NCBI RefSeq assembly: GCF_900607235.1
Contig: NZ_LR027848.1
Span: 1,105,241-1,169,240 of the forward strand
Length of the DNA: 64,000 bases
Direction of reading: 5' to 3'
Source of the DNA: Olivibacter jilunii
Lineage (GTDB): Bacteria; Bacteroidota; Bacteroidia; Sphingobacteriales; Sphingobacteriaceae
Of the stretch, positions 1-64,000 are shown one piece after another; the stretch's first letter is position 1; every line of letters begins with the position of its first letter. The notes under the pieces are model-generated. The model worked only from the letters and a program-made list of their open reading frames with translations, was not told the DNA's origin and did no database searches. Made by a program: the position numbers and the translations under genes.

Positions 1-306
1 CCCTATAAGATCGATTTGGAAAAATTTATGTTGAATAATTTTCATTATAACATTCCTATTGAAAAATTTGCCGGGCTTACAGGAAGAAGCCTGGCTAGTT
101 TCAAGCGTGATTTCCATAAGATATTCGGCATGGCACCTCGCCATTGGCTGCAAGAAAGAAGACTGGCCGAAGCCCGACATCTTATAGAAAGAAAGAACAA
201 GAAGCCCTCTGCCATCTACCTTGATCTCGGATTTGAAAGTCTTTCACATTTTTCACACGCTTTTAAGAAGAAATTCGGCAAAGCACCCACTGAGTGGGTG
301 CTCTAA
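1..306 (+). CDS. AraC-family regulator, C-terminal part only
   Basis: The frame is open at the left window edge, so only about the last 101 residues are present. They form the double helix-turn-helix DNA-binding domain of AraC/XylS regulators. The first HTH reads around IEKFAGLTGRSLASFKRDF, and the second is the typical IYLDLGFESLSHFSHAFKKK with the closing FGKAPTEW. The N-terminal sensor domain lies outside the window, so the effector cannot be judged. The gene converges on the GH105 gene 28 bp away, so it is not part of that operon. No strong terminator is visible between them. Confidence 0.85.
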   Translation, partial: PYKIDLEKFMLNNFHYNIPIEKFAGLTGRSLASFKRDFHKIFGMAPRHWLQERRLAEARHLIERKNKKPSAIYLDLGFESLSHFSHAFKKKFGKAPTEWVL

Positions 307-334
307 AAGTTTTCGAGCTTAGTAGAGAGTTCGA

Positions 335-1453
335 CTATTTTGTGCCTTTTTCCAGTAGCGCAGCTGCACACCAAAGGTAAGGTGCTTGCCCATGAAGATC
401 TCCTGCATTTCGCGGACGGTCGTGATAATACTGTTTGTCATTCTTTTTGCCGGTACCGATGCAAACCTCGGTTACATTATTACGCTGGTCAATGTAAGGA
501 ACCATCGCCAGCCACGCTTTGCGTGCAGCTGGAGCGTAGGATGCCGCATCCAACCACCCTTCCTTCACACCAACAATAAAAGCGTAAGCGAACATCCCTG
601 TTCCTGAGGTTTCCGGCCAGAAATCAGGTTCATCAATAAGCTGGTTCCACATACCACTTTCCCCCTGATAATTTTTCAAACTCTTCATCATTGTCAAATA
701 ACCTTCCATAATACGTGATCGATCTGGATGGTCTAAAGGTAATAACCTTAACAGATTTGGCATTCCTACTGCCATCCATCCGGCGCCTCTCGCCCAATAA
801 TAGGGGACGTCAGGAGCGTGGTAGAAAAGGCCATTGGGACGCTGTAACTCATTTAAATAAAGTACCATTTCCTTTGCCGCTCGATCCAGGTATTTACGAT
901 CACCCGTCACTTTATATGCTTCACTTTGTACAACCGTAATCATATACATATCGTCAATCCAAAGACGTGTCTGCCAGGAGTACCCCTTATCTGCCCAGGC
1001 TTTTTCCTCTGCTTTAGCATTTGTTGGCACATTCCATTGCGAATCAGCATAGGCCAGTCCTAAAGTTTTATAGCGCTCTTCTTTTGTTATCTGATAAAGC
1101 TTGAGTGCGAGACTTCCAAACATATTATAATCCACATGGTTCATGGGAGGCAATAATACCCTTTCTGTTGTAAAAAAAGGTTCAAATTTTTCCTGCAGGA
1201 GTTTAATAAGCTTTTGGTCATTAGTTTTTACAGCATAGTCCAAAGCGCCATTCCAGGTGCATACCTCTGCATAATGGATAAACCGCCCGGCATATAGCTC
1301 ATGCCTCCCATCTATAAAATGATAAGCCAATCGTTTACCAACTTCCGTCGGCATTGATCCTTTCGGAAAGTTGGTCAACACATTTTGCGCCAATAAGATT
1401 TGAAACGAACATACTGTTAGTAATAACAAAAATGGTTTTTTTAAATACTTCAT
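335..1453 (-). CDS. Glycoside hydrolase family 105/88-like (unsaturated uronyl hydrolase)
   Basis: This 372-residue protein has a hydrophobic signal peptide (about residues 1-22, ending LLAQ). The rest fits the (alpha/alpha)6-barrel of unsaturated rhamnogalacturonyl/glucuronyl hydrolases. WIDDMYM (165-171) supplies the conserved Asp pair that in YteR-type enzymes does acid/base catalysis by hydrating the C4-C5 double bond. YYWARGAGW (218-226) is the family's second hallmark. Such enzymes remove the unsaturated uronate left by a polysaccharide lyase. It is the last gene of the minus-strand locus, 67 bp after the sulfatase, and probably acts in the periplasm on oligosaccharides imported by the SusCD pair. 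The exact substrate (rhamnogalacturonan, ulvan or other) cannot be read from the sequence. Confidence 0.85.
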   Translation of the reverse strand: MKYLKKPFLLLLTVCSFQILLAQNVLTNFPKGSMPTEVGKRLAYHFIDGRHELYAGRFIHYAEVCTWNGALDYAVKTNDQKLIKLLQEKFEPFFTTERVLLPPMNHVDYNMFGSLALKLYQITKEERYKTLGLAYADSQWNVPTNAKAEEKAWADKGYSWQTRLWIDDMYMITVVQSEAYKVTGDRKYLDRAAKEMVLYLNELQRPNGLFYHAPDVPYYWARGAGWMAVGMPNLLRLLPLDHPDRSRIMEGYLTMMKSLKNYQGESGMWNQLIDEPDFWPETSGTGMFAYAFIVGVKEGWLDAASYAPAARKAWLAMVPYIDQRNNVTEVCIGTGKKNDKQYYHDRPRNAGDLHGQAPYLWCAAALLEKGTK

Positions 1454-1520
1454 TGAATGGTTTTTTAATTATGAGAAAATTTAAGTTTTTTTGAAAGCAT
1501 GATTAAAAATAATCGTTTTG

Positions 1521-2978
1521 CTATCTGAGATCCTTTTCAAGTATAGGACCGGATCGGTTTATGGTATCGGCTTCGTTCCGTTCACCTGGCTTCTCTCTTT
1601 TCTTCCACGCTCCCGGAAGTCGTTTTCCTTCCACATCGTCCCGATCCGGTGTAGGGTTTTGAGGCTTCGAATCACCGGTCTCTACGATCCATTCATCAAG
1701 AACCTTTCGCAGATAAGCTAGTATCTTCTGATTACTGCCCACCTCTGCCACATTGGTAAACTGAAAGGTATCTCCGGATAGGTTATAGAGTTCTTCTGGC
1801 TTTCGCGGCTTCAGGAAAACATCTTCCTGTGCTGCATTGGTCAAGCCTCTCTCATAAGCTTCCCAAAGTTCTTTGCCTGCCGGGAACATCTTCGTTGATT
1901 CACCGGCAAGGTTCTGCCTTTCAGGGAAGCCATTTCGGATATATACCCAATCCTTATAGCGAACCATGCGTTCGTAACCTTGAAACACGTGCCAGTTATG
2001 TTCAGCAAAAACAAAATCACGTATCATCTGTTCGCGGCCTTGTAGCACCCCGAAAAAGCTTTTTCCCTGTATTCGCTTATCTGTTGTAGCGATTCCTGCT
2101 ATGTCCAGCATGGTAGGGGCGATATCAATGGCGCTAAATAAGGAGCTATTCTCGGCGATATTTATGCCAGGGCCGATCATAATAAAAGGGCTTTTTATAC
2201 CGCTATCATATAATCTCACTTTGTTGCGCGGAAAAGGGCTCCCGTTATCACTCATAAAAATGATATAGGTATTTTCAAGAATGCCTTGATGTTTAAGTTC
2301 TTCCACCACCTTTCCAACATAGTAGTCGAGACGGGAAATCTCATGGTAATAGGCCGCCAAATCTTTGCGCGTTTCAGGACCGTCGTATAACATGGGCGGC
2401 ACCTTTAACTTTTCCGGATCGTGTGTTATACCCCGTTCATCGAACTGCCAGTCGCGGTGCGCATCGTGCGAAGCAAACCACATAAAAAAGGGTTTGTTCT
2501 CAGGTCGGTTTTGAAGGATAGACACCCAGTCTTCCTCCGCACCGGGGCCCTTACCTGACGAAATCATATCAAATGCTTTTTTTACAGCGGGGCCCATATG
2601 GTTTTTGCCCGAAAGTGCTGTATAATATCCTGCTTTTCTGAGTATCTCCGGAAACATGATTTGCCTTGCCGGGAGCGGATCATGTAGTTCCGGCGCCCCC
2701 GTATTATGTGGATACCGGCCGGTAATGATGCTGCTTCTACTGGGGCTACAACTGCTGGTTGTAAGATACATGTTCTTAAATACTAACCCGGCAGAACCTA
2801 AGGCGTCAATATTAGGCGTTCTTACATCCTTGTTGCCATAGCAGCCAATATCGCCCCAACCAATATCATCGGCAATGATGAGGACGATATTAGGCTGACT
2901 GGCAGTCTCACGCTGGGCAAATAATAATTGAAAAGAAAATATTGCCAACATGAAAAGAAATCGTTTCTTGCACATCAT
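1521..2978 (-). CDS. S1-family sulfatase, heparan N-sulfatase-like
   Basis: Secreted 485-residue sulfatase with a signal peptide of about 22 residues. PNIVLIIADDIGWGD (29-43) holds the metal-binding Asp pair. The activation motif C77-S-P-S-R-S-S-I-I-T-G87 is the C-x-P-x-R signature in which the Cys becomes formylglycine through an anaerobic-type or FGE maturase encoded elsewhere. SGKNHMG, ASHDAHRDW and SDNGSPFPRNK carry further catalytic and metal ligands. The overall shape resembles the N-sulfoglucosamine sulfohydrolase-like subgroup (S1_8), but the substrate is not proven. It lies 59 bp after SusD and 67 bp before GH105 on the same strand, so it should desulfate the imported glycan before or during cleavage. 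The C-terminus is long, charged and poorly conserved. Confidence 0.9.
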   Translation of the reverse strand: MMCKKRFLFMLAIFSFQLLFAQRETASQPNIVLIIADDIGWGDIGCYGNKDVRTPNIDALGSAGLVFKNMYLTTSSCSPSRSSIITGRYPHNTGAPELHDPLPARQIMFPEILRKAGYYTALSGKNHMGPAVKKAFDMISSGKGPGAEEDWVSILQNRPENKPFFMWFASHDAHRDWQFDERGITHDPEKLKVPPMLYDGPETRKDLAAYYHEISRLDYYVGKVVEELKHQGILENTYIIFMSDNGSPFPRNKVRLYDSGIKSPFIMIGPGINIAENSSLFSAIDIAPTMLDIAGIATTDKRIQGKSFFGVLQGREQMIRDFVFAEHNWHVFQGYERMVRYKDWVYIRNGFPERQNLAGESTKMFPAGKELWEAYERGLTNAAQEDVFLKPRKPEELYNLSGDTFQFTNVAEVGSNQKILAYLRKVLDEWIVETGDSKPQNPTPDRDDVEGKRLPGAWKKREKPGERNEADTINRSGPILEKDLR

Positions 2979-3037
2979 ATTTTTGATTTTTATTGATTTA
3001 TTAATCCATTACATAATTCAATAGACCTATGTAATGC

Positions 3038-4960
3038 TTAATTCGTAGTATCTTCATCAGCTACGGCATCCTGCCAGTTAGTCCACATTTCAACTCCTGC
3101 GTCATAGCCGCTGTAACCGGGATTTTGATGTAATTTGGCATACAGGTTAGAATTAATTGCATCCTGAGGAATGGGCCAATAAATATTATGAGGCGCTATG
3201 GTATAGCTTCTATTCCTAACAGTTACCTTGTTTTTATTATAATAATCGTTGTAATGTTGAATACGCTGGTACCAATAATTGTTGTCTGATAAGTTATTTA
3301 GTTGATACGTATTACCCCATTCATCTGCTTTATTGCTCAATGCCAAACTATAGGATATGCGGCTTAATTCCATGTGTCTCCATTCTTCCATATATAGTTC
3401 ACGAGCGCGCTCATTAACGATATCACCAATGGTAACGCTTGCATAGAACTGGCTACAATGTGCTCTTTTTCTTACGGTATTGACATCTGCTGTCGCCATT
3501 CCAATATTTCCTTTATAAAATTGTGCCTCTGCCCTTAGTAGATAGGTTTCTGCCAAACGGTAGCAGTACCAGTCGGCAGCTCCACCATCATTTCTGTTCG
3601 AAGTAGGCGTTGCTAGGAACACAGGGTCATCGATGTATATCTTATAGTGAGGCCAATTAAACCAGCTGCGGATTGTATCGGTGCATAAGAGCGTGGTACC
3701 TTCGTACAGGCGCAAGTTTTGTCCATAATAGGCATCTGTAGGATCATTATATTTAAGCATCTCCATGCGGGCCCAGTTGCCGACGGTGCTGTTGTGCCGC
3801 AAATCAGTCGTATCTTCAATTCCGTTAACAGACCAAAGACCGTATTGAGCAAAATGAGTAGGTCTTATCAATCCGATCCCTCTGCCTACCGAACCATTAA
3901 TGTCATATTCAGCTCTATATTTAGAATCGGTTTTGGCGGCAGCCAACAGAACCTTTCCACTGGGTGATTTCAATGCCGCCTGGTTCCACATAGGACCCCA
4001 GTTGCGCATCGATTTATACCGAATGGTAGCATCTGTGCCCTCGCGATTAGGCATTACCAGGATCGCTTCTTTATTTGCTACGATAGCTTTATTTATAGGG
4101 CGATGCAAGTCCCATATCACATTGCGGGTAACAGGCCATGCAATAGGAGAGGGATTATCAAATGTACCAAAGTTTTCCGTCATCAATGCATATCCCGAAC
4201 GATCAATCAGTATATTGGCCTGTTCAATTGCCTTATCCCACTGGCCCGTGGCTAGGTAGCATTTGATTAAAAGCTGACGGCAAGCGGCCTTATTGATCAT
4301 GCCAACATAGGCCATTTGCGATTGTTCCGGCACCCATTCCACCGCTTTCTCCATATCCGCGGTAATCATTTCCAAAATAGCTGCGCGACTGGAAGTTTTA
4401 TAGTTTTGTTTGGGTGCTGTTAATATTTTCGTCACCAGTGGTACATCTCCAAATTGGAAACAAAGTGCCAAATACCGAAAAGACCGATGAAAGTAGGCTC
4501 TACCTAGGTATTCGCGCTTGGTAGCCTCATCCAAATCCGGCACATTATCAATGAAACTCGTAATTGTATTGGCATATTTGATACCCATATAGGTCTGATC
4601 CCAGAAAAAAGAAATCGTGTTTATTTGATTGTCGTGCATTCCGTCCGTCGGCGTAAGGCGCGTTGCCACATCAGCAAAAATGTTACCGTCGTCTGTTTTA
4701 CCGGAAACCGCTACGTCCGACAGCATATACTCGGTACTAATCGGGACAGATACATCCCTTGTTTCCAAATGGCTCCAATAGGTACGCAAATGCCTGTCTG
4801 CCATCGCAACGGTCGCGTCTAAACCAGAACGTGTTGAAAAGGTAAGTTCAGGTTCGTAAAACGAAAGTGGATCTGGCTTTAAATAATCCTTTGTGCAGCT
4901 GGCCAATAAAGTAACTGATAATATACTGATAACCGATATATAATAAGTCTTCGTTTTCAT
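3038..4960 (-). CDS. SusD/RagB-family glycan-binding lipoprotein
   Basis: 640 residues with a lipoprotein signal: LLASC puts the lipidated Cys at position 22. The protein has the SusD arrangement of TPR-like helices plus a C-terminal variable region (for example YLGRAYFHRSFRYLALCFQFGDVPLV and YRLAETYLLRAEAQFYKGN), typical of the cell-surface lid that sits over a SusC barrel. It starts 11 bp downstream of SusC, which is the canonical tight susC-susD pairing. It is somewhat longer than average for the family. It is expected on the outer leaflet of the outer membrane, binding glycan and delivering it to SusC; the ligand is unknown. Confidence 0.95.
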   Translation of the reverse strand: MKTKTYYISVISILSVTLLASCTKDYLKPDPLSFYEPELTFSTRSGLDATVAMADRHLRTYWSHLETRDVSVPISTEYMLSDVAVSGKTDDGNIFADVATRLTPTDGMHDNQINTISFFWDQTYMGIKYANTITSFIDNVPDLDEATKREYLGRAYFHRSFRYLALCFQFGDVPLVTKILTAPKQNYKTSSRAAILEMITADMEKAVEWVPEQSQMAYVGMINKAACRQLLIKCYLATGQWDKAIEQANILIDRSGYALMTENFGTFDNPSPIAWPVTRNVIWDLHRPINKAIVANKEAILVMPNREGTDATIRYKSMRNWGPMWNQAALKSPSGKVLLAAAKTDSKYRAEYDINGSVGRGIGLIRPTHFAQYGLWSVNGIEDTTDLRHNSTVGNWARMEMLKYNDPTDAYYGQNLRLYEGTTLLCTDTIRSWFNWPHYKIYIDDPVFLATPTSNRNDGGAADWYCYRLAETYLLRAEAQFYKGNIGMATADVNTVRKRAHCSQFYASVTIGDIVNERARELYMEEWRHMELSRISYSLALSNKADEWGNTYQLNNLSDNNYWYQRIQHYNDYYNKNKVTVRNRSYTIAPHNIYWPIPQDAINSNLYAKLHQNPGYSGYDAGVEMWTNWQDAVADEDTTN

Positions 4961-4971
4961 AATTAATGTTT

Positions 4972-7900
4972 TTAAAAAGTTAGGTTTACCCCCAAAGTGA
5001 ATATTCTTGGTGCCAAGCTACCTATACCATTGTCATTAACGGTTTCAACATCCCAATACCGCCAATTCTTATCTTTGTACCATACGGCCGCATTCCGAAC
5101 CGAACCAAAAACTCTTATATTTTCGATGTGGTAGCGCGAGATTAACTTACTAGGTAATGCATAGCCCAAACTTATATTGTCCAACCTGATGAAAGATCGG
5201 TCGAATACTCTTTGGGGAGCGTTAAGACCCGCAGGTCCTTTCGATTCTAATCGCGCCCAAAAATCACTTGGGTTTTCCGGTGTCCAATAAGGTTTCTCAT
5301 AAGTATTTGCCAAGCCCTGGCTAATCGTTGAGGTTCCGTTATCCTGATTCAGATAAGCCCCGTTCGTGCTCTTATGCCCCCAGTATGAATAGATATTAAA
5401 AGAAAAGTTAAAATTTTTATAAGTGAAATTGTTCCGTAGCGACCACATAATAGGCGCCTGCGTTTGCCCCAAAAACTCTTTATCATTATCGTTGTAGACA
5501 GGACGCATGCTCCCGTCTGCATTCTGGATATCATCGGCGGTATAATTATTGGCTACTTTAGGATCGCCGGGACGTTGTCCGTACCGGGCGGCTTCGTCTA
5601 TTTCATCAACCTGCCAAATTCCGGTTACTTTATAATTCCAGATAGCGCTGATAGGCTGGCCAATAAACCATCCATTTCCAATGTCGTCTACTTCTTTGTT
5701 GGCCACCACATTACCATTCGCATCCAGCACATCCTGATATTGGTAATACAGGTGCTTAATGGTGTTTTTATATTTTGAAAAACCAAAAGAAGTGCTCCAA
5801 CTAAAGTCCTTTTTCATGATGTTCTGTGTATTGATGGCTATTTCGAATCCATTGTTTTGCACTTCACCCAAATTGGTAGTAATGCTGGTAAAACCCGAAA
5901 AATTCGGTAAAGACTGGTTCATGATCATGTCGGTGGTGGACATTTGAAAATAATCCAAGGTCGTTGCTATACGATTATCCAGAAAGCCGAAGTCCAAACC
6001 GATATTGAACGAAGCGGTTTTCTCCCACTGCAGATCCTTGTTGGCTAAGCGGTCTATCCGTAAGTACTGATACTGTATATAGTCGCCATTTGCGTTGATA
6101 TAGCCCTGCGTGCCCACACCATTGGCTAAGTTGGCCAATGCAATATAAGGGTTTGCAAGCGAACGATTGCCATTTTGTCCGTAAGACAGGCGCAGTTTCC
6201 CATTACTCATGGCATTCCAATTAAAGAAATTTTCTTTGGTAAACGTCCAGGCTAATCCGGCAGACAAAAAAGTAGCCCGTGGATTGGAGGTACCAAATGC
6301 CGAGTAGCCATCCCTGCGTACCGAACCCGTAAACATATACTTATCGTCATACGAATAGAAAAGGCGGGCCAACATACCGTCTGCCGTTTGCCGACTGTCT
6401 TCGGTATCAAATTCACTTCGCAACCTGTCTCCACCACTCGTTTCATGAAAGCCCAACGCATCGGTAGGTGTTATATTCCGGGCCCTGATAACATCCCACC
6501 AGTATCGCCGCTCTTCCGCTTCCTGCACCAGGGTTATATTTACTCGGTGCTTTTCGGCAAAGGTTTGCTCCCAGTTAATCGTGTTATTGATCGACCAGTC
6601 AAAGCGTTTACTGTTTTCGCGATCTACCCCCGCATTATTAGAAAGCGGGTTCCAATCCGGGTGTGTTGATGAAGCAAAATAGCGTTTGTAGAACCACTGA
6701 TACCTGGGCGAACCATTAAATGAATAGGTAATGTTAAAAGGCAGTTTTATTTTAGCTGTGAAAATGGAATTTAACACGGTATAGCCACTTTCCAGATCTT
6801 GGAATTGTCTGTCAAAATCATAATTATAGCCTCTAATAAGCCCCGTAAGACCGGAACCCTGCGGGTGTACTTCGAGGTTCCCGTTCTCATCTCGATAAGA
6901 CCCAAAAGGGCTATTTAACGTGATAGCTCTACCCCAATCCGTGGCGATGTTTCCGTCCGTACGATCCTGAAAATTTATATTCGCACCAATATTTAACCAG
7001 TCTGTCACCTTACCATCTACTTTGAGGTTCGACCGTACAGCCCGGTAATTGTCGCCTACGATAACACCCTGATTAGACAAATATCCGGCGGACATATAAT
7101 AATTTATCTTATCGCTGGCACCGGAAATACTCACATTATGATCTTGATTAAAACCGTTACGGAAACTATGATCGTACCAATCGAAGGTCTTTCCGGCAAG
7201 ATAATTCGTTAATACATTATGATCGAGACCGATCCGTCTGGCAAATATTTCTTCATTGGAAGCATCGGCTCCGTTAACGGAATAAGCTCGCCAATCGGCC
7301 TCCGTTATTCCATATTTAGCCAGCATTTCGGGGGTCAGTTTTTCATAATAACCAGGCTTACCTTTAGCAGGTAGAGCGTCGGTACTACCGGACATATAAG
7401 GCTCGTAATTACCTGTAGTCGGATTGATGTCATACGTACCGGCGATGTACCAGTCTTGCCTGTATTGTAAATACCCCTCGGGGCCCCAAACCGGTCGGTT
7501 GGCACCCATCGTTGAAAGTCCTAGGTTTGAGGTAAAATTAATTTTGGGCTTTCCCTGCTTTCCTTTTTTTGTGGTAATGATGAGTACCCCGTTAGCAGAC
7601 TGCGCACCATAGACAGCCGCTGCCGAGGCATCTTTCAATACATCGATCTGTTCAATATCGTCCGGATTAATTTCGGATAGCTCGCCATAGAAAATCACCC
7701 CATCCAAAATCAACAAAGGAGAGTTATGGTTCGCTTCCGTATATACTGAACGCTGGCCACGTATGTTGATACTACCACCGTTTTTTGCTGATGCATCCAG
7801 TCCAATCGTTAAACCGGGTGTACCCCTTAAAATATCTTGAACGGTACGCGGATTTTCATCGGCAATTTCATCCGGTTTCAGCTGTGTAATCGCCCCGGTT

Positions 7901-8574
7901 AGGTCACTCTTTCTGGCAGTACCGTATCCCACCACCACTACTTCATCGAGGTCACTCAATGTTTCCTTCAAGGTAACATTTATCGTTGTGTTGCTGTTAA
8001 ATGGCACTTCTACCGGGGCATAACCCATTAGGCTGAAAACGAAGATACCGTTGGCTAGGGAAGTTTTGATTTCAAAAACACCATTTTCATTGGTTTTTGT
8101 ACCTGCGGTTGTGCCTTTAATGCTCACGGTTGCCCCCGGTAATGGGGTGTTGTGTTCATCGGTCACCCGTCCGGAAAAACTCCGTAGCTGTAAGGGGCTT
8201 ATCTGTGTTGCAGTCACCTGAGGTTTTTTCCTGATGGTAATAATCCCATCTTCCAATGACCAGGCAAACCCATTTTCATCTAATATAACACGCATCGCGT
8301 CAACAAAATCCACCTGATTCAATTGAGCGGTAATGCGTCTATCCGCTATATTATCTCCACGAAACAAAAATGAATACCCATGTTGTTTTTGAATTTCCAG
8401 TAATACCTCGCGAAGCGTTTTATTACGGGCATTTAGCGTAACAGTTTGTGCCTTGGTTTCGGCCATAACTTGTATGGTAAAGGCGACCGTTAAGAGAAGC
8501 GCTAATTTCATAGTAAGTAATAATCGGTATCTATAGGGGCAATAAAATACCCTTATACGTGATGTAAAAATCAT
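4972..8574 (-). CDS. SusC/RagA-family TonB-dependent transporter with STN domain
   Basis: The chosen start gives 1200 residues. A further 36 residues could be read upstream, but that stretch has no signal sequence and overlaps a hairpin-rich leader. After the signal (MKLALLLTVAFTIQVMA) comes an STN (secretin/TonB short N-terminal) domain, then a carboxypeptidase-regulatory-like domain (FSGRVTDEHNTPLPGATVSIKG), the SusC hallmark EVVVVGYGTARKSDLTGA, the plug (LKDASAAAVYGAQSANGVLIITTKKGK) and the beta-barrel ending in LGVNLTF. STN domains talk to FecR, so this transporter probably also senses its ligand and triggers the FecR/FecI cascade encoded just upstream. It imports oligosaccharides across the outer membrane with the adjacent SusD. 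Confidence 0.95.
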   Translation of the reverse strand: MIFTSRIRVFYCPYRYRLLLTMKLALLLTVAFTIQVMAETKAQTVTLNARNKTLREVLLEIQKQHGYSFLFRGDNIADRRITAQLNQVDFVDAMRVILDENGFAWSLEDGIITIRKKPQVTATQISPLQLRSFSGRVTDEHNTPLPGATVSIKGTTAGTKTNENGVFEIKTSLANGIFVFSLMGYAPVEVPFNSNTTINVTLKETLSDLDEVVVVGYGTARKSDLTGAITQLKPDEIADENPRTVQDILRGTPGLTIGLDASAKNGGSINIRGQRSVYTEANHNSPLLILDGVIFYGELSEINPDDIEQIDVLKDASAAAVYGAQSANGVLIITTKKGKQGKPKINFTSNLGLSTMGANRPVWGPEGYLQYRQDWYIAGTYDINPTTGNYEPYMSGSTDALPAKGKPGYYEKLTPEMLAKYGITEADWRAYSVNGADASNEEIFARRIGLDHNVLTNYLAGKTFDWYDHSFRNGFNQDHNVSISGASDKINYYMSAGYLSNQGVIVGDNYRAVRSNLKVDGKVTDWLNIGANINFQDRTDGNIATDWGRAITLNSPFGSYRDENGNLEVHPQGSGLTGLIRGYNYDFDRQFQDLESGYTVLNSIFTAKIKLPFNITYSFNGSPRYQWFYKRYFASSTHPDWNPLSNNAGVDRENSKRFDWSINNTINWEQTFAEKHRVNITLVQEAEERRYWWDVIRARNITPTDALGFHETSGGDRLRSEFDTEDSRQTADGMLARLFYSYDDKYMFTGSVRRDGYSAFGTSNPRATFLSAGLAWTFTKENFFNWNAMSNGKLRLSYGQNGNRSLANPYIALANLANGVGTQGYINANGDYIQYQYLRIDRLANKDLQWEKTASFNIGLDFGFLDNRIATTLDYFQMSTTDMIMNQSLPNFSGFTSITTNLGEVQNNGFEIAINTQNIMKKDFSWSTSFGFSKYKNTIKHLYYQYQDVLDANGNVVANKEVDDIGNGWFIGQPISAIWNYKVTGIWQVDEIDEAARYGQRPGDPKVANNYTADDIQNADGSMRPVYNDNDKEFLGQTQAPIMWSLRNNFTYKNFNFSFNIYSYWGHKSTNGAYLNQDNGTSTISQGLANTYEKPYWTPENPSDFWARLESKGPAGLNAPQRVFDRSFIRLDNISLGYALPSKLISRYHIENIRVFGSVRNAAVWYKDKNWRYWDVETVNDNGIGSLAPRIFTLGVNLTF

Positions 8575-8608
8575 ATATTTGTTTAGTTTGGCTTTTAAAA
8601 ATTGGTTT

Positions 8609-8699
8609 TTCGGCAGCTTCAGGAAGAATGTGCCGAATATCAAAATCCAGACAGAATGAGCGGGTGATGTCGTTACCATCATCCGCTTTTTTTGCGGAT
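8609..8699 (-). promoter_or_regulatory. SusC mRNA leader with three hairpins, two mutually exclusive
   Basis: In the 205 bp between FecR and SusC the minus strand can fold three stems. Hairpin 1 (8681-8699) pairs ATCCGC with GCGGAT. Hairpin 2 (8659-8687) pairs AGCGGATGATG with CATCACCCGCT (10 of 11). Hairpin 3 (8609-8637) pairs TTCGGCA with TGCCGAA. Hairpins 1 and 2 share the AGCGGAT segment and so cannot form together. This is seen in the sequence; an attenuation role is inference. Confidence 0.4.
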
Positions 8700-8779
8700 A
8701 TATTTGATCAGTTTGGTTTTATGTTTCTATCATGGTTACTCCTCTTTTTTGGGTTTTCTATCTAATGAATTGGTTAATT

Positions 8780-9991
8780 TTATCGTTGTTCTCCGAAAAC
8801 AATCAGTTGTTTTCTTTGCCCTTTTTGGACGACCTTAAATTTCAACTCGCTCTTTTCAAGCGCTTTTAAAACAGCACTTAATGGTTTGTTGCGGTCGATA
8901 TAAGCAAATAGGTTAGCCTCTGGTCCCGTTCCTTCATAAATTACATCCAAGTCGTACCATCGTGCCAACTGCGTAATGGCTACGGCTGTAGGCGTTCTAT
9001 TAAAATAGAAAAAGCCATCCTTCCAAGCAGTATACGCTGCAATATCTACCTTGGATTTGGTGATTCGCCCGTTACCCAGCCTTCCTTGTTCACCGGGTAT
9101 CAATATTATCGTTTTATTCAGGGAAGCAGTGCCTTCGGATTTTGCGGACCAAGACAAGCGTATCTTACCATCCACCAAGGTGGTCTTGGTTTCATTTTCA
9201 TCTGGATAGGCAGTGATATTAAATTCTGTACCTAAAACTTCAATCTCTTGGTTTTTGCTAAGCACCTTGAAGGGTCTTTGACGGTCATTTTTGATGTCAA
9301 AATAAGCCTCACCACTGATCTCCACAATACGCTCTTTGCCAATAAAATTACTTGGATACTTAATAGTAGAAGCAGCATTGAGCCAGACTTTAGAACCGTC
9401 GGGTAAGGTCATCCGATAGGTTCCGCCTCTTGGTGTAGAAAGTTCCAGTGTAGAATTCGTTTGCACTGTTCTACCTACGTCGGGTAACACCGCGAGCGAT
9501 GAACCATCTTCATAGGTGATTTGGCCATTTTCAATAATAATTCCCGATTGCCCGGTGCTCAAATCTATTTTCCGACCGTCTGTTAAGGTAAGAAATGCAT
9601 TATTGCCGCCGTTTGATATATCTTCAGCTGCGATTTCGTGCACTTGGTGTACCTCTTGATTATAGGTATACCAGATGCCAGCAAATGAGATAATCAATAT
9701 GGCCGCTGCATAGGGAAGTATGCGCCTTATTCGCTGACGGAAATGCAGGTTCCTGATGGACGCCTCCTGCTGCGCAATGGCAGCTTCCAAACGAGCATCG
9801 TCTGCTACCGATCGCCTTGGAATCGCATACCAATCCCGAACATGAGTTTCGAGGCTTTCCTCGTCAATCACTTTGTTTAAGAGTTCCCAATTGGCAGGAT
9901 CTGCAGCAGCCCAAGCCATGAGCTCAGCATGCTCAGCCTCCGTGAGAATGCCTTTTAAGTGCTTGTAAAGTAATTGACTGATCCGTTCCAT
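8780..9991 (-). CDS. FecR-family anti-sigma factor
   Basis: 403 residues. The cytoplasmic N-terminus (about 1-85) would bind the sigma factor. One transmembrane helix follows (ILPYAAAILIISFAGIWYTY, about 90-109). The periplasmic FecR domain has its hallmark LPDGSKVWLNAASTIKYP and GEAYFDI, and a C-terminal DUF4974-like domain (FFYFNRTPTAVAITQLARWYDLDV). It lies between FecI (153 bp upstream) and SusC (205 bp downstream) on the same strand. By family precedent, contact with the STN domain of the ligand-loaded SusC releases the sigma factor, so transcription of the glycan locus follows substrate availability. Confidence 0.95.
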   Translation of the reverse strand: MERISQLLYKHLKGILTEAEHAELMAWAAADPANWELLNKVIDEESLETHVRDWYAIPRRSVADDARLEAAIAQQEASIRNLHFRQRIRRILPYAAAILIISFAGIWYTYNQEVHQVHEIAAEDISNGGNNAFLTLTDGRKIDLSTGQSGIIIENGQITYEDGSSLAVLPDVGRTVQTNSTLELSTPRGGTYRMTLPDGSKVWLNAASTIKYPSNFIGKERIVEISGEAYFDIKNDRQRPFKVLSKNQEIEVLGTEFNITAYPDENETKTTLVDGKIRLSWSAKSEGTASLNKTIILIPGEQGRLGNGRITKSKVDIAAYTAWKDGFFYFNRTPTAVAITQLARWYDLDVIYEGTGPEANLFAYIDRNKPLSAVLKALEKSELKFKVVQKGQRKQLIVFGEQR

Positions 9992-10144
9992 TTTTTTCTG
10001 TCTATTTGTTGGTTAGGGGTACAGATAATATAGATACGGATGCAGAGGATAAACCTTACCAAAAAAATTCATTTTTTTATTAGGTCGTTGATAATGCATA
10101 GGGAAGATGCGATCATCCAAACCAAATAATAACGTTGATGATGA

Positions 10145-10717
10145 TTATGGTAGCTTGGCGAGCCACAAGAGAAATAAAAGATTTCCCTTCAATAATTTGC
10201 GGAGGGTACTTACTGCCTTTGATTTCTGGGTGAATATCGATGACTCCGTCATGCCTGTTTCGCTTACAATTTCATCGGTAGTCTTGCCTTCAAGGAAACT
10301 CTTTCGGAAGACGTTTTGCTGACTAGGAGGCAGTTTGTCCACCGCTTCCTCAATTTGTTGCAATAGTTCAGCGTATAAGATACGATTATAAACTTCGGGA
10401 GCTTGTATTGCAAGGTCATCTATATTTTCCGGTAAGTACTGCATAGGGCGCGTGCGGCTGCTCCGCAAATTATCAATACAAGCATTGCGTGTAGCGATGT
10501 AGAGAAAAGCTTTAATTTGCTGCTCCGTACGAATCTGCTGGCGGTTATTCCACAGCTTGAGCATGCTATCGCTTGCAATCTCTTCCGCCAATGCGTGGTT
10601 ATGCACATACGAAAAGGCAAAATGCTGTAGCGGCCGCGAGTAATAACGGTAAACTCCGTCAAACGTTTTCCGTTCTCCAGCATTAAACGCATTGATATCC
10701 ACTACAAAAGAGGGCAT
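10145..10717 (-). CDS. FecI-type ECF sigma-70 factor
   Basis: 190-residue extracytoplasmic-function sigma factor. Region 2 is seen in YRYYSRPLQHFAFSYVHNHALAEEIASDSMLKLWNN, including the melting/-10 recognition helix. Region 4 is seen as LPPSQQNVFRKSFLEGKTTDEIVSETGMTESSIFTQKSKAVSTLRK. The C-terminus ends in a hydrophobic patch (LLFLLWLAKLP), common in Bacteroidota FecI homologues. It is the first gene of the minus-strand FecI-FecR-SusC-SusD-sulfatase-GH105 series and should activate the SusC promoter when FecR releases it. Confidence 0.93.
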   Translation of the reverse strand: MPSFVVDINAFNAGERKTFDGVYRYYSRPLQHFAFSYVHNHALAEEIASDSMLKLWNNRQQIRTEQQIKAFLYIATRNACIDNLRSSRTRPMQYLPENIDDLAIQAPEVYNRILYAELLQQIEEAVDKLPPSQQNVFRKSFLEGKTTDEIVSETGMTESSIFTQKSKAVSTLRKLLKGNLLFLLWLAKLP

Positions 10718-10887
10718 AGGTCAAATTGATTCTGATAGCTAAATCTCAAATGTCGAAAAAAAAAGTGAAACCGAAAAATTTGACAAAAGCAGCTCCTCTT
10801 AGTTCTAAATCGATTTATAAATTCCGCCGTACTCGGCTTACGCAAAAATATTCTAGTCGATTTAACACTTGTCTATTTAGGGTCTAA

Positions 10888-10901
10888 GTGACATTTATCA
10901 C
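10888..10901 (+). promoter_or_regulatory. CRP/FNR-type palindrome GTGA-N6-TCAC upstream of the SDR gene
   Basis: GTGACATTTATCAC is a 4+4 inverted repeat matching the CRP core (TGTGA-N6-TCACA). It lies in the 256-bp divergent region between FecI and the SDR, 72 bp upstream of the SDR start, and a Crp/Fnr-type gene follows the SDR. The same half-sites appear in the tandem sites near 52.9 kb and 54.9 kb. A possible -7 element (around 10948-10955, GACCTTTG) would put it near a class I position. Its function is inferred. Confidence 0.5.
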
Positions 10902-10973
10902 GTAAATTTTGTGGCAAATGTCCTTGTCATGACTTGTAAAAGTATCTGACCTTTGATTCATAAAAAGTAAAAT

Positions 10974-11741
10974 ATGAAATTAAAGGATAAAGTAACTGTA
11001 GTTACCGGAGGTAACAGCGGTATAGGTTTCGGAATTGCAGAGGCGTTGAAAAACGAAGGTGCTGTGGGCGTTATCACCGGGAGGAACCGAGAAACGCTCG
11101 ACCAATCTGTTAAACACTTAGGGAACAGTTTTATCGGACTCCAAGGTGATGTGACGAAGTTGGATGATTTGGAACGTATATTTAAGACTACATTCGATCA
11201 TTTCGGCAAAATTGAGGTGCTTGTCGTCAATGCAGGGGGCGTTGCTGACGGTGCCAAAATGGGTGCTATTACCGAAGTTGAAGAAAAGGATTACGACCAT
11301 TATATGGATCTGAACTTAAAAAGTCTCTACTTTACCGTTCAAAGAGCACTTCCTTTTATGAAAGATGGGGCCTCAATCGTGCTTATCGGCTCAAGTGCTG
11401 CACACCGTGCGGCCCCTGGAATGGCGATATACAGCGCCGCTAAAGCAGCTGTTATATCCTTAGCCAAAGGGATAGCGTTGGACTTAATAGCCAGAAAAAT
11501 TAGAGTAAACGTACTTTCTCCGGGAACAATCGATACCCCCGTATTTAGTAAACTGGTATCGCAGGAAGAGGTTGATCATGTTAAACGACTTTGGGTAAAT
11601 CTTATACCTGCCGGGAGGATTGGTCAGCCCTCGGATATCGGAAAAGCTGCGGTATTCCTAGCATCTGATGATTCATCCTTCATCCTCGGTTCTGAGATTT
11701 TGGCGGATGGAGGCATGACAAATATCAGCTTGATGAAATAA
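10974..11741 (+). CDS. SDR-family oxidoreductase
   Basis: 255-residue classical short-chain dehydrogenase/reductase. The Rossmann dinucleotide motif TGGNSGIGFGIAE lies at about 12-24, and NAGG (about 86-89) is the structural NNAG variant. The catalytic Ser is in SSAA (about 138-141) and the YxxxK pair is YSAAKAA (about 151-157). The C-terminal FLASDDSSFILGSEILADGG is typical of FabG-like SDRs. It is expected to be a cytoplasmic NAD(P)(H)-dependent alcohol/ketone enzyme; the substrate is unknown. A GTGA-N6-TCAC site precedes it and a Crp/Fnr-type regulator follows 157 bp downstream on the same strand, suggesting that the regulator controls it. Confidence 0.9.
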   Translation: MKLKDKVTVVTGGNSGIGFGIAEALKNEGAVGVITGRNRETLDQSVKHLGNSFIGLQGDVTKLDDLERIFKTTFDHFGKIEVLVVNAGGVADGAKMGAITEVEEKDYDHYMDLNLKSLYFTVQRALPFMKDGASIVLIGSSAAHRAAPGMAIYSAAKAAVISLAKGIALDLIARKIRVNVLSPGTIDTPVFSKLVSQEEVDHVKRLWVNLIPAGRIGQPSDIGKAAVFLASDDSSFILGSEILADGGMTNISLMK

Positions 11742-11850
11742 CCAACCAACAAACGTGCGCATATAATCTCTCCGGATTTTAATATGCGTACATTTGTGTC
11801 AATATATATAATGTAAAAAGAATAAGACATTTCATAAGATCGTTCAGGCC

Positions 11851-11882
11851 TTGATTTTTTTATCTGATTTTAAATAGCTTTG
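11851..11882 (+). promoter_or_regulatory. Bacteroidota-type promoter for the Crp/Fnr gene at 11899
   Basis: A TTG at 11851-11853 and TAGCTTTG at 11875-11882 (matching TAnnTTTG) are separated by 21 bp. The start codon follows 16 bp later. This is the housekeeping -33/-7 pattern of the phylum; the spacing is at the long end. Confidence 0.5.
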
Positions 11883-11898
11883 TAAAAAGCTGTTAAAA

Positions 11899-12489
11899 AT
11901 GTTAGAATCTTTAGCTGCCTATCTGGCTGAAAGGGGTGGCCTAAATAATGAAGAAATAAAGCGGGTTGAGGGCGTTGTGGTCCCGAAAAAACTTCGCAAG
12001 CGTCAATACTTATTACAAGAGGGAGATATCAGCTTTTATAATTCCTTTATTGCCAAGGGATGTCTAAGGCTTTATCAAGTAGGGAGGGACGGTTCCGAGC
12101 ATATTTTAAGATTCGCGATCGAAAACTGGTGGATAAGCGATTATGAAAGCTATAATTCAGGCCTTCCTTCCAAGTATAATATTGAAGCGCTTGAGGACAG
12201 TCTATTGTTAATGATTCACAGAGATAAGTTTGAGGAGCTCGTCGAAACAATCCCTGCTTTTAAAAAACTGAGAGAAACACTTGATGCCAAAAATTTTGAA
12301 GTAAACCAAAAAAGAATCCTTAGCAATATTAGCGAAACTGCTGAAGAAAAATACGATAACTTCATCCAATCTTGCCCGCAGATTTATAGTCGAGTCCCTT
12401 TGCACATGATCGCGTCTTTTCTGGGCGTTTCGCGAGAAACACTTAGCCGCGTGCGGCAGCAATATGCCAAAAACTCCACCAATAAATAA
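11899..12489 (+). CDS. Crp/Fnr-family transcriptional regulator
   Basis: 196 residues. The N-terminal cyclic-nucleotide-binding-like beta-roll includes LLQEGDISFYNSFIAKGCLRLY, and the C-terminal winged helix has the recognition helix FLGVSRETLSRVRQQ. The glutamate and arginine that contact cAMP in true CRP are not evident, as usual for this Bacteroidota subgroup (TSDY/ISDYES motif after the beta-roll), so the effector is unknown. It contains only the common GC(L) cysteine plus one in the C-terminal half, unlike the Cys-rich pair at 53-55 kb. It follows the SDR gene and probably regulates it through the palindrome at 10888. Confidence 0.9.
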   Translation: MLESLAAYLAERGGLNNEEIKRVEGVVVPKKLRKRQYLLQEGDISFYNSFIAKGCLRLYQVGRDGSEHILRFAIENWWISDYESYNSGLPSKYNIEALEDSLLLMIHRDKFEELVETIPAFKKLRETLDAKNFEVNQKRILSNISETAEEKYDNFIQSCPQIYSRVPLHMIASFLGVSRETLSRVRQQYAKNSTNK

Positions 12490-12496
12490 TTAGATG

Positions 12497-12545
12497 ATAG
12501 CCTGCTATTCATTCTTTAAGCGTGGAAAAATGAATAGCAGGCTAT
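12497..12545. terminator. Bidirectional hairpin between convergent genes
   Basis: The arms at 12497-12513 and 12529-12545 are perfectly complementary over 17 bp (left arm ATAGCCTGCTATTCATT) with a 15-nt loop. The hairpin lies between the 3' ends of the Crp/Fnr gene and the convergent SRPBCC gene. The T-tracts are weak, so termination is likely but not textbook. Confidence 0.7.
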
Positions 12546-12562
12546 TATTCTATATGAGCAAA

Positions 12563-13012
12563 CTATGCATCTGGAATTTCAGGTTCAACTAACTTAATCA
12601 ACTTATCTAAAGATTCCTGCCAGCCCAAATAGCACATTTCTGCCGGTATTACAGCAGGTATTCCTTCCTGTAATACTTTTAATTCCGTACCTACGGATGT
12701 TTTGTTAAGCCACACGGAGGTTGTCATGACGCCCGGTAAATTGGGATCGTCAAATTTATCAGAATACTTTAAAAACTCATTGGTTTTCAATTCTAAATAC
12801 TCTCCGCCAAAAGAGTGACTATTGCCCGTGCTAAAATTTTGAAACGACATTTTAAAGGAACCGCCTACGCGGACGTCCATATCATGTACGGTACAAAGAA
12901 AACCGTAGGGGGGTAACCAAGAAGCGATTGCCAAAGCTTCTGTGAAAGCGCGATAAATTTTTTCCGGGGATGCTTTAATAACTCGGTGCAATGATACCTT
13001 ATTTTCTGACAT
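12563..13012 (-). CDS. SRPBCC/AHSA1-domain protein
   Basis: 149 residues that read as a single START-like ligand-binding fold of the Aha1 C-terminal/SRPBCC type. It opens with VSLHRVIKASPEKIYRAFTEALAIASWLPPYGF, has the central VGGSFKMSFQNFSTGNSHSFGGEYLEL, and closes with LGWQESLDKLIKLVEPEIP. There is no signal peptide, so it is cytoplasmic. Proteins of this type are often small-molecule binders or stress-related and cannot be given a function from sequence. It converges on the Crp/Fnr gene and has no obvious operon partner. Confidence 0.88.
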   Translation of the reverse strand: MSENKVSLHRVIKASPEKIYRAFTEALAIASWLPPYGFLCTVHDMDVRVGGSFKMSFQNFSTGNSHSFGGEYLELKTNEFLKYSDKFDDPNLPGVMTTSVWLNKTSVGTELKVLQEGIPAVIPAEMCYLGWQESLDKLIKLVEPEIPDA

Positions 13013-13439
13013 AACCTTATTTTTTACGTTATTCCTACTCGTTTGGCTTTTCGGATCGCCCGTTTTTTAGGTGGTTGCTGCTCCACCTTGGCGTAACTAA
13101 TTGATCAATTTTGCCTTTAACAAATGTCATAACAAAATTCCATCTTAAAGAGGGGGTGATGCGACAGTTTAGTGGGCGGTTTATGCCGTTAGGGTAAGGA
13201 TTGCCAAATGATGGATTACTATAATTGATCGATGGCTGCTTGGACACAAGTTAGCTTCCGAATGCACATAAAGCTATCGGCTTTTAATATCGAGACGATT
13301 ATTGCGGATATCATCATTTAGTAAAACACGCTGCTTTAGTACAAAGTCGTTAAAGTTGCGAGCGGCTTTATGCCTCTTGTATGGAATGTAATAAGGACCT
13401 ATAGACGAATAAATGCTTAGCGAATTCGCTAAACGTATA
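13013..13439. other. 427-bp region with no convincing gene
   Basis: It lies between the SRPBCC start and the LysE stop. A 70-codon minus-strand frame at 13035-13247 and an unstarted frame ending near 13276 are readable, but neither resembles a known family. A small hairpin (AGGTGG/CCACCT, 13069-13088) sits inside the first. It may contain decayed coding sequence; nothing firmer can be said. Confidence 0.4.
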
Positions 13440-14078
13440 TTATTTTGCTTTTGAAAAAGCCATTTTTATAGCCAAACCGGTAAGTACACTCGCCATAAAC
13501 CACTTTTGAATTTTCAACCAAGTAGGTTTTCCGGAAAAAAAAGCGGCTACCTTTGCAGCGGATAGAACAATAATAAAATTAATACCAAAACTTACTATAA
13601 TCTGTGTAAATCCTAGCTGCAGGCTTTGTGCGAGGACAGAGCCGTATACAGGTTTTATAAACTGTGGAAAAAACGATAAATAGAATACTGCCACTTTAGG
13701 ATTAAGTACATTCGTTAGAAAGCCAACCGCAAATAATTTCCCGGGTTTATCTAAAGGGAGGTGCGAACTTGTTTCAAATATATTCTTGCTATTTGGCTTA
13801 ATCGCTTGAAACGCTAGATATAAAAGATATATAACGCCTAATGTCTTTAAGATTGTATAAGCAAACGGCACGGCAAAAAGGATTGCTGTCAGCCCATATG
13901 AAACCATTATAATGTGAAACAGAAAACCGCAAATTACACCTACAAGAGATATTAATCCAGCTTTTCGTCCTTGTGTTAGCGTTCTTGAAATTAAGTAAAT
14001 CATGTTTGGCCCTGGACTAACGACCAATATGAGCGCGGCTAATGCAAAAAATAAAATTTCGTTAAAAGGTATCATCAC
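13440..14078 (-). CDS. LysE/RhtB-family amino-acid exporter
   Basis: 212 residues, strongly hydrophobic, with about six transmembrane segments. The N-terminal signature SPGPNMIYLISRTLTQGRKAG is the LysE/RhtB family hallmark. Later segments include GFLTNVLNPKVAVFYLSFFPQF, also diagnostic. The family exports amino acids or their analogues (homoserine, threonine, lysine) across the inner membrane by proton exchange. The gene stands alone, divergent from the siderophore receptor across 192 bp. Either of two adjacent ATG codons could be the start. Confidence 0.92.
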   Translation of the reverse strand: MMIPFNEILFFALAALILVVSPGPNMIYLISRTLTQGRKAGLISLVGVICGFLFHIIMVSYGLTAILFAVPFAYTILKTLGVIYLLYLAFQAIKPNSKNIFETSSHLPLDKPGKLFAVGFLTNVLNPKVAVFYLSFFPQFIKPVYGSVLAQSLQLGFTQIIVSFGINFIIVLSAAKVAAFFSGKPTWLKIQKWFMASVLTGLAIKMAFSKAK

Positions 14079-14177
14079 ATTTTAGGTTAAAGATCTATAT
14101 TTTTTGCTTTTAAAAAAAGAAAAAATTGCTGAGAAGCTGTTTATCCCGTACAAAGTAATCTCGTTTTCCGATAAAAA

Positions 14178-14208
14178 TTTGCATTTAAAAGTATTCGCTC
14201 TATATTTG
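14178..14208 (+). promoter_or_regulatory. Consensus Bacteroidota promoter of the siderophore receptor
   Basis: TTTG at 14178-14181, a 19-bp spacer, then TATATTTG at 14201-14208. This matches the -33 TTTG / -7 TAnnTTTG consensus exactly. The start codon follows 62 bp downstream, leaving a 5' leader of about 55 nt. Confidence 0.75.
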
Positions 14209-14228
14209 CGCATATTTTTAATCAGTCT

Positions 14229-14244
14229 AAATAATATATTATTT
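14229..14244. promoter_or_regulatory. Perfect 16-bp palindrome in the receptor 5' leader
   Basis: AAATAATATATTATTT is perfectly self-complementary. It lies just downstream of the predicted start of transcription and 27 bp before the siderophore receptor start codon. Its position suits a repressor site such as an iron-dependent regulator, but AT-rich palindromes also arise by chance. Confidence 0.4.
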
Positions 14245-14270
14245 CAACTGATTTATCTTGCCAAATTGAT

Positions 14271-16691
14271 ATGAAGAAAACTTTATTCGTTTTAGTCGGC
14301 CTGTTCATTACTGCGACCACTCTTTGCGCTCAGCAAACATTTTCTGTTGAAGGATCGGTATTTTCACCAGATAATCTCCCTATTCCAGGTGCTTCTATTA
14401 CTATTTTGGAAGGCAAAACAGTCAAGGGAAAAACACCCTCCAATAGCGAGGGTACATTTGTATTCAATGCCGTTAAAACCGGACATTATAGAATAGAGAT
14501 CTCTGCATTAGGTTTACAAAAAACCACATTGGATATTAAAGTTGAGCATCAAAATTTGGTTTTGCAACCAACTATTTTGCAATCTAATGAAATAGCAATT
14601 GATGAAGTTGCTGTATACGGGAAATACTATCAAAATTATAAGTTAGATAGCCTATCTGGTTCTTTACGATTAAAGACTTCTATTTTAGAATTACCACAAA
14701 ATATCCAGGTTATTTCATCCGATATTATGGCTGATCAGCAGGTATTTGATATCGTAGATGGCATCACCCGCAATATTAGTGGTGCAACACGTCAGGGACA
14801 TTGGGATAATCAATACGCGAATATACGTATGAGAGGGTCAAAGATCCCAGCCTTTCGAAATGGAATGAACATTGAAGCATCTTGGGGGCCTACGGCAGAA
14901 GACGCATCCATGATAGAGCGCATAGAGTTTGTCAAAGGACCGGCAGGTTTTATGCTCGCTAGCGGCGAACCCGGTGGGTTTTATAATGTGGTAACCAAAA
15001 AACCTTCGGGCCGGCAAAAAGGGTCAGCAACGTTTAGCATGGGAAGTTTTAGCACCTATCGCGGTGCCTTGGATTTTGATGGCAAGTTAAGCCAAAACGG
15101 AAAATTACTCTATAGGTTAAATGTAGCCGCTCAACAAAAAGATTACTTTACAAAATACAATTATAATAATAGAGTTGTGGTAGCCCCTGTCTTAACCTAC
15201 AAAGTAGACACCGCTACTTCCATCACCATTGAATATACTTATCAAGGATCAAAATATCTGACGAACGGAAACTATACTTTTTCTCCTAAGCAATTTGCAG
15301 ACCCTGACATCGATAACGACTTTTTTTATGGCGACCCTTCCTTTGAACCAGGCAAATTAAGAGACCATAGCGCCTATCTCTATTTAGATCATAGTTTAAA
15401 CTCCAAATGGAAGCTGCATGCACAATTAGCATATTTCAATTTTAATATGACTGCTAACAGCACTTGGCTAACTTATATGAAAGAAAATGGAGATATGCCT
15501 CGTAACTGGAGTATCGCTGATGAAACGGGAGAAAACAGATTTGCACAATTTTCTTTTAATGGGGAAGAAAGAACGGGAGGCATCAGACATCGGATATTAG
15601 TCGGAGGTGATTTTGGCAACAAAAAATTCTGGGGTGATTTCAGAGAAATCTTAAAATCGCTACCCATAGAACTCAATGTGTACAACCCCCAGTATGGCAT
15701 TTCGGGATCGGCATTTCCGGTGATCGACCGATCACAAAGTACCAAAGTGAGAGCCGGTGGTAGCAATTATGTTTCATCGGTTTCGTATATGTCCTTCTAT
15801 GCACATGACGAATTGGCTTTCTTAGAAGATCAGCTTCGTCTTTCGCTAGGCTTAAGATTTACGAACGCCGAAACGGTTGGCAGAACAGGAGCGGCGGATA
15901 TTAAGGACAACGTCTTGAGTCCACGGGTGGGGTTAAGTTATTCCATCGATAGAGCAACAAGCGTTTATTCTTTATTTGATCAATCTTTTGTTCCCGTTTC
16001 GGGAACAGATTGGGAAGGTAATGCCTTCAAACCGATTCGTGGTAACAACATCGAATTAGGGCTAAAAAGAGAATGGTTTGGCGGTAGATGGATTTCTACC
16101 CTCAGTGCATATACCATTAAAAGACAAAACCAACTTGTCACCGACTACGACCATCCTATGCCCGGTGGTAGCGCGCAATTCTTCCAAAAACAAGAAGGAG
16201 AAGCAAAAACACAAGGAATAGAGATGGATATTTCCGGCGAAGTGGTCCGCGGTTTAAATGTTAATGTGAATTATGCATTGACAGATTCAAAGATCACTAA
16301 ATCAACCGACGAATCCGTCATCGGAAATATAACACCTAATACTGCTAAACATACAGCAAATGCGTGGCTCAGCTACCGTATACAAAAAGGCGTGCTAAAA
16401 GGATTTGGTTTAATGGGGAGTGTACAGACTATGTTTGACCGTGCAATTGGAACTACAAAGGAAGCTAACTTCAAAAATTATGTAAGAACGGACGGAGGAT
16501 TATCCTATCAAAAGAAAAGATATATGATCTCTTTCCTTATCAATAATTTATTGGACAACAGATCTTTGTTAACAGCAGGGTCCTTTAACAAAGCAAATGC
16601 AGAGTCTCAGGCCCAAGGAGGTGTAGATTATTACTCTTATATCGTGGAAGCGAGACGAAATATGCGTTTAGGAATTATGTATAAATTTTAA
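14271..16691 (+). CDS. TonB-dependent siderophore receptor
   Basis: 806 residues. The signal peptide ends near LCAQQ (about 21). A carboxypeptidase-regulatory-like beta-sandwich (about 23-105; VEGSVFSPDNLPIPGASITI) precedes the plug, which includes LPQNIQVISSDIMADQQVFDI, IRMRGSKIPAFRNGMNI and the conserved IEFVKGPAGFMLASGEPGGFYNVVTKKP. The large barrel ends with LGIMYKF. The plug sequence is that of FhuA/FpvA/FoxA-type ferric-siderophore receptors rather than SusC, and no SusD partner follows. It should import an iron-siderophore complex across the outer membrane. It has a consensus promoter and a palindrome in its leader. Confidence 0.93.
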   Translation: MKKTLFVLVGLFITATTLCAQQTFSVEGSVFSPDNLPIPGASITILEGKTVKGKTPSNSEGTFVFNAVKTGHYRIEISALGLQKTTLDIKVEHQNLVLQPTILQSNEIAIDEVAVYGKYYQNYKLDSLSGSLRLKTSILELPQNIQVISSDIMADQQVFDIVDGITRNISGATRQGHWDNQYANIRMRGSKIPAFRNGMNIEASWGPTAEDASMIERIEFVKGPAGFMLASGEPGGFYNVVTKKPSGRQKGSATFSMGSFSTYRGALDFDGKLSQNGKLLYRLNVAAQQKDYFTKYNYNNRVVVAPVLTYKVDTATSITIEYTYQGSKYLTNGNYTFSPKQFADPDIDNDFFYGDPSFEPGKLRDHSAYLYLDHSLNSKWKLHAQLAYFNFNMTANSTWLTYMKENGDMPRNWSIADETGENRFAQFSFNGEERTGGIRHRILVGGDFGNKKFWGDFREILKSLPIELNVYNPQYGISGSAFPVIDRSQSTKVRAGGSNYVSSVSYMSFYAHDELAFLEDQLRLSLGLRFTNAETVGRTGAADIKDNVLSPRVGLSYSIDRATSVYSLFDQSFVPVSGTDWEGNAFKPIRGNNIELGLKREWFGGRWISTLSAYTIKRQNQLVTDYDHPMPGGSAQFFQKQEGEAKTQGIEMDISGEVVRGLNVNVNYALTDSKITKSTDESVIGNITPNTAKHTANAWLSYRIQKGVLKGFGLMGSVQTMFDRAIGTTKEANFKNYVRTDGGLSYQKKRYMISFLINNLLDNRSLLTAGSFNKANAESQAQGGVDYYSYIVEARRNMRLGIMYKF

Positions 16692-16696
16692 AAACC

Positions 16697-16746
16697 TTGG
16701 CACGGAAGGGGGGCACCGCAATTTGCGGCGCCTCCTTCCGTGTCAA
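16697..16746 (+). terminator. GC-rich hairpin after the siderophore receptor
   Basis: TTGGCACGGAAGG (16697-16709) pairs with CCTTCCGTGTCAA (16734-16746) with one mismatch, and the interior can pair further (CCGCAA with TTGCGG). It begins 5 bp after the stop codon. No T-run follows, so it may be a 3'-end stabiliser rather than a strict intrinsic terminator. Confidence 0.6.
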
Positions 16747-16945
16747 GTGCTTACTCACTCCTTAAACTTTTCGCTAACATAAATACCTTACCGGCTTGCT
16801 GTAACGAATCCCTCGTTTTGAAATAAATAAGCAGTTATGAGACAAATCAGCTAAATCTTGAAACGACTTTGCTAAATCGGGTTAGCATTATGTAGTAATT
16901 TTACAGGCATCATACAATTAAAACGCTCAATACCCGATAATCGAG

Positions 16946-19435
16946 ATGAACAAATTAAAAAAATTGAAGGCTTGGAGCTTATTGGCTTGTTTAATTACCA
17001 TAGGCCAGGTCCAGGCACAACATAGAAAAGCCCCTGCTTATCCGCTGATTACGCACAATCCTAATTTTAGTATCTGGTCAACTACCGATCAGTTGAACGC
17101 ATCTACCACCAAGCATTGGACAGATGCTGATCATTCGCTTTTAGGATTGATCGACGTGGACGGCAATATTTATCGTTTTATGGGGAAAGAAGAACCCAAT
17201 TATAAAACGGTACTCAATACCTCTGACGAAGAAGCCTATACCGTGCAGTATACAGAAAAGGAGCCGACAGGAGCGTGGACAACTTCCGACTATGCTGCAA
17301 GCGACTGGAATTCGGGCGCTGCTCCTATTGGTGATGACGAAAAAAGTGTAAAAACCCTATGGAAATCTCGCGATATCTGGGTTAGACGTACGTTCAATGT
17401 AAGCAAGCCCGAAACTATTGACGAGCTCTTATTGAAATTGAACCACGATGACAATATTGAGGTATATCTGAACGGTAAAAAGGTATATGAAAAAACCGGA
17501 TGGACCAATAACTTCCACTATTTACCGATCAGTAAAGCCGATCTAAAAACCGGAGAAAACCTCCTAGCTATCCACTTGAAAAATACTGCAGGCGGTCGAT
17601 TCTTAGATTTCGGACTAGTAGATAAGCGGAAGGAAACCACTAAGATTCAAACGGCCATACAAAAAGATGTGGAAGTTACCGCAACGCAAACCATATATAC
17701 GTTTGAAGCAGGGAAGGTAAATCTGAACCTGACCTTTACCTCACCACTACTCATGAATGACCTGAGTTTGTTATCGCGCCCTGTATCTTACATCACTTAT
17801 GGTGTAAGCGCCAACGATGGAAAAAAACACGCGGTAAGGCTTTTTCTTGGTGCATCGTCCAATATTGCGGTATATCGACCGTCGCAGGAAGTAGTTGCTG
17901 AAAAGTATACCGCTGATCAATTATCAGTGCTCAAGACAGGGACCGTTGAGCAAGCCGTTCTGCAAAAAGCGGCGGACGATATGCGTATTGATTGGGGATA
18001 TTTCTACGTTGCGACGCCGAAAGCGAAAGGCGTAGCGCAATTTATAACGCCTGCGACAGTTGCCGTAGATGCCTTCAAAAAAGGTTCTGTAGTGTCTACG
18101 GCGTCAAAAGGGAAATTGCTATCACTAAATACAGTAATATCTTTTGGTACGGTAGGTAAAGCGGAAGTACAGCGATTTATAGAAGTAGGCTATGATGAGA
18201 TTTATGCTATTCAGTATTTTCAAAATAACCTTCGGCCATGGTGGAACAACAGCGGGAAAGAAAGCATCGAAAAGCAGTTGAATAATGCGGCGAACGATTA
18301 CCAATCTGTGATGAAAAAATGTGCGGCATTTGACCAACAGGTTTATGCCGACGCGCTGAAGGCGGGAGGTAAAGATTATGCGCATCTTTGTGTGCTTGCC
18401 TACCGTCAAAGTATTGCCGCACATACACTGGTCAAGAGCCCTCAGGGCGAGTTATTATGGCTGTCTAAAGAGAACAACAGCGGCGGTTTCATTAACACCG
18501 TCGATGTGACCTATCCCTCAGCACCGCTATATTTGATTTATAATCCTGCGTTATTACAAGGAATGTTAAGTGGTATTTTTTATTTCAGCGAAAGTGGTAA
18601 ATATCCGCATCCCTGGGCCGCGCATGATTTAGGGACCTATCCATTGGCCAACGGCCAAACTTATGGAGAACCCATGCCGGTAGAAGAGTCGGGAAACATG
18701 ATTATTTTAACAGCGGCAATTACCAAAGTGCAAAACAATGGCAATTACGCCAAGAAGCATTGGAAAAGCCTTACGACCTGGGTTGATTACCTGGTAAAAG
18801 AAGGCCTCGATCCTAAAACCCAGTTATGTACCGATGATTTTGCCGGTCATTTAGCACGTAATGCTAACTTGTCGGTCAAAGCCATAGTGGGTATTGCCTG
18901 CTACGCACAAATAGCAGAAGCATTGGGTGAAACAGCAACCGCTAAAAAATATCGAGCCATTGCGGAATCTATGGTGCCTAAATGGATTGAGATGGCTGAT
19001 GCCGGCGATCATTACGCACTGACTTTCGACAATAAAGCTACATGGAGCCAGAAATATAACTTGGTTTGGGATAAGGTGTTAGATTTGAACCTATTTCCGC
19101 AGAAAGTATACGATACTGAAATCAGATATTACCTTACCAAGCAAAACAAATTCGGTATACCCTTAGACAGTAGAAAGGCCTATACTAAAAACGACTGGAT
19201 TTTATGGACTGCAACCTTTGCGCCTACTCGGAAAGCATTTGAAGCGCTAGTAAAACCCGTTTACACCCATGCAATCGAGACAGAATCGCGTGTTCCATTG
19301 AACGATTTTTATGATACAAATACCGGTATCCGCGAAAATTTCAAAGCCCGGAGTGTGGTAGGCGGTTTTTATATGAAACTTTTAGCCGATAAATTGAGAG
19401 TAGATTCGTCTCTACAAGGGGCAGAGAAACGATAA
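16946..19435 (+). CDS. DUF4965/DUF5127/DUF1793 glutaminase-like enzyme
   Basis: 829 residues with a signal peptide ending near QVQAQ (about 25). The order is DUF4964/DUF5127-type beta-sandwich (YPLITHNPNFSIWSTTDQLNAS), DUF4965, and a C-terminal (alpha/alpha)6 DUF1793 domain (SKENNSGGFINTVDVTYPSAPLYLIYNPAL, DLGTYPLANGQTYGEPMPVEESGNM). This is the architecture of fungal GtaA-type glutaminases and their abundant Bacteroidota homologues, which occur in glycan loci and may act on glycans. Residues about 95-210 look like an inserted galactose-binding-like jelly roll (WKSRDIWVRRTFNV, NDDIEVYLNGKKV-like). It is secreted or periplasmic. It stands alone, with a terminator-shaped hairpin 25 bp after the stop. 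Confidence 0.88.
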   Translation: MNKLKKLKAWSLLACLITIGQVQAQHRKAPAYPLITHNPNFSIWSTTDQLNASTTKHWTDADHSLLGLIDVDGNIYRFMGKEEPNYKTVLNTSDEEAYTVQYTEKEPTGAWTTSDYAASDWNSGAAPIGDDEKSVKTLWKSRDIWVRRTFNVSKPETIDELLLKLNHDDNIEVYLNGKKVYEKTGWTNNFHYLPISKADLKTGENLLAIHLKNTAGGRFLDFGLVDKRKETTKIQTAIQKDVEVTATQTIYTFEAGKVNLNLTFTSPLLMNDLSLLSRPVSYITYGVSANDGKKHAVRLFLGASSNIAVYRPSQEVVAEKYTADQLSVLKTGTVEQAVLQKAADDMRIDWGYFYVATPKAKGVAQFITPATVAVDAFKKGSVVSTASKGKLLSLNTVISFGTVGKAEVQRFIEVGYDEIYAIQYFQNNLRPWWNNSGKESIEKQLNNAANDYQSVMKKCAAFDQQVYADALKAGGKDYAHLCVLAYRQSIAAHTLVKSPQGELLWLSKENNSGGFINTVDVTYPSAPLYLIYNPALLQGMLSGIFYFSESGKYPHPWAAHDLGTYPLANGQTYGEPMPVEESGNMIILTAAITKVQNNGNYAKKHWKSLTTWVDYLVKEGLDPKTQLCTDDFAGHLARNANLSVKAIVGIACYAQIAEALGETATAKKYRAIAESMVPKWIEMADAGDHYALTFDNKATWSQKYNLVWDKVLDLNLFPQKVYDTEIRYYLTKQNKFGIPLDSRKAYTKNDWILWTATFAPTRKAFEALVKPVYTHAIETESRVPLNDFYDTNTGIRENFKARSVVGGFYMKLLADKLRVDSSLQGAEKR

Positions 19436-19460
19436 TACAAAAGGGTGAAAGTACGCTAAA

Positions 19461-19492
19461 GAAGGCGTCTAAAAAGGGCGCCTTCTTTTTTT
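19461..19492 (+). terminator. Intrinsic terminator overlapping the left IS end
   Basis: GAAGGCG and CGCCTTC form a 7-bp GC-rich stem with an 11-nt loop, followed by seven T residues. It lies 25 bp after the glutaminase-like stop codon, in the correct place to end that transcript. Confidence 0.85.
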
Positions 19493-19535
19493 ATAAGGGC
19501 TGTGGTCTGTAATGGTTTTAGGAGAGGAGATTGGC

Positions 19536-21164
19536 CTATGCCGCCAGCGGTTGATATAGGTACTTTATCCATGACTGGTCATAAATAAGGGGATTATTGT
19601 ATTTAGGTTCGTCGTTTGGTCCGGAGGAAGTTGTTTTCAGGAGTTTTTTCGACCATTTTCTCAGGTTATGTCCTATACACATCAGGGCAAACTCAACATC
19701 TACCATTTCAAGTCCCTTCATGGAGAACCTGTTGAAGTGGTTGTTGCTTTTCATCTGGCCGAAGACGGCCTCCACTTCTATGGGGCGTTTGCTCCGGTGG
19801 TATTTTCCTGTTTCAGAGGTTAGACGTTCCCGTGCCCTGGCCTTCAGTTCGTTCAAGCGGTGGTTGACTTCGATTGTCCTGTTGCCTTTGGCCTTATGGC
19901 ATTCTCCCCGCATGGGGCAGCCTTCGCAGCGCCTGGCCTGATAATAGCTCACCTGGGAGCCATATCCATTGGTGCTCTCCCGCTTACCCTTACCGGCAAA
20001 GGCCATCTTCTGTCCCATGGGGCATACATAGAAGTCTTCCTCTTTATTATAGTACAGGTTCTGCAAAAGGAAGGGGTTGTTCTTCTGTGCGCGTTTCTGC
20101 TCTTTATGGAAGTAATTGTACTTGACATAACCCTCTATTTTCTTTGATTCCAGCATCTCATAGTTCTCTTCACTGCCGTAACCCGCATCGGCCACCACTA
20201 CATCACTCTGTCTGTCATAGCGTTCTTCAAAGCCCTCAAGGTGGTCTTTCAGCGTAGTGGTATCGGTGCTTGTCCGGTGGATACTGTAGTGGGTGATGAA
20301 CTGTTCTTCCGTACTGATCTGGGTGTTGTAGGCCGGTTTGAGCTGCCCGTTCTGCATATGGTCGTCTTTCAGCCGCATGAAGGTGGCATCCACATCGGTT
20401 TTGCTGTAACTGTTCCTTTCTCCCAGCGCCGCCAGTTGCTTCTCATATTTTTCCAGCCTTGGAAGATGCTCTTCCCGCAGCTTTTTAAGCTGTTTTTGGG
20501 TAGGCTTTGCGGCTTCTTTGAGCTTTTCATTCAACACCGAAAGTCTGTCCCGCAGTTCAGTGCTGTCAATTGGACGGGGTGTTTCATCCCTGTTCAGTTC
20601 CGATTGGTCCTGTCCTATCTGTGATTCAATGTCCCGGAGGACCGACTGTATTTTATTTTCCAGTTTGGCTTTGTTCTTTTCCACTGATCTTTTCCATACA
20701 AAAGTGTAACGGCCTGCTGCCGATTCGATCTTCGTGCCGTCCACATACTGTACCTTCAGGCTCACATAGCCCAGTTCGGCAAGCATACGGACAACTTCGG
20801 CAAAAAGCCCCTGGATATGCCCTTTGAGCCTCTTGCCCCGGAAGTAGTTGATTGTCCGGTAATCCGGTGTGCTGTGCCCCGATAGCCACATGAAATAAAT
20901 ATTCTCCTGCAGGGCCTGTTCGATCCTGCGACAGGAATAGATATTGCACAGATAGGCGTAGAATAGCACTTTCACCAGCATACGGGGGTGGAAACTTGTC
21001 GTGCCGCCACCTTTGTATTGCCCTATGATGTGATCAATGTTCAATTTATCAACCACTTCGTTAACCAGACGTACTGGGTGATTGACAGGGATTTTTGCAA
21101 AAATATCTTCCGGAAAAAGACTCGGACTGTTGGACGGTAATGCTTTGAATAGTATGTTTGCCAT
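19536..21164 (-). CDS. IS1182-family transposase (DDE)
   Basis: 542 residues from the chosen start (MANILFKALP); an ATG 15 bp upstream is also possible. The N-terminal domain has LFPEDIFAKIPVNHPVRLV, FHPRMLVKVLFYAYLCNIYSCRRIEQ and PDYRTINYFR, typical of IS1182. Likely catalytic residues are the Asp in YVDGTKIES, the Asp in VVADAGYGSEENY, and the Glu in EVEAVFGQMKSNNHFNRF. The Cys cluster ARRCEGCPMRGEC is a family zinc-binding segment. The frame is intact at normal family length, so the element may be active. Confidence 0.95.
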   Translation of the reverse strand: MANILFKALPSNSPSLFPEDIFAKIPVNHPVRLVNEVVDKLNIDHIIGQYKGGGTTSFHPRMLVKVLFYAYLCNIYSCRRIEQALQENIYFMWLSGHSTPDYRTINYFRGKRLKGHIQGLFAEVVRMLAELGYVSLKVQYVDGTKIESAAGRYTFVWKRSVEKNKAKLENKIQSVLRDIESQIGQDQSELNRDETPRPIDSTELRDRLSVLNEKLKEAAKPTQKQLKKLREEHLPRLEKYEKQLAALGERNSYSKTDVDATFMRLKDDHMQNGQLKPAYNTQISTEEQFITHYSIHRTSTDTTTLKDHLEGFEERYDRQSDVVVADAGYGSEENYEMLESKKIEGYVKYNYFHKEQKRAQKNNPFLLQNLYYNKEEDFYVCPMGQKMAFAGKGKRESTNGYGSQVSYYQARRCEGCPMRGECHKAKGNRTIEVNHRLNELKARARERLTSETGKYHRSKRPIEVEAVFGQMKSNNHFNRFSMKGLEMVDVEFALMCIGHNLRKWSKKLLKTTSSGPNDEPKYNNPLIYDQSWIKYLYQPLAA

Positions 21165-21214
21165 ATTGTTTGGGTGCACCTAAAAATAACCATTTTTTAG
21201 GACAAACAATAAAA

Positions 21215-21249
21215 ATCCCCGACACTTTTCCGTATCGGGGATCTTTTTT
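21215..21249. terminator. Strong bidirectional hairpin inside the IS
   Basis: ATCCCCGA (21215-21222) pairs with TCGGGGAT (21235-21242). A T-run follows on the plus side and an A-run precedes it, so it can terminate in both directions. It lies between the right IS end and the transposase start, where it would block read-through from outside into the transposase gene. Confidence 0.75.
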
Positions 21250-21252
21250 AAA

Positions 21253-21278
21253 AGGCTTTTTAGACAGCCTCTTTTTTT
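21253..21278 (+). terminator. Hairpin at the right IS end
   Basis: AGGCT (21253-21257) pairs with AGCCT (21266-21270) with an 8-nt loop, then C and seven T residues. The right terminal repeat makes up the stem and loop. The stem is short, so termination may be partial. Confidence 0.5.
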
Positions 21279-21435
21279 AAGCAATGAAATCTTTAGAATC
21301 ATTATTTACAGCACATCTAAAGTGGCTGTAAATGAGATAAATTGATGAAATTTTGAAGCAAATTAAGAAACATATTAATTAATTACGCTTGTAGATTTGA
21401 GTCAATTATTTAATAACCACATAAAAACCAATATT

Positions 21436-22428
21436 ATGATGAAGTCTTACTTGTCAAAAGTGGCATTGCTGATTTTTGTATTCGCTTCCTGTGGAAAATC
21501 AGATATGTTAAAAGAGCGTCCGAATGTTATTGCTAACGGAATAACTGCTCAGGAATCGGCGTTAAACCAAGCTGCAACGATACGATACTTACCCGCCCAG
21601 AATGGTCCGGATGAAACAAGCGCTTTACAGGCGCTGATCGATCAATCTGTCGCCGGAGATATCATTATTATTCGTGCGGGAAACCATTATTTCAGCGGCA
21701 CCGTACATATTAATAAGAGCGGGTTAACCATTCGCGGAGAACATAATGGAAGCGATCCTACAAATTATATGCGTAAGGCGGCTACGGCGTCCGGGCAGGG
21801 CGTTTCGGTACTTGATGTAGATGTTAATATTGTCAATACGGTTATCGATTGGATTTATGTCGATGGTGGTATGCTTCCCGAGCCTAACATACGCGTTTTC
21901 GGAAATGACACGAAAATTTATAACAGTCACTTCCGCAACAGCGGGCATTCAGGTATTTTGATCCACAATGCCAATCGAATCTGGATCGAAGGGGTGAAAA
22001 CTTACTATAACTATGTAGTAGGCATTTCCCAGTGGGGCAGTTCAGATAACCGTATTAAAAATTGTCAAACTTACGAAAATGGGGGAGAGGGTATCACGAT
22101 CGATGGCGGATCTCATAATTGTTTTGTGGAAAATGTTTGGATTTACAAAAACAATACGCATAAACGGGGTGTCGGAGCTATCGGTATTGACGCAGCTAAC
22201 GGTGCTAATATTTTCAATTGTACAATCGACCAAACCAATGGGCATGCGGTACGGTTTCAGAATAACTTAAATCAGCCGGACGATGGTTGTCAGGTATATA
22301 ATAATATCATTACCAACAATCAAGGTTGTGCTATTAGTATGCGTCATCCCCAGCTGGTTACCAATTTTGGGCAATGGGGAAATACCATGACTAATAATAC
22401 GGGCGGATCTATTTGTAGTGAACCCTGA
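21436..22428 (+). CDS. Right-handed parallel beta-helix lipoprotein
   Basis: The ATG at 21436 (or the next codon) is chosen because it gives a lipoprotein signal (MKSYLSKVALLIFVFASC). A TTG 39 bp upstream is less likely. The 330-residue protein has repeated short beta-strand rungs (INKSGLTIRGEHNGSD, NDTKIYNSHFRNSGHSGILIH, NRIKNCQTYENGGEGITIDGG, GANIFNCTIDQTNGHAVRFQN) typical of PbH1 repeats in pectate lyases, alginate epimerases and related enzymes. No specific catalytic set could be assigned. It is probably exported and anchored by lipid, acting on a polysaccharide. It is the first gene after the IS and lies 428 bp before the arabinofuranosidase-like gene. Confidence 0.85.
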   Translation: MMKSYLSKVALLIFVFASCGKSDMLKERPNVIANGITAQESALNQAATIRYLPAQNGPDETSALQALIDQSVAGDIIIIRAGNHYFSGTVHINKSGLTIRGEHNGSDPTNYMRKAATASGQGVSVLDVDVNIVNTVIDWIYVDGGMLPEPNIRVFGNDTKIYNSHFRNSGHSGILIHNANRIWIEGVKTYYNYVVGISQWGSSDNRIKNCQTYENGGEGITIDGGSHNCFVENVWIYKNNTHKRGVGAIGIDAANGANIFNCTIDQTNGHAVRFQNNLNQPDDGCQVYNNIITNNQGCAISMRHPQLVTNFGQWGNTMTNNTGGSICSEP

Positions 22429-22465
22429 AGCTTAAAAACTATAATCAAACCCGAGTGCCATAAGC

Positions 22466-22570
22466 GAGGCAATAGGTGGTACTAGGTTACAATCTAATAC
22501 ACCATTACTAGCAGTTTAGAATTTTGGGGTTCAACTGCTAGTTGCCTCATTTCAGAAGTAAAGCTTCTTT
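22466..22570 (+). ncRNA. Candidate structured RNA in the gap before the GH127/GH146-like gene
   Basis: The 428-bp gap holds an outer stem GAGGCAA (22466-22472) with TTGCCTC (22542-22548). Stacked directly on it is an inner stem CTAGCAGTT (22508-22516) with AACTGCTAG (22533-22541), plus a possible GGTG/CACC arm between, which gives a three-way-junction shape. A small hairpin AGAAG/CTTCT (22554-22568) with TT follows. This is an inference from base pairing only; no known RNA family was recognised. The rest of the gap (22571-22856) shows nothing definite. Confidence 0.3.
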
Positions 22571-22856
22571 ATAAGAGAGCAGATCCTTTTATTCAATCTT
22601 TTTTTCTTTCCTTCTTCTTTTCCAGGGGTCATACCTGATAATATCCTGTGATCATTTGCTAAAATAGGCGTAACGAAACAGTGCGAACCTTTATAATTTT
22701 ACGAAAAACTATCAAACTATAAATTATCTATTTTCAATATATTGGTCTTTAAATCTTTTTGTAGGGATTTAGACGGATGCATTCCAATATAGTACTAGAA
22801 AAACGCTACTTCTGAAAGTGGAATTTTGTAAGAGCAAAAAAGATTTTAAACAATTT

Positions 22857-25800
22857 ATGGCAACGAAAATGTACAAAGTAATCTTACGTGTTATCCTATT
22901 TGTAATTGTTTTAACGGAAGGGGCTTACATCGCTCGAGCACAAAATGGAGACCAAATACTCGACGGTATCGGTGAAACCGGAATGATTGCGCGTTACGTA
23001 TTTGATGGAGATACCAAAGACTGGTCTAGAAATAATTTGCACGGGAAATTTCAAGGCCCTGAAATCAAGTTTACTAATGATGAGCGGTTCGGTAAGGTTT
23101 TGTCGCTCTCCGGAGCAGCTAATGATTTTGTGATGCTCCAAGGAGATGCTTTAACAGATTTAGAGTCGCTCAGTATATCGGGATGGATATACTTGCGTTC
23201 AGATAAACGGGGTCAACATTTTTTTGATTTCGGACAAGATGCCACCAGGCATTTTTTTGTAGCTCCCGTAGGGACAAATACCCAAGAAGGTTGCCAGGCA
23301 TTGATAACAACAAAAGGTGATCATCAGAAGGGTGCGGTCTCTCCAGCTATACCATTGAATAAATGGGTACACCTTGCTATCGTGATCGATATTCCTTCAA
23401 AAGCAATGATAACCTATGTTGATAGCCGACCAGTAGGAGAAACAAAAGATATCCCGTCGGAGTTAACAGCGGTCTTCGGTGAACAGGGGGCAAAAAGGCA
23501 ACTATATATCGGTAAATCGCTATTGCCTGAGAACCCCTCGTTGAATGCCCTGATACATGATTTTCGTATTTATCGCGTTCCCCTAACGAGAAGACAAGTT
23601 ACTGGCATTTACTACAATGCCCTGAGAGGTGGTCAGGAAGCTGCGGTTAATGTCGGGAAGCCAGAAGATAATCTTCAACAGTTTTCTCCAAGCGAGTCGA
23701 AGCTTTATAACGCATATTTAATAAAAGTACCCGATGTAGAAGTGAAAACAAGCATAGGAAATTTGCCGCGTTTACCAAGTCATATAGAGGGAACTTATCG
23801 GCAAGGGATAAATGGGCCAAAAGTGCGGGTTCTTTGGCCTGCTCCAACCGACAATACTGCCGTTCTTCAAGCCGGACGTTATACCATTACCGGGCGCGTT
23901 CCAGGTACAGATCTACAACCCAAGGCTTTCGTCACCGTAATAGAAGCTAAATCGAGCGATATCCCTAGTTCAAAACTCGCACCCTTTAATTTAGACCAGG
24001 TTTCTTTGGAGGCCGACGCGCATGGCCACAAAACTAAATTTATTGAAAATCGGGATAAGTTTATCAATACATTAGCTGCAACCGATCCTAATTCTTTTCT
24101 TTATATGTTTCGTCATGCTTTTGGTCAGAAGCAGCCGGAAGGAGCGCGACCTTTAGGTGTGTGGGACAGCCAGGAAACGAAATTACGGGGGCATGCAACG
24201 GGTCATTACCTTACCGCAATTGCACAAGCCTATGCCGGCACCGGATATGATAAAGCACTTCAGGCCAAATTTGCGGAGAAAATGGAATATATGGTTAATA
24301 CCCTTTATGAACTATCGCAATTATCCGGAAAGCCTAAAGAAGCTGGCGGCATCCATGTATCTGATCCGACGGCTGTGCCTTATGGCCCCGGGAAAACGGA
24401 GTATGACTCAGATTTTAGTGATGAGGGTATCCGTACCGATTACTGGAACTGGGGGGAGGGCTTCATCAGTGCCTATCCACCGGATCAATTTATCATGTTA
24501 GAACGTGGTGCTAAGTATGGCGGACAGAAGAATCAGGTTTGGGCACCTTATTATACGCTACATAAAATCTTGGCAGGGCTAATGGATGTATATGAAGTGA
24601 GTGGTAATAAAAAAGCGCTTGAAATAGCTACCGGTATGGGTGATTGGGTGTATGCGCGTTTGAGCAAACTGCCTACCGAGACACTTATAAAAATGTGGAA
24701 TACCTATATTGCAGGTGAATTCGGTGGTATGAATGAGGTGATGGCCCGTCTGTATCGGATCACGAATAAACCGAATTACCTTAAAACTGCACAGTTGTTC
24801 GATAACATCAAAATGTTCTACGGTGATGCTAGCCATTCGCATGGTTTAGCTAAAAACGTAGATACTTTCCGTGGTTTACATGCCAATCAGCATATACCTC
24901 AAATTGTGGGTAGCATCGAAATGTACCGTGTTTCCAACAATCCGGTGTATTACAGTATCGCCGACAACTTTTGGTACAAAGTTGTGAACGATTATATGTA
25001 TAGCATTGGAGGCGTTGCCGGAGCACGTAATCCGGCCAATGCAGAATGTTTTATCAGTCAGCCCGCGACGTTATATGAAAACGGCTTTTCTGCAGGAGGT
25101 CAAAACGAAACCTGTGCCACCTACAATATGCTTAAATTGACCAGCGATTTGTTCTTATTCGATCAAAGGCCTGAACTAATGGACTATTACGAACGCGGCC
25201 TCTATAATCATATTTTGGCGTCAGTAGCCGAAGACAGTCCGGCAAACACTTATCATGTACCGCTCAGGCCCGGTTCTATTAAGCAATTTGGTAATCCGCA
25301 TATGACAGGCTTTACCTGTTGCAACGGCACCGCTATAGAAAGTAGTACCAAACTACAAAACTCTATTTATTTTAAAAGTAAGGACAACGATGCACTTTAT
25401 GTCAATCTATTTATACCTTCTACCTTGGAATGGGCGGAACGTAAGATAACCGTGCAACAAACAACGGATTTTCCTAATGAAGATCACACCCGTTTAACGA
25501 TTAAAGGAGGTGGAAAGTTTGATATGCATGTCCGCGTGCCGGGTTGGGCTACCAAAGGTTTTTTTGTAAGGGTGAATGGTAAAGATCAAAAACTAGAGGC
25601 AAAGCCGGGTTCTTATCTAAAAATAAGTCGCAATTGGAAAGATGGCGATGTTGTTGATTTACAAATGCCCTTTCAGTTTCACCTCGATCCCGTGATGGAT
25701 CAGCAGAATATAGCCAGTCTATTTTATGGTCCTATTTTACTAGCGGCCCAAGAACCTGAAGCAAGGAAAGACTGGCGTACAGTAAGCCTGGATGCTGAAG

Positions 25801-25925
25801 ATATAAGCAAATCTATTAAAGGCGATCCAAAACAGTTAGAGTTCACCATTGACGACGTAATTTTTAAACCATTTTATAATACATACGGGCGTCACTCCGT
25901 ATATTTGGACGTCCGATTAAAATAG
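22857..25925 (+). CDS. GH127/GH146-like beta-L-arabinofuranosidase with LamG domain
   Basis: The ATG at 22857 gives a signal peptide (VILRVILFVIVLTEGAYIARAQ) and 1022 residues; the longer frame begins with GTG. A LamG/concanavalin-like domain comes first (about 40-255; MIARYVFDGDTKDWSRNNLHGKF, LSISGWIYLRSD). An Ig-like linker segment follows (about 320-365), then the DUF1680 catalytic (alpha/alpha)6 domain. NETCATYNMLKLT and GFTCCNGTAIESS match the Cys/Glu zinc-thiolate centre of GH127/GH146 enzymes, in which one Cys of the CC pair is the nucleophile. The pattern is closest to GH146. It should release beta-L-arabinofuranose from plant polymers in the periplasm or at the surface. There is no SusCD beside it. 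Confidence 0.88.
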   Translation: MATKMYKVILRVILFVIVLTEGAYIARAQNGDQILDGIGETGMIARYVFDGDTKDWSRNNLHGKFQGPEIKFTNDERFGKVLSLSGAANDFVMLQGDALTDLESLSISGWIYLRSDKRGQHFFDFGQDATRHFFVAPVGTNTQEGCQALITTKGDHQKGAVSPAIPLNKWVHLAIVIDIPSKAMITYVDSRPVGETKDIPSELTAVFGEQGAKRQLYIGKSLLPENPSLNALIHDFRIYRVPLTRRQVTGIYYNALRGGQEAAVNVGKPEDNLQQFSPSESKLYNAYLIKVPDVEVKTSIGNLPRLPSHIEGTYRQGINGPKVRVLWPAPTDNTAVLQAGRYTITGRVPGTDLQPKAFVTVIEAKSSDIPSSKLAPFNLDQVSLEADAHGHKTKFIENRDKFINTLAATDPNSFLYMFRHAFGQKQPEGARPLGVWDSQETKLRGHATGHYLTAIAQAYAGTGYDKALQAKFAEKMEYMVNTLYELSQLSGKPKEAGGIHVSDPTAVPYGPGKTEYDSDFSDEGIRTDYWNWGEGFISAYPPDQFIMLERGAKYGGQKNQVWAPYYTLHKILAGLMDVYEVSGNKKALEIATGMGDWVYARLSKLPTETLIKMWNTYIAGEFGGMNEVMARLYRITNKPNYLKTAQLFDNIKMFYGDASHSHGLAKNVDTFRGLHANQHIPQIVGSIEMYRVSNNPVYYSIADNFWYKVVNDYMYSIGGVAGARNPANAECFISQPATLYENGFSAGGQNETCATYNMLKLTSDLFLFDQRPELMDYYERGLYNHILASVAEDSPANTYHVPLRPGSIKQFGNPHMTGFTCCNGTAIESSTKLQNSIYFKSKDNDALYVNLFIPSTLEWAERKITVQQTTDFPNEDHTRLTIKGGGKFDMHVRVPGWATKGFFVRVNGKDQKLEAKPGSYLKISRNWKDGDVVDLQMPFQFHLDPVMDQQNIASLFYGPILLAAQEPEARKDWRTVSLDAEDISKSIKGDPKQLEFTIDDVIFKPFYNTYGRHSVYLDVRLK

Positions 25926-25972
25926 GATTCGCCATTCTGAGAGCACATTTTGTGCTCTCAGAATGGCGAATC
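25926..25972. terminator. Perfect 22-bp hairpin between convergent genes
   Basis: The arms 25926-25947 and 25951-25972 are perfectly complementary over 22 bp around a TTT loop, with outer sequence GATTCGCC and GGCGAATC. It starts directly after the stop codon of the arabinofuranosidase-like gene and ends 13 bp before the stop of the convergent SDR, so it serves both transcripts. Confidence 0.85.
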
Positions 25973-25985
25973 TATTAAAAAGTAC

Positions 25986-26831
25986 TTAGTTGCCGAAATC
26001 GGTCGAAAGACCCAAACTCTCATATGTAGTCATTTCGTTTTCGATCGTTGCCATTTTATCCCGGGCCATTTTATACGAGTCGCTACCCAAGAATAGATGC
26101 AAGGGTTTTGTTTCCATTTCCGCGACTTCGATAAACACCGCGGCAGCCTTTTCCGGATCGCCTGGCTGATTGCCTATTACCTGTTCTTCGTGTATAACCT
26201 CTAAATCCCGAGCTTCTTTATATTCCGCAATCGGATTTTGGGCGAGACGCATAGAACCTTTTAACAAGAAATTCGTCTTGAAATAACCGGGATACACTAC
26301 CACTGCTGATACCCCTAACGATTTGGCCTCCGCCGATAAGGCCTCGGTAAAGCCGGCAACCGCAAATTTTGTCGCATTATAAATGCCCCAACCGGGAAAA
26401 GTTCCTAGAAAACCTGCAATAGAAGAAATGTTGAAGATCGTACCCGCATGCTGTTTACGGAAGTAAGGCATCACATGGCGGATGACATTTAGCGAACCAA
26501 ATACATTTATGTCAAAGTTTTGACGAGCTTCTTTGTCGCTCAATTCTTCGAGTGTTCCTATCTGACCGTACCCTGCATTATTTACTACGACATCTATCAT
26601 TCCGAACGTATCAACGATCCTGTTTATCGATTTGGCGACACTTTGTTCATCCACCACGTCCATTTGGAGTGGAAGGAATTCAGAGCCTGAGTGGCTTACT
26701 TCCGAACGTAACGCATTTATATCTCTTGAAGTAGCCGCTACTTTATAACCGGCGTCCAGTAATTTTTTTACCAATGTTAATCCTAAACCTTTTGAAGCTC
26801 CGGTTACTAACCATACTTTTTTTGTTTCCAT
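25986..26831 (-). CDS. SDR-family oxidoreductase
   Basis: 281 residues from METKKVWLVTGASKGLGL, chosen because the glycine motif then sits at the normal place; an upstream ATG adds nine residues. TGASKGLG is the cofactor motif, NNAGYGQIG the NNAG motif, and ISSIAG with YNATKFAV the Ser-Tyr-Lys catalytic set. The C-terminal part is that of the longer classical SDRs often annotated as retinol-dehydrogenase-like; the substrate is unknown. It lies 84 bp downstream of an AraC regulator on the same strand. A similar SDR/AraC pair is at 43142-44959. Confidence 0.9.
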   Translation of the reverse strand: METKKVWLVTGASKGLGLTLVKKLLDAGYKVAATSRDINALRSEVSHSGSEFLPLQMDVVDEQSVAKSINRIVDTFGMIDVVVNNAGYGQIGTLEELSDKEARQNFDINVFGSLNVIRHVMPYFRKQHAGTIFNISSIAGFLGTFPGWGIYNATKFAVAGFTEALSAEAKSLGVSAVVVYPGYFKTNFLLKGSMRLAQNPIAEYKEARDLEVIHEEQVIGNQPGDPEKAAAVFIEVAEMETKPLHLFLGSDSYKMARDKMATIENEMTTYESLGLSTDFGN

Positions 26832-26915
26832 AATATTTGTTTTAATGTTATGGTACAAAGTAAGTTATAGTAACGCGGTTAGGGTTTGTTCAAAACATAC
26901 CGATATTTACGAGTT

Positions 26916-27860
26916 TCAAATATTTGGTTGCAATAAGCCGCTTTTTCTATAGATAGAAGGAGAAACACGTTCTTTTTTCTGAAAAAACGAAGAAAAAGAA
27001 GCAGGACCGGAAAAACCCAGCGCATAGCCAATGGTACTTATCGTCCAATCCGTTTGAAAAAGTAAAGATTTAGCTTCGTAAATTAAGCGTTCTTGAATGT
27101 GCTCACGGAGTGTTTTTCCTGTCCGCTCTTTAACTATCCTATTTAAATAATTGGGATGCACGTTCAACTGGTCTGCAAACTCGCTTGCGGTTTTAATTTG
27201 AAGAACCGAATTCGGATCCCGGACTTGAAAAGAAGACTCCAATAAGTTCAAAAAACTATAGAGATAATTATATCCTTCAGAAACATTCACATTAGGAAGA
27301 ACCTTTTCCACTCTTTGCGCTTCCAACAATAGCATTTGTAAATGTAATAGGATCGCTTGCTTTTTATCTTCATTATCCCCTTCATTTTCCTGTAGCATTA
27401 ACTCGAAATAGTGATTTATTTTTGAAGATTGGCTTTCATTTAATTGTATCACCGCTTTGTTTGCCTTAAAATAAGGGAACTGTTTAAATAATTGAAGAAC
27501 ATGGCCGGCATCAAGTTCAAAGTATTTTGGATTAATCAAACAAAAATGTCCACCTGTCTCTTTGGAAGTAGTTTGCCAGGACATGATTTCATCAGGATGT
27601 AGAAAACCGATATCGCCGGCCGACATATGATATTGATGCAATCCCACTGTAAGAATCCCCGTGCCCGACGTCATGTGAAAAATTTTATAGAATTGTCGCC
27701 GGTTAGGGGAGATATAATCATTTACCGGATAATCGTCTCGATTTTTTATGACGAAGTGATCTCCGTCAATAGGATAATGCTGGACATTTAAAAAAGGCAC
27801 CTGATAGCTGTTTTGAGCGAATGCCGATAATTCTAAACGAGGTATTTCTGATTTTTCCAT
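26916..27860 (-). CDS. AraC-family transcriptional regulator
   Basis: 314 residues. The N-terminal half is a cupin-like sensor (FYKIFHMTSGTGILTVGLHQYHMSAGDIGFLHPDEIMSW). The C-terminal HTH_18 domain is clear: IKTASEFADQLNVHPNYLNRIVKERTGKTLREHI, then WTISTIGYALGFSGPASFSSFFQKK. It is the probable regulator of the SDR gene just downstream on the same strand. The effector is unknown. Confidence 0.92.
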   Translation of the reverse strand: MEKSEIPRLELSAFAQNSYQVPFLNVQHYPIDGDHFVIKNRDDYPVNDYISPNRRQFYKIFHMTSGTGILTVGLHQYHMSAGDIGFLHPDEIMSWQTTSKETGGHFCLINPKYFELDAGHVLQLFKQFPYFKANKAVIQLNESQSSKINHYFELMLQENEGDNEDKKQAILLHLQMLLLEAQRVEKVLPNVNVSEGYNYLYSFLNLLESSFQVRDPNSVLQIKTASEFADQLNVHPNYLNRIVKERTGKTLREHIQERLIYEAKSLLFQTDWTISTIGYALGFSGPASFSSFFQKKERVSPSIYRKSGLLQPNI

Positions 27861-27897
27861 AGTGAAAATTACAAAAATGAGATTTACATCTATCCGT

Positions 27898-28518
27898 TTA
27901 ACCCTTTTTACATTTAATCAGAAAAAACGGATAGTTTTCCGTCACTTTTGTAACCTCGAATAAGCCGAAGTTGCCAAATTCTGCTTCAATTGATTCGGAG
28001 TCATAAAAAAACAGATTAACACCACCAAACATTTCATAACGATCTTTACCAATCCGTTTGCCTTGTCCGTAAGTGGGTGCTTCTTTTGAAATGGCGGAAA
28101 AAACCATATAGCCACCCTCCGCGAGCTGGTTGTAGCAGTCGCGAATCAGTTTCTCTCGTTCATCACTGCTCAATAAATGGATTAAAGCATAACAGAATAT
28201 CCCGTCAAATTGTGCATTATCAAAAGGCATATCGGTAACCGAGCCATGATAAATGGTCATATCTTTTCCATAGTGCTTTCTAGCTATTTCTATGGCCGTT
28301 TTAGATATTTCAATGCCGGTTACCCGCATTCCGTTTTCCACAAACAGTTGCGCATTTCGGCCATATCCGATTCCGGGGATAAGGATGTTGCTGATTGAAT
28401 TTTTCAGAAAGAAATCTTTTGTTAAAATTGCAGAATTAGCAGGTTCAAAACCCCACATTTCCTGTTTTTCGATAAAGCTTTTTTCCCAGAACTCGGGTCC
28501 TTCGTTCTCTATTGACAT
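27898..28518 (-). CDS. Class I SAM-dependent methyltransferase
   Basis: 206 residues. SAM-binding motif I reads ILIPGIGYGRNAQLFVENG (about 45-63), with the acidic residue of motif II at VTGIEISKTAI. FDGIFCYALIHLLSS is motif IV and EGGYMVFSAIS the following strand. The N-terminal EFWEKSFIEKQEMWGFEPANSA resembles TehB/thiopurine methyltransferase-like proteins. It is cytoplasmic; the methyl acceptor is unknown. It lies 37 bp upstream of the AraC gene on the same strand and could be co-transcribed with it. Confidence 0.88.
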   Translation of the reverse strand: MSIENEGPEFWEKSFIEKQEMWGFEPANSAILTKDFFLKNSISNILIPGIGYGRNAQLFVENGMRVTGIEISKTAIEIARKHYGKDMTIYHGSVTDMPFDNAQFDGIFCYALIHLLSSDEREKLIRDCYNQLAEGGYMVFSAISKEAPTYGQGKRIGKDRYEMFGGVNLFFYDSESIEAEFGNFGLFEVTKVTENYPFFLIKCKKG

Positions 28519-28659
28519 AACATGTGTATTGTCATGCCAAGTTACCTATTTGATAGGACATTATAAACAACGAATTATCTCGAAGACCAAGTTCCGTACC
28601 TATCACATTTTCTAACGTACGAGCGGTGGATAGGTCGCCCGCATCTGAACCTGTGCTCG

Positions 28660-29049
28660 TTATAGCATTTCGGCCAGTTGAATATTGTTTCCGCAAGTGT
28701 CATCCAATACAGCTATCATGGTTGGTCCAACTTCTTTAGGTTCCATAATAAATTGGACACCGAGCGCTTTCAACCTTTCATATTCTTTCTTTAGATCATC
28801 TACCATAAAGGATGTCCACGGAATACCCGCCTCTTTTAATGCCTTCTGATATTCTCTTGCTGGCGTAAATGCCATAGGTTCGAGGAGGAGTTCCACCCCG
28901 TTCTGTTCATTTGGCGAAACTAAGGTCAGCCATCTATATTCACCGACGGGTACATCCGTTTTTTTGATAAACCCTAACTTTTCTGTGTAGAACTGAAATG
29001 CTTTTTCCTGATCTTGTACAGGTACGCTTGTTACATATATTTTAATCAT
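28660..29049 (-). CDS. VOC-family (glyoxalase-like) protein
   Basis: 129 residues forming one pair of beta-alpha-beta-beta-beta modules of the vicinal-oxygen-chelate fold: IKIYVTSVPVQDQEKAFQFYTEKLGF at the start, and VGPTMIAVLDDTCGNNIQLAEML at the end, where the final Gln-Leu strand carries a potential metal ligand. No specific substrate can be assigned; members range from glyoxalase I to dioxygenases and resistance proteins. It lies 50 bp downstream of the short AraC gene, which probably controls it. This VOC plus AraC pairing is frequent in Bacteroidota. Confidence 0.88.
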   Translation of the reverse strand: MIKIYVTSVPVQDQEKAFQFYTEKLGFIKKTDVPVGEYRWLTLVSPNEQNGVELLLEPMAFTPAREYQKALKEAGIPWTSFMVDDLKKEYERLKALGVQFIMEPKEVGPTMIAVLDDTCGNNIQLAEML

Positions 29050-29099
29050 TGCCGAAGTGTTTTGTTAGTACAAAGATCAGCAGTTTTCGTTCAATATAC

Positions 29100-29504
29100 T
29101 TATTCCCGATTGCTAATATTCAGGTCTTGATAGGCTTTGGGAGAATAGCCCGTGCCTCTCTTGAAGACCTTCGAGAAGGTGGGTAAACTTTCATATCCCA
29201 CATTGAAACAAACTGAGGTGACGGAATGGCCTTTCTTGAGTAGCTCTTTAGCTCTTGCGATGCGTAAATCTCTGAGGTATTGTCGGGGGGGCAATCCATA
29301 AACTTGCTGAAATACCCTAATATAGTGGAAACGAGACATAAACGCGGCGGATGCGATCTTGTCTAATTCAATTTTGTCGCCATAATGACGCTCCATGAAG
29401 GCTTTAGATTGCCTTACGTATGCATAATAATGTTGTGGCAGGCCATGCTCTCTGCTTATTCGTTCTACTTCTTGTTCGTAAAAAGTCTTCTTAGGTGTAT
29501 TCAT
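29100..29504 (-). CDS. Short AraC-family regulator (DNA-binding domain only)
   Basis: 134 residues, about the size of the HTH_18 domain alone. Visible are FMERHYGDKIELDKIASAAFMSRFHYIRVFQQVYGLPPRQYLRDLRIARAKELLKKGHSVTSVCFNVGYESLPTFSKVFKR-type helices; the second HTH contains VTSVCFNVGYESLPTFSKVF. There is no sensor domain, so control would be by expression or by a partner. It lies directly upstream of the VOC gene on the same strand. Confidence 0.9.
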   Translation of the reverse strand: MNTPKKTFYEQEVERISREHGLPQHYYAYVRQSKAFMERHYGDKIELDKIASAAFMSRFHYIRVFQQVYGLPPRQYLRDLRIARAKELLKKGHSVTSVCFNVGYESLPTFSKVFKRGTGYSPKAYQDLNISNRE

Positions 29505-29766
29505 CCTTAACTATTTCTTAAACGATGGTCTATTGAAGCGTATCATATAATACGAATATCAGATACAAGCCTAATAATCACAAGCCATGGTTGAAAAATG
29601 TAAATTTTTTACACCATCCATTTTAATGAAGTAAAAAAATCCAACCAATATCATACTTAATTGTTTCAGTGTAAGATAGTTGTTTGTTGGGAAGGCAACC
29701 GGCTATTGACTGCATCGGCCCCCTTAAACAAACGACGGAATAAATGGTTAACAAAAAAAAACAATT

Positions 29767-30114
29767 ATGAAAACCGCTAAGTACATTGTGCTTAAATTTA
29801 TTGAAAGCCTCAATAGAGAAGATTTTGATGCCGCTCATGAATTGTTGGCTAAAGATATGACCTTCGAAGGCGTATTAGGCAGTCGCAATGGCTCCGATAG
29901 CTATATCGCCGACATGAGGAAAATGAAGCTTAAATACAATATTAAGGAGGTGATGACCAATGGAAATCATGTCGCTGTATTTTACTGTATTAACATGGGT
30001 GGAAAAGAAATCTTCAGTGCAGGATGGTACCACATAGAAAACGAATGTATCTCCAAATTTAAGGTGGTCTTTGATCCCCGACCCTTACTGGAAGCCGTTG
30101 AAGCCAAGAAATAA
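29767..30114 (+). CDS. NTF2/SnoaL-like protein
   Basis: 115 residues with the cone-shaped NTF2-like fold signature: YIVLKFIESLNREDFDAAHELLAKDMTFEG at the start and FSAGWYHIENECISKFKVVFDPRPLLEA at the end. There is no signal peptide. Such proteins bind or transform small hydrophobic molecules, and function cannot be assigned from sequence. It is monocistronic, with the divergent AraC gene 262 bp upstream and the chorismate mutase converging from the other side. Confidence 0.8.
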   Translation: MKTAKYIVLKFIESLNREDFDAAHELLAKDMTFEGVLGSRNGSDSYIADMRKMKLKYNIKEVMTNGNHVAVFYCINMGGKEIFSAGWYHIENECISKFKVVFDPRPLLEAVEAKK

Positions 30115-30220
30115 GCCGACAGTAATTGTCGCTGCTATTTTCAGATTGGGATATCCATGACTAATAGTAACGCTAATTACGCTGCGTTTATTGAAATGAA
30201 CTAATAAAAATTCAACATTC

Positions 30221-30239
30221 CAGCCTATTTAATAGGCTG
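30221..30239 (-). terminator. Short perfect hairpin at the chorismate mutase 3' end
   Basis: CAGCCTAT pairs with ATAGGCTG around a 3-nt loop. The hairpin overlaps the stop codon of the chorismate mutase gene. A T-rich stretch lies about 15 nt beyond on that strand. Confidence 0.5.
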
Positions 30240-30606
30240 TTTGTACGCCGTCTTTTTGCTCCAATTCCTTCTCTTGACGCACACTTTCAGCGTGCACATC
30301 TTCGTAAAGCCGCTTTATGAAATCAGCTGGTAGTCCTACCTTTTCACCTTCTGCAATGGCTTGCTGTAACACCTTCTTAAATCGGTCCGGTTGAACCACG
30401 GCTAAGTTATGCTTCATTTTGTAGGCGCCAATAATTCTAGCAGCTTGCATTCGGTCACCTAACAAGTGAATAATCTCTTTGTCTAATTCATCTATTCTTT
30501 TCCTATAAGTGGCCATCGTGTCTTGTGTAGACACAAGGTGGCTTTGAGCCTTTCCTGTCACAAAGCCTATAATACATATTCCTGTGATGGTGATGATTTT
30601 ACGCAT
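30229..30606 (-). CDS. Exported AroQ-type chorismate mutase
   Basis: 125 residues. A signal peptide (about 1-20, ending GKAQS) is followed by one AroQ chorismate mutase domain: YRKRIDELDKEIIHLLGDRMQAARIIGAYKMKHN (about 34-67), then DRFKKVLQQAIAEGEKVGLPADFIKRLYEDVHAESVRQE. The Arg and Lys residues expected to bind chorismate and the late Glu/Gln positions are present in outline. The enzyme converts chorismate to prephenate. An exported stand-alone form is unusual because the substrate is cytoplasmic; this is the *AroQ situation known from some pathogens. There are no aromatic-biosynthesis neighbours. Confidence 0.85.
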   Translation of the reverse strand: MRKIITITGICIIGFVTGKAQSHLVSTQDTMATYRKRIDELDKEIIHLLGDRMQAARIIGAYKMKHNLAVVQPDRFKKVLQQAIAEGEKVGLPADFIKRLYEDVHAESVRQEKELEQKDGVQTAY

Positions 30607-31050
30607 GATTTTTTAGTTTCACAACAAATCGGCGGCGGCTTTATTTCTACTCAATAATAACAACAAGCTCCGCTATTTGCTGTCTGTTCAGTTTACATTA
30701 TCCAAAATTATCATTTCAACGGAAAGTATAAAAATATAATAAGCTCATAAACCCTCACTTTCAAACACGTACTGCGCACTTCCGTCCAAAAGGCGTTTGC
30801 TAAGGAACAGTCTTATCAGATCGATGAATAAAAACTGCTAAAATGAGAATTATTTCAAAATCGCTTGACGCGATATACCCCTCGCAATGTCTTATTCACC
30901 CATTTTGGCTGTGAAAAAGGACCCCTATTTTTATGCAATAAAAGTAGTTGTAGCAATTAGACGAACACTTGATGTTGCAGTGAAACACAGACACAACCCT
31001 AGTTTCTGCTAGTATGTCCGGTCATTGCGAATGTTAATAAAAATTGAAAA
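30607..31050. other. 444-bp divergent intergenic region
   Basis: It lies between the chorismate mutase start and the DUF1801 start. Both promoters must be here, but no clean TTG/TAnnTTTG pair, repeat, hairpin or coding remnant was recognised. Confidence 0.5.
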
Positions 31051-31407
31051 ATGAGCTCAAAAAAGGTAGATGAATTTTTGGAAAAATTGGAACATCCGTT
31101 AAAGGAAGAAATGATGGCACTGCGTAATGCAATTATGAAAGTGTATCCTGAAATTACAGAAGACGTTAAATGGGGTGGCCCAAGCTTTTATTACAAAGGT
31201 GATATCGCCACTTTTAGTCTACGTGTGAAGGATACCCTAACGCTGGTCTTCCATCAAGCGGAAGGGTTGACCCCCGGCAGCGTGCTAGAACCGGCATCTA
31301 AAGGTAAAGCCTATGCGAAGTTCAAAAGCCTTGATGAAGTAGAAGCCAAAAGTAAAGAACTGCAAGCAGTCATAAAGCAGTGGATTCAACTCAGGGATAA
31401 ATTATAA
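31051..31407 (+). CDS. DUF1801-domain protein
   Basis: 118 residues. VDEFLEKLEHPLKEEMMALRNAIMKVYPEITEDVKWGGPSFYYKGDIATFSLRVKD contains the DUF1801/YdhG-like signature (E-x-x-K-W-x-x-P-x-F). It is cytoplasmic with no known reaction. It appears monocistronic; a hairpin of 10-bp arms (31476-31505) follows. Confidence 0.85.
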   Translation: MSSKKVDEFLEKLEHPLKEEMMALRNAIMKVYPEITEDVKWGGPSFYYKGDIATFSLRVKDTLTLVFHQAEGLTPGSVLEPASKGKAYAKFKSLDEVEAKSKELQAVIKQWIQLRDKL

Positions 31408-31475
31408 GGGCGCCGTAAACTTATACATGCTTTTAAGCAAGCAGAAGCCCGTAGACTTATGCGGCTATAGGTGCG

Positions 31476-31505
31476 TAGTAATAAGGTAAAATGATCTTAT
31501 TACTA
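31476..31505. terminator. Hairpin after DUF1801 gene
   Basis: TAGTAATAAG (31476-31485) pairs perfectly with CTTATTACTA (31496-31505). It lies 69 bp after the stop and has no T-run, so it is only a possible terminator. Confidence 0.4.
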
Positions 31506-31624
31506 TGTGCCAATTCGTTAACATTCAAGGTGAAATACGTTTTTTTCGTTTATATTAAAATGATTTAGTAGATTCGTAACGGCGAACCGATAAACTACTC
31601 AATCCAATTAGTGTCACCTAGCGT

Positions 31625-32209
31625 ATGTCATCCTATAAGTTATATACGGATAACGAATTAATTCATTTGTTAGCAGCGAATGACACGGCTGCTTTTTCCG
31701 AAATTTACCTGCGCTATGGTGAGCGCTTATATAAGCAAGCTTATCATGTATTGAGGAACCGCGAAGATGCAAAAGACATCGTGCAGGATATTTTTACCTC
31801 CCTTTGGAATAAAAGAACGGGGTTACAGATTAATAACCTTGCTGCTTACCTGTACATTGCCAATCGTAATCAAACAATCAAATTGATAGCCCATAAGAAG
31901 ATTACTTCTGTTTACTTCGACTGGCTTCAGGCACTGGCCAAAGAAGTGTCAGATAACGCCCATCATACGCTTCTTGAGAAACAACTTAACCAACTAGTGG
32001 AAGATGAAGTCAGCAAGCTGCCCTCCAAAATGCAAGCGGTGTTTAACCTCAGTAGAAAAGCACATCTTTCTCACAAAGAAATTGCAGCCAAATTGCATCT
32101 GTCTGAAGCAACAGTTAAAACACAAGTCAAGAATGCTTTGCGGATCTTAAGAAGCAAATTAGAAGCTTTTTTATACGCCATCCTTTTCCTTCTTTATTGG
32201 CTGTTCTGA
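31625..32209 (+). CDS. FecI-type ECF sigma-70 factor
   Basis: 194 residues. Region 2 shows FSEIYLRYGERLYKQAYHVLRNREDAKDIVQDIFTSLWNKR. Region 4 shows LPSKMQAVFNLSRKAHLSHKEIAAKLHLSEATVKTQVKNALRILRSKL, and a hydrophobic tail follows (FLYAILFLLYWLF). It is the first gene of the second SusC/SusD locus, with FecR 76 bp downstream, and should drive that locus when released. The hydrophobic C-terminus may bring it to the membrane. Confidence 0.94.
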   Translation: MSSYKLYTDNELIHLLAANDTAAFSEIYLRYGERLYKQAYHVLRNREDAKDIVQDIFTSLWNKRTGLQINNLAAYLYIANRNQTIKLIAHKKITSVYFDWLQALAKEVSDNAHHTLLEKQLNQLVEDEVSKLPSKMQAVFNLSRKAHLSHKEIAAKLHLSEATVKTQVKNALRILRSKLEAFLYAILFLLYWLF

Positions 32210-32285
32210 GTTAAAATTTTTTTTTTCTACCCCCAAGCAACTCCTCGTCGTACTTTACTTTTAATGATCCTTATTATCCGAGCGT

Positions 32286-33431
32286 ATGGAGAAAGAAAGA
32301 ATTAAAGAATTACTTCATAAATATAAAAAAGGTCTTTGCACTGACGCTGAAAAAGCTTGGATAGAATCCTTGTATGAGGCCCTGGCTAACCCTCCTTCTT
32401 CGGATTTAACCGATGAAATGATACAAGCAGATTTAGCAGAGGTCTATCAGCGCATACCTGCTTTATCGAAAAATAAAAGCTTTACCCTTTGGCCCCGGAT
32501 CGTCGCTGCGGCGATATTTCTACTTTTCGTTTCCATTGGCTTTTATTTTTTCAAAGAAAAAGACCCAAGCCAACCACTTGTTCAAATTGTTGATAAATCG
32601 AAGATCAATCCGAACGATTTTGCACCTGGTACCAATAAGGCCTTGTTAACATTAGCAGACGGATCACAAATAGCATTGGATAATGCGCCGGACCAGAAAA
32701 TACTTGACAAAGGAGGAATAAAAATTACGAAGAATGAAGATGGTTTAATTACCTACCAAATTAATCCGGGTGTCCGAGAGTCGAAATCAAATACATTGAG
32801 TACACCAAAAGGTGGGCAATACCAGGTCATTTTATCAGATGGCACGAAGGTTTGGTTAAATGCTGCTTCGTCCCTCCGCTATCCTACCGTATTTACAGGA
32901 AATGAGCGGAAGGTTATATTAAATGGCGAGGCCTACTTCGAGGTAGCCAAAAATGAAAAACAACCATTTAAAGTGGTGACAGATCGGCAAGAACTGTTGG
33001 TATTAGGAACCCATTTCAATATCAATAGCTATGAGGACGAACCTGATGTTAAAACAACCTTGTTAGAAGGAAGTGTTAAAGTCTCGGCATTTCAAACTAA
33101 ACAAACCATCCTCCTTAAACCGGGAGAACAAGCCGCCTTAAAACGAAGTGGAAAATTAAAGGTAGCTCAGATCAATGCTGAAAATGCGATTGCATGGAAG
33201 AGTGGGCTTTTTCAATTTCAAGGCTCCGGTATTCAAGAAGCGTTACGGCAAATGGCGCGATGGTATGATATAACAATTGAATTTGAAGGGGCCGTACCTG
33301 ATATTCAACTTTGGGGAGAAGTGCACCGGAAAGCCAATGCGCTAGAAGCTTTGGAAATTTTAAGTTATTTCGATTTAAAATATAAAATTTTAGCAACAGG
33401 AAATACCAAGAAAATCATCGTTATCCAATAA
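32286..33431 (+). CDS. FecR-family anti-sigma factor
   Basis: 381 residues with a cytoplasmic N-terminus and one transmembrane helix (IVAAAIFLLFVSIGFYFF, about 75-92). The periplasmic FecR domain carries LSDGTKVWLNAASSLRYP and GEAYFEVAKNEKQPF, and a DUF4974-like C-terminal domain follows (GLFQFQGSGIQEALRQMARWYDITIEFEG). It would be the membrane anti-sigma factor linking the STN domain of the downstream SusC to FecI. Confidence 0.95.
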   Translation: MEKERIKELLHKYKKGLCTDAEKAWIESLYEALANPPSSDLTDEMIQADLAEVYQRIPALSKNKSFTLWPRIVAAAIFLLFVSIGFYFFKEKDPSQPLVQIVDKSKINPNDFAPGTNKALLTLADGSQIALDNAPDQKILDKGGIKITKNEDGLITYQINPGVRESKSNTLSTPKGGQYQVILSDGTKVWLNAASSLRYPTVFTGNERKVILNGEAYFEVAKNEKQPFKVVTDRQELLVLGTHFNINSYEDEPDVKTTLLEGSVKVSAFQTKQTILLKPGEQAALKRSGKLKVAQINAENAIAWKSGLFQFQGSGIQEALRQMARWYDITIEFEGAVPDIQLWGEVHRKANALEALEILSYFDLKYKILATGNTKKIIVIQ

Positions 33432-33448
33432 ACTTTAATCAATAAATT

Positions 33449-33478
33449 ATGACAAAATCAAAAACGAAAATCACGTAA
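33449..33478 (+). other. Possible 9-residue leader ORF before SusC
   Basis: An ATG-started frame (MTKSKTKIT) ends 24 nt before a strong hairpin in the FecR-SusC gap. It is Lys/Thr-rich. Translation is unproven and it could be chance. Confidence 0.2.
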
Positions 33479-33501
33479 GTAAGCATAGCGTTAACAAAAA
33501 A

Positions 33502-33565
33502 CCGTTTCCTAACGCCATTAGGAAACGGAATACTTAGAGTTAACTCTTTCCGGATAAATCCGGAA
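33502..33565 (+). promoter_or_regulatory. Two hairpins in the SusC leader
   Basis: CCGTTTCCTAA (33502-33512) pairs perfectly with TTAGGAAACGG (33518-33528), and TTCCGGAT pairs with ATCCGGAA within 33548-33565. Neither is followed by a T-run. They sit in the same place as the hairpin leader of the other SusC gene. Confidence 0.45.
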
Positions 33566-33610
33566 CGCCAATTTGTTAAAACCTTTATTAACTCAAGCTT
33601 TACAAAAATA

Positions 33611-36600
33611 ATGAAAATTAGACCTAAGACAATGGCCTGGGGTAGGCCATTATCCAAAAATTTTTTTGGAAACCCAAGTCCAGTTCAATACCAAGCCACT
33701 GATATTAAAAGGAAAATTATAATGCAATTAAATCTTACATTTTTCTTTTTGCTCATAGCCTTGATGCAGCTACACGCAGCAACATACGCGCAAAAAATCT
33801 TTGTTAATAAACAAAATGCAACCTTAGAAGAAATTTTTCGGTCCATTAAACAGCAGAGCGATTATGTGTTCGTTTATAACAGCAAAGAAATCAGCAGTTT
33901 AAAGGTAAGCGTAAACACGCAGCGTTCTACAATAGAAGAGATTATGGATCAAGTTCTTCAAAATCAGCCTTTCACCTATAAAATTAGCGGACATAACGTA
34001 TTGATCAAAAAGAAGAACGATTCCTCTGAAGCTCTTCCGCCGTTGCAACAGCGCGAAGTGAAAGGAAAAATAATTGACGCGCAGGGTTTGCCCATACCAG
34101 GTGTAAGTGTCAAAATAAAAGGGACCTCGGCAGGTACCACCAGCAATGCAGAAGGTTTATATACCTTGCAAGTGCCAGGAGCAGAGGCAACCTTAGTATT
34201 TAGCATTTTAGGTTACGCACTACAGGAAATCAATGTAGGTACGAACACCTTGATCAATGTAACCCTAACCGAAGAATCCTCTGCGCTGGATGAAGTTGTG
34301 GTTATTGGCTACGGAACCCAAAGACGTGCTGACGTCACGACAGCCGTCGCTTCCGTATCAGCAGAGAATATCCAAAATCGCCCGGTTCAAAACTTTGGGG
34401 AGGCCATAGCAGGTCAAATGGCAGGCGTTCAAGTACAGCAGACTAATGGTGCCCCCGGAGGGGAAGGTTTGGCCATTCGGGTAAGGGGTACCGGCTCTAT
34501 CACCCAATCAAATGATCCGCTATACGTAGTAGACGGGTATCCCATGGAAGGAAATGCATTTCGTCTTATCAACCCTTCCGATATTGAAAGCATACAAGTA
34601 CTCAAAGACGCCTCATCAACCGCTATTTATGGTTCGAGAGGGGCAAATGGTGTAGTGGTGATCTCGACAAAAAAAGGTAAAAAGGGCCCCCCCGTTATCA
34701 ATGTCAATTCATTTGTAGGTTTCCAACAACGTGTAACAGAAATCAAAATGATGAACCGCGATCAATATGTCGATTGGTTTGTCGATGGTCGCAATCAAGC
34801 TTGGTTAGATGCCGCAGTTATTCCAAATGATCCCAATCAGTCGCCGCACAGCATCAATGATCCTAACTCACGACGAAGCCTTTATCCCGGAGCAACCGGT
34901 CAGTACATGATTCCCGACGGCACAGGAGGCTACCTCTATAACTTTTTAGATCCCGCATCGGTTGCTACCATGCCCGACAATAATTGGCAGGATTTATTGT
35001 ATCGGAACGCCTTAACGCAGCAAAATGAACTTTCCGTCAATGGCGGTTCTGAAAATACCCAATATAACTTTTCAGGAAGTTACATGAAACAAGACGGGAT
35101 TGTGATCAACACCAATTATGAACGTTTCAATTTCCGTTCGAGCATTAATTCTAAAATCAGCAAAACCATCAATTTAGGTGCTAATCTAATGGCTTATTCT
35201 GCCAGAAGTAGAGAACAGGCAAATGGTAAAGATTCCCCGGTAATGTACGCCTTAAACTTGCCACCCATTTATCCGCTCAGAAACGCGGATGGTACTTATG
35301 GGTCAATGGTACGCAATCCTGAAATCCTTGCGGGAGACGTGGCTAACCCGATAGGAATTGCTGAAATGGTCAATATTAATAGGAGAAGATATGGTTGGTT
35401 GGGAACAATTTCGGGCGATTGGCAGATACTTGAAGACCTGCAGTACCGCTTAAGCATCAACGGCGGGATTGAGGACGATCATTTGAAGCGTTTTGAACCA
35501 TCAATGGTAGATTTGGATGCTTCCAGAGCGCCGCGTCCTGCCAGAGGAGTGGATACGCGCTACACAGATTATGATTGGGTGATTGAGAATACATTAAATT
35601 ACACCAAAACCTTTGCAGAGAAGCATCGTTTTTCGGCCTTAATTGGATATACCACTCAAAAGCACACCGAAAACTACATGAACGGTGAAGCGAGAGGTTT
35701 TGCGAACGACGATATTGAGACGTTAAACGCCGGCAATATGTACGCGCTATCGAGTACCGAATCCGCTTACTCCCTGATCTCCTATTTAAGTAGAGTCAAC
35801 TATTCATATGATGATCGTTACCTCTTTACGGCCACTTTTCGTAGTGATGGTTCGTCGCGTTTTGGTCAGAACCGGAAATGGGGTACTTTTCCTTCTGTTT
35901 CGGTAGGGTGGAGAATTTCGGAGGAGGGATTCATGAAAAATGTCGACCAAATCAGTGATTTAAAAATCAGAGCCGGGTACGGCATTTCCGGAAATAACCG
36001 GATAGGTGATTATGCATCCATTGGTTTATTGAATCCTGGTTATTACCCAACCGGGGGAACCTTGCAAAACACCGTGGATGTGGATGCAGAGTCGATGGCA
36101 AATGCAAATCTGGGTTGGGAAAAAACGCGGCAATACAATGTCGGTTTTGAATTTGGCTTGGCCAATGATCGGATTCGGGTAGAGGGCGATTTCTATGATA
36201 GTCAGTCGCTTGATTTATTGCTGGATGTGCCGGTGCCAACCATTACCGGTTATACGTCTCAGTTTCAGAATATCGGTAAAGTACAGAACCGCGGAATGGA
36301 GTTTTCGGTCACTACCAGAAACTTTATCAATGCCTTCCAATGGAGTACTAATTTTAATATTTCCTTCAATAAGAACAAAGTGTTAGAAGTGGGGCCCGAT
36401 CAACGGCCCATATATGGCAGCGCTACCAATGCCAATAATGCTTTCATCACGACCATTGGTTATCCTATCGCAAGCTTTTACGGCTATAAACAAGAGGGTG
36501 TTTTCATGTCGCAGGAAGAACTGGACCGCTACCCTCATTTAGCCGCTGATAAAATAGGTGATGGTCGTTATGCTGATATCAATGGAGACGACAAATTAGA

Positions 36601-37135
36601 CCAAAACGATAAAACCGTTTTAGGCAATAATACACCTGATTTTACCGGCGGAATCACTAATAATCTCTCTTATAAGAACTTCTCCTTGAGCGTGCAGTTT
36701 ACAGGGTCTTATGGTGCAGAAGTATTTAGCTTTTTCAAACGCATGGTAGGCATTTACCATGGCGACCGGAATGGTATGATTGAACAGATCGATCGCTGGC
36801 GATCGCCGGAAGAACCGGGCGATGGCATTCACTTCCGTGCTACCCGCAACCCTACCGGTTGGCAACGGGACCCTTCTTCCGCATGGGTACAAAATGCCTC
36901 TTACCTTCGTTTACGTAACGTAAACTTCTCTTATAACTTTGGACAGTCCGTATTGGATAAGCTAAAAATTAAAGGATTGCGCGTATATATAACCGGTAGT
37001 AACTTGTTTACTATTACCGATTATACAGGCTATGATCCGGAAACCAGCAGCGAAAGTGGTCTTCAAAAAGGAGGCGATTATTTAGGCTATCCAACAGCTA
37101 GATCTTTCATTCTCGGTGCTAATCTAACTTTTTAA
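33611..37135 (+). CDS. SusC/RagA-family TonB-dependent transporter with STN domain
   Basis: 1174 residues. The signal is MQLNLTFFFLLIALMQLHAATYAQ; the long N-terminal lead (about 37 residues) is common in FecR-linked SusC proteins, though the ATG at 33722 could also serve. An STN domain (about 62-130) is followed by the carboxypeptidase-regulatory-like domain (VKGKIIDAQGLPIPGVSVKIKG), DEVVVIGYGTQRRADVTTAV, the plug (LKDASSTAIYGSRGANGVVVISTKKGK) and the barrel ending SFILGANLTF. It imports a glycoside or oligosaccharide together with the SusD encoded next, and signals to FecR. The enzymes downstream suggest a small glycoside as substrate. Confidence 0.95.
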   Translation: MKIRPKTMAWGRPLSKNFFGNPSPVQYQATDIKRKIIMQLNLTFFFLLIALMQLHAATYAQKIFVNKQNATLEEIFRSIKQQSDYVFVYNSKEISSLKVSVNTQRSTIEEIMDQVLQNQPFTYKISGHNVLIKKKNDSSEALPPLQQREVKGKIIDAQGLPIPGVSVKIKGTSAGTTSNAEGLYTLQVPGAEATLVFSILGYALQEINVGTNTLINVTLTEESSALDEVVVIGYGTQRRADVTTAVASVSAENIQNRPVQNFGEAIAGQMAGVQVQQTNGAPGGEGLAIRVRGTGSITQSNDPLYVVDGYPMEGNAFRLINPSDIESIQVLKDASSTAIYGSRGANGVVVISTKKGKKGPPVINVNSFVGFQQRVTEIKMMNRDQYVDWFVDGRNQAWLDAAVIPNDPNQSPHSINDPNSRRSLYPGATGQYMIPDGTGGYLYNFLDPASVATMPDNNWQDLLYRNALTQQNELSVNGGSENTQYNFSGSYMKQDGIVINTNYERFNFRSSINSKISKTINLGANLMAYSARSREQANGKDSPVMYALNLPPIYPLRNADGTYGSMVRNPEILAGDVANPIGIAEMVNINRRRYGWLGTISGDWQILEDLQYRLSINGGIEDDHLKRFEPSMVDLDASRAPRPARGVDTRYTDYDWVIENTLNYTKTFAEKHRFSALIGYTTQKHTENYMNGEARGFANDDIETLNAGNMYALSSTESAYSLISYLSRVNYSYDDRYLFTATFRSDGSSRFGQNRKWGTFPSVSVGWRISEEGFMKNVDQISDLKIRAGYGISGNNRIGDYASIGLLNPGYYPTGGTLQNTVDVDAESMANANLGWEKTRQYNVGFEFGLANDRIRVEGDFYDSQSLDLLLDVPVPTITGYTSQFQNIGKVQNRGMEFSVTTRNFINAFQWSTNFNISFNKNKVLEVGPDQRPIYGSATNANNAFITTIGYPIASFYGYKQEGVFMSQEELDRYPHLAADKIGDGRYADINGDDKLDQNDKTVLGNNTPDFTGGITNNLSYKNFSLSVQFTGSYGAEVFSFFKRMVGIYHGDRNGMIEQIDRWRSPEEPGDGIHFRATRNPTGWQRDPSSAWVQNASYLRLRNVNFSYNFGQSVLDKLKIKGLRVYITGSNLFTITDYTGYDPETSSESGLQKGGDYLGYPTARSFILGANLTF

Positions 37136-37163
37136 CTCCTAATTTATGCGATATATAACAGCT

Positions 37164-38732
37164 ATGAAAAAGATTCTTTTATTAAGTATGACGGCTTTAA
37201 TACTGTCATCTTGCAGTAAAGATTTTATTGAACTTACGCCACCTTCTAATTTAAATAGTAGTGATTTTTATAAAACCCAACAAGATATTAATCAGGCTAC
37301 TTTATCTGCTTATGCCAGCCTGCGCGAACTCTATAATGGGACCTATTATCGCTTGGGCGAAATTCGTTCTGATAATACCACTTACTCTTGGTTAGCCGGT
37401 AATCCGGCAAATGAAAAGGGAATAGACGAGTTTGCCTCCCCGTTGCTGCCCGAGAATAATTTTTTGATGGATTGCTGGGATGATAGTTATCATACCATTT
37501 TGCGATGTAATCTCGTCTTGGGACGTAGCGATGCTGTTATCTTTACCGATGAAAAGCTTCGGAACCAATATAAAGCAGAGGCTAGCTTCATACGCGCATC
37601 TACTTATTTTTGGTTAAATAGGGTGTTTGGCGGTTATGCACTAAATGGTGAACTCTTAGGTGTTATTAAAGTGGATAAAGAACTGGCACCTGGTGAGGCC
37701 TATCAATTACGTCGGTCACCCTTGGAGGAAATTTATGAATTAATTATTAGCGATCTTCAATTTGCGGAAGCCAACCTACCGGAAAGTTATGGCGGAAGCG
37801 ATAAAGGGCGCGTCACTAAAGTGGCAGCAACTGCACTATTAGGAAAGGTTTATATGTTCATGGCAGGATATCCTTTGAATAAAGGGAATGAGTTTTATAC
37901 CAAAGCCATTGAAAAATTCCGAGAAGTGATTAATAACGGACAGTATGCGTTAGTGGCAAGCTATGCCGATCTATTCGATGTAAATAAGAAAAATAGTATG
38001 GAATCGCTTTTTGAAATTCAATACATGAAAGGTTCACCGAATGGGGTTACGGGAAGTCCGTGGAATAATAATTTTGCTCCCCGTTTTTCGGATAAAGAAG
38101 TAGTGCTGGTGGGAGATAAAAGCGGTCAGAACGCCCCGACTCAGGATATGTCGAATGCTTATGAAACCGGAGACCCTCGAAAATATGTATCCATGCGCGA
38201 TGGTTGGGTAAACGCCAAAACCGGTGCCTTTGAAACCGATAAATATATTCGCAAATATTACGATGTAGCGACCAGTGGTTCCGATAACGGAAATAACTGG
38301 ATCGAGCTTCGGCTGGCCGATATTTATTTACTCTATGCTGAAGCGCTGGTGCGCACCGGTACAGATCAAGCGACCGCCTTGGTCTATCTAAATAAAATAC
38401 GGGAGCGGGCTAGAAATACACCCGGAGATCCAAATGTCCCGGCTCCTGCTAATCTGCTAAGCGATTATCAATTAGCAGACTTTGCCAATGATCAGGCTTT
38501 CCTGCTAGCGATCGAAAAGGAGCGTCGTGTAGAGCTTGCTTTTGAGAATCATCGCTGGTTCGATCTCGTTAGAACCGGTAGAGCGAAGGATGTCATGATT
38601 GCGGAACAAAAAGCCGATGGTTTTAATAATTTCACCTGGAGTGATGACGCGCTGGCCTATCCCATTCCGATGACTGTCATGCAAGCCAATCCGCAACAGA
38701 TTATCCAGAATAAAGGTTATACACAATTATAA
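37164..38732 (+). CDS. SusD/RagB-family glycan-binding lipoprotein
   Basis: 522 residues from the ATG at 37164, which gives a clean lipoprotein signal (MKKILLLSMTALILSSC); an ATG 18 bp upstream is possible. SusD features include YKAEASFIRASTYFWLNRVFGGYALN, LRLADIYLLYAEALVRTGTDQATALVYLNKIRERA and the C-terminal EKERRVELAFENHRWFDLVRTGRA, the best conserved segment of the family. It directly follows SusC and precedes the DUF1080 gene by 10 bp. It acts as surface lid and binder for the SusC pore. Confidence 0.95.
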   Translation: MKKILLLSMTALILSSCSKDFIELTPPSNLNSSDFYKTQQDINQATLSAYASLRELYNGTYYRLGEIRSDNTTYSWLAGNPANEKGIDEFASPLLPENNFLMDCWDDSYHTILRCNLVLGRSDAVIFTDEKLRNQYKAEASFIRASTYFWLNRVFGGYALNGELLGVIKVDKELAPGEAYQLRRSPLEEIYELIISDLQFAEANLPESYGGSDKGRVTKVAATALLGKVYMFMAGYPLNKGNEFYTKAIEKFREVINNGQYALVASYADLFDVNKKNSMESLFEIQYMKGSPNGVTGSPWNNNFAPRFSDKEVVLVGDKSGQNAPTQDMSNAYETGDPRKYVSMRDGWVNAKTGAFETDKYIRKYYDVATSGSDNGNNWIELRLADIYLLYAEALVRTGTDQATALVYLNKIRERARNTPGDPNVPAPANLLSDYQLADFANDQAFLLAIEKERRVELAFENHRWFDLVRTGRAKDVMIAEQKADGFNNFTWSDDALAYPIPMTVMQANPQQIIQNKGYTQL

Positions 38733-38742
38733 ATGCTAGATC

Positions 38743-39468
38743 ATGACAATTCAAGTAAATCTCTTTTTTTTACTGATATTCCTTGCGCTCTTCGGGTTAA
38801 GTAACCAAGGCGCGTATGCACAGGATAATGCCTTAACACCACAAGAGAAGGTAGCAGGCTGGCAATTGCTTTTTAACGGAAAAGATTTAACCGGTTGGAC
38901 TTCCACAAAAGGCACCTCACCGGATGCAAGTTGGAAAGTTGAAAACGGCCAACTTTCTTTAAAGGAAACCGGAGGGCAACGACATCTCGATATCATTAGC
39001 GCAGAAGAGTATAGCGATTTTGACCTGCGTGTCGATTTTAAGTTAACAAAAGGTGCCAACAGCGGTATTAAGTACTTCTTTACACAGTATAGCGAGGGTG
39101 GATGGCTCGGCATGGAATACCAGCTTATTGATAATGATTACCATCCGGACGCCAAGCTCGGCCGCGATGGCAATCGCCAACTGAGCGCCTTGTATGATAT
39201 GCTGGCCGTTGAGAAAAAAGTACCGGTTAAGGTAGGCGAATGGAATCATGCCCGCGTAGTTTCAAAAGATAGTCAAATAGTCCATTATCTCAATGGCCAG
39301 GAAGTACTTCGCTATGATCGCAAGAGCGCGGCATTTGAGAAAGCACGACAGCTGAGCAAATTTAAAGAGGCGAAACCCGCTTTCGGTTCAGTTAGTAAAG
39401 GGCACATCTTGCTACAAGACCATGGAGACATCGTCTATTTTAAGAACGTGAAAATAAAAGCATTATAA
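38743..39468 (+). CDS. DUF1080 protein (3-keto-glycoside hydrolase-like)
   Basis: 241 residues with a signal peptide (ends about AYAQ, residue 27) and one DUF1080 concanavalin-like domain: GWQLLFNGKDLTGW, LSAEEYSDFDLRVDFKL-like strand, GANSGIKYFF, and the C-terminal GHILLQDHGDIVYFKNVKIK. Family members characterised in Bacteroidota hydrolyse or eliminate glycosides oxidised at C3. It is tightly linked to SusD (10 bp) and to the Gfo/Idh/MocA gene (18 bp), so the three are co-transcribed. It would act in the periplasm. Confidence 0.9.
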   Translation: MTIQVNLFFLLIFLALFGLSNQGAYAQDNALTPQEKVAGWQLLFNGKDLTGWTSTKGTSPDASWKVENGQLSLKETGGQRHLDIISAEEYSDFDLRVDFKLTKGANSGIKYFFTQYSEGGWLGMEYQLIDNDYHPDAKLGRDGNRQLSALYDMLAVEKKVPVKVGEWNHARVVSKDSQIVHYLNGQEVLRYDRKSAAFEKARQLSKFKEAKPAFGSVSKGHILLQDHGDIVYFKNVKIKAL

Positions 39469-39486
39469 AAATTTAAAAAAGACATC

Positions 39487-40854
39487 ATGAATGCTAAATC
39501 AAGAAGAGATTTTATAAAAAAGTTGGGAATAGGCACAGCCGCTTTAACAGTTGGTGCCGACATAATAGACCATCACCCTGCGTTGGCCTTTAGTGCCAAA
39601 AGCTACCGCAATATTATCGGAGCTAATGAGCGTATTCAGCTTGCCACCATCGGAGTAAATAGCCGCGGAAGCAGCATGAGCGGTACTTTTGCCAAGCAAA
39701 AAAATGCAACCGTAGCCTGCATTTGTGATGTAGATGAGCGAGCCATTCCAAAAGCAATGAAACGTGTTGCAGAGGCAGGGCAAAGCAATACACCCCGCGC
39801 TGAGAAAGACTTACGGAAAGTATTGGAAGACAAAAGTATTGACGCTATCTATACGGCGACACCCGACCATTGGCATGCACCATTAACCATCATGGCTTGC
39901 CAGGCAGGCAAGCATGTATATGTTGAGAAGCCAATGGCACATAATCCGGCAGAAGGAGAGATGGCGGTAGCAGCTGCCCGAAAATATAACCGTGTTGTAC
40001 AAATGGGAGCACAGCGTCGTTCGGCGCCCACACTTACCAAAGGCATTGAGCTCTTGCATCAAGGCATCATTGGCAAGGTGTATATGGCCAAAACGTGGTA
40101 TACCAACACCCGCAAAGCAACTTTTCTGAAACCCGGTACCGTTCCTTCCTGGCTCGATTATGATCTGTGGCAAGGCCCAGCACCGCGGGTACCTTATAAG
40201 GACGGCTTAATCCACTACGATTGGCATTGGTTCTGGCATTGGGGAACAGGTGAAGCTTTGAACAATGGTACCCACGAGGTAGATGTTGCCCGTTGGGGTT
40301 TAGGTGTAGATTTCCCAACACGGGTAAGCTCAATCGGAGGGCGTTATCAATTTCAGGACGATTGGGAAACACCCGACACACAGGTTGTAACCCTGGAATA
40401 TCCTACTGCAACCCTCATTTGGGAAAACAGAAGCTGCAACGGACGCCAAGTAGAAGGTTTGGAACGAGGCGTTATTTTCTACGGCGACAAGGGAAGTTTG
40501 GACACCGGTGAAGATGCTTATAAGATCTATGATTTACAAGGTAAGCTCATCAAAGAAGAAAAATCGACATCGGCAAACGAAGGTTTGGCCGGTAGAAATA
40601 CAGCAAGTCCAAGCTTGGGGATGGACAGCTTACATGCTGCCGATTTTCTGGATGCGATTAAAAATAATAGGCAACCAAACTGCGATATCGAACTTGGCTA
40701 TAAGAGTACAGTGGCCATGTTGTTAGGGAATATATCTTGGCGAGTAGGCCGTGATTTAAGGATTGATCCTAAAAACGGGCATATTGTAGGTGACGCCGAA
40801 GCGGAAAAATTGTGGAGCCGGAGCTATGAGCCGGGATGGGAACCTAAAATTTAA
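39487..40854 (+). CDS. Gfo/Idh/MocA-family oxidoreductase, exported
   Basis: 455 residues. The N-terminus SRRDFIKKLGIGTAALTVGA is a twin-arginine signal, so the enzyme is probably exported folded with its NAD(P) cofactor. The Rossmann part includes IQLATIGVNSRGSSMSGTF and CICDVDE; the conserved EKPM motif is YVEKPMAHNPAEGE. The C-terminal sheet has NNGTHEVDVARWGLGVDFP with the His and Asp near the substrate site. By family precedent it oxidises or reduces a sugar at C3, producing or using 3-keto-glycosides handled by the DUF1080 proteins on either side. The next DUF1080 gene follows after 96 bp. Confidence 0.92.
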   Translation: MNAKSRRDFIKKLGIGTAALTVGADIIDHHPALAFSAKSYRNIIGANERIQLATIGVNSRGSSMSGTFAKQKNATVACICDVDERAIPKAMKRVAEAGQSNTPRAEKDLRKVLEDKSIDAIYTATPDHWHAPLTIMACQAGKHVYVEKPMAHNPAEGEMAVAAARKYNRVVQMGAQRRSAPTLTKGIELLHQGIIGKVYMAKTWYTNTRKATFLKPGTVPSWLDYDLWQGPAPRVPYKDGLIHYDWHWFWHWGTGEALNNGTHEVDVARWGLGVDFPTRVSSIGGRYQFQDDWETPDTQVVTLEYPTATLIWENRSCNGRQVEGLERGVIFYGDKGSLDTGEDAYKIYDLQGKLIKEEKSTSANEGLAGRNTASPSLGMDSLHAADFLDAIKNNRQPNCDIELGYKSTVAMLLGNISWRVGRDLRIDPKNGHIVGDAEAEKLWSRSYEPGWEPKI

Positions 40855-40950
40855 AGAAAAAGGGGCTGCGGGAGAGTCTAAGATTTAGATCGATGAACGG
40901 ACCTGCAGCTTCTATACCGTTGTCTATGGATTTCTAATAAATCAACACAA

Positions 40951-41664
40951 ATGAATAGGCTAAAAATGATGGTCTTACTTTTTGTACTACTCATGTATAA
41001 AGTACAGGCACAAACGGAAAATGAGTTAACTGCCCAAGAGAAAGCAAACGGATGGCAGCTCGTTTTTGATGGAAAAAGCTTTGCAGGTTTACAAAAACTA
41101 GCTGATGGCGGTTGGGTCGTGAAAGATGGCTTATTGATGGCAACCCCCATTCCGCATGGAAAACAAATGGATATTATCACCACGGCTTCCTTTGATAATT
41201 TTGAACTGACCTTTGAATTTAGGGCGGCAAAAAACACCAATAGCGGTGTTAAATATTTAGTCACCAATACCTTTCCAGGGAAAAAGGGCACTTATTTAGG
41301 GCTGGAATATCAAATTCTGGATGATCTGCATTACCAATATCCCGAGCGAGGCGAACTGCGGTCTGTCGCCTCACTTTACGATCTCATTCCTGCCGATCCA
41401 AAAAAGGAAGTAAAAGCACTTGGCGAATGGAATACCGCCAAGATTATTGTAAACGGGCGTCATATCAGCCATTGGCTTAATGGCAAAAAAGTGGTCGCAT
41501 ATGATCGGAGTACACCTGCATTTGCACAACTGATTCAAGCAAGTAAATACAAAGACCTTCAAAATTTTGGAAAAGCCGAAAAAGGACATCTCCTTTTTCA
41601 GAATGAGGGCACACCAGTTGATTTCCGAAACATCAAAATCAGGCCTTTGACGAATGTAAAATAA
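40951..41664 (+). CDS. Second DUF1080 protein (3-keto-glycoside hydrolase-like)
   Basis: 237 residues, signal peptide ending near KVQAQ (about 21), one DUF1080 domain: GWQLVFDGKSFAGLQKL, MDIITTASFDNFELTFEFRAAKNTNSGVKYLV, GLEYQILDD, and GHLLFQNEGTPVDFRNIKIRPL. It is clearly homologous to but diverged from the DUF1080 protein at 38743, suggesting a division of labour, for example different glycosidic linkages or a hydrolase plus a hydratase. It is last in the operon and is followed by a strong terminator. Confidence 0.9.
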   Translation: MNRLKMMVLLFVLLMYKVQAQTENELTAQEKANGWQLVFDGKSFAGLQKLADGGWVVKDGLLMATPIPHGKQMDIITTASFDNFELTFEFRAAKNTNSGVKYLVTNTFPGKKGTYLGLEYQILDDLHYQYPERGELRSVASLYDLIPADPKKEVKALGEWNTAKIIVNGRHISHWLNGKKVVAYDRSTPAFAQLIQASKYKDLQNFGKAEKGHLLFQNEGTPVDFRNIKIRPLTNVK

Positions 41665-41681
41665 AAATAGTTGACTTAATT

Positions 41682-41716
41682 AGCCATCTCATAAAAACAA
41701 GAGATGGCTTTTTTTT
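41682..41716 (+). terminator. Intrinsic terminator of the second glycan locus
   Basis: AGCCATCTC (41682-41690) pairs perfectly with GAGATGGCT (41701-41709), with a run of eight T residues. It lies 17 bp after the second DUF1080 stop codon. Confidence 0.92.
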
Positions 41717-41882
41717 GCAACAGCCGTCCATTCTTCGTCAATTGCTATGCATTTATTTACCCTAGGTAACCATTTTTTTGAACTCATTTCATAAATTGCG
41801 CGGCAAGAAAAAGAAAGTTTTGGATAACACCTCGCCGTATGGTCATTTGGTATTGAAATAACCATTCAATTTATACATTTTT

Positions 41883-43022
41883 ATGCACAAAATCGCTTCT
41901 GCTGCTTTTGCAGACACTAAACCCCACTACATTCTTCTTGACGGCTTAAGAGGCGTTGCGGCTCTTATGGTTATTTGGTACCACATATTCGAAGCATTTG
42001 CAACAAGTCCTGTCGACCAACACTTCAATCACGGATATTTGGCCGTTGATTTTTTCTTTATACTGTCCGGCTTCGTTATCGGCTATGCTTATGACGATCG
42101 TTGGAAAACAATGAAAGTAAAAGATTTTATCAAACGTCGATTAATCCGTTTACATCCCATGGTTATTATGGGCGCTATTTTAGGCGCGATTACTTTCTAT
42201 ATACAAGGCAGCGTGAAATGGGATGGTTCGAAGGTATCTTTATCCATGTTAATGCTAGCTTTACTCATTAATCTCTTCTTAATCCCTGCTGCCCCTGGCT
42301 CGGGCCCCGAAGTACGTGGAAATGGAGAGATGTATCCGCTCAATGGCCCTAGTTGGTCCTTATTCTTTGAGTATATCGGCAATATCCTGTATGCATTGTT
42401 CATCCGTAGGTTATCGGCAAAAGCACTTGCGGTACTCGTCCTGTTGGCCGGAATCGGATTGGCCTCCTTTGCTATATTTAATTTTTCCGGTTATGGCCAT
42501 TTAGGTGTAGGATGGACGATGGCAGGCCATAACCTGATCGGTGGATTTCTACGTTTGTTGTTTTCATTCTCCGCCGGTGTATTGATGTCGCGCAAGTTTA
42601 AACCTGTAGAAGTAAAAGGCGCATTTTGGATCTGCAGTTTGGCGATTATTATTTTACTTTCCATACCCCATATTGGGGAAGCAGAAGCTCTTTGGATGAA
42701 CGGGATCTATGATGCACTATGTACACTTGTTATTTTTCCCATATTGGTCTATTTGGGTGCCTCCGGAACTACAACCGGCAAAAGCTCTATTAAAATCTGT
42801 AAATTCTTAGGCGATATATCGTATCCACTATATATGGTACATTATCCTTTCATGTACCTGTTTTATGCATGGGTATGGCAAGAAAATCTTACCTTCACCC
42901 AAATATGGCCGATAACGTTGCTTCTCTTTTTGGGTACTATATTAGTAGCTTATCTCTTCTTAAAGCTTTATGATGAACCCTTTAGAAAATGGTTGAGCAA
43001 GAAATTGCTGATGAAAAGTTAA
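41883..43022 (+). CDS. Acyltransferase 3 family membrane protein
   Basis: 379 residues and about ten hydrophobic segments. The family signature begins with YILLDGLRGVAALMVIWYHIFEAF (conserved R and H) and DFFFILSGFVIGYAYDDRW, and later shows GDISYPLYMVHYPFMYLFYAWV. Acyltransferase-3 (OafA/NodX-type) proteins move acyl groups onto sugars of surface glycans or antibiotics at the inner membrane. There is no operon partner, so the acceptor is unknown. Confidence 0.92.
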   Translation: MHKIASAAFADTKPHYILLDGLRGVAALMVIWYHIFEAFATSPVDQHFNHGYLAVDFFFILSGFVIGYAYDDRWKTMKVKDFIKRRLIRLHPMVIMGAILGAITFYIQGSVKWDGSKVSLSMLMLALLINLFLIPAAPGSGPEVRGNGEMYPLNGPSWSLFFEYIGNILYALFIRRLSAKALAVLVLLAGIGLASFAIFNFSGYGHLGVGWTMAGHNLIGGFLRLLFSFSAGVLMSRKFKPVEVKGAFWICSLAIIILLSIPHIGEAEALWMNGIYDALCTLVIFPILVYLGASGTTTGKSSIKICKFLGDISYPLYMVHYPFMYLFYAWVWQENLTFTQIWPITLLLFLGTILVAYLFLKLYDEPFRKWLSKKLLMKS

Positions 43023-43081
43023 TCGACTATTTGAGATATAAGATAACCTATCCTCATTATGACTACAAATATCCGCACTTA

Positions 43082-43116
43082 GCACACAAGTAAAAAATGT
43101 GCATAAACTACTTTTG
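43082..43116 (+). promoter_or_regulatory. Promoter element and dyad upstream of the SDR at 43142
   Basis: TACTTTTG at 43109-43116 matches TAnnTTTG. Just upstream, GCACA (43082-43086) and TGTGC (43098-43102) form an inverted repeat over the -33 region. The AraC gene downstream is a candidate regulator. The dyad is short. Confidence 0.4.
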
Positions 43117-43141
43117 TTGGGAACAAAAACGATAAACAATC

Positions 43142-43981
43142 ATGACACAACAAAAAGATAAAGTTTGGTTCATTACCGGCACATCGCGTGGTTTTGGTCG
43201 TGTATGGGCGGAGGCCGCCTTAGCACGAGGCGATAAAGTAGCAGCAACGGCACGTAAGTTGGAAAGCATTGCCGATCTGAAAGATAAGTATGGCGAGCAA
43301 GTATTGACGGTAGCACTTGACGTAACGAAACCCGATCAGGTGAAAGAAGCAGTCACAGCCGCACATGCGCATTTTGGTAGGTTGGATATCGTGCTCAATA
43401 ATGCCGGCTACTCCTTGGTAGGAACTATCGAAGAAGCAAGCCCGGCAGATATCCGAGCACTTTACGAGACCAATATTTTAGGGCCGGTTGCCGTGATACA
43501 AGCCGCCTTGCCCTTGCTTCGAGAGCAGGGGTATGGCCATATCCTCGGTACTTCCAGCAACCTTGGCCATGTTACCATGCCGGTAATAGGCTATTACTGT
43601 TCTTCTAAATGGGCATTTGAGGCTATTCATGAAAGCTTAGCGGCGGAGGTAGCCCCTTTCGGTATTCAGGTAACGATTATTGAACCGGGGGCCTATGCTA
43701 CCGAATTCGGTAGTCAGGAATCCTTAAAGTTTGCGCAGGGTATGGAGGTATATACTGATTTCAAAGCTAAATTTGTAGACAGTTTAAAAACCATGGAAAG
43801 AGGCGATCCGGCAGCAACGCCACAGGCCTTGTTTAAAATGATAGACGCGGAACAGCCACCGCTGCGTTTCAACTTGGGTAGCCATAACCTATCAGGTACC
43901 CGAGCGGCTTACGCGCAACGATTGGCTATTTGGGAGGCTTGGGATGAGGTATCCCGCGCCGCTCAAGGTGAACCGAAATAA
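43142..43981 (+). CDS. SDR-family oxidoreductase
   Basis: 279 residues. VWFITGTSRGFGRVWAEAAL is the nucleotide-binding motif, NNAGYSLVGTIEEA the NNAG region, and TSSNLG with YYCSSKWAFEAIHESLA the catalytic Ser and Tyr-x-x-x-Lys. It is closely similar in plan to the SDR at 25986-26831 and likewise sits next to an AraC gene, here 36 bp upstream of it on the same strand. It is probably an NADP-dependent carbonyl reductase; the substrate is unknown. Confidence 0.9.
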   Translation: MTQQKDKVWFITGTSRGFGRVWAEAALARGDKVAATARKLESIADLKDKYGEQVLTVALDVTKPDQVKEAVTAAHAHFGRLDIVLNNAGYSLVGTIEEASPADIRALYETNILGPVAVIQAALPLLREQGYGHILGTSSNLGHVTMPVIGYYCSSKWAFEAIHESLAAEVAPFGIQVTIIEPGAYATEFGSQESLKFAQGMEVYTDFKAKFVDSLKTMERGDPAATPQALFKMIDAEQPPLRFNLGSHNLSGTRAAYAQRLAIWEAWDEVSRAAQGEPK

Positions 43982-44017
43982 AAAACAACCATAACCGGTT
44001 ATCATAACTAGCCGGTT

Positions 44018-44959
44018 ATGACTATATTAGCTGTTGGCATGAAAAAGGAAGAAAAAAGCTTGCATAAATTTGAATCGCTTTCAGATGCACATCGGGTTTT
44101 TGGTTTGCCTCAGCCCCGGCATCCGCTTATTAGCCTTATCAATGGAGCACACACTCAGATCGAACTTTTTAAAATTCCGCAACGTCACGTTTTGGGATTT
44201 TACAAAATCTCGTACAAGCCAAAGCTGAGCGGAAAGCTGAAGTATGGCCAAGGTTACTATGATTTTGATGAGGGAGGCCTGTTATTCGCTTCCCCCGGTC
44301 AGATAATAGGCGGTAATGATGATGAGGGCGCTGTATGTTCAGAATACACCCTGTTGATTCATCCCGATTTCTTTTTAGGATATCCCTTGACAAAAAAGAT
44401 TAGGCAGTATGGTTTTTTCTCTTATGCCGCCAACGAAACACTCCATTTGTCGGAAGAGGAGAAAGCAATCATCATGTCCATTTTCCGTAATATCGAAACA
44501 GAACTCAATAACCGGATTGACGACTTCAGTCAGGACGTAATGATCTCCCAGATCGAGTTGTTGCTTAATTATGCCAATCGCTTTTACAAGAGACAATTCA
44601 TTACGCGTAAGGTCGTTAGCAATGAGCTGTTGCAGAGACTAGAAGAGTTGTTAAACCAATATTTTGATCAAGAAATGCCGTCAAGCCAGGGCACGCCAAC
44701 TGTGAGCTACCTTGCTGAAAAGCTACATCTTTCGCCCAGCTATCTGAGTGATATGTTGCGTTCTCTAACAGGGCAGAACGCGCAACAGCATATTCATGCA
44801 AAAGTAATTGAAAAGGCTAAAGAGAAGCTTTCTACCACCAACTTATCCGTGAGTGAAGTAGCTTATGCACTAGGTTTTGAACATTCACAGTCATTCAGCA
44901 AGCTTTTTAAAATCAAAACGAAGCTATCACCGCAAGCGTTCCGGAACTCCTTTAATTAA
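44018..44959 (+). CDS. AraC-family transcriptional regulator
   Basis: 313 residues (an ATG 21 bp in, giving MKKEEKSLHKFESL, is equally plausible). The N-terminal sensor half includes FKIPQRHVLGFYKISYKPK and FDEGGLLFASPGQIIG. The C-terminal HTH_18 has VSYLAEKLHLSPSYLSDMLRSLTGQNAQQHIH and LSVSEVAYALGFEHSQSFSKLFKIKTKLSP. It follows the SDR gene by 36 bp in the same direction and probably autoregulates that pair. Confidence 0.92.
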   Translation: MTILAVGMKKEEKSLHKFESLSDAHRVFGLPQPRHPLISLINGAHTQIELFKIPQRHVLGFYKISYKPKLSGKLKYGQGYYDFDEGGLLFASPGQIIGGNDDEGAVCSEYTLLIHPDFFLGYPLTKKIRQYGFFSYAANETLHLSEEEKAIIMSIFRNIETELNNRIDDFSQDVMISQIELLLNYANRFYKRQFITRKVVSNELLQRLEELLNQYFDQEMPSSQGTPTVSYLAEKLHLSPSYLSDMLRSLTGQNAQQHIHAKVIEKAKEKLSTTNLSVSEVAYALGFEHSQSFSKLFKIKTKLSPQAFRNSFN

Positions 44960-45081
44960 ATATAAATTAGCTAATTCATCATTTTTAACCGCCGTTAGGG
45001 TGTTGTCGCCAATTCATTTAAATTGTCTAGCGTAAAAAAATTAAGGGTATTGCACATAATCAGTTACCTTTACATTGAATT

Positions 45082-46860
45082 ATGGCTAACCCTTACATCT
45101 CCCTATTACGCACCGCCTGGACTTATGCCCGAGGTGAGAAGAAACGCTATGTTTTCATATATGGGCTGTTTATTCTTGCCAGTGCAGCCTTTGCCACTTA
45201 TCCGCTACTGTATGGCTGGTTCATCAACGGTATACAGCAGGAAGGAGCTGCGTACCTACATTATGCTTGGCTCTATGTAGGGGCGTATATGCTTCTCAAG
45301 TTGGTGGAATGGAGTTTCCATGGACCGGCGAGAATACTTGAACAGAAGTTGGCATTCGCCCTTAGCCGAAATTTTTTGCAAGATCGTTATCATCAAACCT
45401 TACATCTTCCGGTGAAGTGGCATCAGGATAATCACTCCGGAATTACCATCAATAGAATCCGGAAAGCCTATACAGCCTTGAAATCCTTTTTTGAAAACGG
45501 ATTTATGTATACCTATGCATTGATGAAGTTTGTGTTCTCTCTCATTGCTATGATTGCTTTTTCGCCGTTGTTTGGGCTGATCGGTGTAGGTATCGGCATG
45601 CTGACGGTTTACGTCATTTTCAGGTTTGATAAGCCCTATATCAAGGCACTGGACGAAACAAACGAAAAAGATCATATCGTATCCGGAACACTGTTTGACA
45701 GCCTTTCTAATATCATCACCGTGATTACTTTGCGGCTACAGAATAGAATGGAAAAGAGTTTAATGGGGAAAGTAGCTGATGTTTATCCTCCTTATAAAAC
45801 GTCCGTACATGTAAATGAATTCAAATGGTTCATCGCCGATATGCTTGTAGCGCTTATTTATGTAGTTACCGTACTGGGATATATTTATCAGCACGGGCAG
45901 CCCGGTCAACTCTTTTTAATCGGTAATCTAGTTGCCCTGCTGGGATTTGTCAACCAGTTCACGAGCGTTTTTCATGACGTAGCTTGGCAATATACGCAGA
46001 TCGTTCAATTTAATACCGATGTGGAAACCTCCCGTCATATTAGCGATGCTTATCAACAACAGCATCAGGCCGAGGCTACGGTAGCACTACCAAATGAATG
46101 GCAGCAGGTTGAGGTACAGGGTTTGAATTTCTCGCATACCGAAACCTATTCTTCCGGTCAAAATGCGCACAGCCTGCATGATATTCATCTTACCATTCAA
46201 AGGGGGCAGAAGATTGCGTTGATTGGAGAAAGCGGCAGTGGTAAAAGCACGCTTATGGCCATACTAAGGGGCTTATATACCTATCAGTCCGATACACGTA
46301 TTAGATTAGATGGAAGTAAGCAAATTGATGCTGCTAGCTTGGCCGATGCTGTCACCCTCTTCCCGCAAGAGCCGGAAATATTTGAAAACACGATCAAGCA
46401 CAATATCACCCTAGGGCTTCCCTTTTCTGATGAGGAAGTGATGGAAGTCTGTCGAATTGCTCATTTTGCAGAAGTCGTACAAACCCTTCCCAAAGGTTTG
46501 GAGTCGCACATTCAAGAAAAGGGTGTAAATCTTAGCGGAGGACAAAAACAACGACTGGCCCTTGCGCGAGGTATACTAGCGGCGCGATCAAGCAGTATTG
46601 TCTTGCTAGACGAGCCCACCAGCAGCATAGACCCTAAAACAGAGGTTAAAATCTATCAACATCTTTTTGAAGAATTTAAAGAAAAAGCACTTATCTCCAG
46701 TTTGCATCGCTTATACTTACTTCCATATTTCGATTATATTTACATTCTGCAAAATGGAAGAATAGTTGATGAAGGTAATTTTGTCGATTTGAAGGCACGT
46801 AGTGTGCTATTTGATGAGCTGTGGAAACATCAACGGGAAAACAGCCAGACCGGTAATTAA
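45082..46860 (+). CDS. ABC exporter, fused permease and ATPase
   Basis: 592 residues in the half-transporter layout: a six-helix membrane domain (about 1-310, starting YVFIYGLFILASAAFATYPLLYGWF), then the nucleotide-binding domain. Walker A is GESGSGKST (382-390), the Q-loop is TLFPQEPEIFENT, the signature LSGGQKQRLALARG, Walker B SIVLLDEPTSSID, and the switch His is in ISSLHRLYL. It would homodimerise in the inner membrane and export lipids, peptides or drugs. It stands alone, with no adaptor or outer-membrane partner nearby. Confidence 0.93.
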   Translation: MANPYISLLRTAWTYARGEKKRYVFIYGLFILASAAFATYPLLYGWFINGIQQEGAAYLHYAWLYVGAYMLLKLVEWSFHGPARILEQKLAFALSRNFLQDRYHQTLHLPVKWHQDNHSGITINRIRKAYTALKSFFENGFMYTYALMKFVFSLIAMIAFSPLFGLIGVGIGMLTVYVIFRFDKPYIKALDETNEKDHIVSGTLFDSLSNIITVITLRLQNRMEKSLMGKVADVYPPYKTSVHVNEFKWFIADMLVALIYVVTVLGYIYQHGQPGQLFLIGNLVALLGFVNQFTSVFHDVAWQYTQIVQFNTDVETSRHISDAYQQQHQAEATVALPNEWQQVEVQGLNFSHTETYSSGQNAHSLHDIHLTIQRGQKIALIGESGSGKSTLMAILRGLYTYQSDTRIRLDGSKQIDAASLADAVTLFPQEPEIFENTIKHNITLGLPFSDEEVMEVCRIAHFAEVVQTLPKGLESHIQEKGVNLSGGQKQRLALARGILAARSSSIVLLDEPTSSIDPKTEVKIYQHLFEEFKEKALISSLHRLYLLPYFDYIYILQNGRIVDEGNFVDLKARSVLFDELWKHQRENSQTGN

Positions 46861-46954
46861 GCAATTGAAATTTAATCAACATATCAGGCTTTGATAAGTA
46901 CCCCTATTTGATGAAATAAACTAATTGCGATATTCAATAGTGGTCACATCCATA

Positions 46955-47374
46955 TCATAACGAGCTACCGGTATTGTTGGGTTTTTGTTGAACTGCTAAT
47001 AGAAAAGCAGCTGCACTACCCACCCATACCGAATAATCGAGCGGTGCTTTTATTCCCAAAGAAACGGACATTGAAAGCGCAAATAGCAACAGTAGAATTC
47101 CCGTAGCAATAGCGGTCCATTTTAATTTAAAGCCCAAAATCAGTAATAGCGATAACACAATTTCCAAAAAAGTGGCTGCATAAGCGGAAAATCTGCTTAA
47201 AGTTGGAGGAAGAAAAAATGTGAGCGTTGCCGTATATTCTTCAAAACGCTGCCAGTTTCCCCAGGCTGAATTATCTCCCCAAAAACCTAGTCTGTCTGCA
47301 ACTGCTGAGAGCATCGTCATAGCAAGAGCAAACCTTAAAAACAGTTGCGGAAATTGTACTAATTTCATGGCCAT
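46955..47374 (-). CDS. DoxX-family membrane protein
   Basis: 139 residues, four predicted membrane helices (LFLRFALAMTMLSAVADRLGFWG; FSAYAATFLEIVLSLLLILGF; WTAIATGILLLLFALSMSVSLG; YSVWVGSAAAFLLAV). The first helix with its R-F-x-x-A start and the second with an internal Glu are typical of DoxX/DoxD proteins, quinone-linked or of unknown role. It is divergent from the alpha/beta hydrolase across 191 bp that contain a long palindrome. Confidence 0.85.
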   Translation of the reverse strand: MAMKLVQFPQLFLRFALAMTMLSAVADRLGFWGDNSAWGNWQRFEEYTATLTFFLPPTLSRFSAYAATFLEIVLSLLLILGFKLKWTAIATGILLLLFALSMSVSLGIKAPLDYSVWVGSAAAFLLAVQQKPNNTGSSL

Positions 47375-47466
47375 AGCTAAATTTTTAAATTAACAGTACA
47401 AAATTACTAACAGAAAAGCACATGAAACTTAAGTTGGTTTAAGAAATGCAATACAGACTTTCTTTC

Positions 47467-47515
47467 CAATCGTTCAGAACAAATATAACATGCATATGTT
47501 ATTTCTAAACGATTG
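47467..47515. promoter_or_regulatory. Long palindrome between divergent DoxX and hydrolase genes
   Basis: The outer arms CAATCGTT (47467-47474) and AACGATTG (47508-47515) are perfect complements. The inner arms ATAACAT (47485-47491) and ATGTTAT (47496-47502) are also perfect around GCAT. Between divergent genes this fits an operator better than a terminator. Confidence 0.5.
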
Positions 47516-47565
47516 CGGTATAACTCTTTGGGTTAAGCCTGTATATTTCAGTTAAATACAATGGC

Positions 47566-48435
47566 ATGTCGAGGCAAATCTACAACAGAACCATCAAAAT
47601 CGATGGAATTGATATTTTCTACCGGGAGGCTGGCGATAGAAAATATCCATCCCTATTGCTATTACATGGATTCCCGACGTCATCCGTAGCTTTCAAAAAT
47701 TTAATGATTGCCATGTCTGATCAGTATCATCTTGTCGCTCCGGATTATCCCGGATTTGGCTTCAGTGAATTTCCCGTGCCGGATACTTTTGACTATACGT
47801 TCGGGAATCTATCTGTTTTGATAAACAAACTGACTGAGGCGATAGATTTAAACAAATACTTTATTTATCTCCATGACTATGGTGCACCGATTGGACTTCA
47901 ACTATGCATCAATCACCCGGAGAAGATTGCAGGTATTATTGTTCAGAGCGGTAATGCGCACCGAGAAGGTATGGGACCTGAATGGGACGAGTATATCGAC
48001 TACTGGTACAACCCAACGGCTGAAAAGAAAAAAAAGCTCATTAAGTTTTTAAGCGTAGAAGGTATAAAAAACCAATACTTCGGTGGGCTTCCCAAAGAAA
48101 CATTATCGAGGGTCAGTCCGGAATTTTGGATGCTTGACTGGGAGTTTTTGAAGAGGCCGGGTAATATTGAAAAGCAGTTTGAGTTAAACTGTGATTTCAA
48201 AACCCACCTAGAAATGTTTCCTGTTTACCAGGCCTATTTTCGCGAACACCAACCACCGGCCCTTGTCATTTGGGGAAAATATGAAATTTTCTTTTCTGTG
48301 AAAGAAGTGCCTTGTTATAAGCAGGATCTGCCCAACGCGCAAATTCATATTTTAGATGGAGGGCACGATGTGCTGGATACCCATTTTGATGAGGTGCTAA
48401 CGTTAATAAGGAATTTTGTAAAATTTTTGTCCTAA
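47566..48435 (+). CDS. Alpha/beta hydrolase, haloalkane dehalogenase/epoxide hydrolase-like
   Basis: 289 residues, no signal peptide. LLLLHGFPTSSVAF gives the oxyanion-hole HGFPTSS, and the nucleophile elbow is LHDYGAPIG with Asp (about 104), not Ser. That Asp is the mark of haloalkane dehalogenases and epoxide hydrolases. The lid has EYIDYWYNPTAEKK and FWMLDWEFLKRP. The acid is likely in LVIWGKYEIFF and the His in LDGGHDVLDTH. It is monocistronic, divergent from DoxX. Which of the two reactions it does cannot be decided here. Confidence 0.9.
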   Translation: MSRQIYNRTIKIDGIDIFYREAGDRKYPSLLLLHGFPTSSVAFKNLMIAMSDQYHLVAPDYPGFGFSEFPVPDTFDYTFGNLSVLINKLTEAIDLNKYFIYLHDYGAPIGLQLCINHPEKIAGIIVQSGNAHREGMGPEWDEYIDYWYNPTAEKKKKLIKFLSVEGIKNQYFGGLPKETLSRVSPEFWMLDWEFLKRPGNIEKQFELNCDFKTHLEMFPVYQAYFREHQPPALVIWGKYEIFFSVKEVPCYKQDLPNAQIHILDGGHDVLDTHFDEVLTLIRNFVKFLS

Positions 48436-48573
48436 CAGCTCCCTACTAACCGTCATCCGCTTTAATCCAATTTAGTCAACAACTTATTTCATGTTTCATT
48501 ATTGTATTGGTATTACCTTTAAATAAGACCCGTCCGTTGTTCAAAGGAAGCCAGCGGCTGTAAAGTAGCCAGC

Positions 48574-49206
48574 CTATAATTGCTTTCTCGGCAGTGCTTT
48601 TACCAGTTCTTCGGTTGTCAATATGAGATGGGCATACGTAGGCCCATTAAGTACATGTGCTGCATGCATCATTTCCTTAGTAAAGGCAGCGGTGGCGTCC
48701 TTTACTAAGGTTACATGATAACCTAATTCCATCGCAAATCGACAGGTGCCTTCGACACAGGTATTGGCTAGCAAACCAATAGCTATCACGTGACTAATAC
48801 CTCGCTGTTTTAGCAACATGTCTAAGTCTGTATTGGCAAAACCACTTTGCGCCCAATGCTCCTTAACAACAATATCTCCATCTTGGGGAGCAAAATCTGG
48901 GTGCCAGTCACCTCCCCAAGTACCCTTTGCGAATGAATGACGGTCCATAATAGCCAGCTGCGTCGGGTTAGGGTACCTCCAGTATTGATAGTCAGTGGAT
49001 TCCCACCGTTTATGGGGCACGATAAACACAGGGATATCAGCTTGTCGGACCGCTTTTACAATAGTACGAAGATTATTTAACAGGTTGTTATCTTCAGCGA
49101 CATCTTTAACCCTCGGCCAAATTTTTCCCCCTTCTGACAAAAAATCATTGTAAGGATCAATAAACAATAATGCGGTATTGTCGCCTTCGTATGTTTGAAT
49201 TCTCAT
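48574..49206 (-). CDS. Isochorismatase-like cysteine hydrolase
   Basis: 210 residues. ALLFIDPYNDFLS carries the first Asp of the Asp-Lys-Cys triad, VVKEHWAQSGFANTDLD the Lys, and AIGLLANTCVEGTCRFAMELGY the nucleophilic Cys with the cis-peptide region. Family members are isochorismatases, nicotinamidases and other amidases; the specificity is open. It is the last gene of the series 52849-48574, 25 bp after the SRPBCC-like gene. Confidence 0.88.
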   Translation of the reverse strand: MRIQTYEGDNTALLFIDPYNDFLSEGGKIWPRVKDVAEDNNLLNNLRTIVKAVRQADIPVFIVPHKRWESTDYQYWRYPNPTQLAIMDRHSFAKGTWGGDWHPDFAPQDGDIVVKEHWAQSGFANTDLDMLLKQRGISHVIAIGLLANTCVEGTCRFAMELGYHVTLVKDATAAFTKEMMHAAHVLNGPTYAHLILTTEELVKALPRKQL

Positions 49207-49231
49207 TTTCCTTCAAATTTTGCAAACCATA

Positions 49232-49762
49232 TTAATTATTTCTGAAAGCATATCGTTCAATACTTTTTGCGAACAGAGGAGTCTCGCTTTGATTGTGATA
49301 AATCGATACCGGCTGCCGTTGGCTTTTGAATAATTCAAATGGAATCCCTTGTTTTTCAATACTTTTTATAAATTCCTCAGTGGGTTTTGAAATAACTCGG
49401 TTCGTGAATTCGCAGGTGTTATCGTCAATCTTTTTTACGCTCATCTCCCAATGAACAAGAATGTTAATGTGTCCGCTAGGTGTAAATATGTCAGAGACGG
49501 ATTCCAATATAAGATGCGATGGCTTTGATACCTTTTCAATATAATGCTGAACCATTAGGCTTCCTCCAAGAACTTCAACATTTACAGACATCCTTTTACC
49601 GTCTGGCGACGTGGTAACACCCGAAGTAACGTGGGCAGGCGAACACGCTTGATATTCATGTTCAGGAAGCGTAAAGCACCATTCCGGAATGTTAATTTTT
49701 TCAATCGGTGCGTTGATCATAGCTGTAAAGCTTGAATCAACAATAACTTGTTCATTTTGCAT
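49232..49762 (-). CDS. SRPBCC-like protein of unknown function
   Basis: 176 residues without signal peptide or membrane segment. The opening VDSSFTAMINAPIEKINIPEWCFTLPEHEYQAC, the middle RMSVNVEVLGGSLMVQHYIEKV and the later INILVHWEMSVKKIDDNTCEFTNRVISKP suggest a START/SRPBCC-type ligand-binding fold, but the match is not strong. It is located between NMO (44 bp) and the isochorismatase-like gene (25 bp) on one strand, so it probably binds a related small molecule. Confidence 0.75.
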   Translation of the reverse strand: MQNEQVIVDSSFTAMINAPIEKINIPEWCFTLPEHEYQACSPAHVTSGVTTSPDGKRMSVNVEVLGGSLMVQHYIEKVSKPSHLILESVSDIFTPSGHINILVHWEMSVKKIDDNTCEFTNRVISKPTEEFIKSIEKQGIPFELFKSQRQPVSIYHNQSETPLFAKSIERYAFRNN

Positions 49763-49806
49763 ACTAATCGCGTTTAATTAATTATTTTGATTGCATTTTA
49801 ATGATG

Positions 49807-50892
49807 TTAAGCTTTTAGCTGTTTAAGATATGCTGTTGTTTCTTTAACTATTGTTTGCATTAGCTCATTTGCTTTGGTGTGTTTTAAGATAGGAGCTATC
49901 TGGCCGCCCCAAAAGAATATCATGTCCCACTTTTCTTGTTCAATTGCGGCTTTCCGGATATGCGACATAAATTGCGTTTGCAACGGAAAGGGCAAAAAAT
50001 TCATTTCTTGAGGGATTAAGTCCTGAGCGATACGATTAATTAATCCTCGGCCTAATCTTCCGGTAAAAGCTTTCGATAGCATGGTATATCGGGCTGCATC
50101 AGAAAACAACATCTGTTTGTGAAAGGTAGTAGCATTCGATTCGTCTGTAGCCAAGAAAGCTGTTCCAATTTGCACCGCATCCGCACCGAGCGTCAACGCT
50201 GCTGCAACGCCTTTTGCGTTAGCTATACCACCAGCGGCTATAACTGGTGTTTTTACCTTCTCTTTAATAAGCTGAAGCAATACAAATGTTCCAACGGTGG
50301 ATTGCTCGGCTGATGCTAGAAACGAAGGCCGATGCCCTCCAGCTTCGAATCCTGACGCGACGATCATATCGACACCGGCGGTTTCTAAAGCGATAGCTTC
50401 ATCCAGTGTGGTTGCAGTTCCAATTGTCACAATATTTAATTTATGGCATTGTTCCAAAACAGTAGCAGAGGGGATACCGAATATAAAGCTAAATACAGGC
50501 GGACGTTGTTGCAAAATTATTTCCACCTGGTTTTCAAAACGAGTTTTGAAGGGCGCTGGTTTCTCTGGCAGGTCTATCCCTAACTCATCAAAATAAGGTT
50601 TGAATACTTGCTGCGATTGCTTAAATTGCTCATCTGACACCGTATCATCTACTGCGTCTGTATCAGATACCCACAGGTTGATATTGTATGGCTTATTAGT
50701 AGCCGCCTTTATCTGGCGGATCAATTCGTTTATCTCCTGTGGACTTAACGTGTACGCTCCATAACCGCCGAGGCCTCCTGCATTGGATACTGTTGATACC
50801 AGTTCTACAGATGACAGCTTGCCGCCAAACGGCCCTTGTAGTATTGGGTATTGTATACCCATAATTTTAGATACTTTTGTTTTATACCACAT
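49807..50892 (-). CDS. Nitronate monooxygenase-family flavoenzyme
   Basis: 361 residues folding as an FMN TIM barrel: YPILQGPFGGKLSSVELVSTVSNAGGLGGYGA at the start, the catalytic-base motif VASGFEAGGHRPSF, then TPVIAAGGIANAKGVAAALTLGADAVQIGTAFLA for phosphate binding. Class I nitronate monooxygenases oxidise propionate 3-nitronate and alkyl nitronates, and relatives reduce quinones. It lies inside the seven-gene minus-strand series, 13 bp after the NTF2-like gene. It is the best clue that the operon detoxifies nitro compounds or reactive electrophiles. Confidence 0.9.
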   Translation of the reverse strand: MWYKTKVSKIMGIQYPILQGPFGGKLSSVELVSTVSNAGGLGGYGAYTLSPQEINELIRQIKAATNKPYNINLWVSDTDAVDDTVSDEQFKQSQQVFKPYFDELGIDLPEKPAPFKTRFENQVEIILQQRPPVFSFIFGIPSATVLEQCHKLNIVTIGTATTLDEAIALETAGVDMIVASGFEAGGHRPSFLASAEQSTVGTFVLLQLIKEKVKTPVIAAGGIANAKGVAAALTLGADAVQIGTAFLATDESNATTFHKQMLFSDAARYTMLSKAFTGRLGRGLINRIAQDLIPQEMNFLPFPLQTQFMSHIRKAAIEQEKWDMIFFWGGQIAPILKHTKANELMQTIVKETTAYLKQLKA

Positions 50893-50905
50893 AACACCAT
50901 AATTA

Positions 50906-51286
50906 TTATTTGATTACATTGGTTAACATTTTATTCACGATAAGCCACTGCCCGTTAACTCGATGAAAGGACAGAAATTCATCATAATTAAAATCATACA
51001 TCTTAACGTGTAGCTTGACGACAGCAATAGAGTTAATTATATCGATTGATATAAGGGTTCCTTTAAAAGGTTTCCCAGAGTTTTTAACGCTTTGGCGGTT
51101 TTTGACACCATCTAGGTATTGTTCAAGCGTTTTGGCATAAGGTACACCATTTACATCGCCTAATACAAGTGCGTTAGGATGATATACCTTACGCAACCTG
51201 TCAACATCACCCTTGTAAATACCTTTAAGGTAAAAATCTTCTAGCGCATAGGTAATTGCCGCTAATTCGTCCCTGTTGTTATCCAT
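50906..51286 (-). CDS. NTF2/SnoaL-like protein
   Basis: 126 residues. AITYALEDFYLKGIYKGDVDRLRKVYHPNALVLGDVNG is the start of an NTF2-like or lumazine-binding-type fold, and LISIDIINSIAVVKLHVKMYDFNYDEFLSFHRVNGQWLIVNKMLTNV completes the sheet. It is cytoplasmic, possibly a hydratase, isomerase or carrier in the pathway of its neighbours. It lies 70 bp after the SDR and 13 bp before NMO. Confidence 0.82.
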   Translation of the reverse strand: MDNNRDELAAITYALEDFYLKGIYKGDVDRLRKVYHPNALVLGDVNGVPYAKTLEQYLDGVKNRQSVKNSGKPFKGTLISIDIINSIAVVKLHVKMYDFNYDEFLSFHRVNGQWLIVNKMLTNVIK

Positions 51287-51356
51287 TGTGTTTTGATTTT
51301 GTACTTCGGGTACTTGAAAGAAATAAGACCAAAAGATAATAAAAATATATTTCCAC

Positions 51357-52091
51357 TTAATTCAAGTGATGGCCAGCGGCCATACCGCCATCTACATTAA
51401 TGATAGCACCGCTAATGAAATTGCTCTTAGCAACTGTATAAACCATCTCAGCGACATCTTCTACCTCGCCTACACGATTTAGCAGGTGTAAGGTCGCACT
51501 TTCATCTGCTTTGTTTCCGTGCATCGGTGTGCGGATAGTACCGGGTGCTATGGTATTCACCCTAATGTTGTTTTTCCCAAACTCAGCTGCAAGCTGTATT
51601 GTAAGGGCATGTATTGCTCCTTTGGATGCCATTTGTGCAGAGATGGGCAGCCCGCCAAGTGCATGATTTACTAATGGTGTACCAATGTTGATCACAACGC
51701 CGTTGCGTTGTTTAAGCATTTGCGGAATAACCGCTTGGGTTGTAAAGAAAGTCCCTTTTAAATTTGTGTTTAAAAAGCGATCCAAGTACGCCTCGTCTAC
51801 TTGTAGGAAGGGTTTAGTTTCGAAGATACCAGCATTGTTTATCAATACATCCACTGAACCAAATCTGTCGAGGGCTATAGCAGCGAGTTTTTTCCCTGTT
51901 TTTCGATCACTTACATTACCTGCCATCATTGCAAGATTTTCACCTGCACCTAATTCGTGATAAATTTCCCTGAGTTTTTCAGCGGTTGATGAATTGATCA
52001 CTACATGATCGCCTTTTTCCAAAAAGTGGCGAGCTACTTCTTTACCAATGCCTGAAGAAGCACCAGTTACTATTATTGTTTGCTTTTTCAT
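51357..52091 (-). CDS. SDR-family oxidoreductase
   Basis: 244 residues. VTGASSGIGKEVARHFLEKG is the cofactor motif, INNAGIFETKPF the NNAG motif, INIGTP replaces the usual Ser-Ser region with a Gly-Thr, and the usual Tyr of YxxxK appears replaced in ISAQMASKGAIHALT, where Met/Ala precede SKG. The Lys is present but the Tyr is not obvious, which would alter catalysis and deserves checking. The C-terminus has FISGAIINVDGGMAAG. It starts 4 bp after the tautomerase stop and is co-transcribed with it. Confidence 0.88.
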   Translation of the reverse strand: MKKQTIIVTGASSGIGKEVARHFLEKGDHVVINSSTAEKLREIYHELGAGENLAMMAGNVSDRKTGKKLAAIALDRFGSVDVLINNAGIFETKPFLQVDEAYLDRFLNTNLKGTFFTTQAVIPQMLKQRNGVVINIGTPLVNHALGGLPISAQMASKGAIHALTIQLAAEFGKNNIRVNTIAPGTIRTPMHGNKADESATLHLLNRVGEVEDVAEMVYTVAKSNFISGAIINVDGGMAAGHHLN

Positions 52092-52095
52092 TTTA

Positions 52096-52314
52096 TTATT
52101 TTCTATCGGCAGTAATACCTTTTTCTCTTAAAATTGATACCTGCTCTCCGGCAAATCCCCAGTCATCCAGGTCAATTTCCTGTATCACAACATGAGTTAA
52201 TTGCGGATCTTTATTCAATATATCTGTTATTAAGGAGGTAATTCCACTAATTAACTTTTGTTTTTGTTCTCTTGTAACTCCTTCGCGAGTAACTTCGATT
52301 TTTACGTACGGCAT
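52096..52314 (-). CDS. 4-oxalocrotonate tautomerase-family enzyme
   Basis: 72 residues from MPYVKIEVTREGVTREQ; this start is chosen because it leaves Pro as residue 1 after Met removal, and that Pro is the catalytic base of the family. An upstream ATG adds eight residues and would abolish the N-terminal Pro. The C-terminal THVVIQEIDLDDWGFAGEQV is typical. Such enzymes tautomerise unsaturated keto acids or dehalogenate. It lies between YceI (16 bp) and the SDR (4 bp). Confidence 0.88.
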   Translation of the reverse strand: MPYVKIEVTREGVTREQKQKLISGITSLITDILNKDPQLTHVVIQEIDLDDWGFAGEQVSILREKGITADRK

Positions 52315-52330
52315 AATTGTAATTTTAACT

Positions 52331-52849
52331 TTAGGCAACTTTTGCAGTAACCTTTATATTCAGTTCAAACTCGTTGTAGATAAGCGTATCGCCTAGATTC
52401 TGAAAGAAATTTCCCGAACGAAATTTCATTCCGTATTTGGTGCGGTCCACTATAATCAAGCCGGTTGCGGTTAATGTATCGCCATTTACATTAACAACCG
52501 TATTAAAGCTAATGGGATGGGTAATACCTTTAATAGTTAGGTTTCCCTCAACATGACTGTCCGTAACCGATGTTATGTCTAAAATCGCCTCAGGATATTT
52601 TTCGGATGAGAAAAAATCATCAGAAGCTAGGTGACCGAAGAATTGGGCGTTAAGTGTAGGGTCGGTTACATCCAGAATTTTTATAGAATTGGTATCAATG
52701 ATAAATTTACCGCCAGTAAGTTTACCCTCATTCAATATAATTTCGCCCTCTTTAATAGAAATGGTTCCATTATGTGCGCCCGTTACTTTTTTTCCCACCC
52801 AGTCTATGTTGCTTTGTGGTGTTATAACTTTGAATTTCTGAGTTTTCAT
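52331..52849 (-). CDS. YceI-family lipocalin-like protein
   Basis: 172 residues: VITPQSNIDWVGKKVTGAHNGTISIKEGEIILNEGKLTGGKFIIDTNSI-type opening (segments read around 8-55), LASDDFFSSEKYPEAILDITSV, and the end FRSGNFFQNLGDTLIYNEFELNIKV. This matches the YceI beta-barrel that binds isoprenoid chains. There is no signal peptide, so it is probably cytoplasmic. It is the first gene of the seven-gene minus-strand series, and its promoter carries two CRP-like palindromes. Confidence 0.92.
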   Translation of the reverse strand: MKTQKFKVITPQSNIDWVGKKVTGAHNGTISIKEGEIILNEGKLTGGKFIIDTNSIKILDVTDPTLNAQFFGHLASDDFFSSEKYPEAILDITSVTDSHVEGNLTIKGITHPISFNTVVNVNGDTLTATGLIIVDRTKYGMKFRSGNFFQNLGDTLIYNEFELNIKVTAKVA

Positions 52850-52873
52850 ATTGTTTATGTTTTAAATACAGAA

Positions 52874-52955
52874 CAAATTACGCTAGTATTTTAGAGTCGG
52901 AGAGGTGATCTACATCACATTTAAATAAGCCTCAGCTTTATGTGATCTAGATCAC
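52874..52955 (-). promoter_or_regulatory. YceI operon promoter with tandem CRP/FNR-type sites
   Basis: The proximal site is at 52905-52918 and the perfect palindrome GTGATCTAGATCAC at 52942-52955; centres are 37 bp apart. After a 24-bp gap from the proximal site, TAATTTG (52880-52874 on the minus strand) is the -7 candidate. There is no TTG at -33, as expected of an activator-dependent promoter. If transcription starts about 4-6 nt after TAATTTG, the proximal site centres near -42, a class II position. Confidence 0.75.
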
Positions 52956-53165
52956 TTCCGAACTTCCTCCATCGTAAGTAATCGTTGCTATCGAATGTAT
53001 TTCGTGTCCGAGGTGGACATCTATAATGAATATCAGGCTCGCCAATTAGGAGGATAGCGTGTTAAGTAATTGCCCACAAGTCGTACGCGGGTTTGTTTGA
53101 TGATTGCTGGTAGGTAGCTATGGTCTAATTCTTCACAAAGTATAGAGAAATTAGACAACAGCACT
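52956..53165. other. Region between the YceI promoter and the Crp/Fnr gene 3' end
   Basis: About 210 bp. A minus-strand frame (53033-53221) overlaps the end of the Crp/Fnr gene out of frame and resembles nothing known. No terminator was recognised. Confidence 0.35.
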
Positions 53166-53738
53166 TTAGGTATGGTATAGTCGGCTAAGCGTTTCTCTTG
53201 AGACTCCCAAGTAAGCTGCAATCAGGTTTTTTGGAACGGTATTATACAGCTCAGGATATAATTTTAAAAGCTCTTCATACCTATACTTTACGTTATTATT
53301 CATAAAAGAGAGCAGCCTATTCTGGGTGGCAACATAACCTCTATTCGTTCTCCACCTAAAAAAATGTCCTACTTGATGTAGCTCAGCACATAATTTCTCC
53401 CGGTCTTCATCGCTAAGACAAAGCACTTCTGCATCAGTAATGCAATCTACGTTAATGGTAGCGCTAGTTTGGTTATATAGTGCATTGTAATCCGAAGTCC
53501 ACCAGGTAGGCATGGCAAACTGAAGAATGAACATTTTCAGATCATCGTTTACATAGAACGATTTTAAGCAACCCGAAACCACAAAATATTCACAGTCAAC
53601 AACATCGCCTTGAGTAATAATAGCCTGTCCTTTTTTAAAGATTAGTTTTTTAAAATGCGAGAAGAAATATTCGAACTGCTCATCTGATAACGCAGCTAAC
53701 TTAGAGACATGAGCTTTTAAAATTTCTTTAGCTTCCAT
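53166..53738 (-). CDS. Crp/Fnr-family regulator, cysteine-rich paralogue A
   Basis: 190 residues. The beta-roll sensor domain includes FKKGQAIITQGDVVDCEYFVVSGCLKSFYVND and FAMPTWWTSDYNALYN; the C-terminal helix-turn-helix is IAAYLGVSRETLSRLYH. Cysteines lie at 49, 57, 99, 107 and 117, exactly as in the divergent paralogue at 54273-54848, and no cAMP-contact Arg is evident. There is no N-terminal Fe-S cysteine cluster as in Fnr. It is transcribed towards the YceI operon, which has two matching palindromes upstream, so it is a candidate activator of that operon. The effector is unknown; thiol chemistry is a hypothesis. Confidence 0.93.
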   Translation of the reverse strand: MEAKEILKAHVSKLAALSDEQFEYFFSHFKKLIFKKGQAIITQGDVVDCEYFVVSGCLKSFYVNDDLKMFILQFAMPTWWTSDYNALYNQTSATINVDCITDAEVLCLSDEDREKLCAELHQVGHFFRWRTNRGYVATQNRLLSFMNNNVKYRYEELLKLYPELYNTVPKNLIAAYLGVSRETLSRLYHT

Positions 53739-53851
53739 AAAGGGTTTAACTAATATATTGATAATAGGTGAAAATAAGAATTCTTTTGTCGTTTGCCTCA
53801 GGTTTCAGTGTTTATAATACTTAACTGGGTTTGTGTGGCCAGCCTCCAAAG

Positions 53852-54101
53852 TTAAGTGTCACTTTTCAAATAATGAAGTGTCACATATCCGGATTTAAAA
53901 AATTTTTTAGCAACCAGCTTTAAATTGAGGTTTTCCTGGAGGCTGCCGGCATTTAGCAATGAGCGCCCTCTTCCTACAATGACCGGGCGGACAACCAAAT
54001 TAATTCATCAATAAGCCTGCAGTTATCAACTCCGGAAGTAGGCTAACGGAGTCAACAAGGATTTTTTTACCTGGTTGCTGTTTGAGTTTCAGAAGTTCTT
54101 C
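53852..54101 (-). pseudogene. Remnant of a dihydrofolate-reductase-family (RibD C-terminal-like) gene
   Basis: Three consecutive minus-strand segments in different frames read as the C-terminal half of a DHFR-like protein. First comes EELLKLKQQPGKKILVDSVS and LLPELITAGL, then LIDELIW, then VVRPVIVGRGRSLLNAG continuing to VAKKFFKSGYVTLHYLKSDT and a stop at 53852. Two single-base indels (around 54010-54025) separate the frames, and a stop codon at 54102-54104 closes the 5' side. The order of motifs (VD-strand, AGLIDEL, hPVIVGxGxxL, KFKSGxVxLHY) is that of the DHFR-family proteins common in this phylum. No start or N-terminal half is present. Confidence 0.7.
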
Positions 54102-54104
54102 TCA

Positions 54105-54272
54105 GGATTGCTACGAACAATTCGCATATATCCAAAACTTTTGTAAAAAATTAATAAATTCGGAGATTGCTGTATAACTGTTTATACTTACCATTGCTTG
54201 TTGTTAGGTAACATAGTGCTGTAGGCAATAGCATCATCAAGACTTACCTGTTAATAAGACAAATACATTTGC
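54105..54272. other. Promoter region of Crp/Fnr paralogue B with a further coding trace
   Basis: A minus-strand frame ending at about 54089 reads FYKSFGYMRIVRSNPEKNF, reminiscent of a GNAT acetyltransferase C-terminus, possibly another remnant. The rest must hold the promoter of the regulator gene; no clean consensus was found. Confidence 0.3.
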
Positions 54273-54848
54273 ATGACGCCATACGAAATGCTCCGGCAAC
54301 ATATCCATAAAACTATTCAGTTGAGTGACGAACAGTTTGATTATTTTTTTTCTTTCTTCCAGCCAGTTTCTTTCAAAAAAGGAGAACAGCTCATTCATGT
54401 AGGAGACGAGGTTGATTGCGAATATTTCGTGTTAAGTGGCTGCTTGAAGACGTTTTTCGTAAATGACGAACAAAAAATGCACATTTTGCAATTTGCCATG
54501 CGAACTTGGTGGGCATCCGACTATAAAGCTTTGTACAATAATGAAAGAGCTACTGTAAACGTTGACTGCGTTGCGGATGCAGAAACGCTTTGTCTCCACA
54601 GTGAAGAGAGGGAAAAGGCTTGTAAAGAAATTCGCGAAATTGAAACTTTTCTAAGATGGCGTTCCAATAAAGGTTATATCAGTTTGCAAAAAAGAATTTT
54701 ATCGCTATTAAATAACGATGCCCGTAGTCGGTACGAGGAACTAATGCACCAATATCCTGAATTGTACAATCTTGTTCCGAAACATTTGATCGCAGCATAT
54801 TTGGGAGTTTCAAGAGAAACGCTCAGCAGACTTTACCATAGTAAATGA
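54273..54848 (+). CDS. Crp/Fnr-family regulator, cysteine-rich paralogue B
   Basis: 191 residues, close paralogue of the divergent gene at 53166-53738: FKKGEQLIHVGDEVDCEYFVLSGCLKTFFVND, WWASDYKALYN, and HTH IAAYLGVSRETLSRLYH, which is identical at the DNA-recognition helix. The five cysteines (49, 57, 99, 107, 117) are conserved. An identical recognition helix implies both regulators read the same operator. It is followed two bases after its stop codon by a GTGA-N6-TCAC site and then by the promoter of the DJ-1/PfpI-family gene, which it probably controls. Confidence 0.93.
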   Translation: MTPYEMLRQHIHKTIQLSDEQFDYFFSFFQPVSFKKGEQLIHVGDEVDCEYFVLSGCLKTFFVNDEQKMHILQFAMRTWWASDYKALYNNERATVNVDCVADAETLCLHSEEREKACKEIREIETFLRWRSNKGYISLQKRILSLLNNDARSRYEELMHQYPELYNLVPKHLIAAYLGVSRETLSRLYHSK

Positions 54849-54849
54849 T

Positions 54850-54931
54850 GTGACCTAGCTCACTAAAAATAGCGGCTTTCTAAAATGTGATCTATATCAC
54901 CTAATGATGCTGTTTTTTATCCGCTACTTTG
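54850..54931 (+). promoter_or_regulatory. PfpI-family gene promoter with tandem CRP/FNR-type sites
   Basis: GTGACCTAGCTCAC (54850-54863) and GTGATCTATATCAC (54887-54900) have centres 37 bp apart. A 24-bp gap leads to TACTTTG (54925-54931). No -33 TTG is present. Both distances equal those at the YceI promoter exactly. The start codon is 34 bp after TACTTTG. Confidence 0.75.
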
Positions 54932-54965
54932 TACTATCATTTTATGACAATAAAAATTAAAAGAA

Positions 54966-55664
54966 ATGGATAAAGTAATTTTTAAAGTACTAATTGTACT
55001 TACCTCTCACGATCAACTGGGAGATACCGGTGAAAAAACAGGTTTTTGGGTGGAAGAGTTTGCCGCTCCTTATTACGTTTTGGCCGATGCAGGCGTAGAG
55101 GTCACGATCGCATCACCCGAAGGCGGACAACCTCCGATAGATCCTAAAAGTGCACTTCCTGATTTCCAAACGGAAGCCACTAAACGTTTTGATGCAGACA
55201 AGGCCCTGCAGGAAAAATTGGCACATAGCATTCCATTAAGTGATGTGAATGAAAAAGATTACGATGCGGTATTCTATCCGGGAGGCCACGGACCGCTTTG
55301 GGATTTAACCAACGATGCGCGTTCCATTAAACTGATCGAAGCGTTTTGGAAAGAAGGTAAGCCGGTTGCTGCCGTTTGTCATGCGCCCGGCGTATTACGG
55401 TTTGTGAAAGATGCAGAGGGAAATCCCCTGGTAAAAGGAAAAAAAGTTACCGGTTTTTCCAACACTGAAGAAGAAGCGGTTCAATTAACAGATGTTGTTC
55501 CTTATTTGGTGGAAGATGAGTTAAAAAAACTTGGTGGAAACTATAGTAAAACGGAGGACTGGAAGAGCTACTCTGTGCAGGATGGGAATCTAATTACCGG
55601 ACAAAACCCGGCGTCTTCAGAAGAAGCAGCTAAAAAGCTGCTTGATTTACTAAGAAAAAGCTAG
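54966..55664 (+). CDS. DJ-1/PfpI-family protein (Hsp31/glyoxalase III-like)
   Basis: 232 residues of the class I glutamine-amidotransferase-like fold. The nucleophile elbow AAVCHAPG puts Cys at 138 with His 139 next to it, and Glu 30/31 (FWVEEFAAPY) is the conserved acid near the thiol. YPGGHGPLWDL is the oxyanion region. The longer insert and VCHAP motif resemble Hsp31-type chaperone/glyoxalase III proteins, which detoxify methylglyoxal or repair glycated protein. Its promoter has the tandem CRP-like sites shared with the YceI operon, so both belong to one stress regulon by inference. Confidence 0.9.
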   Translation: MDKVIFKVLIVLTSHDQLGDTGEKTGFWVEEFAAPYYVLADAGVEVTIASPEGGQPPIDPKSALPDFQTEATKRFDADKALQEKLAHSIPLSDVNEKDYDAVFYPGGHGPLWDLTNDARSIKLIEAFWKEGKPVAAVCHAPGVLRFVKDAEGNPLVKGKKVTGFSNTEEEAVQLTDVVPYLVEDELKKLGGNYSKTEDWKSYSVQDGNLITGQNPASSEEAAKKLLDLLRKS

Positions 55665-55686
55665 CGGATTAATCCCATAACTTTAA

Positions 55687-55710
55687 GGGTCAGGAGGAAA
55701 GTTCTGACCC
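55687..55710 (+). terminator. Hairpin after the PfpI-family gene
   Basis: GGGTCAG pairs perfectly with CTGACCC around a 10-nt loop, 22 bp after the stop codon. No T-run follows, so it is a possible terminator only. Confidence 0.5.
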
Positions 55711-55831
55711 CTAAAAGCCATCACATGGCTACTAATGGATTTTACCTCCTTTAATAGCATTTTCTTATCCTATGTTATTTTGTGCTTTCGTTAATGTCCT
55801 TAACTTTACGTCTCACTAGTTGTAATGTCAT

Positions 55832-56746
55832 ATGCTTGATATCATTATAGAATCCAGACAGGCCGAAATTGCTCCCGGTTTTGCCGTTAAACGTATTCTT
55901 CCCTATCAACTTCGCAGAATGGTTGGGCCGTTTATTTTTATGGATCATGGCGGACCGGTAAATATTCCGGCAGCGACGGTCAATAAACTGGATGTGTTGC
56001 CGCATCCGCATATTGGTTTATCTACGGTAAGTTATTTGTTCAGCGGCAATGTAACCCACCGAGATAGTCTTGGCGTAGAACAAGTGATAAAACCGGGCGA
56101 AGTAAATTGGATGACTGCCGGAAAAGGCATTGCCCATAGCGAACGTTTCGAAGATCCCGCAATGCTGAACGGAGGCGAACTGGAAATGATACAGACATGG
56201 GTAGCACTTCCCGAGAAGGATGAAGAAAGCAATCCTACCTTTGACAACTATAAGCCCGAACAATTGCCCGTATTTACTGATACAGGTATTTGGATGCGTT
56301 TGATTGCAGGCGATGCATACGGATTGAAAAGTAATGTCAAAACGCACTCACCCTTGTTCTATGTGCACGTTATACTGGATCAGGGCGTCCGTTTTGGCCT
56401 GCCTACCGGGCATAGCGAAAGAGGCGCTTACATTGTTAGGGGCAGTGTCGAAGTAAATGGAGTAATCTATACCGCCGGAAAACTCATGGTATTTACTAAG
56501 GGTGTTGATCCGGTGATTATTGCCAAAGAACATACTACGTTGATGATGCTTGGCGGTGAACACTTAGGTGATCGGTATATCTGGTGGAATTTTGTTTCCA
56601 GTAGAAAAGAAAGGATTGAACAGGCCAAAGAAGACTGGAAACAAGGGCGTATCGATTTGCCACCCATGGATAATGAAGAGTATGTGCCCCTACCTGAAAG
56701 TAAAGGTAAACCCGCAGGAGGCCCTCCACCCAATGCACTTTCCTAA
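55832..56746 (+). CDS. Pirin-family cupin protein
   Basis: 304 residues, bicupin. MVGPFIFMDHGGP opens the pirin domain; LPHPHIGLSTVSYLFSGNVTHRDSLG and WMTAGKGIAHSER carry the His-His-His-Glu set that binds iron in pirins and gives quercetinase activity in some. The C-terminal cupin (SERGAYIVRGSVEVNGVIYTAGKLMVF) completes the fold. The end is Pro/Gly-rich (GKPAGGPPPNA). It is cytoplasmic, possibly a redox-responsive iron protein. It stands 167 bp after the PfpI gene and may be separate from its transcript. Confidence 0.93.
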   Translation: MLDIIIESRQAEIAPGFAVKRILPYQLRRMVGPFIFMDHGGPVNIPAATVNKLDVLPHPHIGLSTVSYLFSGNVTHRDSLGVEQVIKPGEVNWMTAGKGIAHSERFEDPAMLNGGELEMIQTWVALPEKDEESNPTFDNYKPEQLPVFTDTGIWMRLIAGDAYGLKSNVKTHSPLFYVHVILDQGVRFGLPTGHSERGAYIVRGSVEVNGVIYTAGKLMVFTKGVDPVIIAKEHTTLMMLGGEHLGDRYIWWNFVSSRKERIEQAKEDWKQGRIDLPPMDNEEYVPLPESKGKPAGGPPPNALS

Positions 56747-56790
56747 TTCTGATGATTATTAATAGTTGAAAGGAGGTTAAAATTCACATT

Positions 56791-58020
56791 TTATTGCAAA
56801 TTTAATTGTTCCAGCAATTTCTCAGCTGTGGCCTGAATTGCGGGCACGGCAACTGAGTTTCCGAATTGCCTATAAGCCTGCACATCGGATACGCAGATTC
56901 TGTACGTGTCCGGAAAACCCTGCAAACGAGCCCACTCGCGAGGAGTCATTTTCCGGATTCCCTCTCGGTTCACTTCTCCTTTTATTTTTGTAACCGGTGT
57001 GAAATTCGTTAGTCTATTATCGATTATTAAATTTCGTTCCCTTCCCATGCCTCCACAAACAACCGCATTGGCAATGCCATCATTTGGTATGATTTCAAAT
57101 CCGAAGCCATTACCCTTACTTTCATGCCTGGCTTTATGTTCTTTTAACGTCTTTAAGTATTGCGTTGACAAGTAATATTTCACGGAGACTTCCTCTTCTT
57201 CAAAAATATCCTCGATGGCTACCGGTTCATCCAAGGGTTCAGGATATTCAAAGCGATCTATCCCCAAATCTTTGCGGTAACCCACAATAAAAATGCGTTC
57301 CCTGTTCTGTGGCACTCCGAAATTTTTGGCATTGACGATCTCCGGATCCGGAACAAAATAGTTTAGGTCATTCCGCAACACGTTCAATATCGTGGTTAAA
57401 GTGCGCCCCTTATCGTGATTTCTAAGTCCTTTTACATTTTCCAAAAAGAAGGCCTTCGGTTGATGTCGCTTGATAATCTCCGCAACATCAAAAAAAAGCG
57501 TTCCACGCGTATCTTCAAAACCACCCCTTTTTCCGGCAATGGAGAAAGCCTGGCAAGGAAATCCTGCACATAAAACATCAAATTGCTTTGGGATAAAGGC
57601 TTTTGTTGATTCTTTGGTGATATCTCCAAAAGGCACTTCCGCAAAGTTAGCTTCATAGGTTCTTTTGGCACTCTCGTTCCACTCGCTGGTGAACACGCAT
57701 TTTCCTCCAAGATTCTGACAAGCCAATCGAAATCCTCCAATCCCCGCAAAAAGATCTATAAATGTGAATTTTGGTCTGTCAGGAGAGGGGAAAGGAATAT
57801 CCCACTTGATCGACTTAAGGTGCTGCATGGATATATCTCCGAATTCGGGGACATTCCGTTGAAGTTCTTCGTAAAAACTGTGCGCATATTGCTCATATGT
57901 CGCGCTCGATTCTAGATCCTGATTTTGCAAATAGTGGGTTAGGGTGGCAACATTGTCCGCGGAGCCATTTAATCTGTTAACACGCAAATGTTTCCTTATA
58001 TCAGAATAGCGTAGTTTCAT
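56791..58020 (-). CDS. DNA (cytosine-5) methyltransferase
   Basis: 409 residues. Motif I is FIDLFAGIGG (87-96), motif IV GFPCQAFS with catalytic Cys156, motif VI ENV (194-196), motif VIII QNRERIF (Q238-R240-x-R242), motif IX region MTPREWARLQGFPD and motif X FGNSVAVPAI. It would methylate C5 of cytosine in an unknown target, read by the variable region between motifs VIII and IX (about 260-345). The first 83 residues are an extra N-terminal segment. No restriction endonuclease or Vsr gene lies beside it, so it looks like an orphan or solitary enzyme. Confidence 0.93.
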   Translation of the reverse strand: MKLRYSDIRKHLRVNRLNGSADNVATLTHYLQNQDLESSATYEQYAHSFYEELQRNVPEFGDISMQHLKSIKWDIPFPSPDRPKFTFIDLFAGIGGFRLACQNLGGKCVFTSEWNESAKRTYEANFAEVPFGDITKESTKAFIPKQFDVLCAGFPCQAFSIAGKRGGFEDTRGTLFFDVAEIIKRHQPKAFFLENVKGLRNHDKGRTLTTILNVLRNDLNYFVPDPEIVNAKNFGVPQNRERIFIVGYRKDLGIDRFEYPEPLDEPVAIEDIFEEEEVSVKYYLSTQYLKTLKEHKARHESKGNGFGFEIIPNDGIANAVVCGGMGRERNLIIDNRLTNFTPVTKIKGEVNREGIRKMTPREWARLQGFPDTYRICVSDVQAYRQFGNSVAVPAIQATAEKLLEQLNLQ

Positions 58021-58171
58021 AAAATTTACGTGAGCACAAGTTTACAAATTTCTTTGTTGAAAGACCTCTCCTTGTGGAAAAGATATGTAAGAGAATGTAT
58101 CGTGCGGCAATGATTCCAAATGTAACAAACTATCGATAAGCGTATTTGAAACGCTGTTCGTACATGGACGG

Positions 58172-58726
58172 TTACATCAAGTGGATAAGTAAAGAAGATT
58201 TTTCTTCAATCTCAGCTTTTATTCTCGCAACACTTTGTTCGATGGATAGATCTGTTGTATCAATGACATTTGATTCATAGTGCTCTAAGTTGTTAAATTG
58301 CTCCCACATCTTTTCCACCAACTCCGTGTTCGTTTCCTCGTCTAATTTGGAACGACTGATTGCCCGTTTCATCGTTTCTTCTTTTGTCGCTCTTAGAATA
58401 ATGTAATGTACTTCATAATTATCCTGTACCGCTTGTAACCACGGGCCTAAGAACCACGGGCCAACAATCCCATCAATAACTACATCAAATCCACCACGTG
58501 CAAAACGTTTTGCAGCTTCCAAAAAGGCTTCAATAACAATTAAGTTCTGTTCCTGTGATTCCGGTAGAAATGGCGGTATTGCCCCCTTGCAGATATAGTG
58601 ATAGAAGTCATCGGTGTGCAGGTGTACCGACTTTGATAAAGTAGATTCCTTAGCCACTATGGATGCCGTTGTACTTTTACCTGTCCCCGGCGAACCGGTA
58701 ATTATGATCATTCTACCTTGTTTCAT
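58172..58726 (-). CDS. P-loop kinase-like ATPase
   Basis: 184 residues. Walker A ITGSPGTGKSTTA (9-21); VVIDGIVGPWFLGPW holds the acidic strand; LRATKEETMKRAISR gives the Arg-rich lid. It resembles AAA_33-type small kinases such as gluconate kinase or chloramphenicol phosphotransferase-like proteins. HLHTDDFYHYI (about 36-46) is the usual substrate-side DD motif. Its substrate is unknown. It lies 151 bp upstream of the methyltransferase on the same strand. Confidence 0.85.
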   Translation of the reverse strand: MKQGRMIIITGSPGTGKSTTASIVAKESTLSKSVHLHTDDFYHYICKGAIPPFLPESQEQNLIVIEAFLEAAKRFARGGFDVVIDGIVGPWFLGPWLQAVQDNYEVHYIILRATKEETMKRAISRSKLDEETNTELVEKMWEQFNNLEHYESNVIDTTDLSIEQSVARIKAEIEEKSSLLIHLM

Positions 58727-58929
58727 CGCTATTCTCCCGAATTAAAATGTAAGCTTCTTTCTGCGATCAAATATATTGATATCTTGATGACTTTACTTAT
58801 TTACAAGCTCCCTTCTCCGGCTAAAAATCTTTCATCAAACCTTATACAACGTCAAGCTTTCACTGTTGCCTTTCAGTCAACTGGCCGTCCTTTGGATTGG
58901 TACCCCTACACCCTTGTCGTCAACGTTAG

Positions 58930-59721
58930 CTAATTGATCAATCCCTCAAAAACGTCGGCCAATTCGTTTGGAGCGGTAATCATCGCGTCATGGCCGGTGC
59001 GAAGTTCAATATGTTGCCAACTCAGGTTTTTGTCTGCCTGAACCTTATCGCTCATTTCTTTCATTATAGGCAGTTGTGGGCGGGTACATGCGATATAGAC
59101 TAGCGGTAGGCCATTCCCATATTTATGCTTTAGTTTCAGTGGTTGAGCAAACGTATTAAAAGGTTGAGGCGTCAATCTTTTCTTAACCGAAGTAGCCACA
59201 ACAGCATCGGTAACACCAAATAATGCCACATCAAAAGGTTCGAAGTTCTCCTTCCTCTTGATGTTTTTTAATTGCAGTTGCTGCACACCATCGGGCTGTA
59301 GAGAAATAGCGCTTTGTCCATTTTCAACAATCATCGCATCAAGAAAAATCAATTTCGATAATCGTTCCGGAATACGGTCGGCAACGCCCGCAATAACAGC
59401 ACCGGCATAACTATGTCCAACCAGGTAAACATCGTGCAAATCTTCCATTTCTATCAGATGGACAATATCGTCAATATGCGTATCCAGGTTTACCTTTTCG
59501 CTAACCAAATGTTTACGTTCACCAAGTCCGGTAAGTGTTGGTGTAAAAACTTTGTAGCCCTTGTCGATAAGGTTTTGCTTTACGTCCGACCAACACCATC
59601 CGCCATGCCAAGCGCCGTGAACGAGTACAAATACCGGGTTATTTTTGGGAGCTTTTGCCGTCGCAAAGATATGGACGCTTACCAATAATAGTAGTAATAC
59701 TACGCTTTTAAACTGTTTCAT
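58930..59721 (-). CDS. Exported alpha/beta hydrolase, methylesterase-like
   Basis: 263 residues with a signal peptide (about 1-22, ends FATA). VFVLVHGAWHGGWCW is the oxyanion strand and VGHSYAGAVIAG the nucleophile elbow with Ser (about 103). RTGHDAMITAP holds the catalytic His, and a family Asp is likely in CTRPQLPI-adjacent sequence. The pattern matches plant-type methylesterase/hydroxynitrile-lyase relatives (alpha/beta hydrolase 6). It is divergent from the HxlR regulator, which probably represses it. Confidence 0.88.
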   Translation of the reverse strand: MKQFKSVVLLLLLVSVHIFATAKAPKNNPVFVLVHGAWHGGWCWSDVKQNLIDKGYKVFTPTLTGLGERKHLVSEKVNLDTHIDDIVHLIEMEDLHDVYLVGHSYAGAVIAGVADRIPERLSKLIFLDAMIVENGQSAISLQPDGVQQLQLKNIKRKENFEPFDVALFGVTDAVVATSVKKRLTPQPFNTFAQPLKLKHKYGNGLPLVYIACTRPQLPIMKEMSDKVQADKNLSWQHIELRTGHDAMITAPNELADVFEGLIN

Positions 59722-59750
59722 TCTAAAATATTTTGTTTCTTAACTGCCTT

Positions 59751-59807
59751 ATGAAACCTCCTTTTTTTTTACCTTTTGTGTTAGCGGTACTATCGCGGAG
59801 GTTTCAT
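59751..59807. promoter_or_regulatory. 11-bp inverted repeat between hydrolase and HxlR genes
   Basis: ATGAAACCTCC (59751-59761) and GGAGGTTTCAT (59797-59807) are perfect complements separated by 35 bp, in the divergent promoter region. The right arm lies directly upstream of the HxlR -7 element. It is a likely operator of the adjacent HxlR protein, though the wide spacing is unusual. Confidence 0.55.
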
Positions 59808-59814
59808 TTTTTAA

Positions 59815-59822
59815 TAAATTTG
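59815..59822 (+). promoter_or_regulatory. -7 element of the HxlR gene
   Basis: TAAATTTG matches TAnnTTTG. Transcription would start near 59828, after the first in-frame ATG (59824), which favours the internal ATG at 59914 as the translation start. Confidence 0.5.
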
Positions 59823-59913
59823 TATGATTAAACGAAGACTACAAAAGTATGGTGAGGTGTTAGGCAACACAATAACTCATCCCAAAGTGAGTAAAGATTA
59901 TCAAGATTACACT

Positions 59914-60300
59914 ATGGCAACCCCCCGGAAAGAACTATCGACCAATAGCGAAAATCGGCAGACATTAGCAGAAGCCTGCGACGTAAATGACGTATTGGCC
60001 AGTATTTCACTGCGATGGAAAATGCAATTATTATATTGTATCAATGAAGGTATCGCTCAGTTCACCGCGTTGAAAAAAAACTTCCCCACGCTTTCCGATC
60101 AGATCTTAGGCAAAAGGCTTAAAGAATTAAAAGAAGAATCACTCATCACTGCTAGCGATATTCCGGATACCACACCGCCCCAGATTCGCTACACAACGAC
60201 TGAAAAGGGGAGAGAACTCTTAGCCATCATTTTGGATTTACATCATTGGGGATTGAAATGGAAAACCGTGGGCAATAATTATTGTACAGCTAATAGCTAA
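59914..60300 (+). CDS. HxlR-family winged-helix regulator
   Basis: 128 residues from MATPRKELSTNSENRQ, chosen because this fits the family length (about 110-130) and because the predicted promoter lies at the upstream ATG (59824). DVLASISLRWKMQLLYCINEGIAQFTALKKNFPTLSDQILGKRLKELKEESLI is the HxlR winged helix with its conserved W-K and S-x-x-x-L-x-x-R-L segment. Many HxlR proteins respond to electrophiles through cysteines; here Cys residues are in EACDVND and LLYCINE. It is divergent from the exported hydrolase across the inverted repeat. Confidence 0.9.
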   Translation: MATPRKELSTNSENRQTLAEACDVNDVLASISLRWKMQLLYCINEGIAQFTALKKNFPTLSDQILGKRLKELKEESLITASDIPDTTPPQIRYTTTEKGRELLAIILDLHHWGLKWKTVGNNYCTANS

Positions 60301-60483
60301 CAATTTGTCGTTGCCAACACAAAGATAACTTCGAGAAAATCAATAAACTGCGTGGCATTAGGTTTATGAAATAAAAAAAGCTTCAACTAAACGATGCATT
60401 TGATTGTTCCAGTAGAAAACAACTAGATATAGTAGATGTCAAGAACATCCAGAATGCAAGGGATAGGAACAACATAGAAGAAT

Positions 60484-60951
60484 ATGAGTAAGTTTAGTGA
60501 AAAGTTTGAAGCGGCGGCAAATAAAATTACCCAGTGGACGGGATCTTCCTGGGCATTCGGGATCGCTTTAGGATTTATTGTTGGGTGGGCTGCGTCGGGT
60601 CCTGTTTTTGGATTTTCAGATACCTGGCAGCTTGTCATAAACACCAGCACCACCATCATTACTTTTTTAATGGTTTTTCTTATACAGAAAACCCAGAATA
60701 AAGATTCAAAAGCTACTCAATTAAAACTGAACGAGCTGGTAGCGGCTAGTCGCAAAGCAAGTAACCGACTTGTAGATATTGAGGATCTGAGCAAGGAAGA
60801 ACTTGATACATTGCATAAGTATTACCAGATCATTTCCGATAGAGCCGAAAATGAAAAAGATATCCATAAGTCCCATTCAATCGAATCTGCGCAACGGCTG
60901 CACCAGTATAAGATGACAAAAAAAAATACAGAACCCGAAAACGGTGAATAA
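60484..60951 (+). CDS. Low-affinity iron permease family protein
   Basis: 155 residues. Two membrane helices (AFGIALGFIVGWAASGPVFGF and TWQLVINTSTTIITFLMVFLIQ) are followed by QNKDSKATQLKLNELV, the signature of the Fet4-like low-affinity iron permease family in bacteria. The C-terminal half is a charged amphipathic tail. Whether these short bacterial members move iron is unproven. Monocistronic. Confidence 0.88.
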   Translation: MSKFSEKFEAAANKITQWTGSSWAFGIALGFIVGWAASGPVFGFSDTWQLVINTSTTIITFLMVFLIQKTQNKDSKATQLKLNELVAASRKASNRLVDIEDLSKEELDTLHKYYQIISDRAENEKDIHKSHSIESAQRLHQYKMTKKNTEPENGE

Positions 60952-61022
60952 AAAATTGCAACAGATATCGCTGCTTTATTTTCCACTCCGGCTTTACCCG
61001 TAATGTGATTGAACCTGACCGT

Positions 61023-61250
61023 TTAGCCTATACGATCTTCAATTAGCTTTCCAATGGTATCTTGATTCAGCATAGTTTCTGTAGTCGTCGCGCCTTCTGA
61101 AGTTTTCATGAACCAATTACCGTCAGTATCTTTGTTTATTACATATGACCTATCGCCAATGTCTTCCGTTAAGATGAACGTATTCTCTTCGCCGGACGGC
61201 TTAACATTAAAGTCGCCTAAACCCGGTATTGTTAAAGTGAATGTTTTCAT
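61023..61250 (-). CDS. Small protein of unknown function
   Basis: 75 residues from MKTFTLTIPGLGDFNVKP; an upstream in-frame ATG adds 34 residues that read as untranslated leader. The composition is soluble and acidic (FILTEDIGDRSYVINKDTDGNWF). No motif or family was recognised. It converges on the iron permease-like gene. Confidence 0.6.
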   Translation of the reverse strand: MKTFTLTIPGLGDFNVKPSGEENTFILTEDIGDRSYVINKDTDGNWFMKTSEGATTTETMLNQDTIGKLIEDRIG

Positions 61251-61717
61251 AATCGATGTTTTCTGAATAAACAATTCAGATAACCGCTTGTGTGGTAAAG
61301 GGCAATAAAATGTATGGAATAAATATAGGCTATAAGGCAACTGAAATTTCATTTCATTCGTGTTGGATGTAAAGTTGCGGTGGTGAGAAACTCAAGGTGG
61401 TCAAACTGGTAGTCAAATTAATGTATTAGCCGATAGACAAAGAGAAGCTAGCTTAATAAAGTTAAAAAGATCAAAATTACTATTTCTAAAAATTCTAGAA
61501 GGCATATAGCAGTTGCTGTTTAAAAGATGAACCCGAATTTGTAGGCTAAGTATGGCTAATATCCATAAAATTCGTTACACTAACAATTTCGATCCGAAAG
61601 CCGTTGAAAAGTTTGCAATCAATTAATAACCATTAAATAGATGACAATAATAAAAAAATTACCTTTTTAATTTCAGATAGGGTTGCTTAGTTTACTACTT
61701 AGCTTTACTTTTGCTGC
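61251..61717. other. 467-bp region with a possible micro-ORF
   Basis: It contains a 24-codon frame at 61552-61626 (MANIHKIRYTNNFDPKAVEKF...) with protein-like composition but no known match, and at its right end the promoter-like TTG (61683) and TACTTTTG (61706-61713). Nothing else was recognised. Confidence 0.35.
61683..61713 (+). promoter_or_regulatory. Promoter of the small-protein/metal-pump unit
   Basis: TTG (61683-61685), 20 bp, then TACTTTTG (61706-61713), matching TAnnTTTG. The GTG start of the next gene is only 4 bp further, so the transcript would be nearly leaderless unless an internal start is used. Confidence 0.45.
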
Positions 61718-62095
61718 GTGAAAAGGTTTTTTCTCTATATAATGCTTATACTATTGATAAGCGAGGCAACCTCGCTCTATCAACTGGCAAAGCTGCCAAG
61801 TTTATACAGGCATTTTATAGAACATAAAACGCTTTCACCAACGGTTAGTTTTACCGAGTACCTTTCAATGCACTATTGGGGGCAAGACCTTAACGACGAT
61901 GATGACGAAAAGGATATGCAACTGCCGTTTAAAAAGTTCGATATCCATACTCCTGTTTTCCTTTTCGTAGCATTCGATAAATCATTTGCTATCAAGCCCG
62001 AATACTGGCCGATTAATCTCGACTTTGCACGGGATCGGCTTGTTGTATACTTCAGCCCCGAACAGAACTCGCTCTTTCGCCCGCCTAGAGTGTAA
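61718..62095 (+). CDS. Small exported protein upstream of heavy-metal RND pump
   Basis: 125 residues from a GTG start. The N-terminal hydrophobic segment (FFLYIMLILLISEATSLYQL) is a likely signal or anchor. SMHYWGQDLNDDDDEKDMQLPFKKFDIH holds an acidic run with a possible metal-binding His/Asp cluster. The C-terminus ends FRPPRV. Proteins of this type commonly precede CusA/CzcA operons in this phylum, but their function is not established. It ends 97 bp before the pump gene, in the same direction. Confidence 0.75.
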   Translation: MKRFFLYIMLILLISEATSLYQLAKLPSLYRHFIEHKTLSPTVSFTEYLSMHYWGQDLNDDDDEKDMQLPFKKFDIHTPVFLFVAFDKSFAIKPEYWPINLDFARDRLVVYFSPEQNSLFRPPRV

Positions 62096-62182
62096 ATACA
62101 TTTAATCATGACATGCAGGGAATGTTCCCTGTAAAAGCGCTGTCCGCCGTAAGGGGGCCGGTATGTGTTTTCATGTATTTAC
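62092..62182 (+). promoter_or_regulatory. Structured leader before the RND pump gene
   Basis: GTAAATACAT (62092-62101) and ATGTATTTAC (62173-62182) are perfect 10-bp complements enclosing 71 nt. Inside is a second stem CAGGGA/TCCCTG (62116-62131). The stop codon of the small protein lies in the left arm, and the pump start codon follows the right arm by 10 nt. A translation-control role is inferred. Confidence 0.4.
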
Positions 62183-62192
62183 TTCAAATTCC

Positions 62193-64000
62193 ATGTTAAA
62201 TAAAATCATTCAGTTTTCAGTTAAAAATAAACTGGCAATTGGTATATTCATGTTGCTGTGGGTAGTTTATGGCGGCTACCAGATCACCCAACTACCCATC
62301 GATGCCGTTCCGGATATAACCAACAACCAGGTCCAGATTATTACCACAGCCCCGTCCCTTGGTGCAGAGGACGTAGAACGATTAATTACATTTCCGATAG
62401 AACTAGCAATCAGTAACGTTCCGGGCATACAGGAGAGCAGGAGTATGTCCCGATTCGGACTTTCCCTTATCACGATTGTGTTTGACGAAGGTACCGATGT
62501 TTACTGGGCGCGCCAGCAGGTTACTGAAAGGCTTTCGCAGGTAGAAATCAACGAAAATGCCAATGTTCCGTCCCTTGCGCCGGTAACTACCGGTTTGGGC
62601 GAAATATATCAGTATGTGTTAAAACCCAAAAAAGGGTATGAAGATAAATTCACCTTGGCTGACCTCCGCTCTACACAGGATTGGCTCGTAAGAAGGCAGC
62701 TATTGGGTACACCCGGCGTAGCTGATGTCTCTACCTTCGGAGGTGAACTTAAGCAATATGAAGTTTCGGTAAACCCGGCAAGGCTCAAGGCACTCAACCT
62801 AACTATAAGCGATATCTTTACCGCTCTGAGCAGAAACAACCAAAATACCGGGGGTGCCTATATTGAAAAGGGCCCCTCCGTTCTATATATTCGGAGCATT
62901 GGCCTTACCAAATCAATTGAAGACATCAATAAAATCGTAGTAAAGAGTAATGGCGGGCAGCCCATACTCATCAGCCATGTAGCCGAAGTCCGTTTGGGTT
63001 CAGCTATACGTTATGGAGCATTAACCATGGCTGGTTTAGGGGAAGTAACCGGCGGCATTGTGATGATGCTCAAAGGCGGAAACTCTTCCGAAATTATCAA
63101 CAACGTTAAGCAACGGATCGCTGAGATACAGAAAACCCTTCCTGAGGGATTAGCGATCGAACCTTTCCTTGACCGCACCAAGATGGTTAACAACGCTATC
63201 GGCACCGTAGAGCACAACTTGCTTGAGGGTGCATTGATCGTCGTGCTCGTGCTGGTACTCTTTTTAGGGAATCTACGGGCGGGATTAATTGTAGCTTCTG
63301 TTATTCCCTTATCCATGCTCTTTGCCATAACCATGATGAATACCTTCGGTGTAAGTGGCAATTTGATGAGCTTGGGGGCCTTGGATTTTGGACTCATTGT
63401 AGACGGTGCCGTCATTATCGTTGAGGCAATTCTGCACCATCTTCATTTTTCTAAAAAATATAACGATGTCACTAGTATTTCGCAGGAGGAGATGAACCGC
63501 GAAGTAACCAAGTCCGCATCACGCATGATGAATGCGGCCGTCTTCGGTCAGATCATTATCCTGATTGTATATTTACCAATTCTTTCCCTTACGGGGATAG
63601 AGGGAAAAATGTTCAAGCCAATGGCTCAGACCGTGGCATTTGCCATTCTGGGAGCCTTTATCCTTTCGCTCACCTACGTGCCGATGGTAAGTTCGCTGTT
63701 CATCAGTAAAAAGATAACACATAAGCCGAATCTGTCCGACCGTATCATGACACGGATAGAAAATGGGTACCGGCAAATGTTGGAGAAGGCTTTATCGATC
63801 CGTCGGTCGCTGGTCATGTTCGCGTTTATATTGTTCGGTGTGTCTGTGTTTATGTTCATGCGCATGGGCGGCGAGTTTATACCCCAACTTGAAGAGGGCG
63901 ATTTTGCCGTCGAAACCAGGTTATTGGTGGGCACCAACCTCAGTACCACCATTAATGCCATTGACCGTATCGCCGAAACGTTGCAAGCGCAATATCCCGA
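62193..64000 (+). CDS. CusA/CzcA-type heavy-metal efflux RND transporter, N-terminal part
   Basis: The frame is open at the right edge; 602 residues are present of about 1030 or more. The first helix is KNKLAIGIFMLLWVVYGGYQI, followed by the porter segment PIDAVPDITNNQVQIITTAP. Transmembrane helix 4 has the heavy-metal-efflux signature DFGLIVDGAVIIVE with Asp398, Asp404 and Glu411, the proton-relay positions of CzcA-type pumps. It exports mono- or divalent metal ions by proton antiport, normally with periplasmic adaptor and outer-membrane partners, which must lie beyond the window. The metal cannot be told from this part. It is preceded by a structured leader. Confidence 0.93.
   Translation, partial: MLNKIIQFSVKNKLAIGIFMLLWVVYGGYQITQLPIDAVPDITNNQVQIITTAPSLGAEDVERLITFPIELAISNVPGIQESRSMSRFGLSLITIVFDEGTDVYWARQQVTERLSQVEINENANVPSLAPVTTGLGEIYQYVLKPKKGYEDKFTLADLRSTQDWLVRRQLLGTPGVADVSTFGGELKQYEVSVNPARLKALNLTISDIFTALSRNNQNTGGAYIEKGPSVLYIRSIGLTKSIEDINKIVVKSNGGQPILISHVAEVRLGSAIRYGALTMAGLGEVTGGIVMMLKGGNSSEIINNVKQRIAEIQKTLPEGLAIEPFLDRTKMVNNAIGTVEHNLLEGALIVVLVLVLFLGNLRAGLIVASVIPLSMLFAITMMNTFGVSGNLMSLGALDFGLIVDGAVIIVEAILHHLHFSKKYNDVTSISQEEMNREVTKSASRMMNAAVFGQIIILIVYLPILSLTGIEGKMFKPMAQTVAFAILGAFILSLTYVPMVSSLFISKKITHKPNLSDRIMTRIENGYRQMLEKALSIRRSLVMFAFILFGVSVFMFMRMGGEFIPQLEEGDFAVETRLLVGTNLSTTINAIDRIAETLQAQYP

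Follow-up and report, generated by a model that had tools for sequence, protein, structure and literature searches.

Twin CRP-like operators of matching geometry at the promoters beside two Crp/Fnr-type regulators of Olivibacter jilunii

The window analysed here, a stretch of 64,000 nucleotides of the Olivibacter jilunii genome, encodes two Crp/Fnr-type regulators that are 63% identical, R1 (190 amino acids; 53166..53738, minus strand) and R2 (191 amino acids; 54273..54848, plus strand). Downstream of R1, on the minus strand, lies the gene of a YceI-like protein (52331..52849; PF04264). It is the first gene of a putative operon, which continues with a tautomerase (52096..52338; PF01361), a short-chain dehydrogenase (SDR; 51357..52091; PF00106), a putative lumazine-binding protein (50906..51286; PF12893) and a nitronate monooxygenase (49807..50892; PF03060), all on the same strand. 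Downstream of R2, on the plus strand, is the gene of a DJ-1/PfpI-family protein (54966..55664; PF01965).

The promoter regions of the YceI and PfpI genes share one architecture. Upstream of YceI, on the minus strand, there is a putative distal operator (GTGATCTAGATCAC, 52942..52955), a putative proximal operator (GTGATGTAGATCAC on the minus strand, 52905..52918) and a TAATTTG box (52874..52880), and the pair begins 210 bp past the R1 stop codon. Upstream of PfpI, on the plus strand, the putative distal operator (GTGACCTAGCTCAC, 54850..54863), with the R2 stop codon one base before it, is followed by a putative proximal operator (GTGATCTATATCAC, 54887..54900) and a TACTTTG box (54925..54931). 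In the orientation of the genes, the layouts are site-23-site-24-TAATTTG and site-23-site-24-TACTTTG. The original prediction had described two GTGA-N6-TCAC palindromes per promoter, with centres 37 bp apart and 23 bp between the sites, a TAnTTTG element 24 bp from the proximal site, and no TTG at -33. The sequence bears this out: the sites at 52905, 52942, 54850 and 54887 are exact, both spacings are the same in the two promoters, and no TTG stands at the expected place in either. It had also held that the sequences between the sites are unrelated, which is true of the 11 bp in the centre of the spacer and not of the whole. Of the 23 spacer positions, 14 are identical in the two promoters (mean of shuffled sequences 7.1, P ~0.002) because AT-rich arms are common to both, and among 30 non-redundant 37-spaced promoters the near-random part is the middle 11 bp only (30% mean pairwise identity). 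The 24 bp between proximal site and box are unrelated in the two promoters (4 of 24 identical).

The window holds five exact GTGA-N6-TCAC sites, compared with 0.55 expected, and this number was reached in none of 100 shuffles. In the 6.7 Mb genome, exact pairs spaced by 37 bp occur at the YceI and PfpI promoters only, and GTGA-N6-TCAC-N24-TAnTTTG was found nowhere beyond these two. The looser pattern GTGA-N6-TCAC-N27-TTTG occurs at three places, of which two are these promoters; as a single site with TTTG at 27 it shows no excess in this genome over a reversed control pattern (three places each). The twin-operator observation is thus confirmed as real.

Both regulators have an N-terminal cyclic-nucleotide-binding-type domain (PF00027; 5.6e-10 for R1 and 5e-08 for R2), and no Pfam helix-turn-helix family reached the cut-off in either. 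The AlphaFold model of R1 (pLDDT 88.6) has a CRP-like fold with a C-terminal helix-turn-helix, and Foldseek matched it to CRP, GlxR and FNR with TM-scores by query length of up to 0.88. The recognition helices of R1 and R2, which had been claimed to be identical, both read IAAYLGVSRETLSRLYH. Their segment GVSRETLSR aligns with GCSRETVGR of the CRP chains 4i02 and 6dt4, and R-E---R are the residues by which CRP recognizes GTGA. The motif SRETLSR, which corresponds to SRETVGR of the CRP chains, is invariant in 53 of 53 homologues, an invariance that is partly selected because YLGVSRETL was one of the two scan patterns. In CRP, the cyclic AMP pocket includes G71, E72, R82 and S83. The aligned residues of R1 are S82, D83, A93 and T94, so the CRP residues are not kept and cyclic AMP is not the favoured signal; D83 and A93 are conserved in all 53 homologues.

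As a control, we considered the Crp/Fnr matches of the same genome, of which 22 of 25 were resolved (tblastn did not match L154, and L147 and L166 gave a neighbouring paralogue a second time). R1, R3 and R4 have an exact site no more than 250 bp past the stop codon, and none of the other 19 has one; the R2 operators were read directly from the window sequence. The paralogues L153 and L159 contain SRETLSR and have no exact site within 250 bp past the stop, which means that the operator cannot be predicted from the helix alone. Because no exact site occurs in the R1-R2 interval, we rejected autoregulation by way of the same site. In a quick regulator tree, which leaves out R3 and in which R2, L149 and L153 have long branches, the tandem-site state belongs mainly to one clade.

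The family was searched by sites only, for exact-site pairs spaced by 22-52 bp in 301 genomes, and 50 distinct pairs were found, 39 of them spaced by 36-38 bp. TTTG lies at offset 27 in 37 of these 39, and for 36 of them the surrounding stretch encodes a homologue of the regulators (identity of 40% or more). The corresponding counts among the 11 pairs at other spacings are four and three. The regulator is present in all 34 genomes with a 36-38 bp pair (one of the copies contains an internal stop), compared with 49 of 301 overall (Fisher P ~2e-33), and the pair occurs in none of the 252 family genomes that lack the regulator at E 1e-75. Among the 36 regulator-linked pairs, 24 are separated from the regulator's aligned end by 2-19 bp, and the other 12 lie 0.2-4.4 kb away with the spacing still 36-38 bp (for example L008, L017, L020, L134, L136 and L138). 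The exceptions are L117 and L120, which have neither TTTG nor a regulator in the surrounding 6 kb, and L115, which has no regulator in that distance. Five of the 11 off-spacing pairs lie beside a Crp/Fnr homologue, at 23 bp twice, at 47 bp once, at 22 bp (L027) and at 29 bp (L024), the homologues of the last two being just 25-35% identical. The remaining six (26, 27, 34, 47, 47 and 52 bp), with no Crp/Fnr homologue at E 1e-3 in the surrounding stretch, look like chance pairs. Within the genus, one of four other genomes has a regulator of this kind; in that genome the sites of the PfpI promoter are 36 bp apart, and the distal one has a single mismatch. Neither R1 nor R2 was found in the other three at E 1e-60. 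The spacing is therefore not lost in relatives, as it might have been: 36-38 bp prevails, with a constant TTTG offset beside the regulators.

Across Bacteroidota, we examined the best 80 of at least 582 regulator loci. In all 80, an exact site is followed by TTTG at a distance of exactly 27 bp. The genomes of this set and those of the family search overlap in species. Among 266 exact-site strands, 88 have TTTG at 27, and no other offset between 0 and 52 has it in more than 12. Operators of this kind read AAATGTGAtSTASrTCACATAAA. In 47 of these 80 best loci there is a single site and no distal one, so some loci can do without the distal site, which is a lineage-specific addition. A hidden second distal site in single-site loci was rejected, since 31 non-redundant single promoters gave almost no signal upstream of the proximal site's flank. 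A related regulator clade, that of R3, has a 23-bp spacing, and the right half of its proximal site is kept as TCCT.

For the promoter elements, we took 120 promoters, selected for an exact site followed by TTTG at 27, and reduced them to 80 at <75% identity, a set that overlaps with the 80 best loci and is not the same. TTG at -33 was found in one of these 80, the canonical TAnnTTTG in one, and TAnTTTG, which is one base shorter than this sigma-A box, in 34. These promoters thus do not fit the sigma-A pattern of Bacteroidota, TAnnTTTG with TTG near -33. In 183 ordinary upstream regions of the same genome, TAnnTTTG is 3.75-fold over shuffles, and TTG together with TAnnTTTG is 10.8-fold. The -33 element is described as not general within the phylum (PMC7366714). 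In Flavobacterium psychrophilum, the sigma-A box is reported at -12 to -5 (PMC9723704), which would place the centre of the proximal site near -42.5. This agrees with the class II position near -42 that the original prediction had proposed, and its interpretation is supported, with refinements for the distal site and the spacer.

From these sequence patterns, R1 and R2 are probably dedicated local class II-like activators, each driving the next operon through its own operators. Each would bind, as a dimer, the CRP-like operators downstream of its own gene, R1 acting on the YceI-tautomerase-SDR-PF12893-nitronate monooxygenase operon and R2 on PfpI. The proximal dimer, near -42.5, would occupy the place of the -33 element and recruit RNA polymerase to the non-canonical TAnTTTG box. 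The distal dimer, 37 bp (~3.5 turns) upstream and near -79.5, may be an accessory that strengthens or sharpens activation, and its exact role is the least certain part of what we infer. The tandem CRP sites known in E. coli are in phase; the 3.5-turn spacing is unlike them, which counts against the reading as far as the distal dimer is concerned. The anatomy of the module, its conservation and the clade-specific linkage of regulator and operator are observations, and binding, the direction of regulation, the start sites and the signal are predicted from them. As a tentative and somewhat doubtful extension, Bacteroidota may have an activator-only promoter class, in which a dedicated Crp/Fnr activator replaces the sigma-A contact at -33 and the box is one base shorter. 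A second dimer, whose spacing is set by the regulator clade (the 37-bp half-turn for R1/R2, 23 bp for R3 and 22 or 29 bp for remoter Crp homologues), would then work by DNA bending or wrapping and not by in-phase alpha-CTD contact.

Other explanations have to be weighed against local activation. That the YceI and PfpI promoters match by chance has a negligible probability: about 0.0013 pairs are expected per genome at one given spacing from base composition, and the genome-wide and family-wide counts, with conservation of the geometry in relatives, rule it out. It is very unlikely that a different, global CRP-like protein binds the sites and that their adjacency to R1 and R2 is incidental. The site sequence is near the E. 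coli CRP consensus and SRETLSR is also present in L153 and L159, but the scarcity of GTGA-N6-TCAC-N27-TTTG in the genome, with two of its three places here, and the absence of 36-38 bp pairs from family genomes without the regulator led us to reject this as the main reading.

It is improbable, though less so, that R1 and R2 are local repressors, whose tandem dimers would block RNA polymerase until an inducing signal frees the promoter. Regulators that adjoin the genes they control are frequently repressors. The -33 region lies under the proximal site, and a site at -42.5 could also suit a repressor, which counts against activation. However, the -7 box is left uncovered, and repression would hardly need one exact TTTG offset in 80 of 80 loci. 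Furthermore, TTG at -33 and the canonical box are each missing from 79 of the 80 non-redundant promoters, which therefore look weak unaided. The distal site could instead serve the abutting regulator gene, as a roadblock to read-through or in autoregulation, and not the target promoter. The 24 pairs that nearly touch the regulator's end favour such a role, which we nevertheless consider unlikely, as the 12 distant pairs keep the same spacing and the YceI pair is well separated from R1.

The proposed local activation by R1 and R2 resembles class II activation by E. coli CRP (site near -41.5) in the GTGA/TCAC half-site, which is that of E. coli CRP, in the R-E---R helix residues, and in that the proximal site replaces an upstream promoter element. 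Unlike E. coli CRP, R1 and R2 have changed cyclic AMP pocket positions and few sites in the genome, with no global regulon, and the box here is of the Bacteroidota -7 type and not a -10 element. As in E. coli class III promoters, more than one CRP-type site lies upstream of one promoter. Motifs for classes II, I and III are given at -41.5, -61.5 and -93.5 (PMC5957442). By our computation, the -41.5/-93.5 pair is 52 bp apart (~5 turns), and the pairs here do not have this spacing but one of 37 bp. The best sequence match among solved structures is 3dn7, a cyclic nucleotide binding regulatory protein of Cytophaga hutchinsonii (E 2e-35, near full length), whose recognition helix is GFTPEYLSE and not GVSRETLSR. 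In Bacteroides thetaiotaomicron there is BT4338 (Cur), which we take to be a member of the CRP family. It is reported to activate genes through a palindrome placed upstream of a putative -7 box, with broad control of carbohydrate use and the proposed motif wwwTATGTTnTAnAACATAwww (PMC6989115). R1 and R2 share with it the phylum and the palindrome upstream of a -7 box, but the palindrome here is GTGA-N6-TCAC. The SM5 box of F. psychrophilum, TAnnTTGY, is one base shorter than TAnnTTTG, and TACTTTGT and TAATTTGT fit it (PMC9723704). That report regards SM4-6 as most probably controlled by alternative sigma factors and ties SM5 to genes for gliding, LPS and amino-acid scavenging; neither crp nor fnr appears as a word in its main text.

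With the first gene after a promoter taken as the first ATG frame of at least 70 aa within 300 bases, 10 of the 37 tandem promoters detected in the family, including that of a congener, have a DJ-1/PfpI gene downstream. The target genes of the module are probably stress genes. They suggest electrophile, quinone or oxidative stress as the signal, with conserved cysteines perhaps as its sensor. Among the open-licence papers listed by our literature searches, none describes a regulator-YceI or regulator-PfpI module, and, as far as these searches go, how activators act on the unusual Bacteroidota sigma-A RNA polymerase has been little studied. Since many related bacteria share this layout, it looks like a real, little-described way to switch on probable stress genes. 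The module is compact, its geometry is rigid and readable, and it occurs in many genera and twice in one genome. Its natural variants (single sites, pairs at 23, 26-27, 36-38 and 47 bp, and more than one box type) allow direct tests of activator placement, half-turn spacing and box length. It predicts DNA targets for a large family of unnamed regulators, and it joins YceI, PfpI, ABM-type monooxygenases and OsmC, which are poorly understood, in one likely stress response.

The window encodes two Crp/Fnr-type regulators, R1 (53166-53738, minus strand) and R2 (54273-54848, plus strand), each belonging to a module of regulator, operator and target, and the two modules diverge within the window. 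In the R1 module, two exact GTGA-N6-TCAC sites lie 210 bp past R1 and are followed by a YceI gene, the first of a minus-strand row of genes that includes a tautomerase, an SDR, a PF12893 protein and a nitronate monooxygenase. In the R2 module, the two sites begin one base past the R2 stop codon, and a DJ-1/PfpI gene comes next. The original observation that the YceI and PfpI promoters share one geometry was borne out: read in the direction of the gene, each is composed of a 14-bp site, 23 bp, a second 14-bp site, 24 bp and the element TAnTTTG. Across the 6.7 Mb genome, exact pairs spaced by 37 bp, centre to centre, are found only at these two promoters, and TAnTTTG stands 24 bp from a site only in the window (reversed control pattern, 0). 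An exact site with TTTG alone at the corresponding offset of 27 bp occurs at three genomic places, one of them outside the window; the reversed control also gives three, so a lone site with TTTG is unremarkable by itself.

Other features of the surrounding DNA can be described. The region between R1 and R2 (53739-54272) holds broken reading frames, and a minus-strand fragment in it, INLVVRPVIVGRGRSLL, resembles by eye a decayed dihydrofolate-reductase or RibD-type remnant. In the same region, AGTGTCAC, which is close to the operator half-site, occurs twice in direct orientation, at 53855 and 53877, 22 bp apart. A 176-aa protein without a Pfam match (49232-49762) is encoded directly past the nitronate monooxygenase gene on the same strand, and an AAA/zeta-toxin/CPT-like small kinase (58172-58726) adjoins a C-5 cytosine methylase (56791-58020).

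The 301 genomes of the Sphingobacteriaceae set were searched for two exact sites with a centre spacing of 22 to 52 bp, ignoring the regulator. Matches were found in 45 genomes, against 9 for the reversed pattern, and comprise 50 distinct pairs, with spacings of 37 (31 pairs), 36 (4), 38 (4), 47 (3) and 23 bp (2), and one pair each at 22, 26, 27, 29, 34 and 52 bp. The spacing, which was to be looked for in relatives, is conserved there, with 39 of the 50 pairs at 36-38 bp. TTTG lies at offset 27 on one side of 37 of these 39 pairs versus 4 of the 11 at other spacings, and a regulator homologue (at least 40% identity) is present in the examined stretch of 3 to 10 kb for 36 of the 39 versus 3 of the 11. 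The exceptions at 36-38 bp are loci L117 and L120, with neither TTTG nor a regulator in the examined stretch, and L115, which has TTTG and no regulator found within 6 kb. By a looser search, remote Crp/Fnr homologues (25-35% identity) were seen to end directly before the 22-bp pair of L027 (L027:1501-2134) and the 29-bp pair of L024 (L024:901-1551), a locus from a congener of Olivibacter jilunii; the L024 pair has TTTG at offset 27, and its homologue has a Crp-like HTH scoring below the Pfam cut-off. The six remaining odd-spaced pairs gave no Crp/Fnr homologue, the looser search included. When these 301 genomes were searched independently at the protein level, 49 proved to carry the regulator with an E-value of 1e-75 or lower; it is present in all 34 genomes with a 36-38 bp pair (in one of them as a copy interrupted by an internal stop; P about 2e-33 by Fisher's test) and in 2 of the 11 whose pairs all have other spacings. 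Of 31 regulator loci taken from family and genus protein searches, 29 contain a site with TTTG at 27, while L207 and L229 have no such site in the locus and pairs about 2 kb or more away (compare L114, L137 and L138).

Named genomes were scanned for regulator relatives, and the best 80 of at least 582 were used; their genera include Mucilaginibacter, Pedobacter, Flavobacterium, Chitinophaga, Dyadobacter, Niastella and Chryseolinea, among others. Each of these 80 best-ranking loci contains an exact site followed by TTTG at offset 27, a distance found in 88 of their 266 exact-site strands; the runner-up offset is found in 12. The first gene past these 88 promoters encodes YceI (70), PF12893 (7), nitronate monooxygenase (4), SDR (4), tautomerase (2) or, once each, ABM monooxygenase and alpha/beta hydrolase; these are 89 matches for 88 proteins, which means that one or more proteins match two of the families. 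Within the same best 80, 33 loci have a second site if no more than one mismatch per pair is allowed, and the exact pairs are spaced by 37 (25), 36 (2), 38 (2) and 27 bp (2), and by 23, 26, 47 and 60 bp once each. Since the values 26-27, 37 and 47 bp are separated by steps of about one helical turn, the half-turn phase has mostly been preserved in the regulator clade. For 37 tandem promoters across the family, the gene that follows is YceI (19), DJ-1/PfpI (10), ABM monooxygenase (3) or, in single cases, SDR, OsmC, PEP mutase, alpha/beta hydrolase or an AraC regulator. Because ten of them lead to DJ-1/PfpI, the R2-PfpI module is itself conserved; a congener carries it with a 36-bp pair whose distal site has one mismatch, and with a PfpI that is 75% identical.

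R1 has 25 Crp/Fnr matches in the O. jilunii genome, of which 22 were resolved. An exact site is located within 250 bp past the stop codon of R1 and of two relatives elsewhere in the genome, R3 and R4, and is missing from the 19 others; the R2 sites were read directly in the sequence, apart from this control. Two of the 19, L153 and L159, have SRETLSR, and the helix alone thus does not predict the operator. R3 (L148, C2:493235, 54% identical) has a 23-bp operator pair and leads to a YceI paralogue (PF04264), forming a third module. R4 (L149, C2:354567, 42% identical) has a single site 21 bp past its stop codon, with TTTG one base closer than usual, and a RidA-like gene (PF01042) follows. In a sample of R3 and ten family relatives (n = 11), ten loci have a distal site, which is exact in 8 and has a single mismatch in 2; relative to the end of the stop codon it lies between 4 bp upstream and 26 bp downstream. 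No site was found in the remaining locus, L180. The proximal site is 23 bp beyond, its right half being TCCT, not TCAC, in all ten loci with sites, and TTTG is at offset 26, one base closer, in nine of the ten. Exact 23-bp pairs with TTTG at offset 27 are present in two further relatives, L010 and L122. Pair spacing therefore goes with the regulator clade. A quickly built tree of 84 regulator rows requires 7 changes in the tandem state, and in it one supported clade of 38 (98% SH-aLRT) holds 33 of the 35 tandem rows, R1 and R2 among them; the Flavobacterium and Dyadobacter rows are all single-site. R2 is placed next to Pedobacter westerhofensis, with a long branch that makes its exact position unsure. 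That the two window promoters have a common geometry is best explained by inheritance together with the regulator clade.

The sequences between the sites had been considered unrelated, which is too strong for the 23-bp spacers, identical to each other at 14 of their 23 positions (P about 0.002), and does hold for the following 24 bp, where only 4 positions match. Among 30 non-redundant promoters with the 37-bp spacing, the arms are informative, with 1.16-1.28 bits at the four positions following the distal site and 1.25-1.72 bits at the three preceding the proximal site; the middle 11 bp of the spacer have a mean pairwise identity of 30%. The full operator approximates AAATGTGAtSTASrTCACATAAA.

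Of 80 non-redundant promoters, 1 has the sigma-A box TAnnTTTG and 34 have TAnTTTG, and a TTG stands at the -33 place in only 1. Compared with shuffles, 183 ordinary upstream regions of the O. jilunii genome are enriched 3.75-fold in TAnnTTTG and 10.8-fold in TTG plus TAnnTTTG (13 regions), and only 1.8-fold in TAnTTTG. A dedicated sigma factor may serve the TAnTTTG promoters; a weak box with an activator site replacing the -33 element is what activator dependence predicts. The missing -33 element alone proves little, since the data described in PMC7366714 yielded no -33 motif for F. johnsoniae. Start sites described for F. psychrophilum put TAnnTTTG between -12 and -5; TAnnTTGY, a box that is one base shorter and less frequent, takes the same position (PMC9723704). 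With the box G at -5 by this placement, the proximal site would be centred at -42.5, in agreement with the position near -42 proposed for it, and the distal site at -79.5 from the predicted start.

R1 has a cNMP-type domain and a confident CRP-like structural model. Its helix GVSRETLSR corresponds to GCSRETVGR in CRP, which suits the GTGA half-site; at the position aligned with the cAMP-pocket arginine of CRP, all 53 aligned proteins have alanine. In these proteins C117 is invariant (53/53), and C99 and C57 are found in 52 and 50, respectively. The target families are of kinds able to handle quinones, aldehydes and peroxides. Judging from the cysteines and the kinds of targets, it is plausible that R1-type regulators would sense electrophiles through cysteines.

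The twin-operator arrangement is thus real, conserved and functional-looking, and the R1 and R2 modules are most likely dedicated, putatively class II-like, activator modules. CRP-type activators, class II placement and tandem sites are known in kind; what is new is the combination of these parts, its clade-bound spacing and its box.
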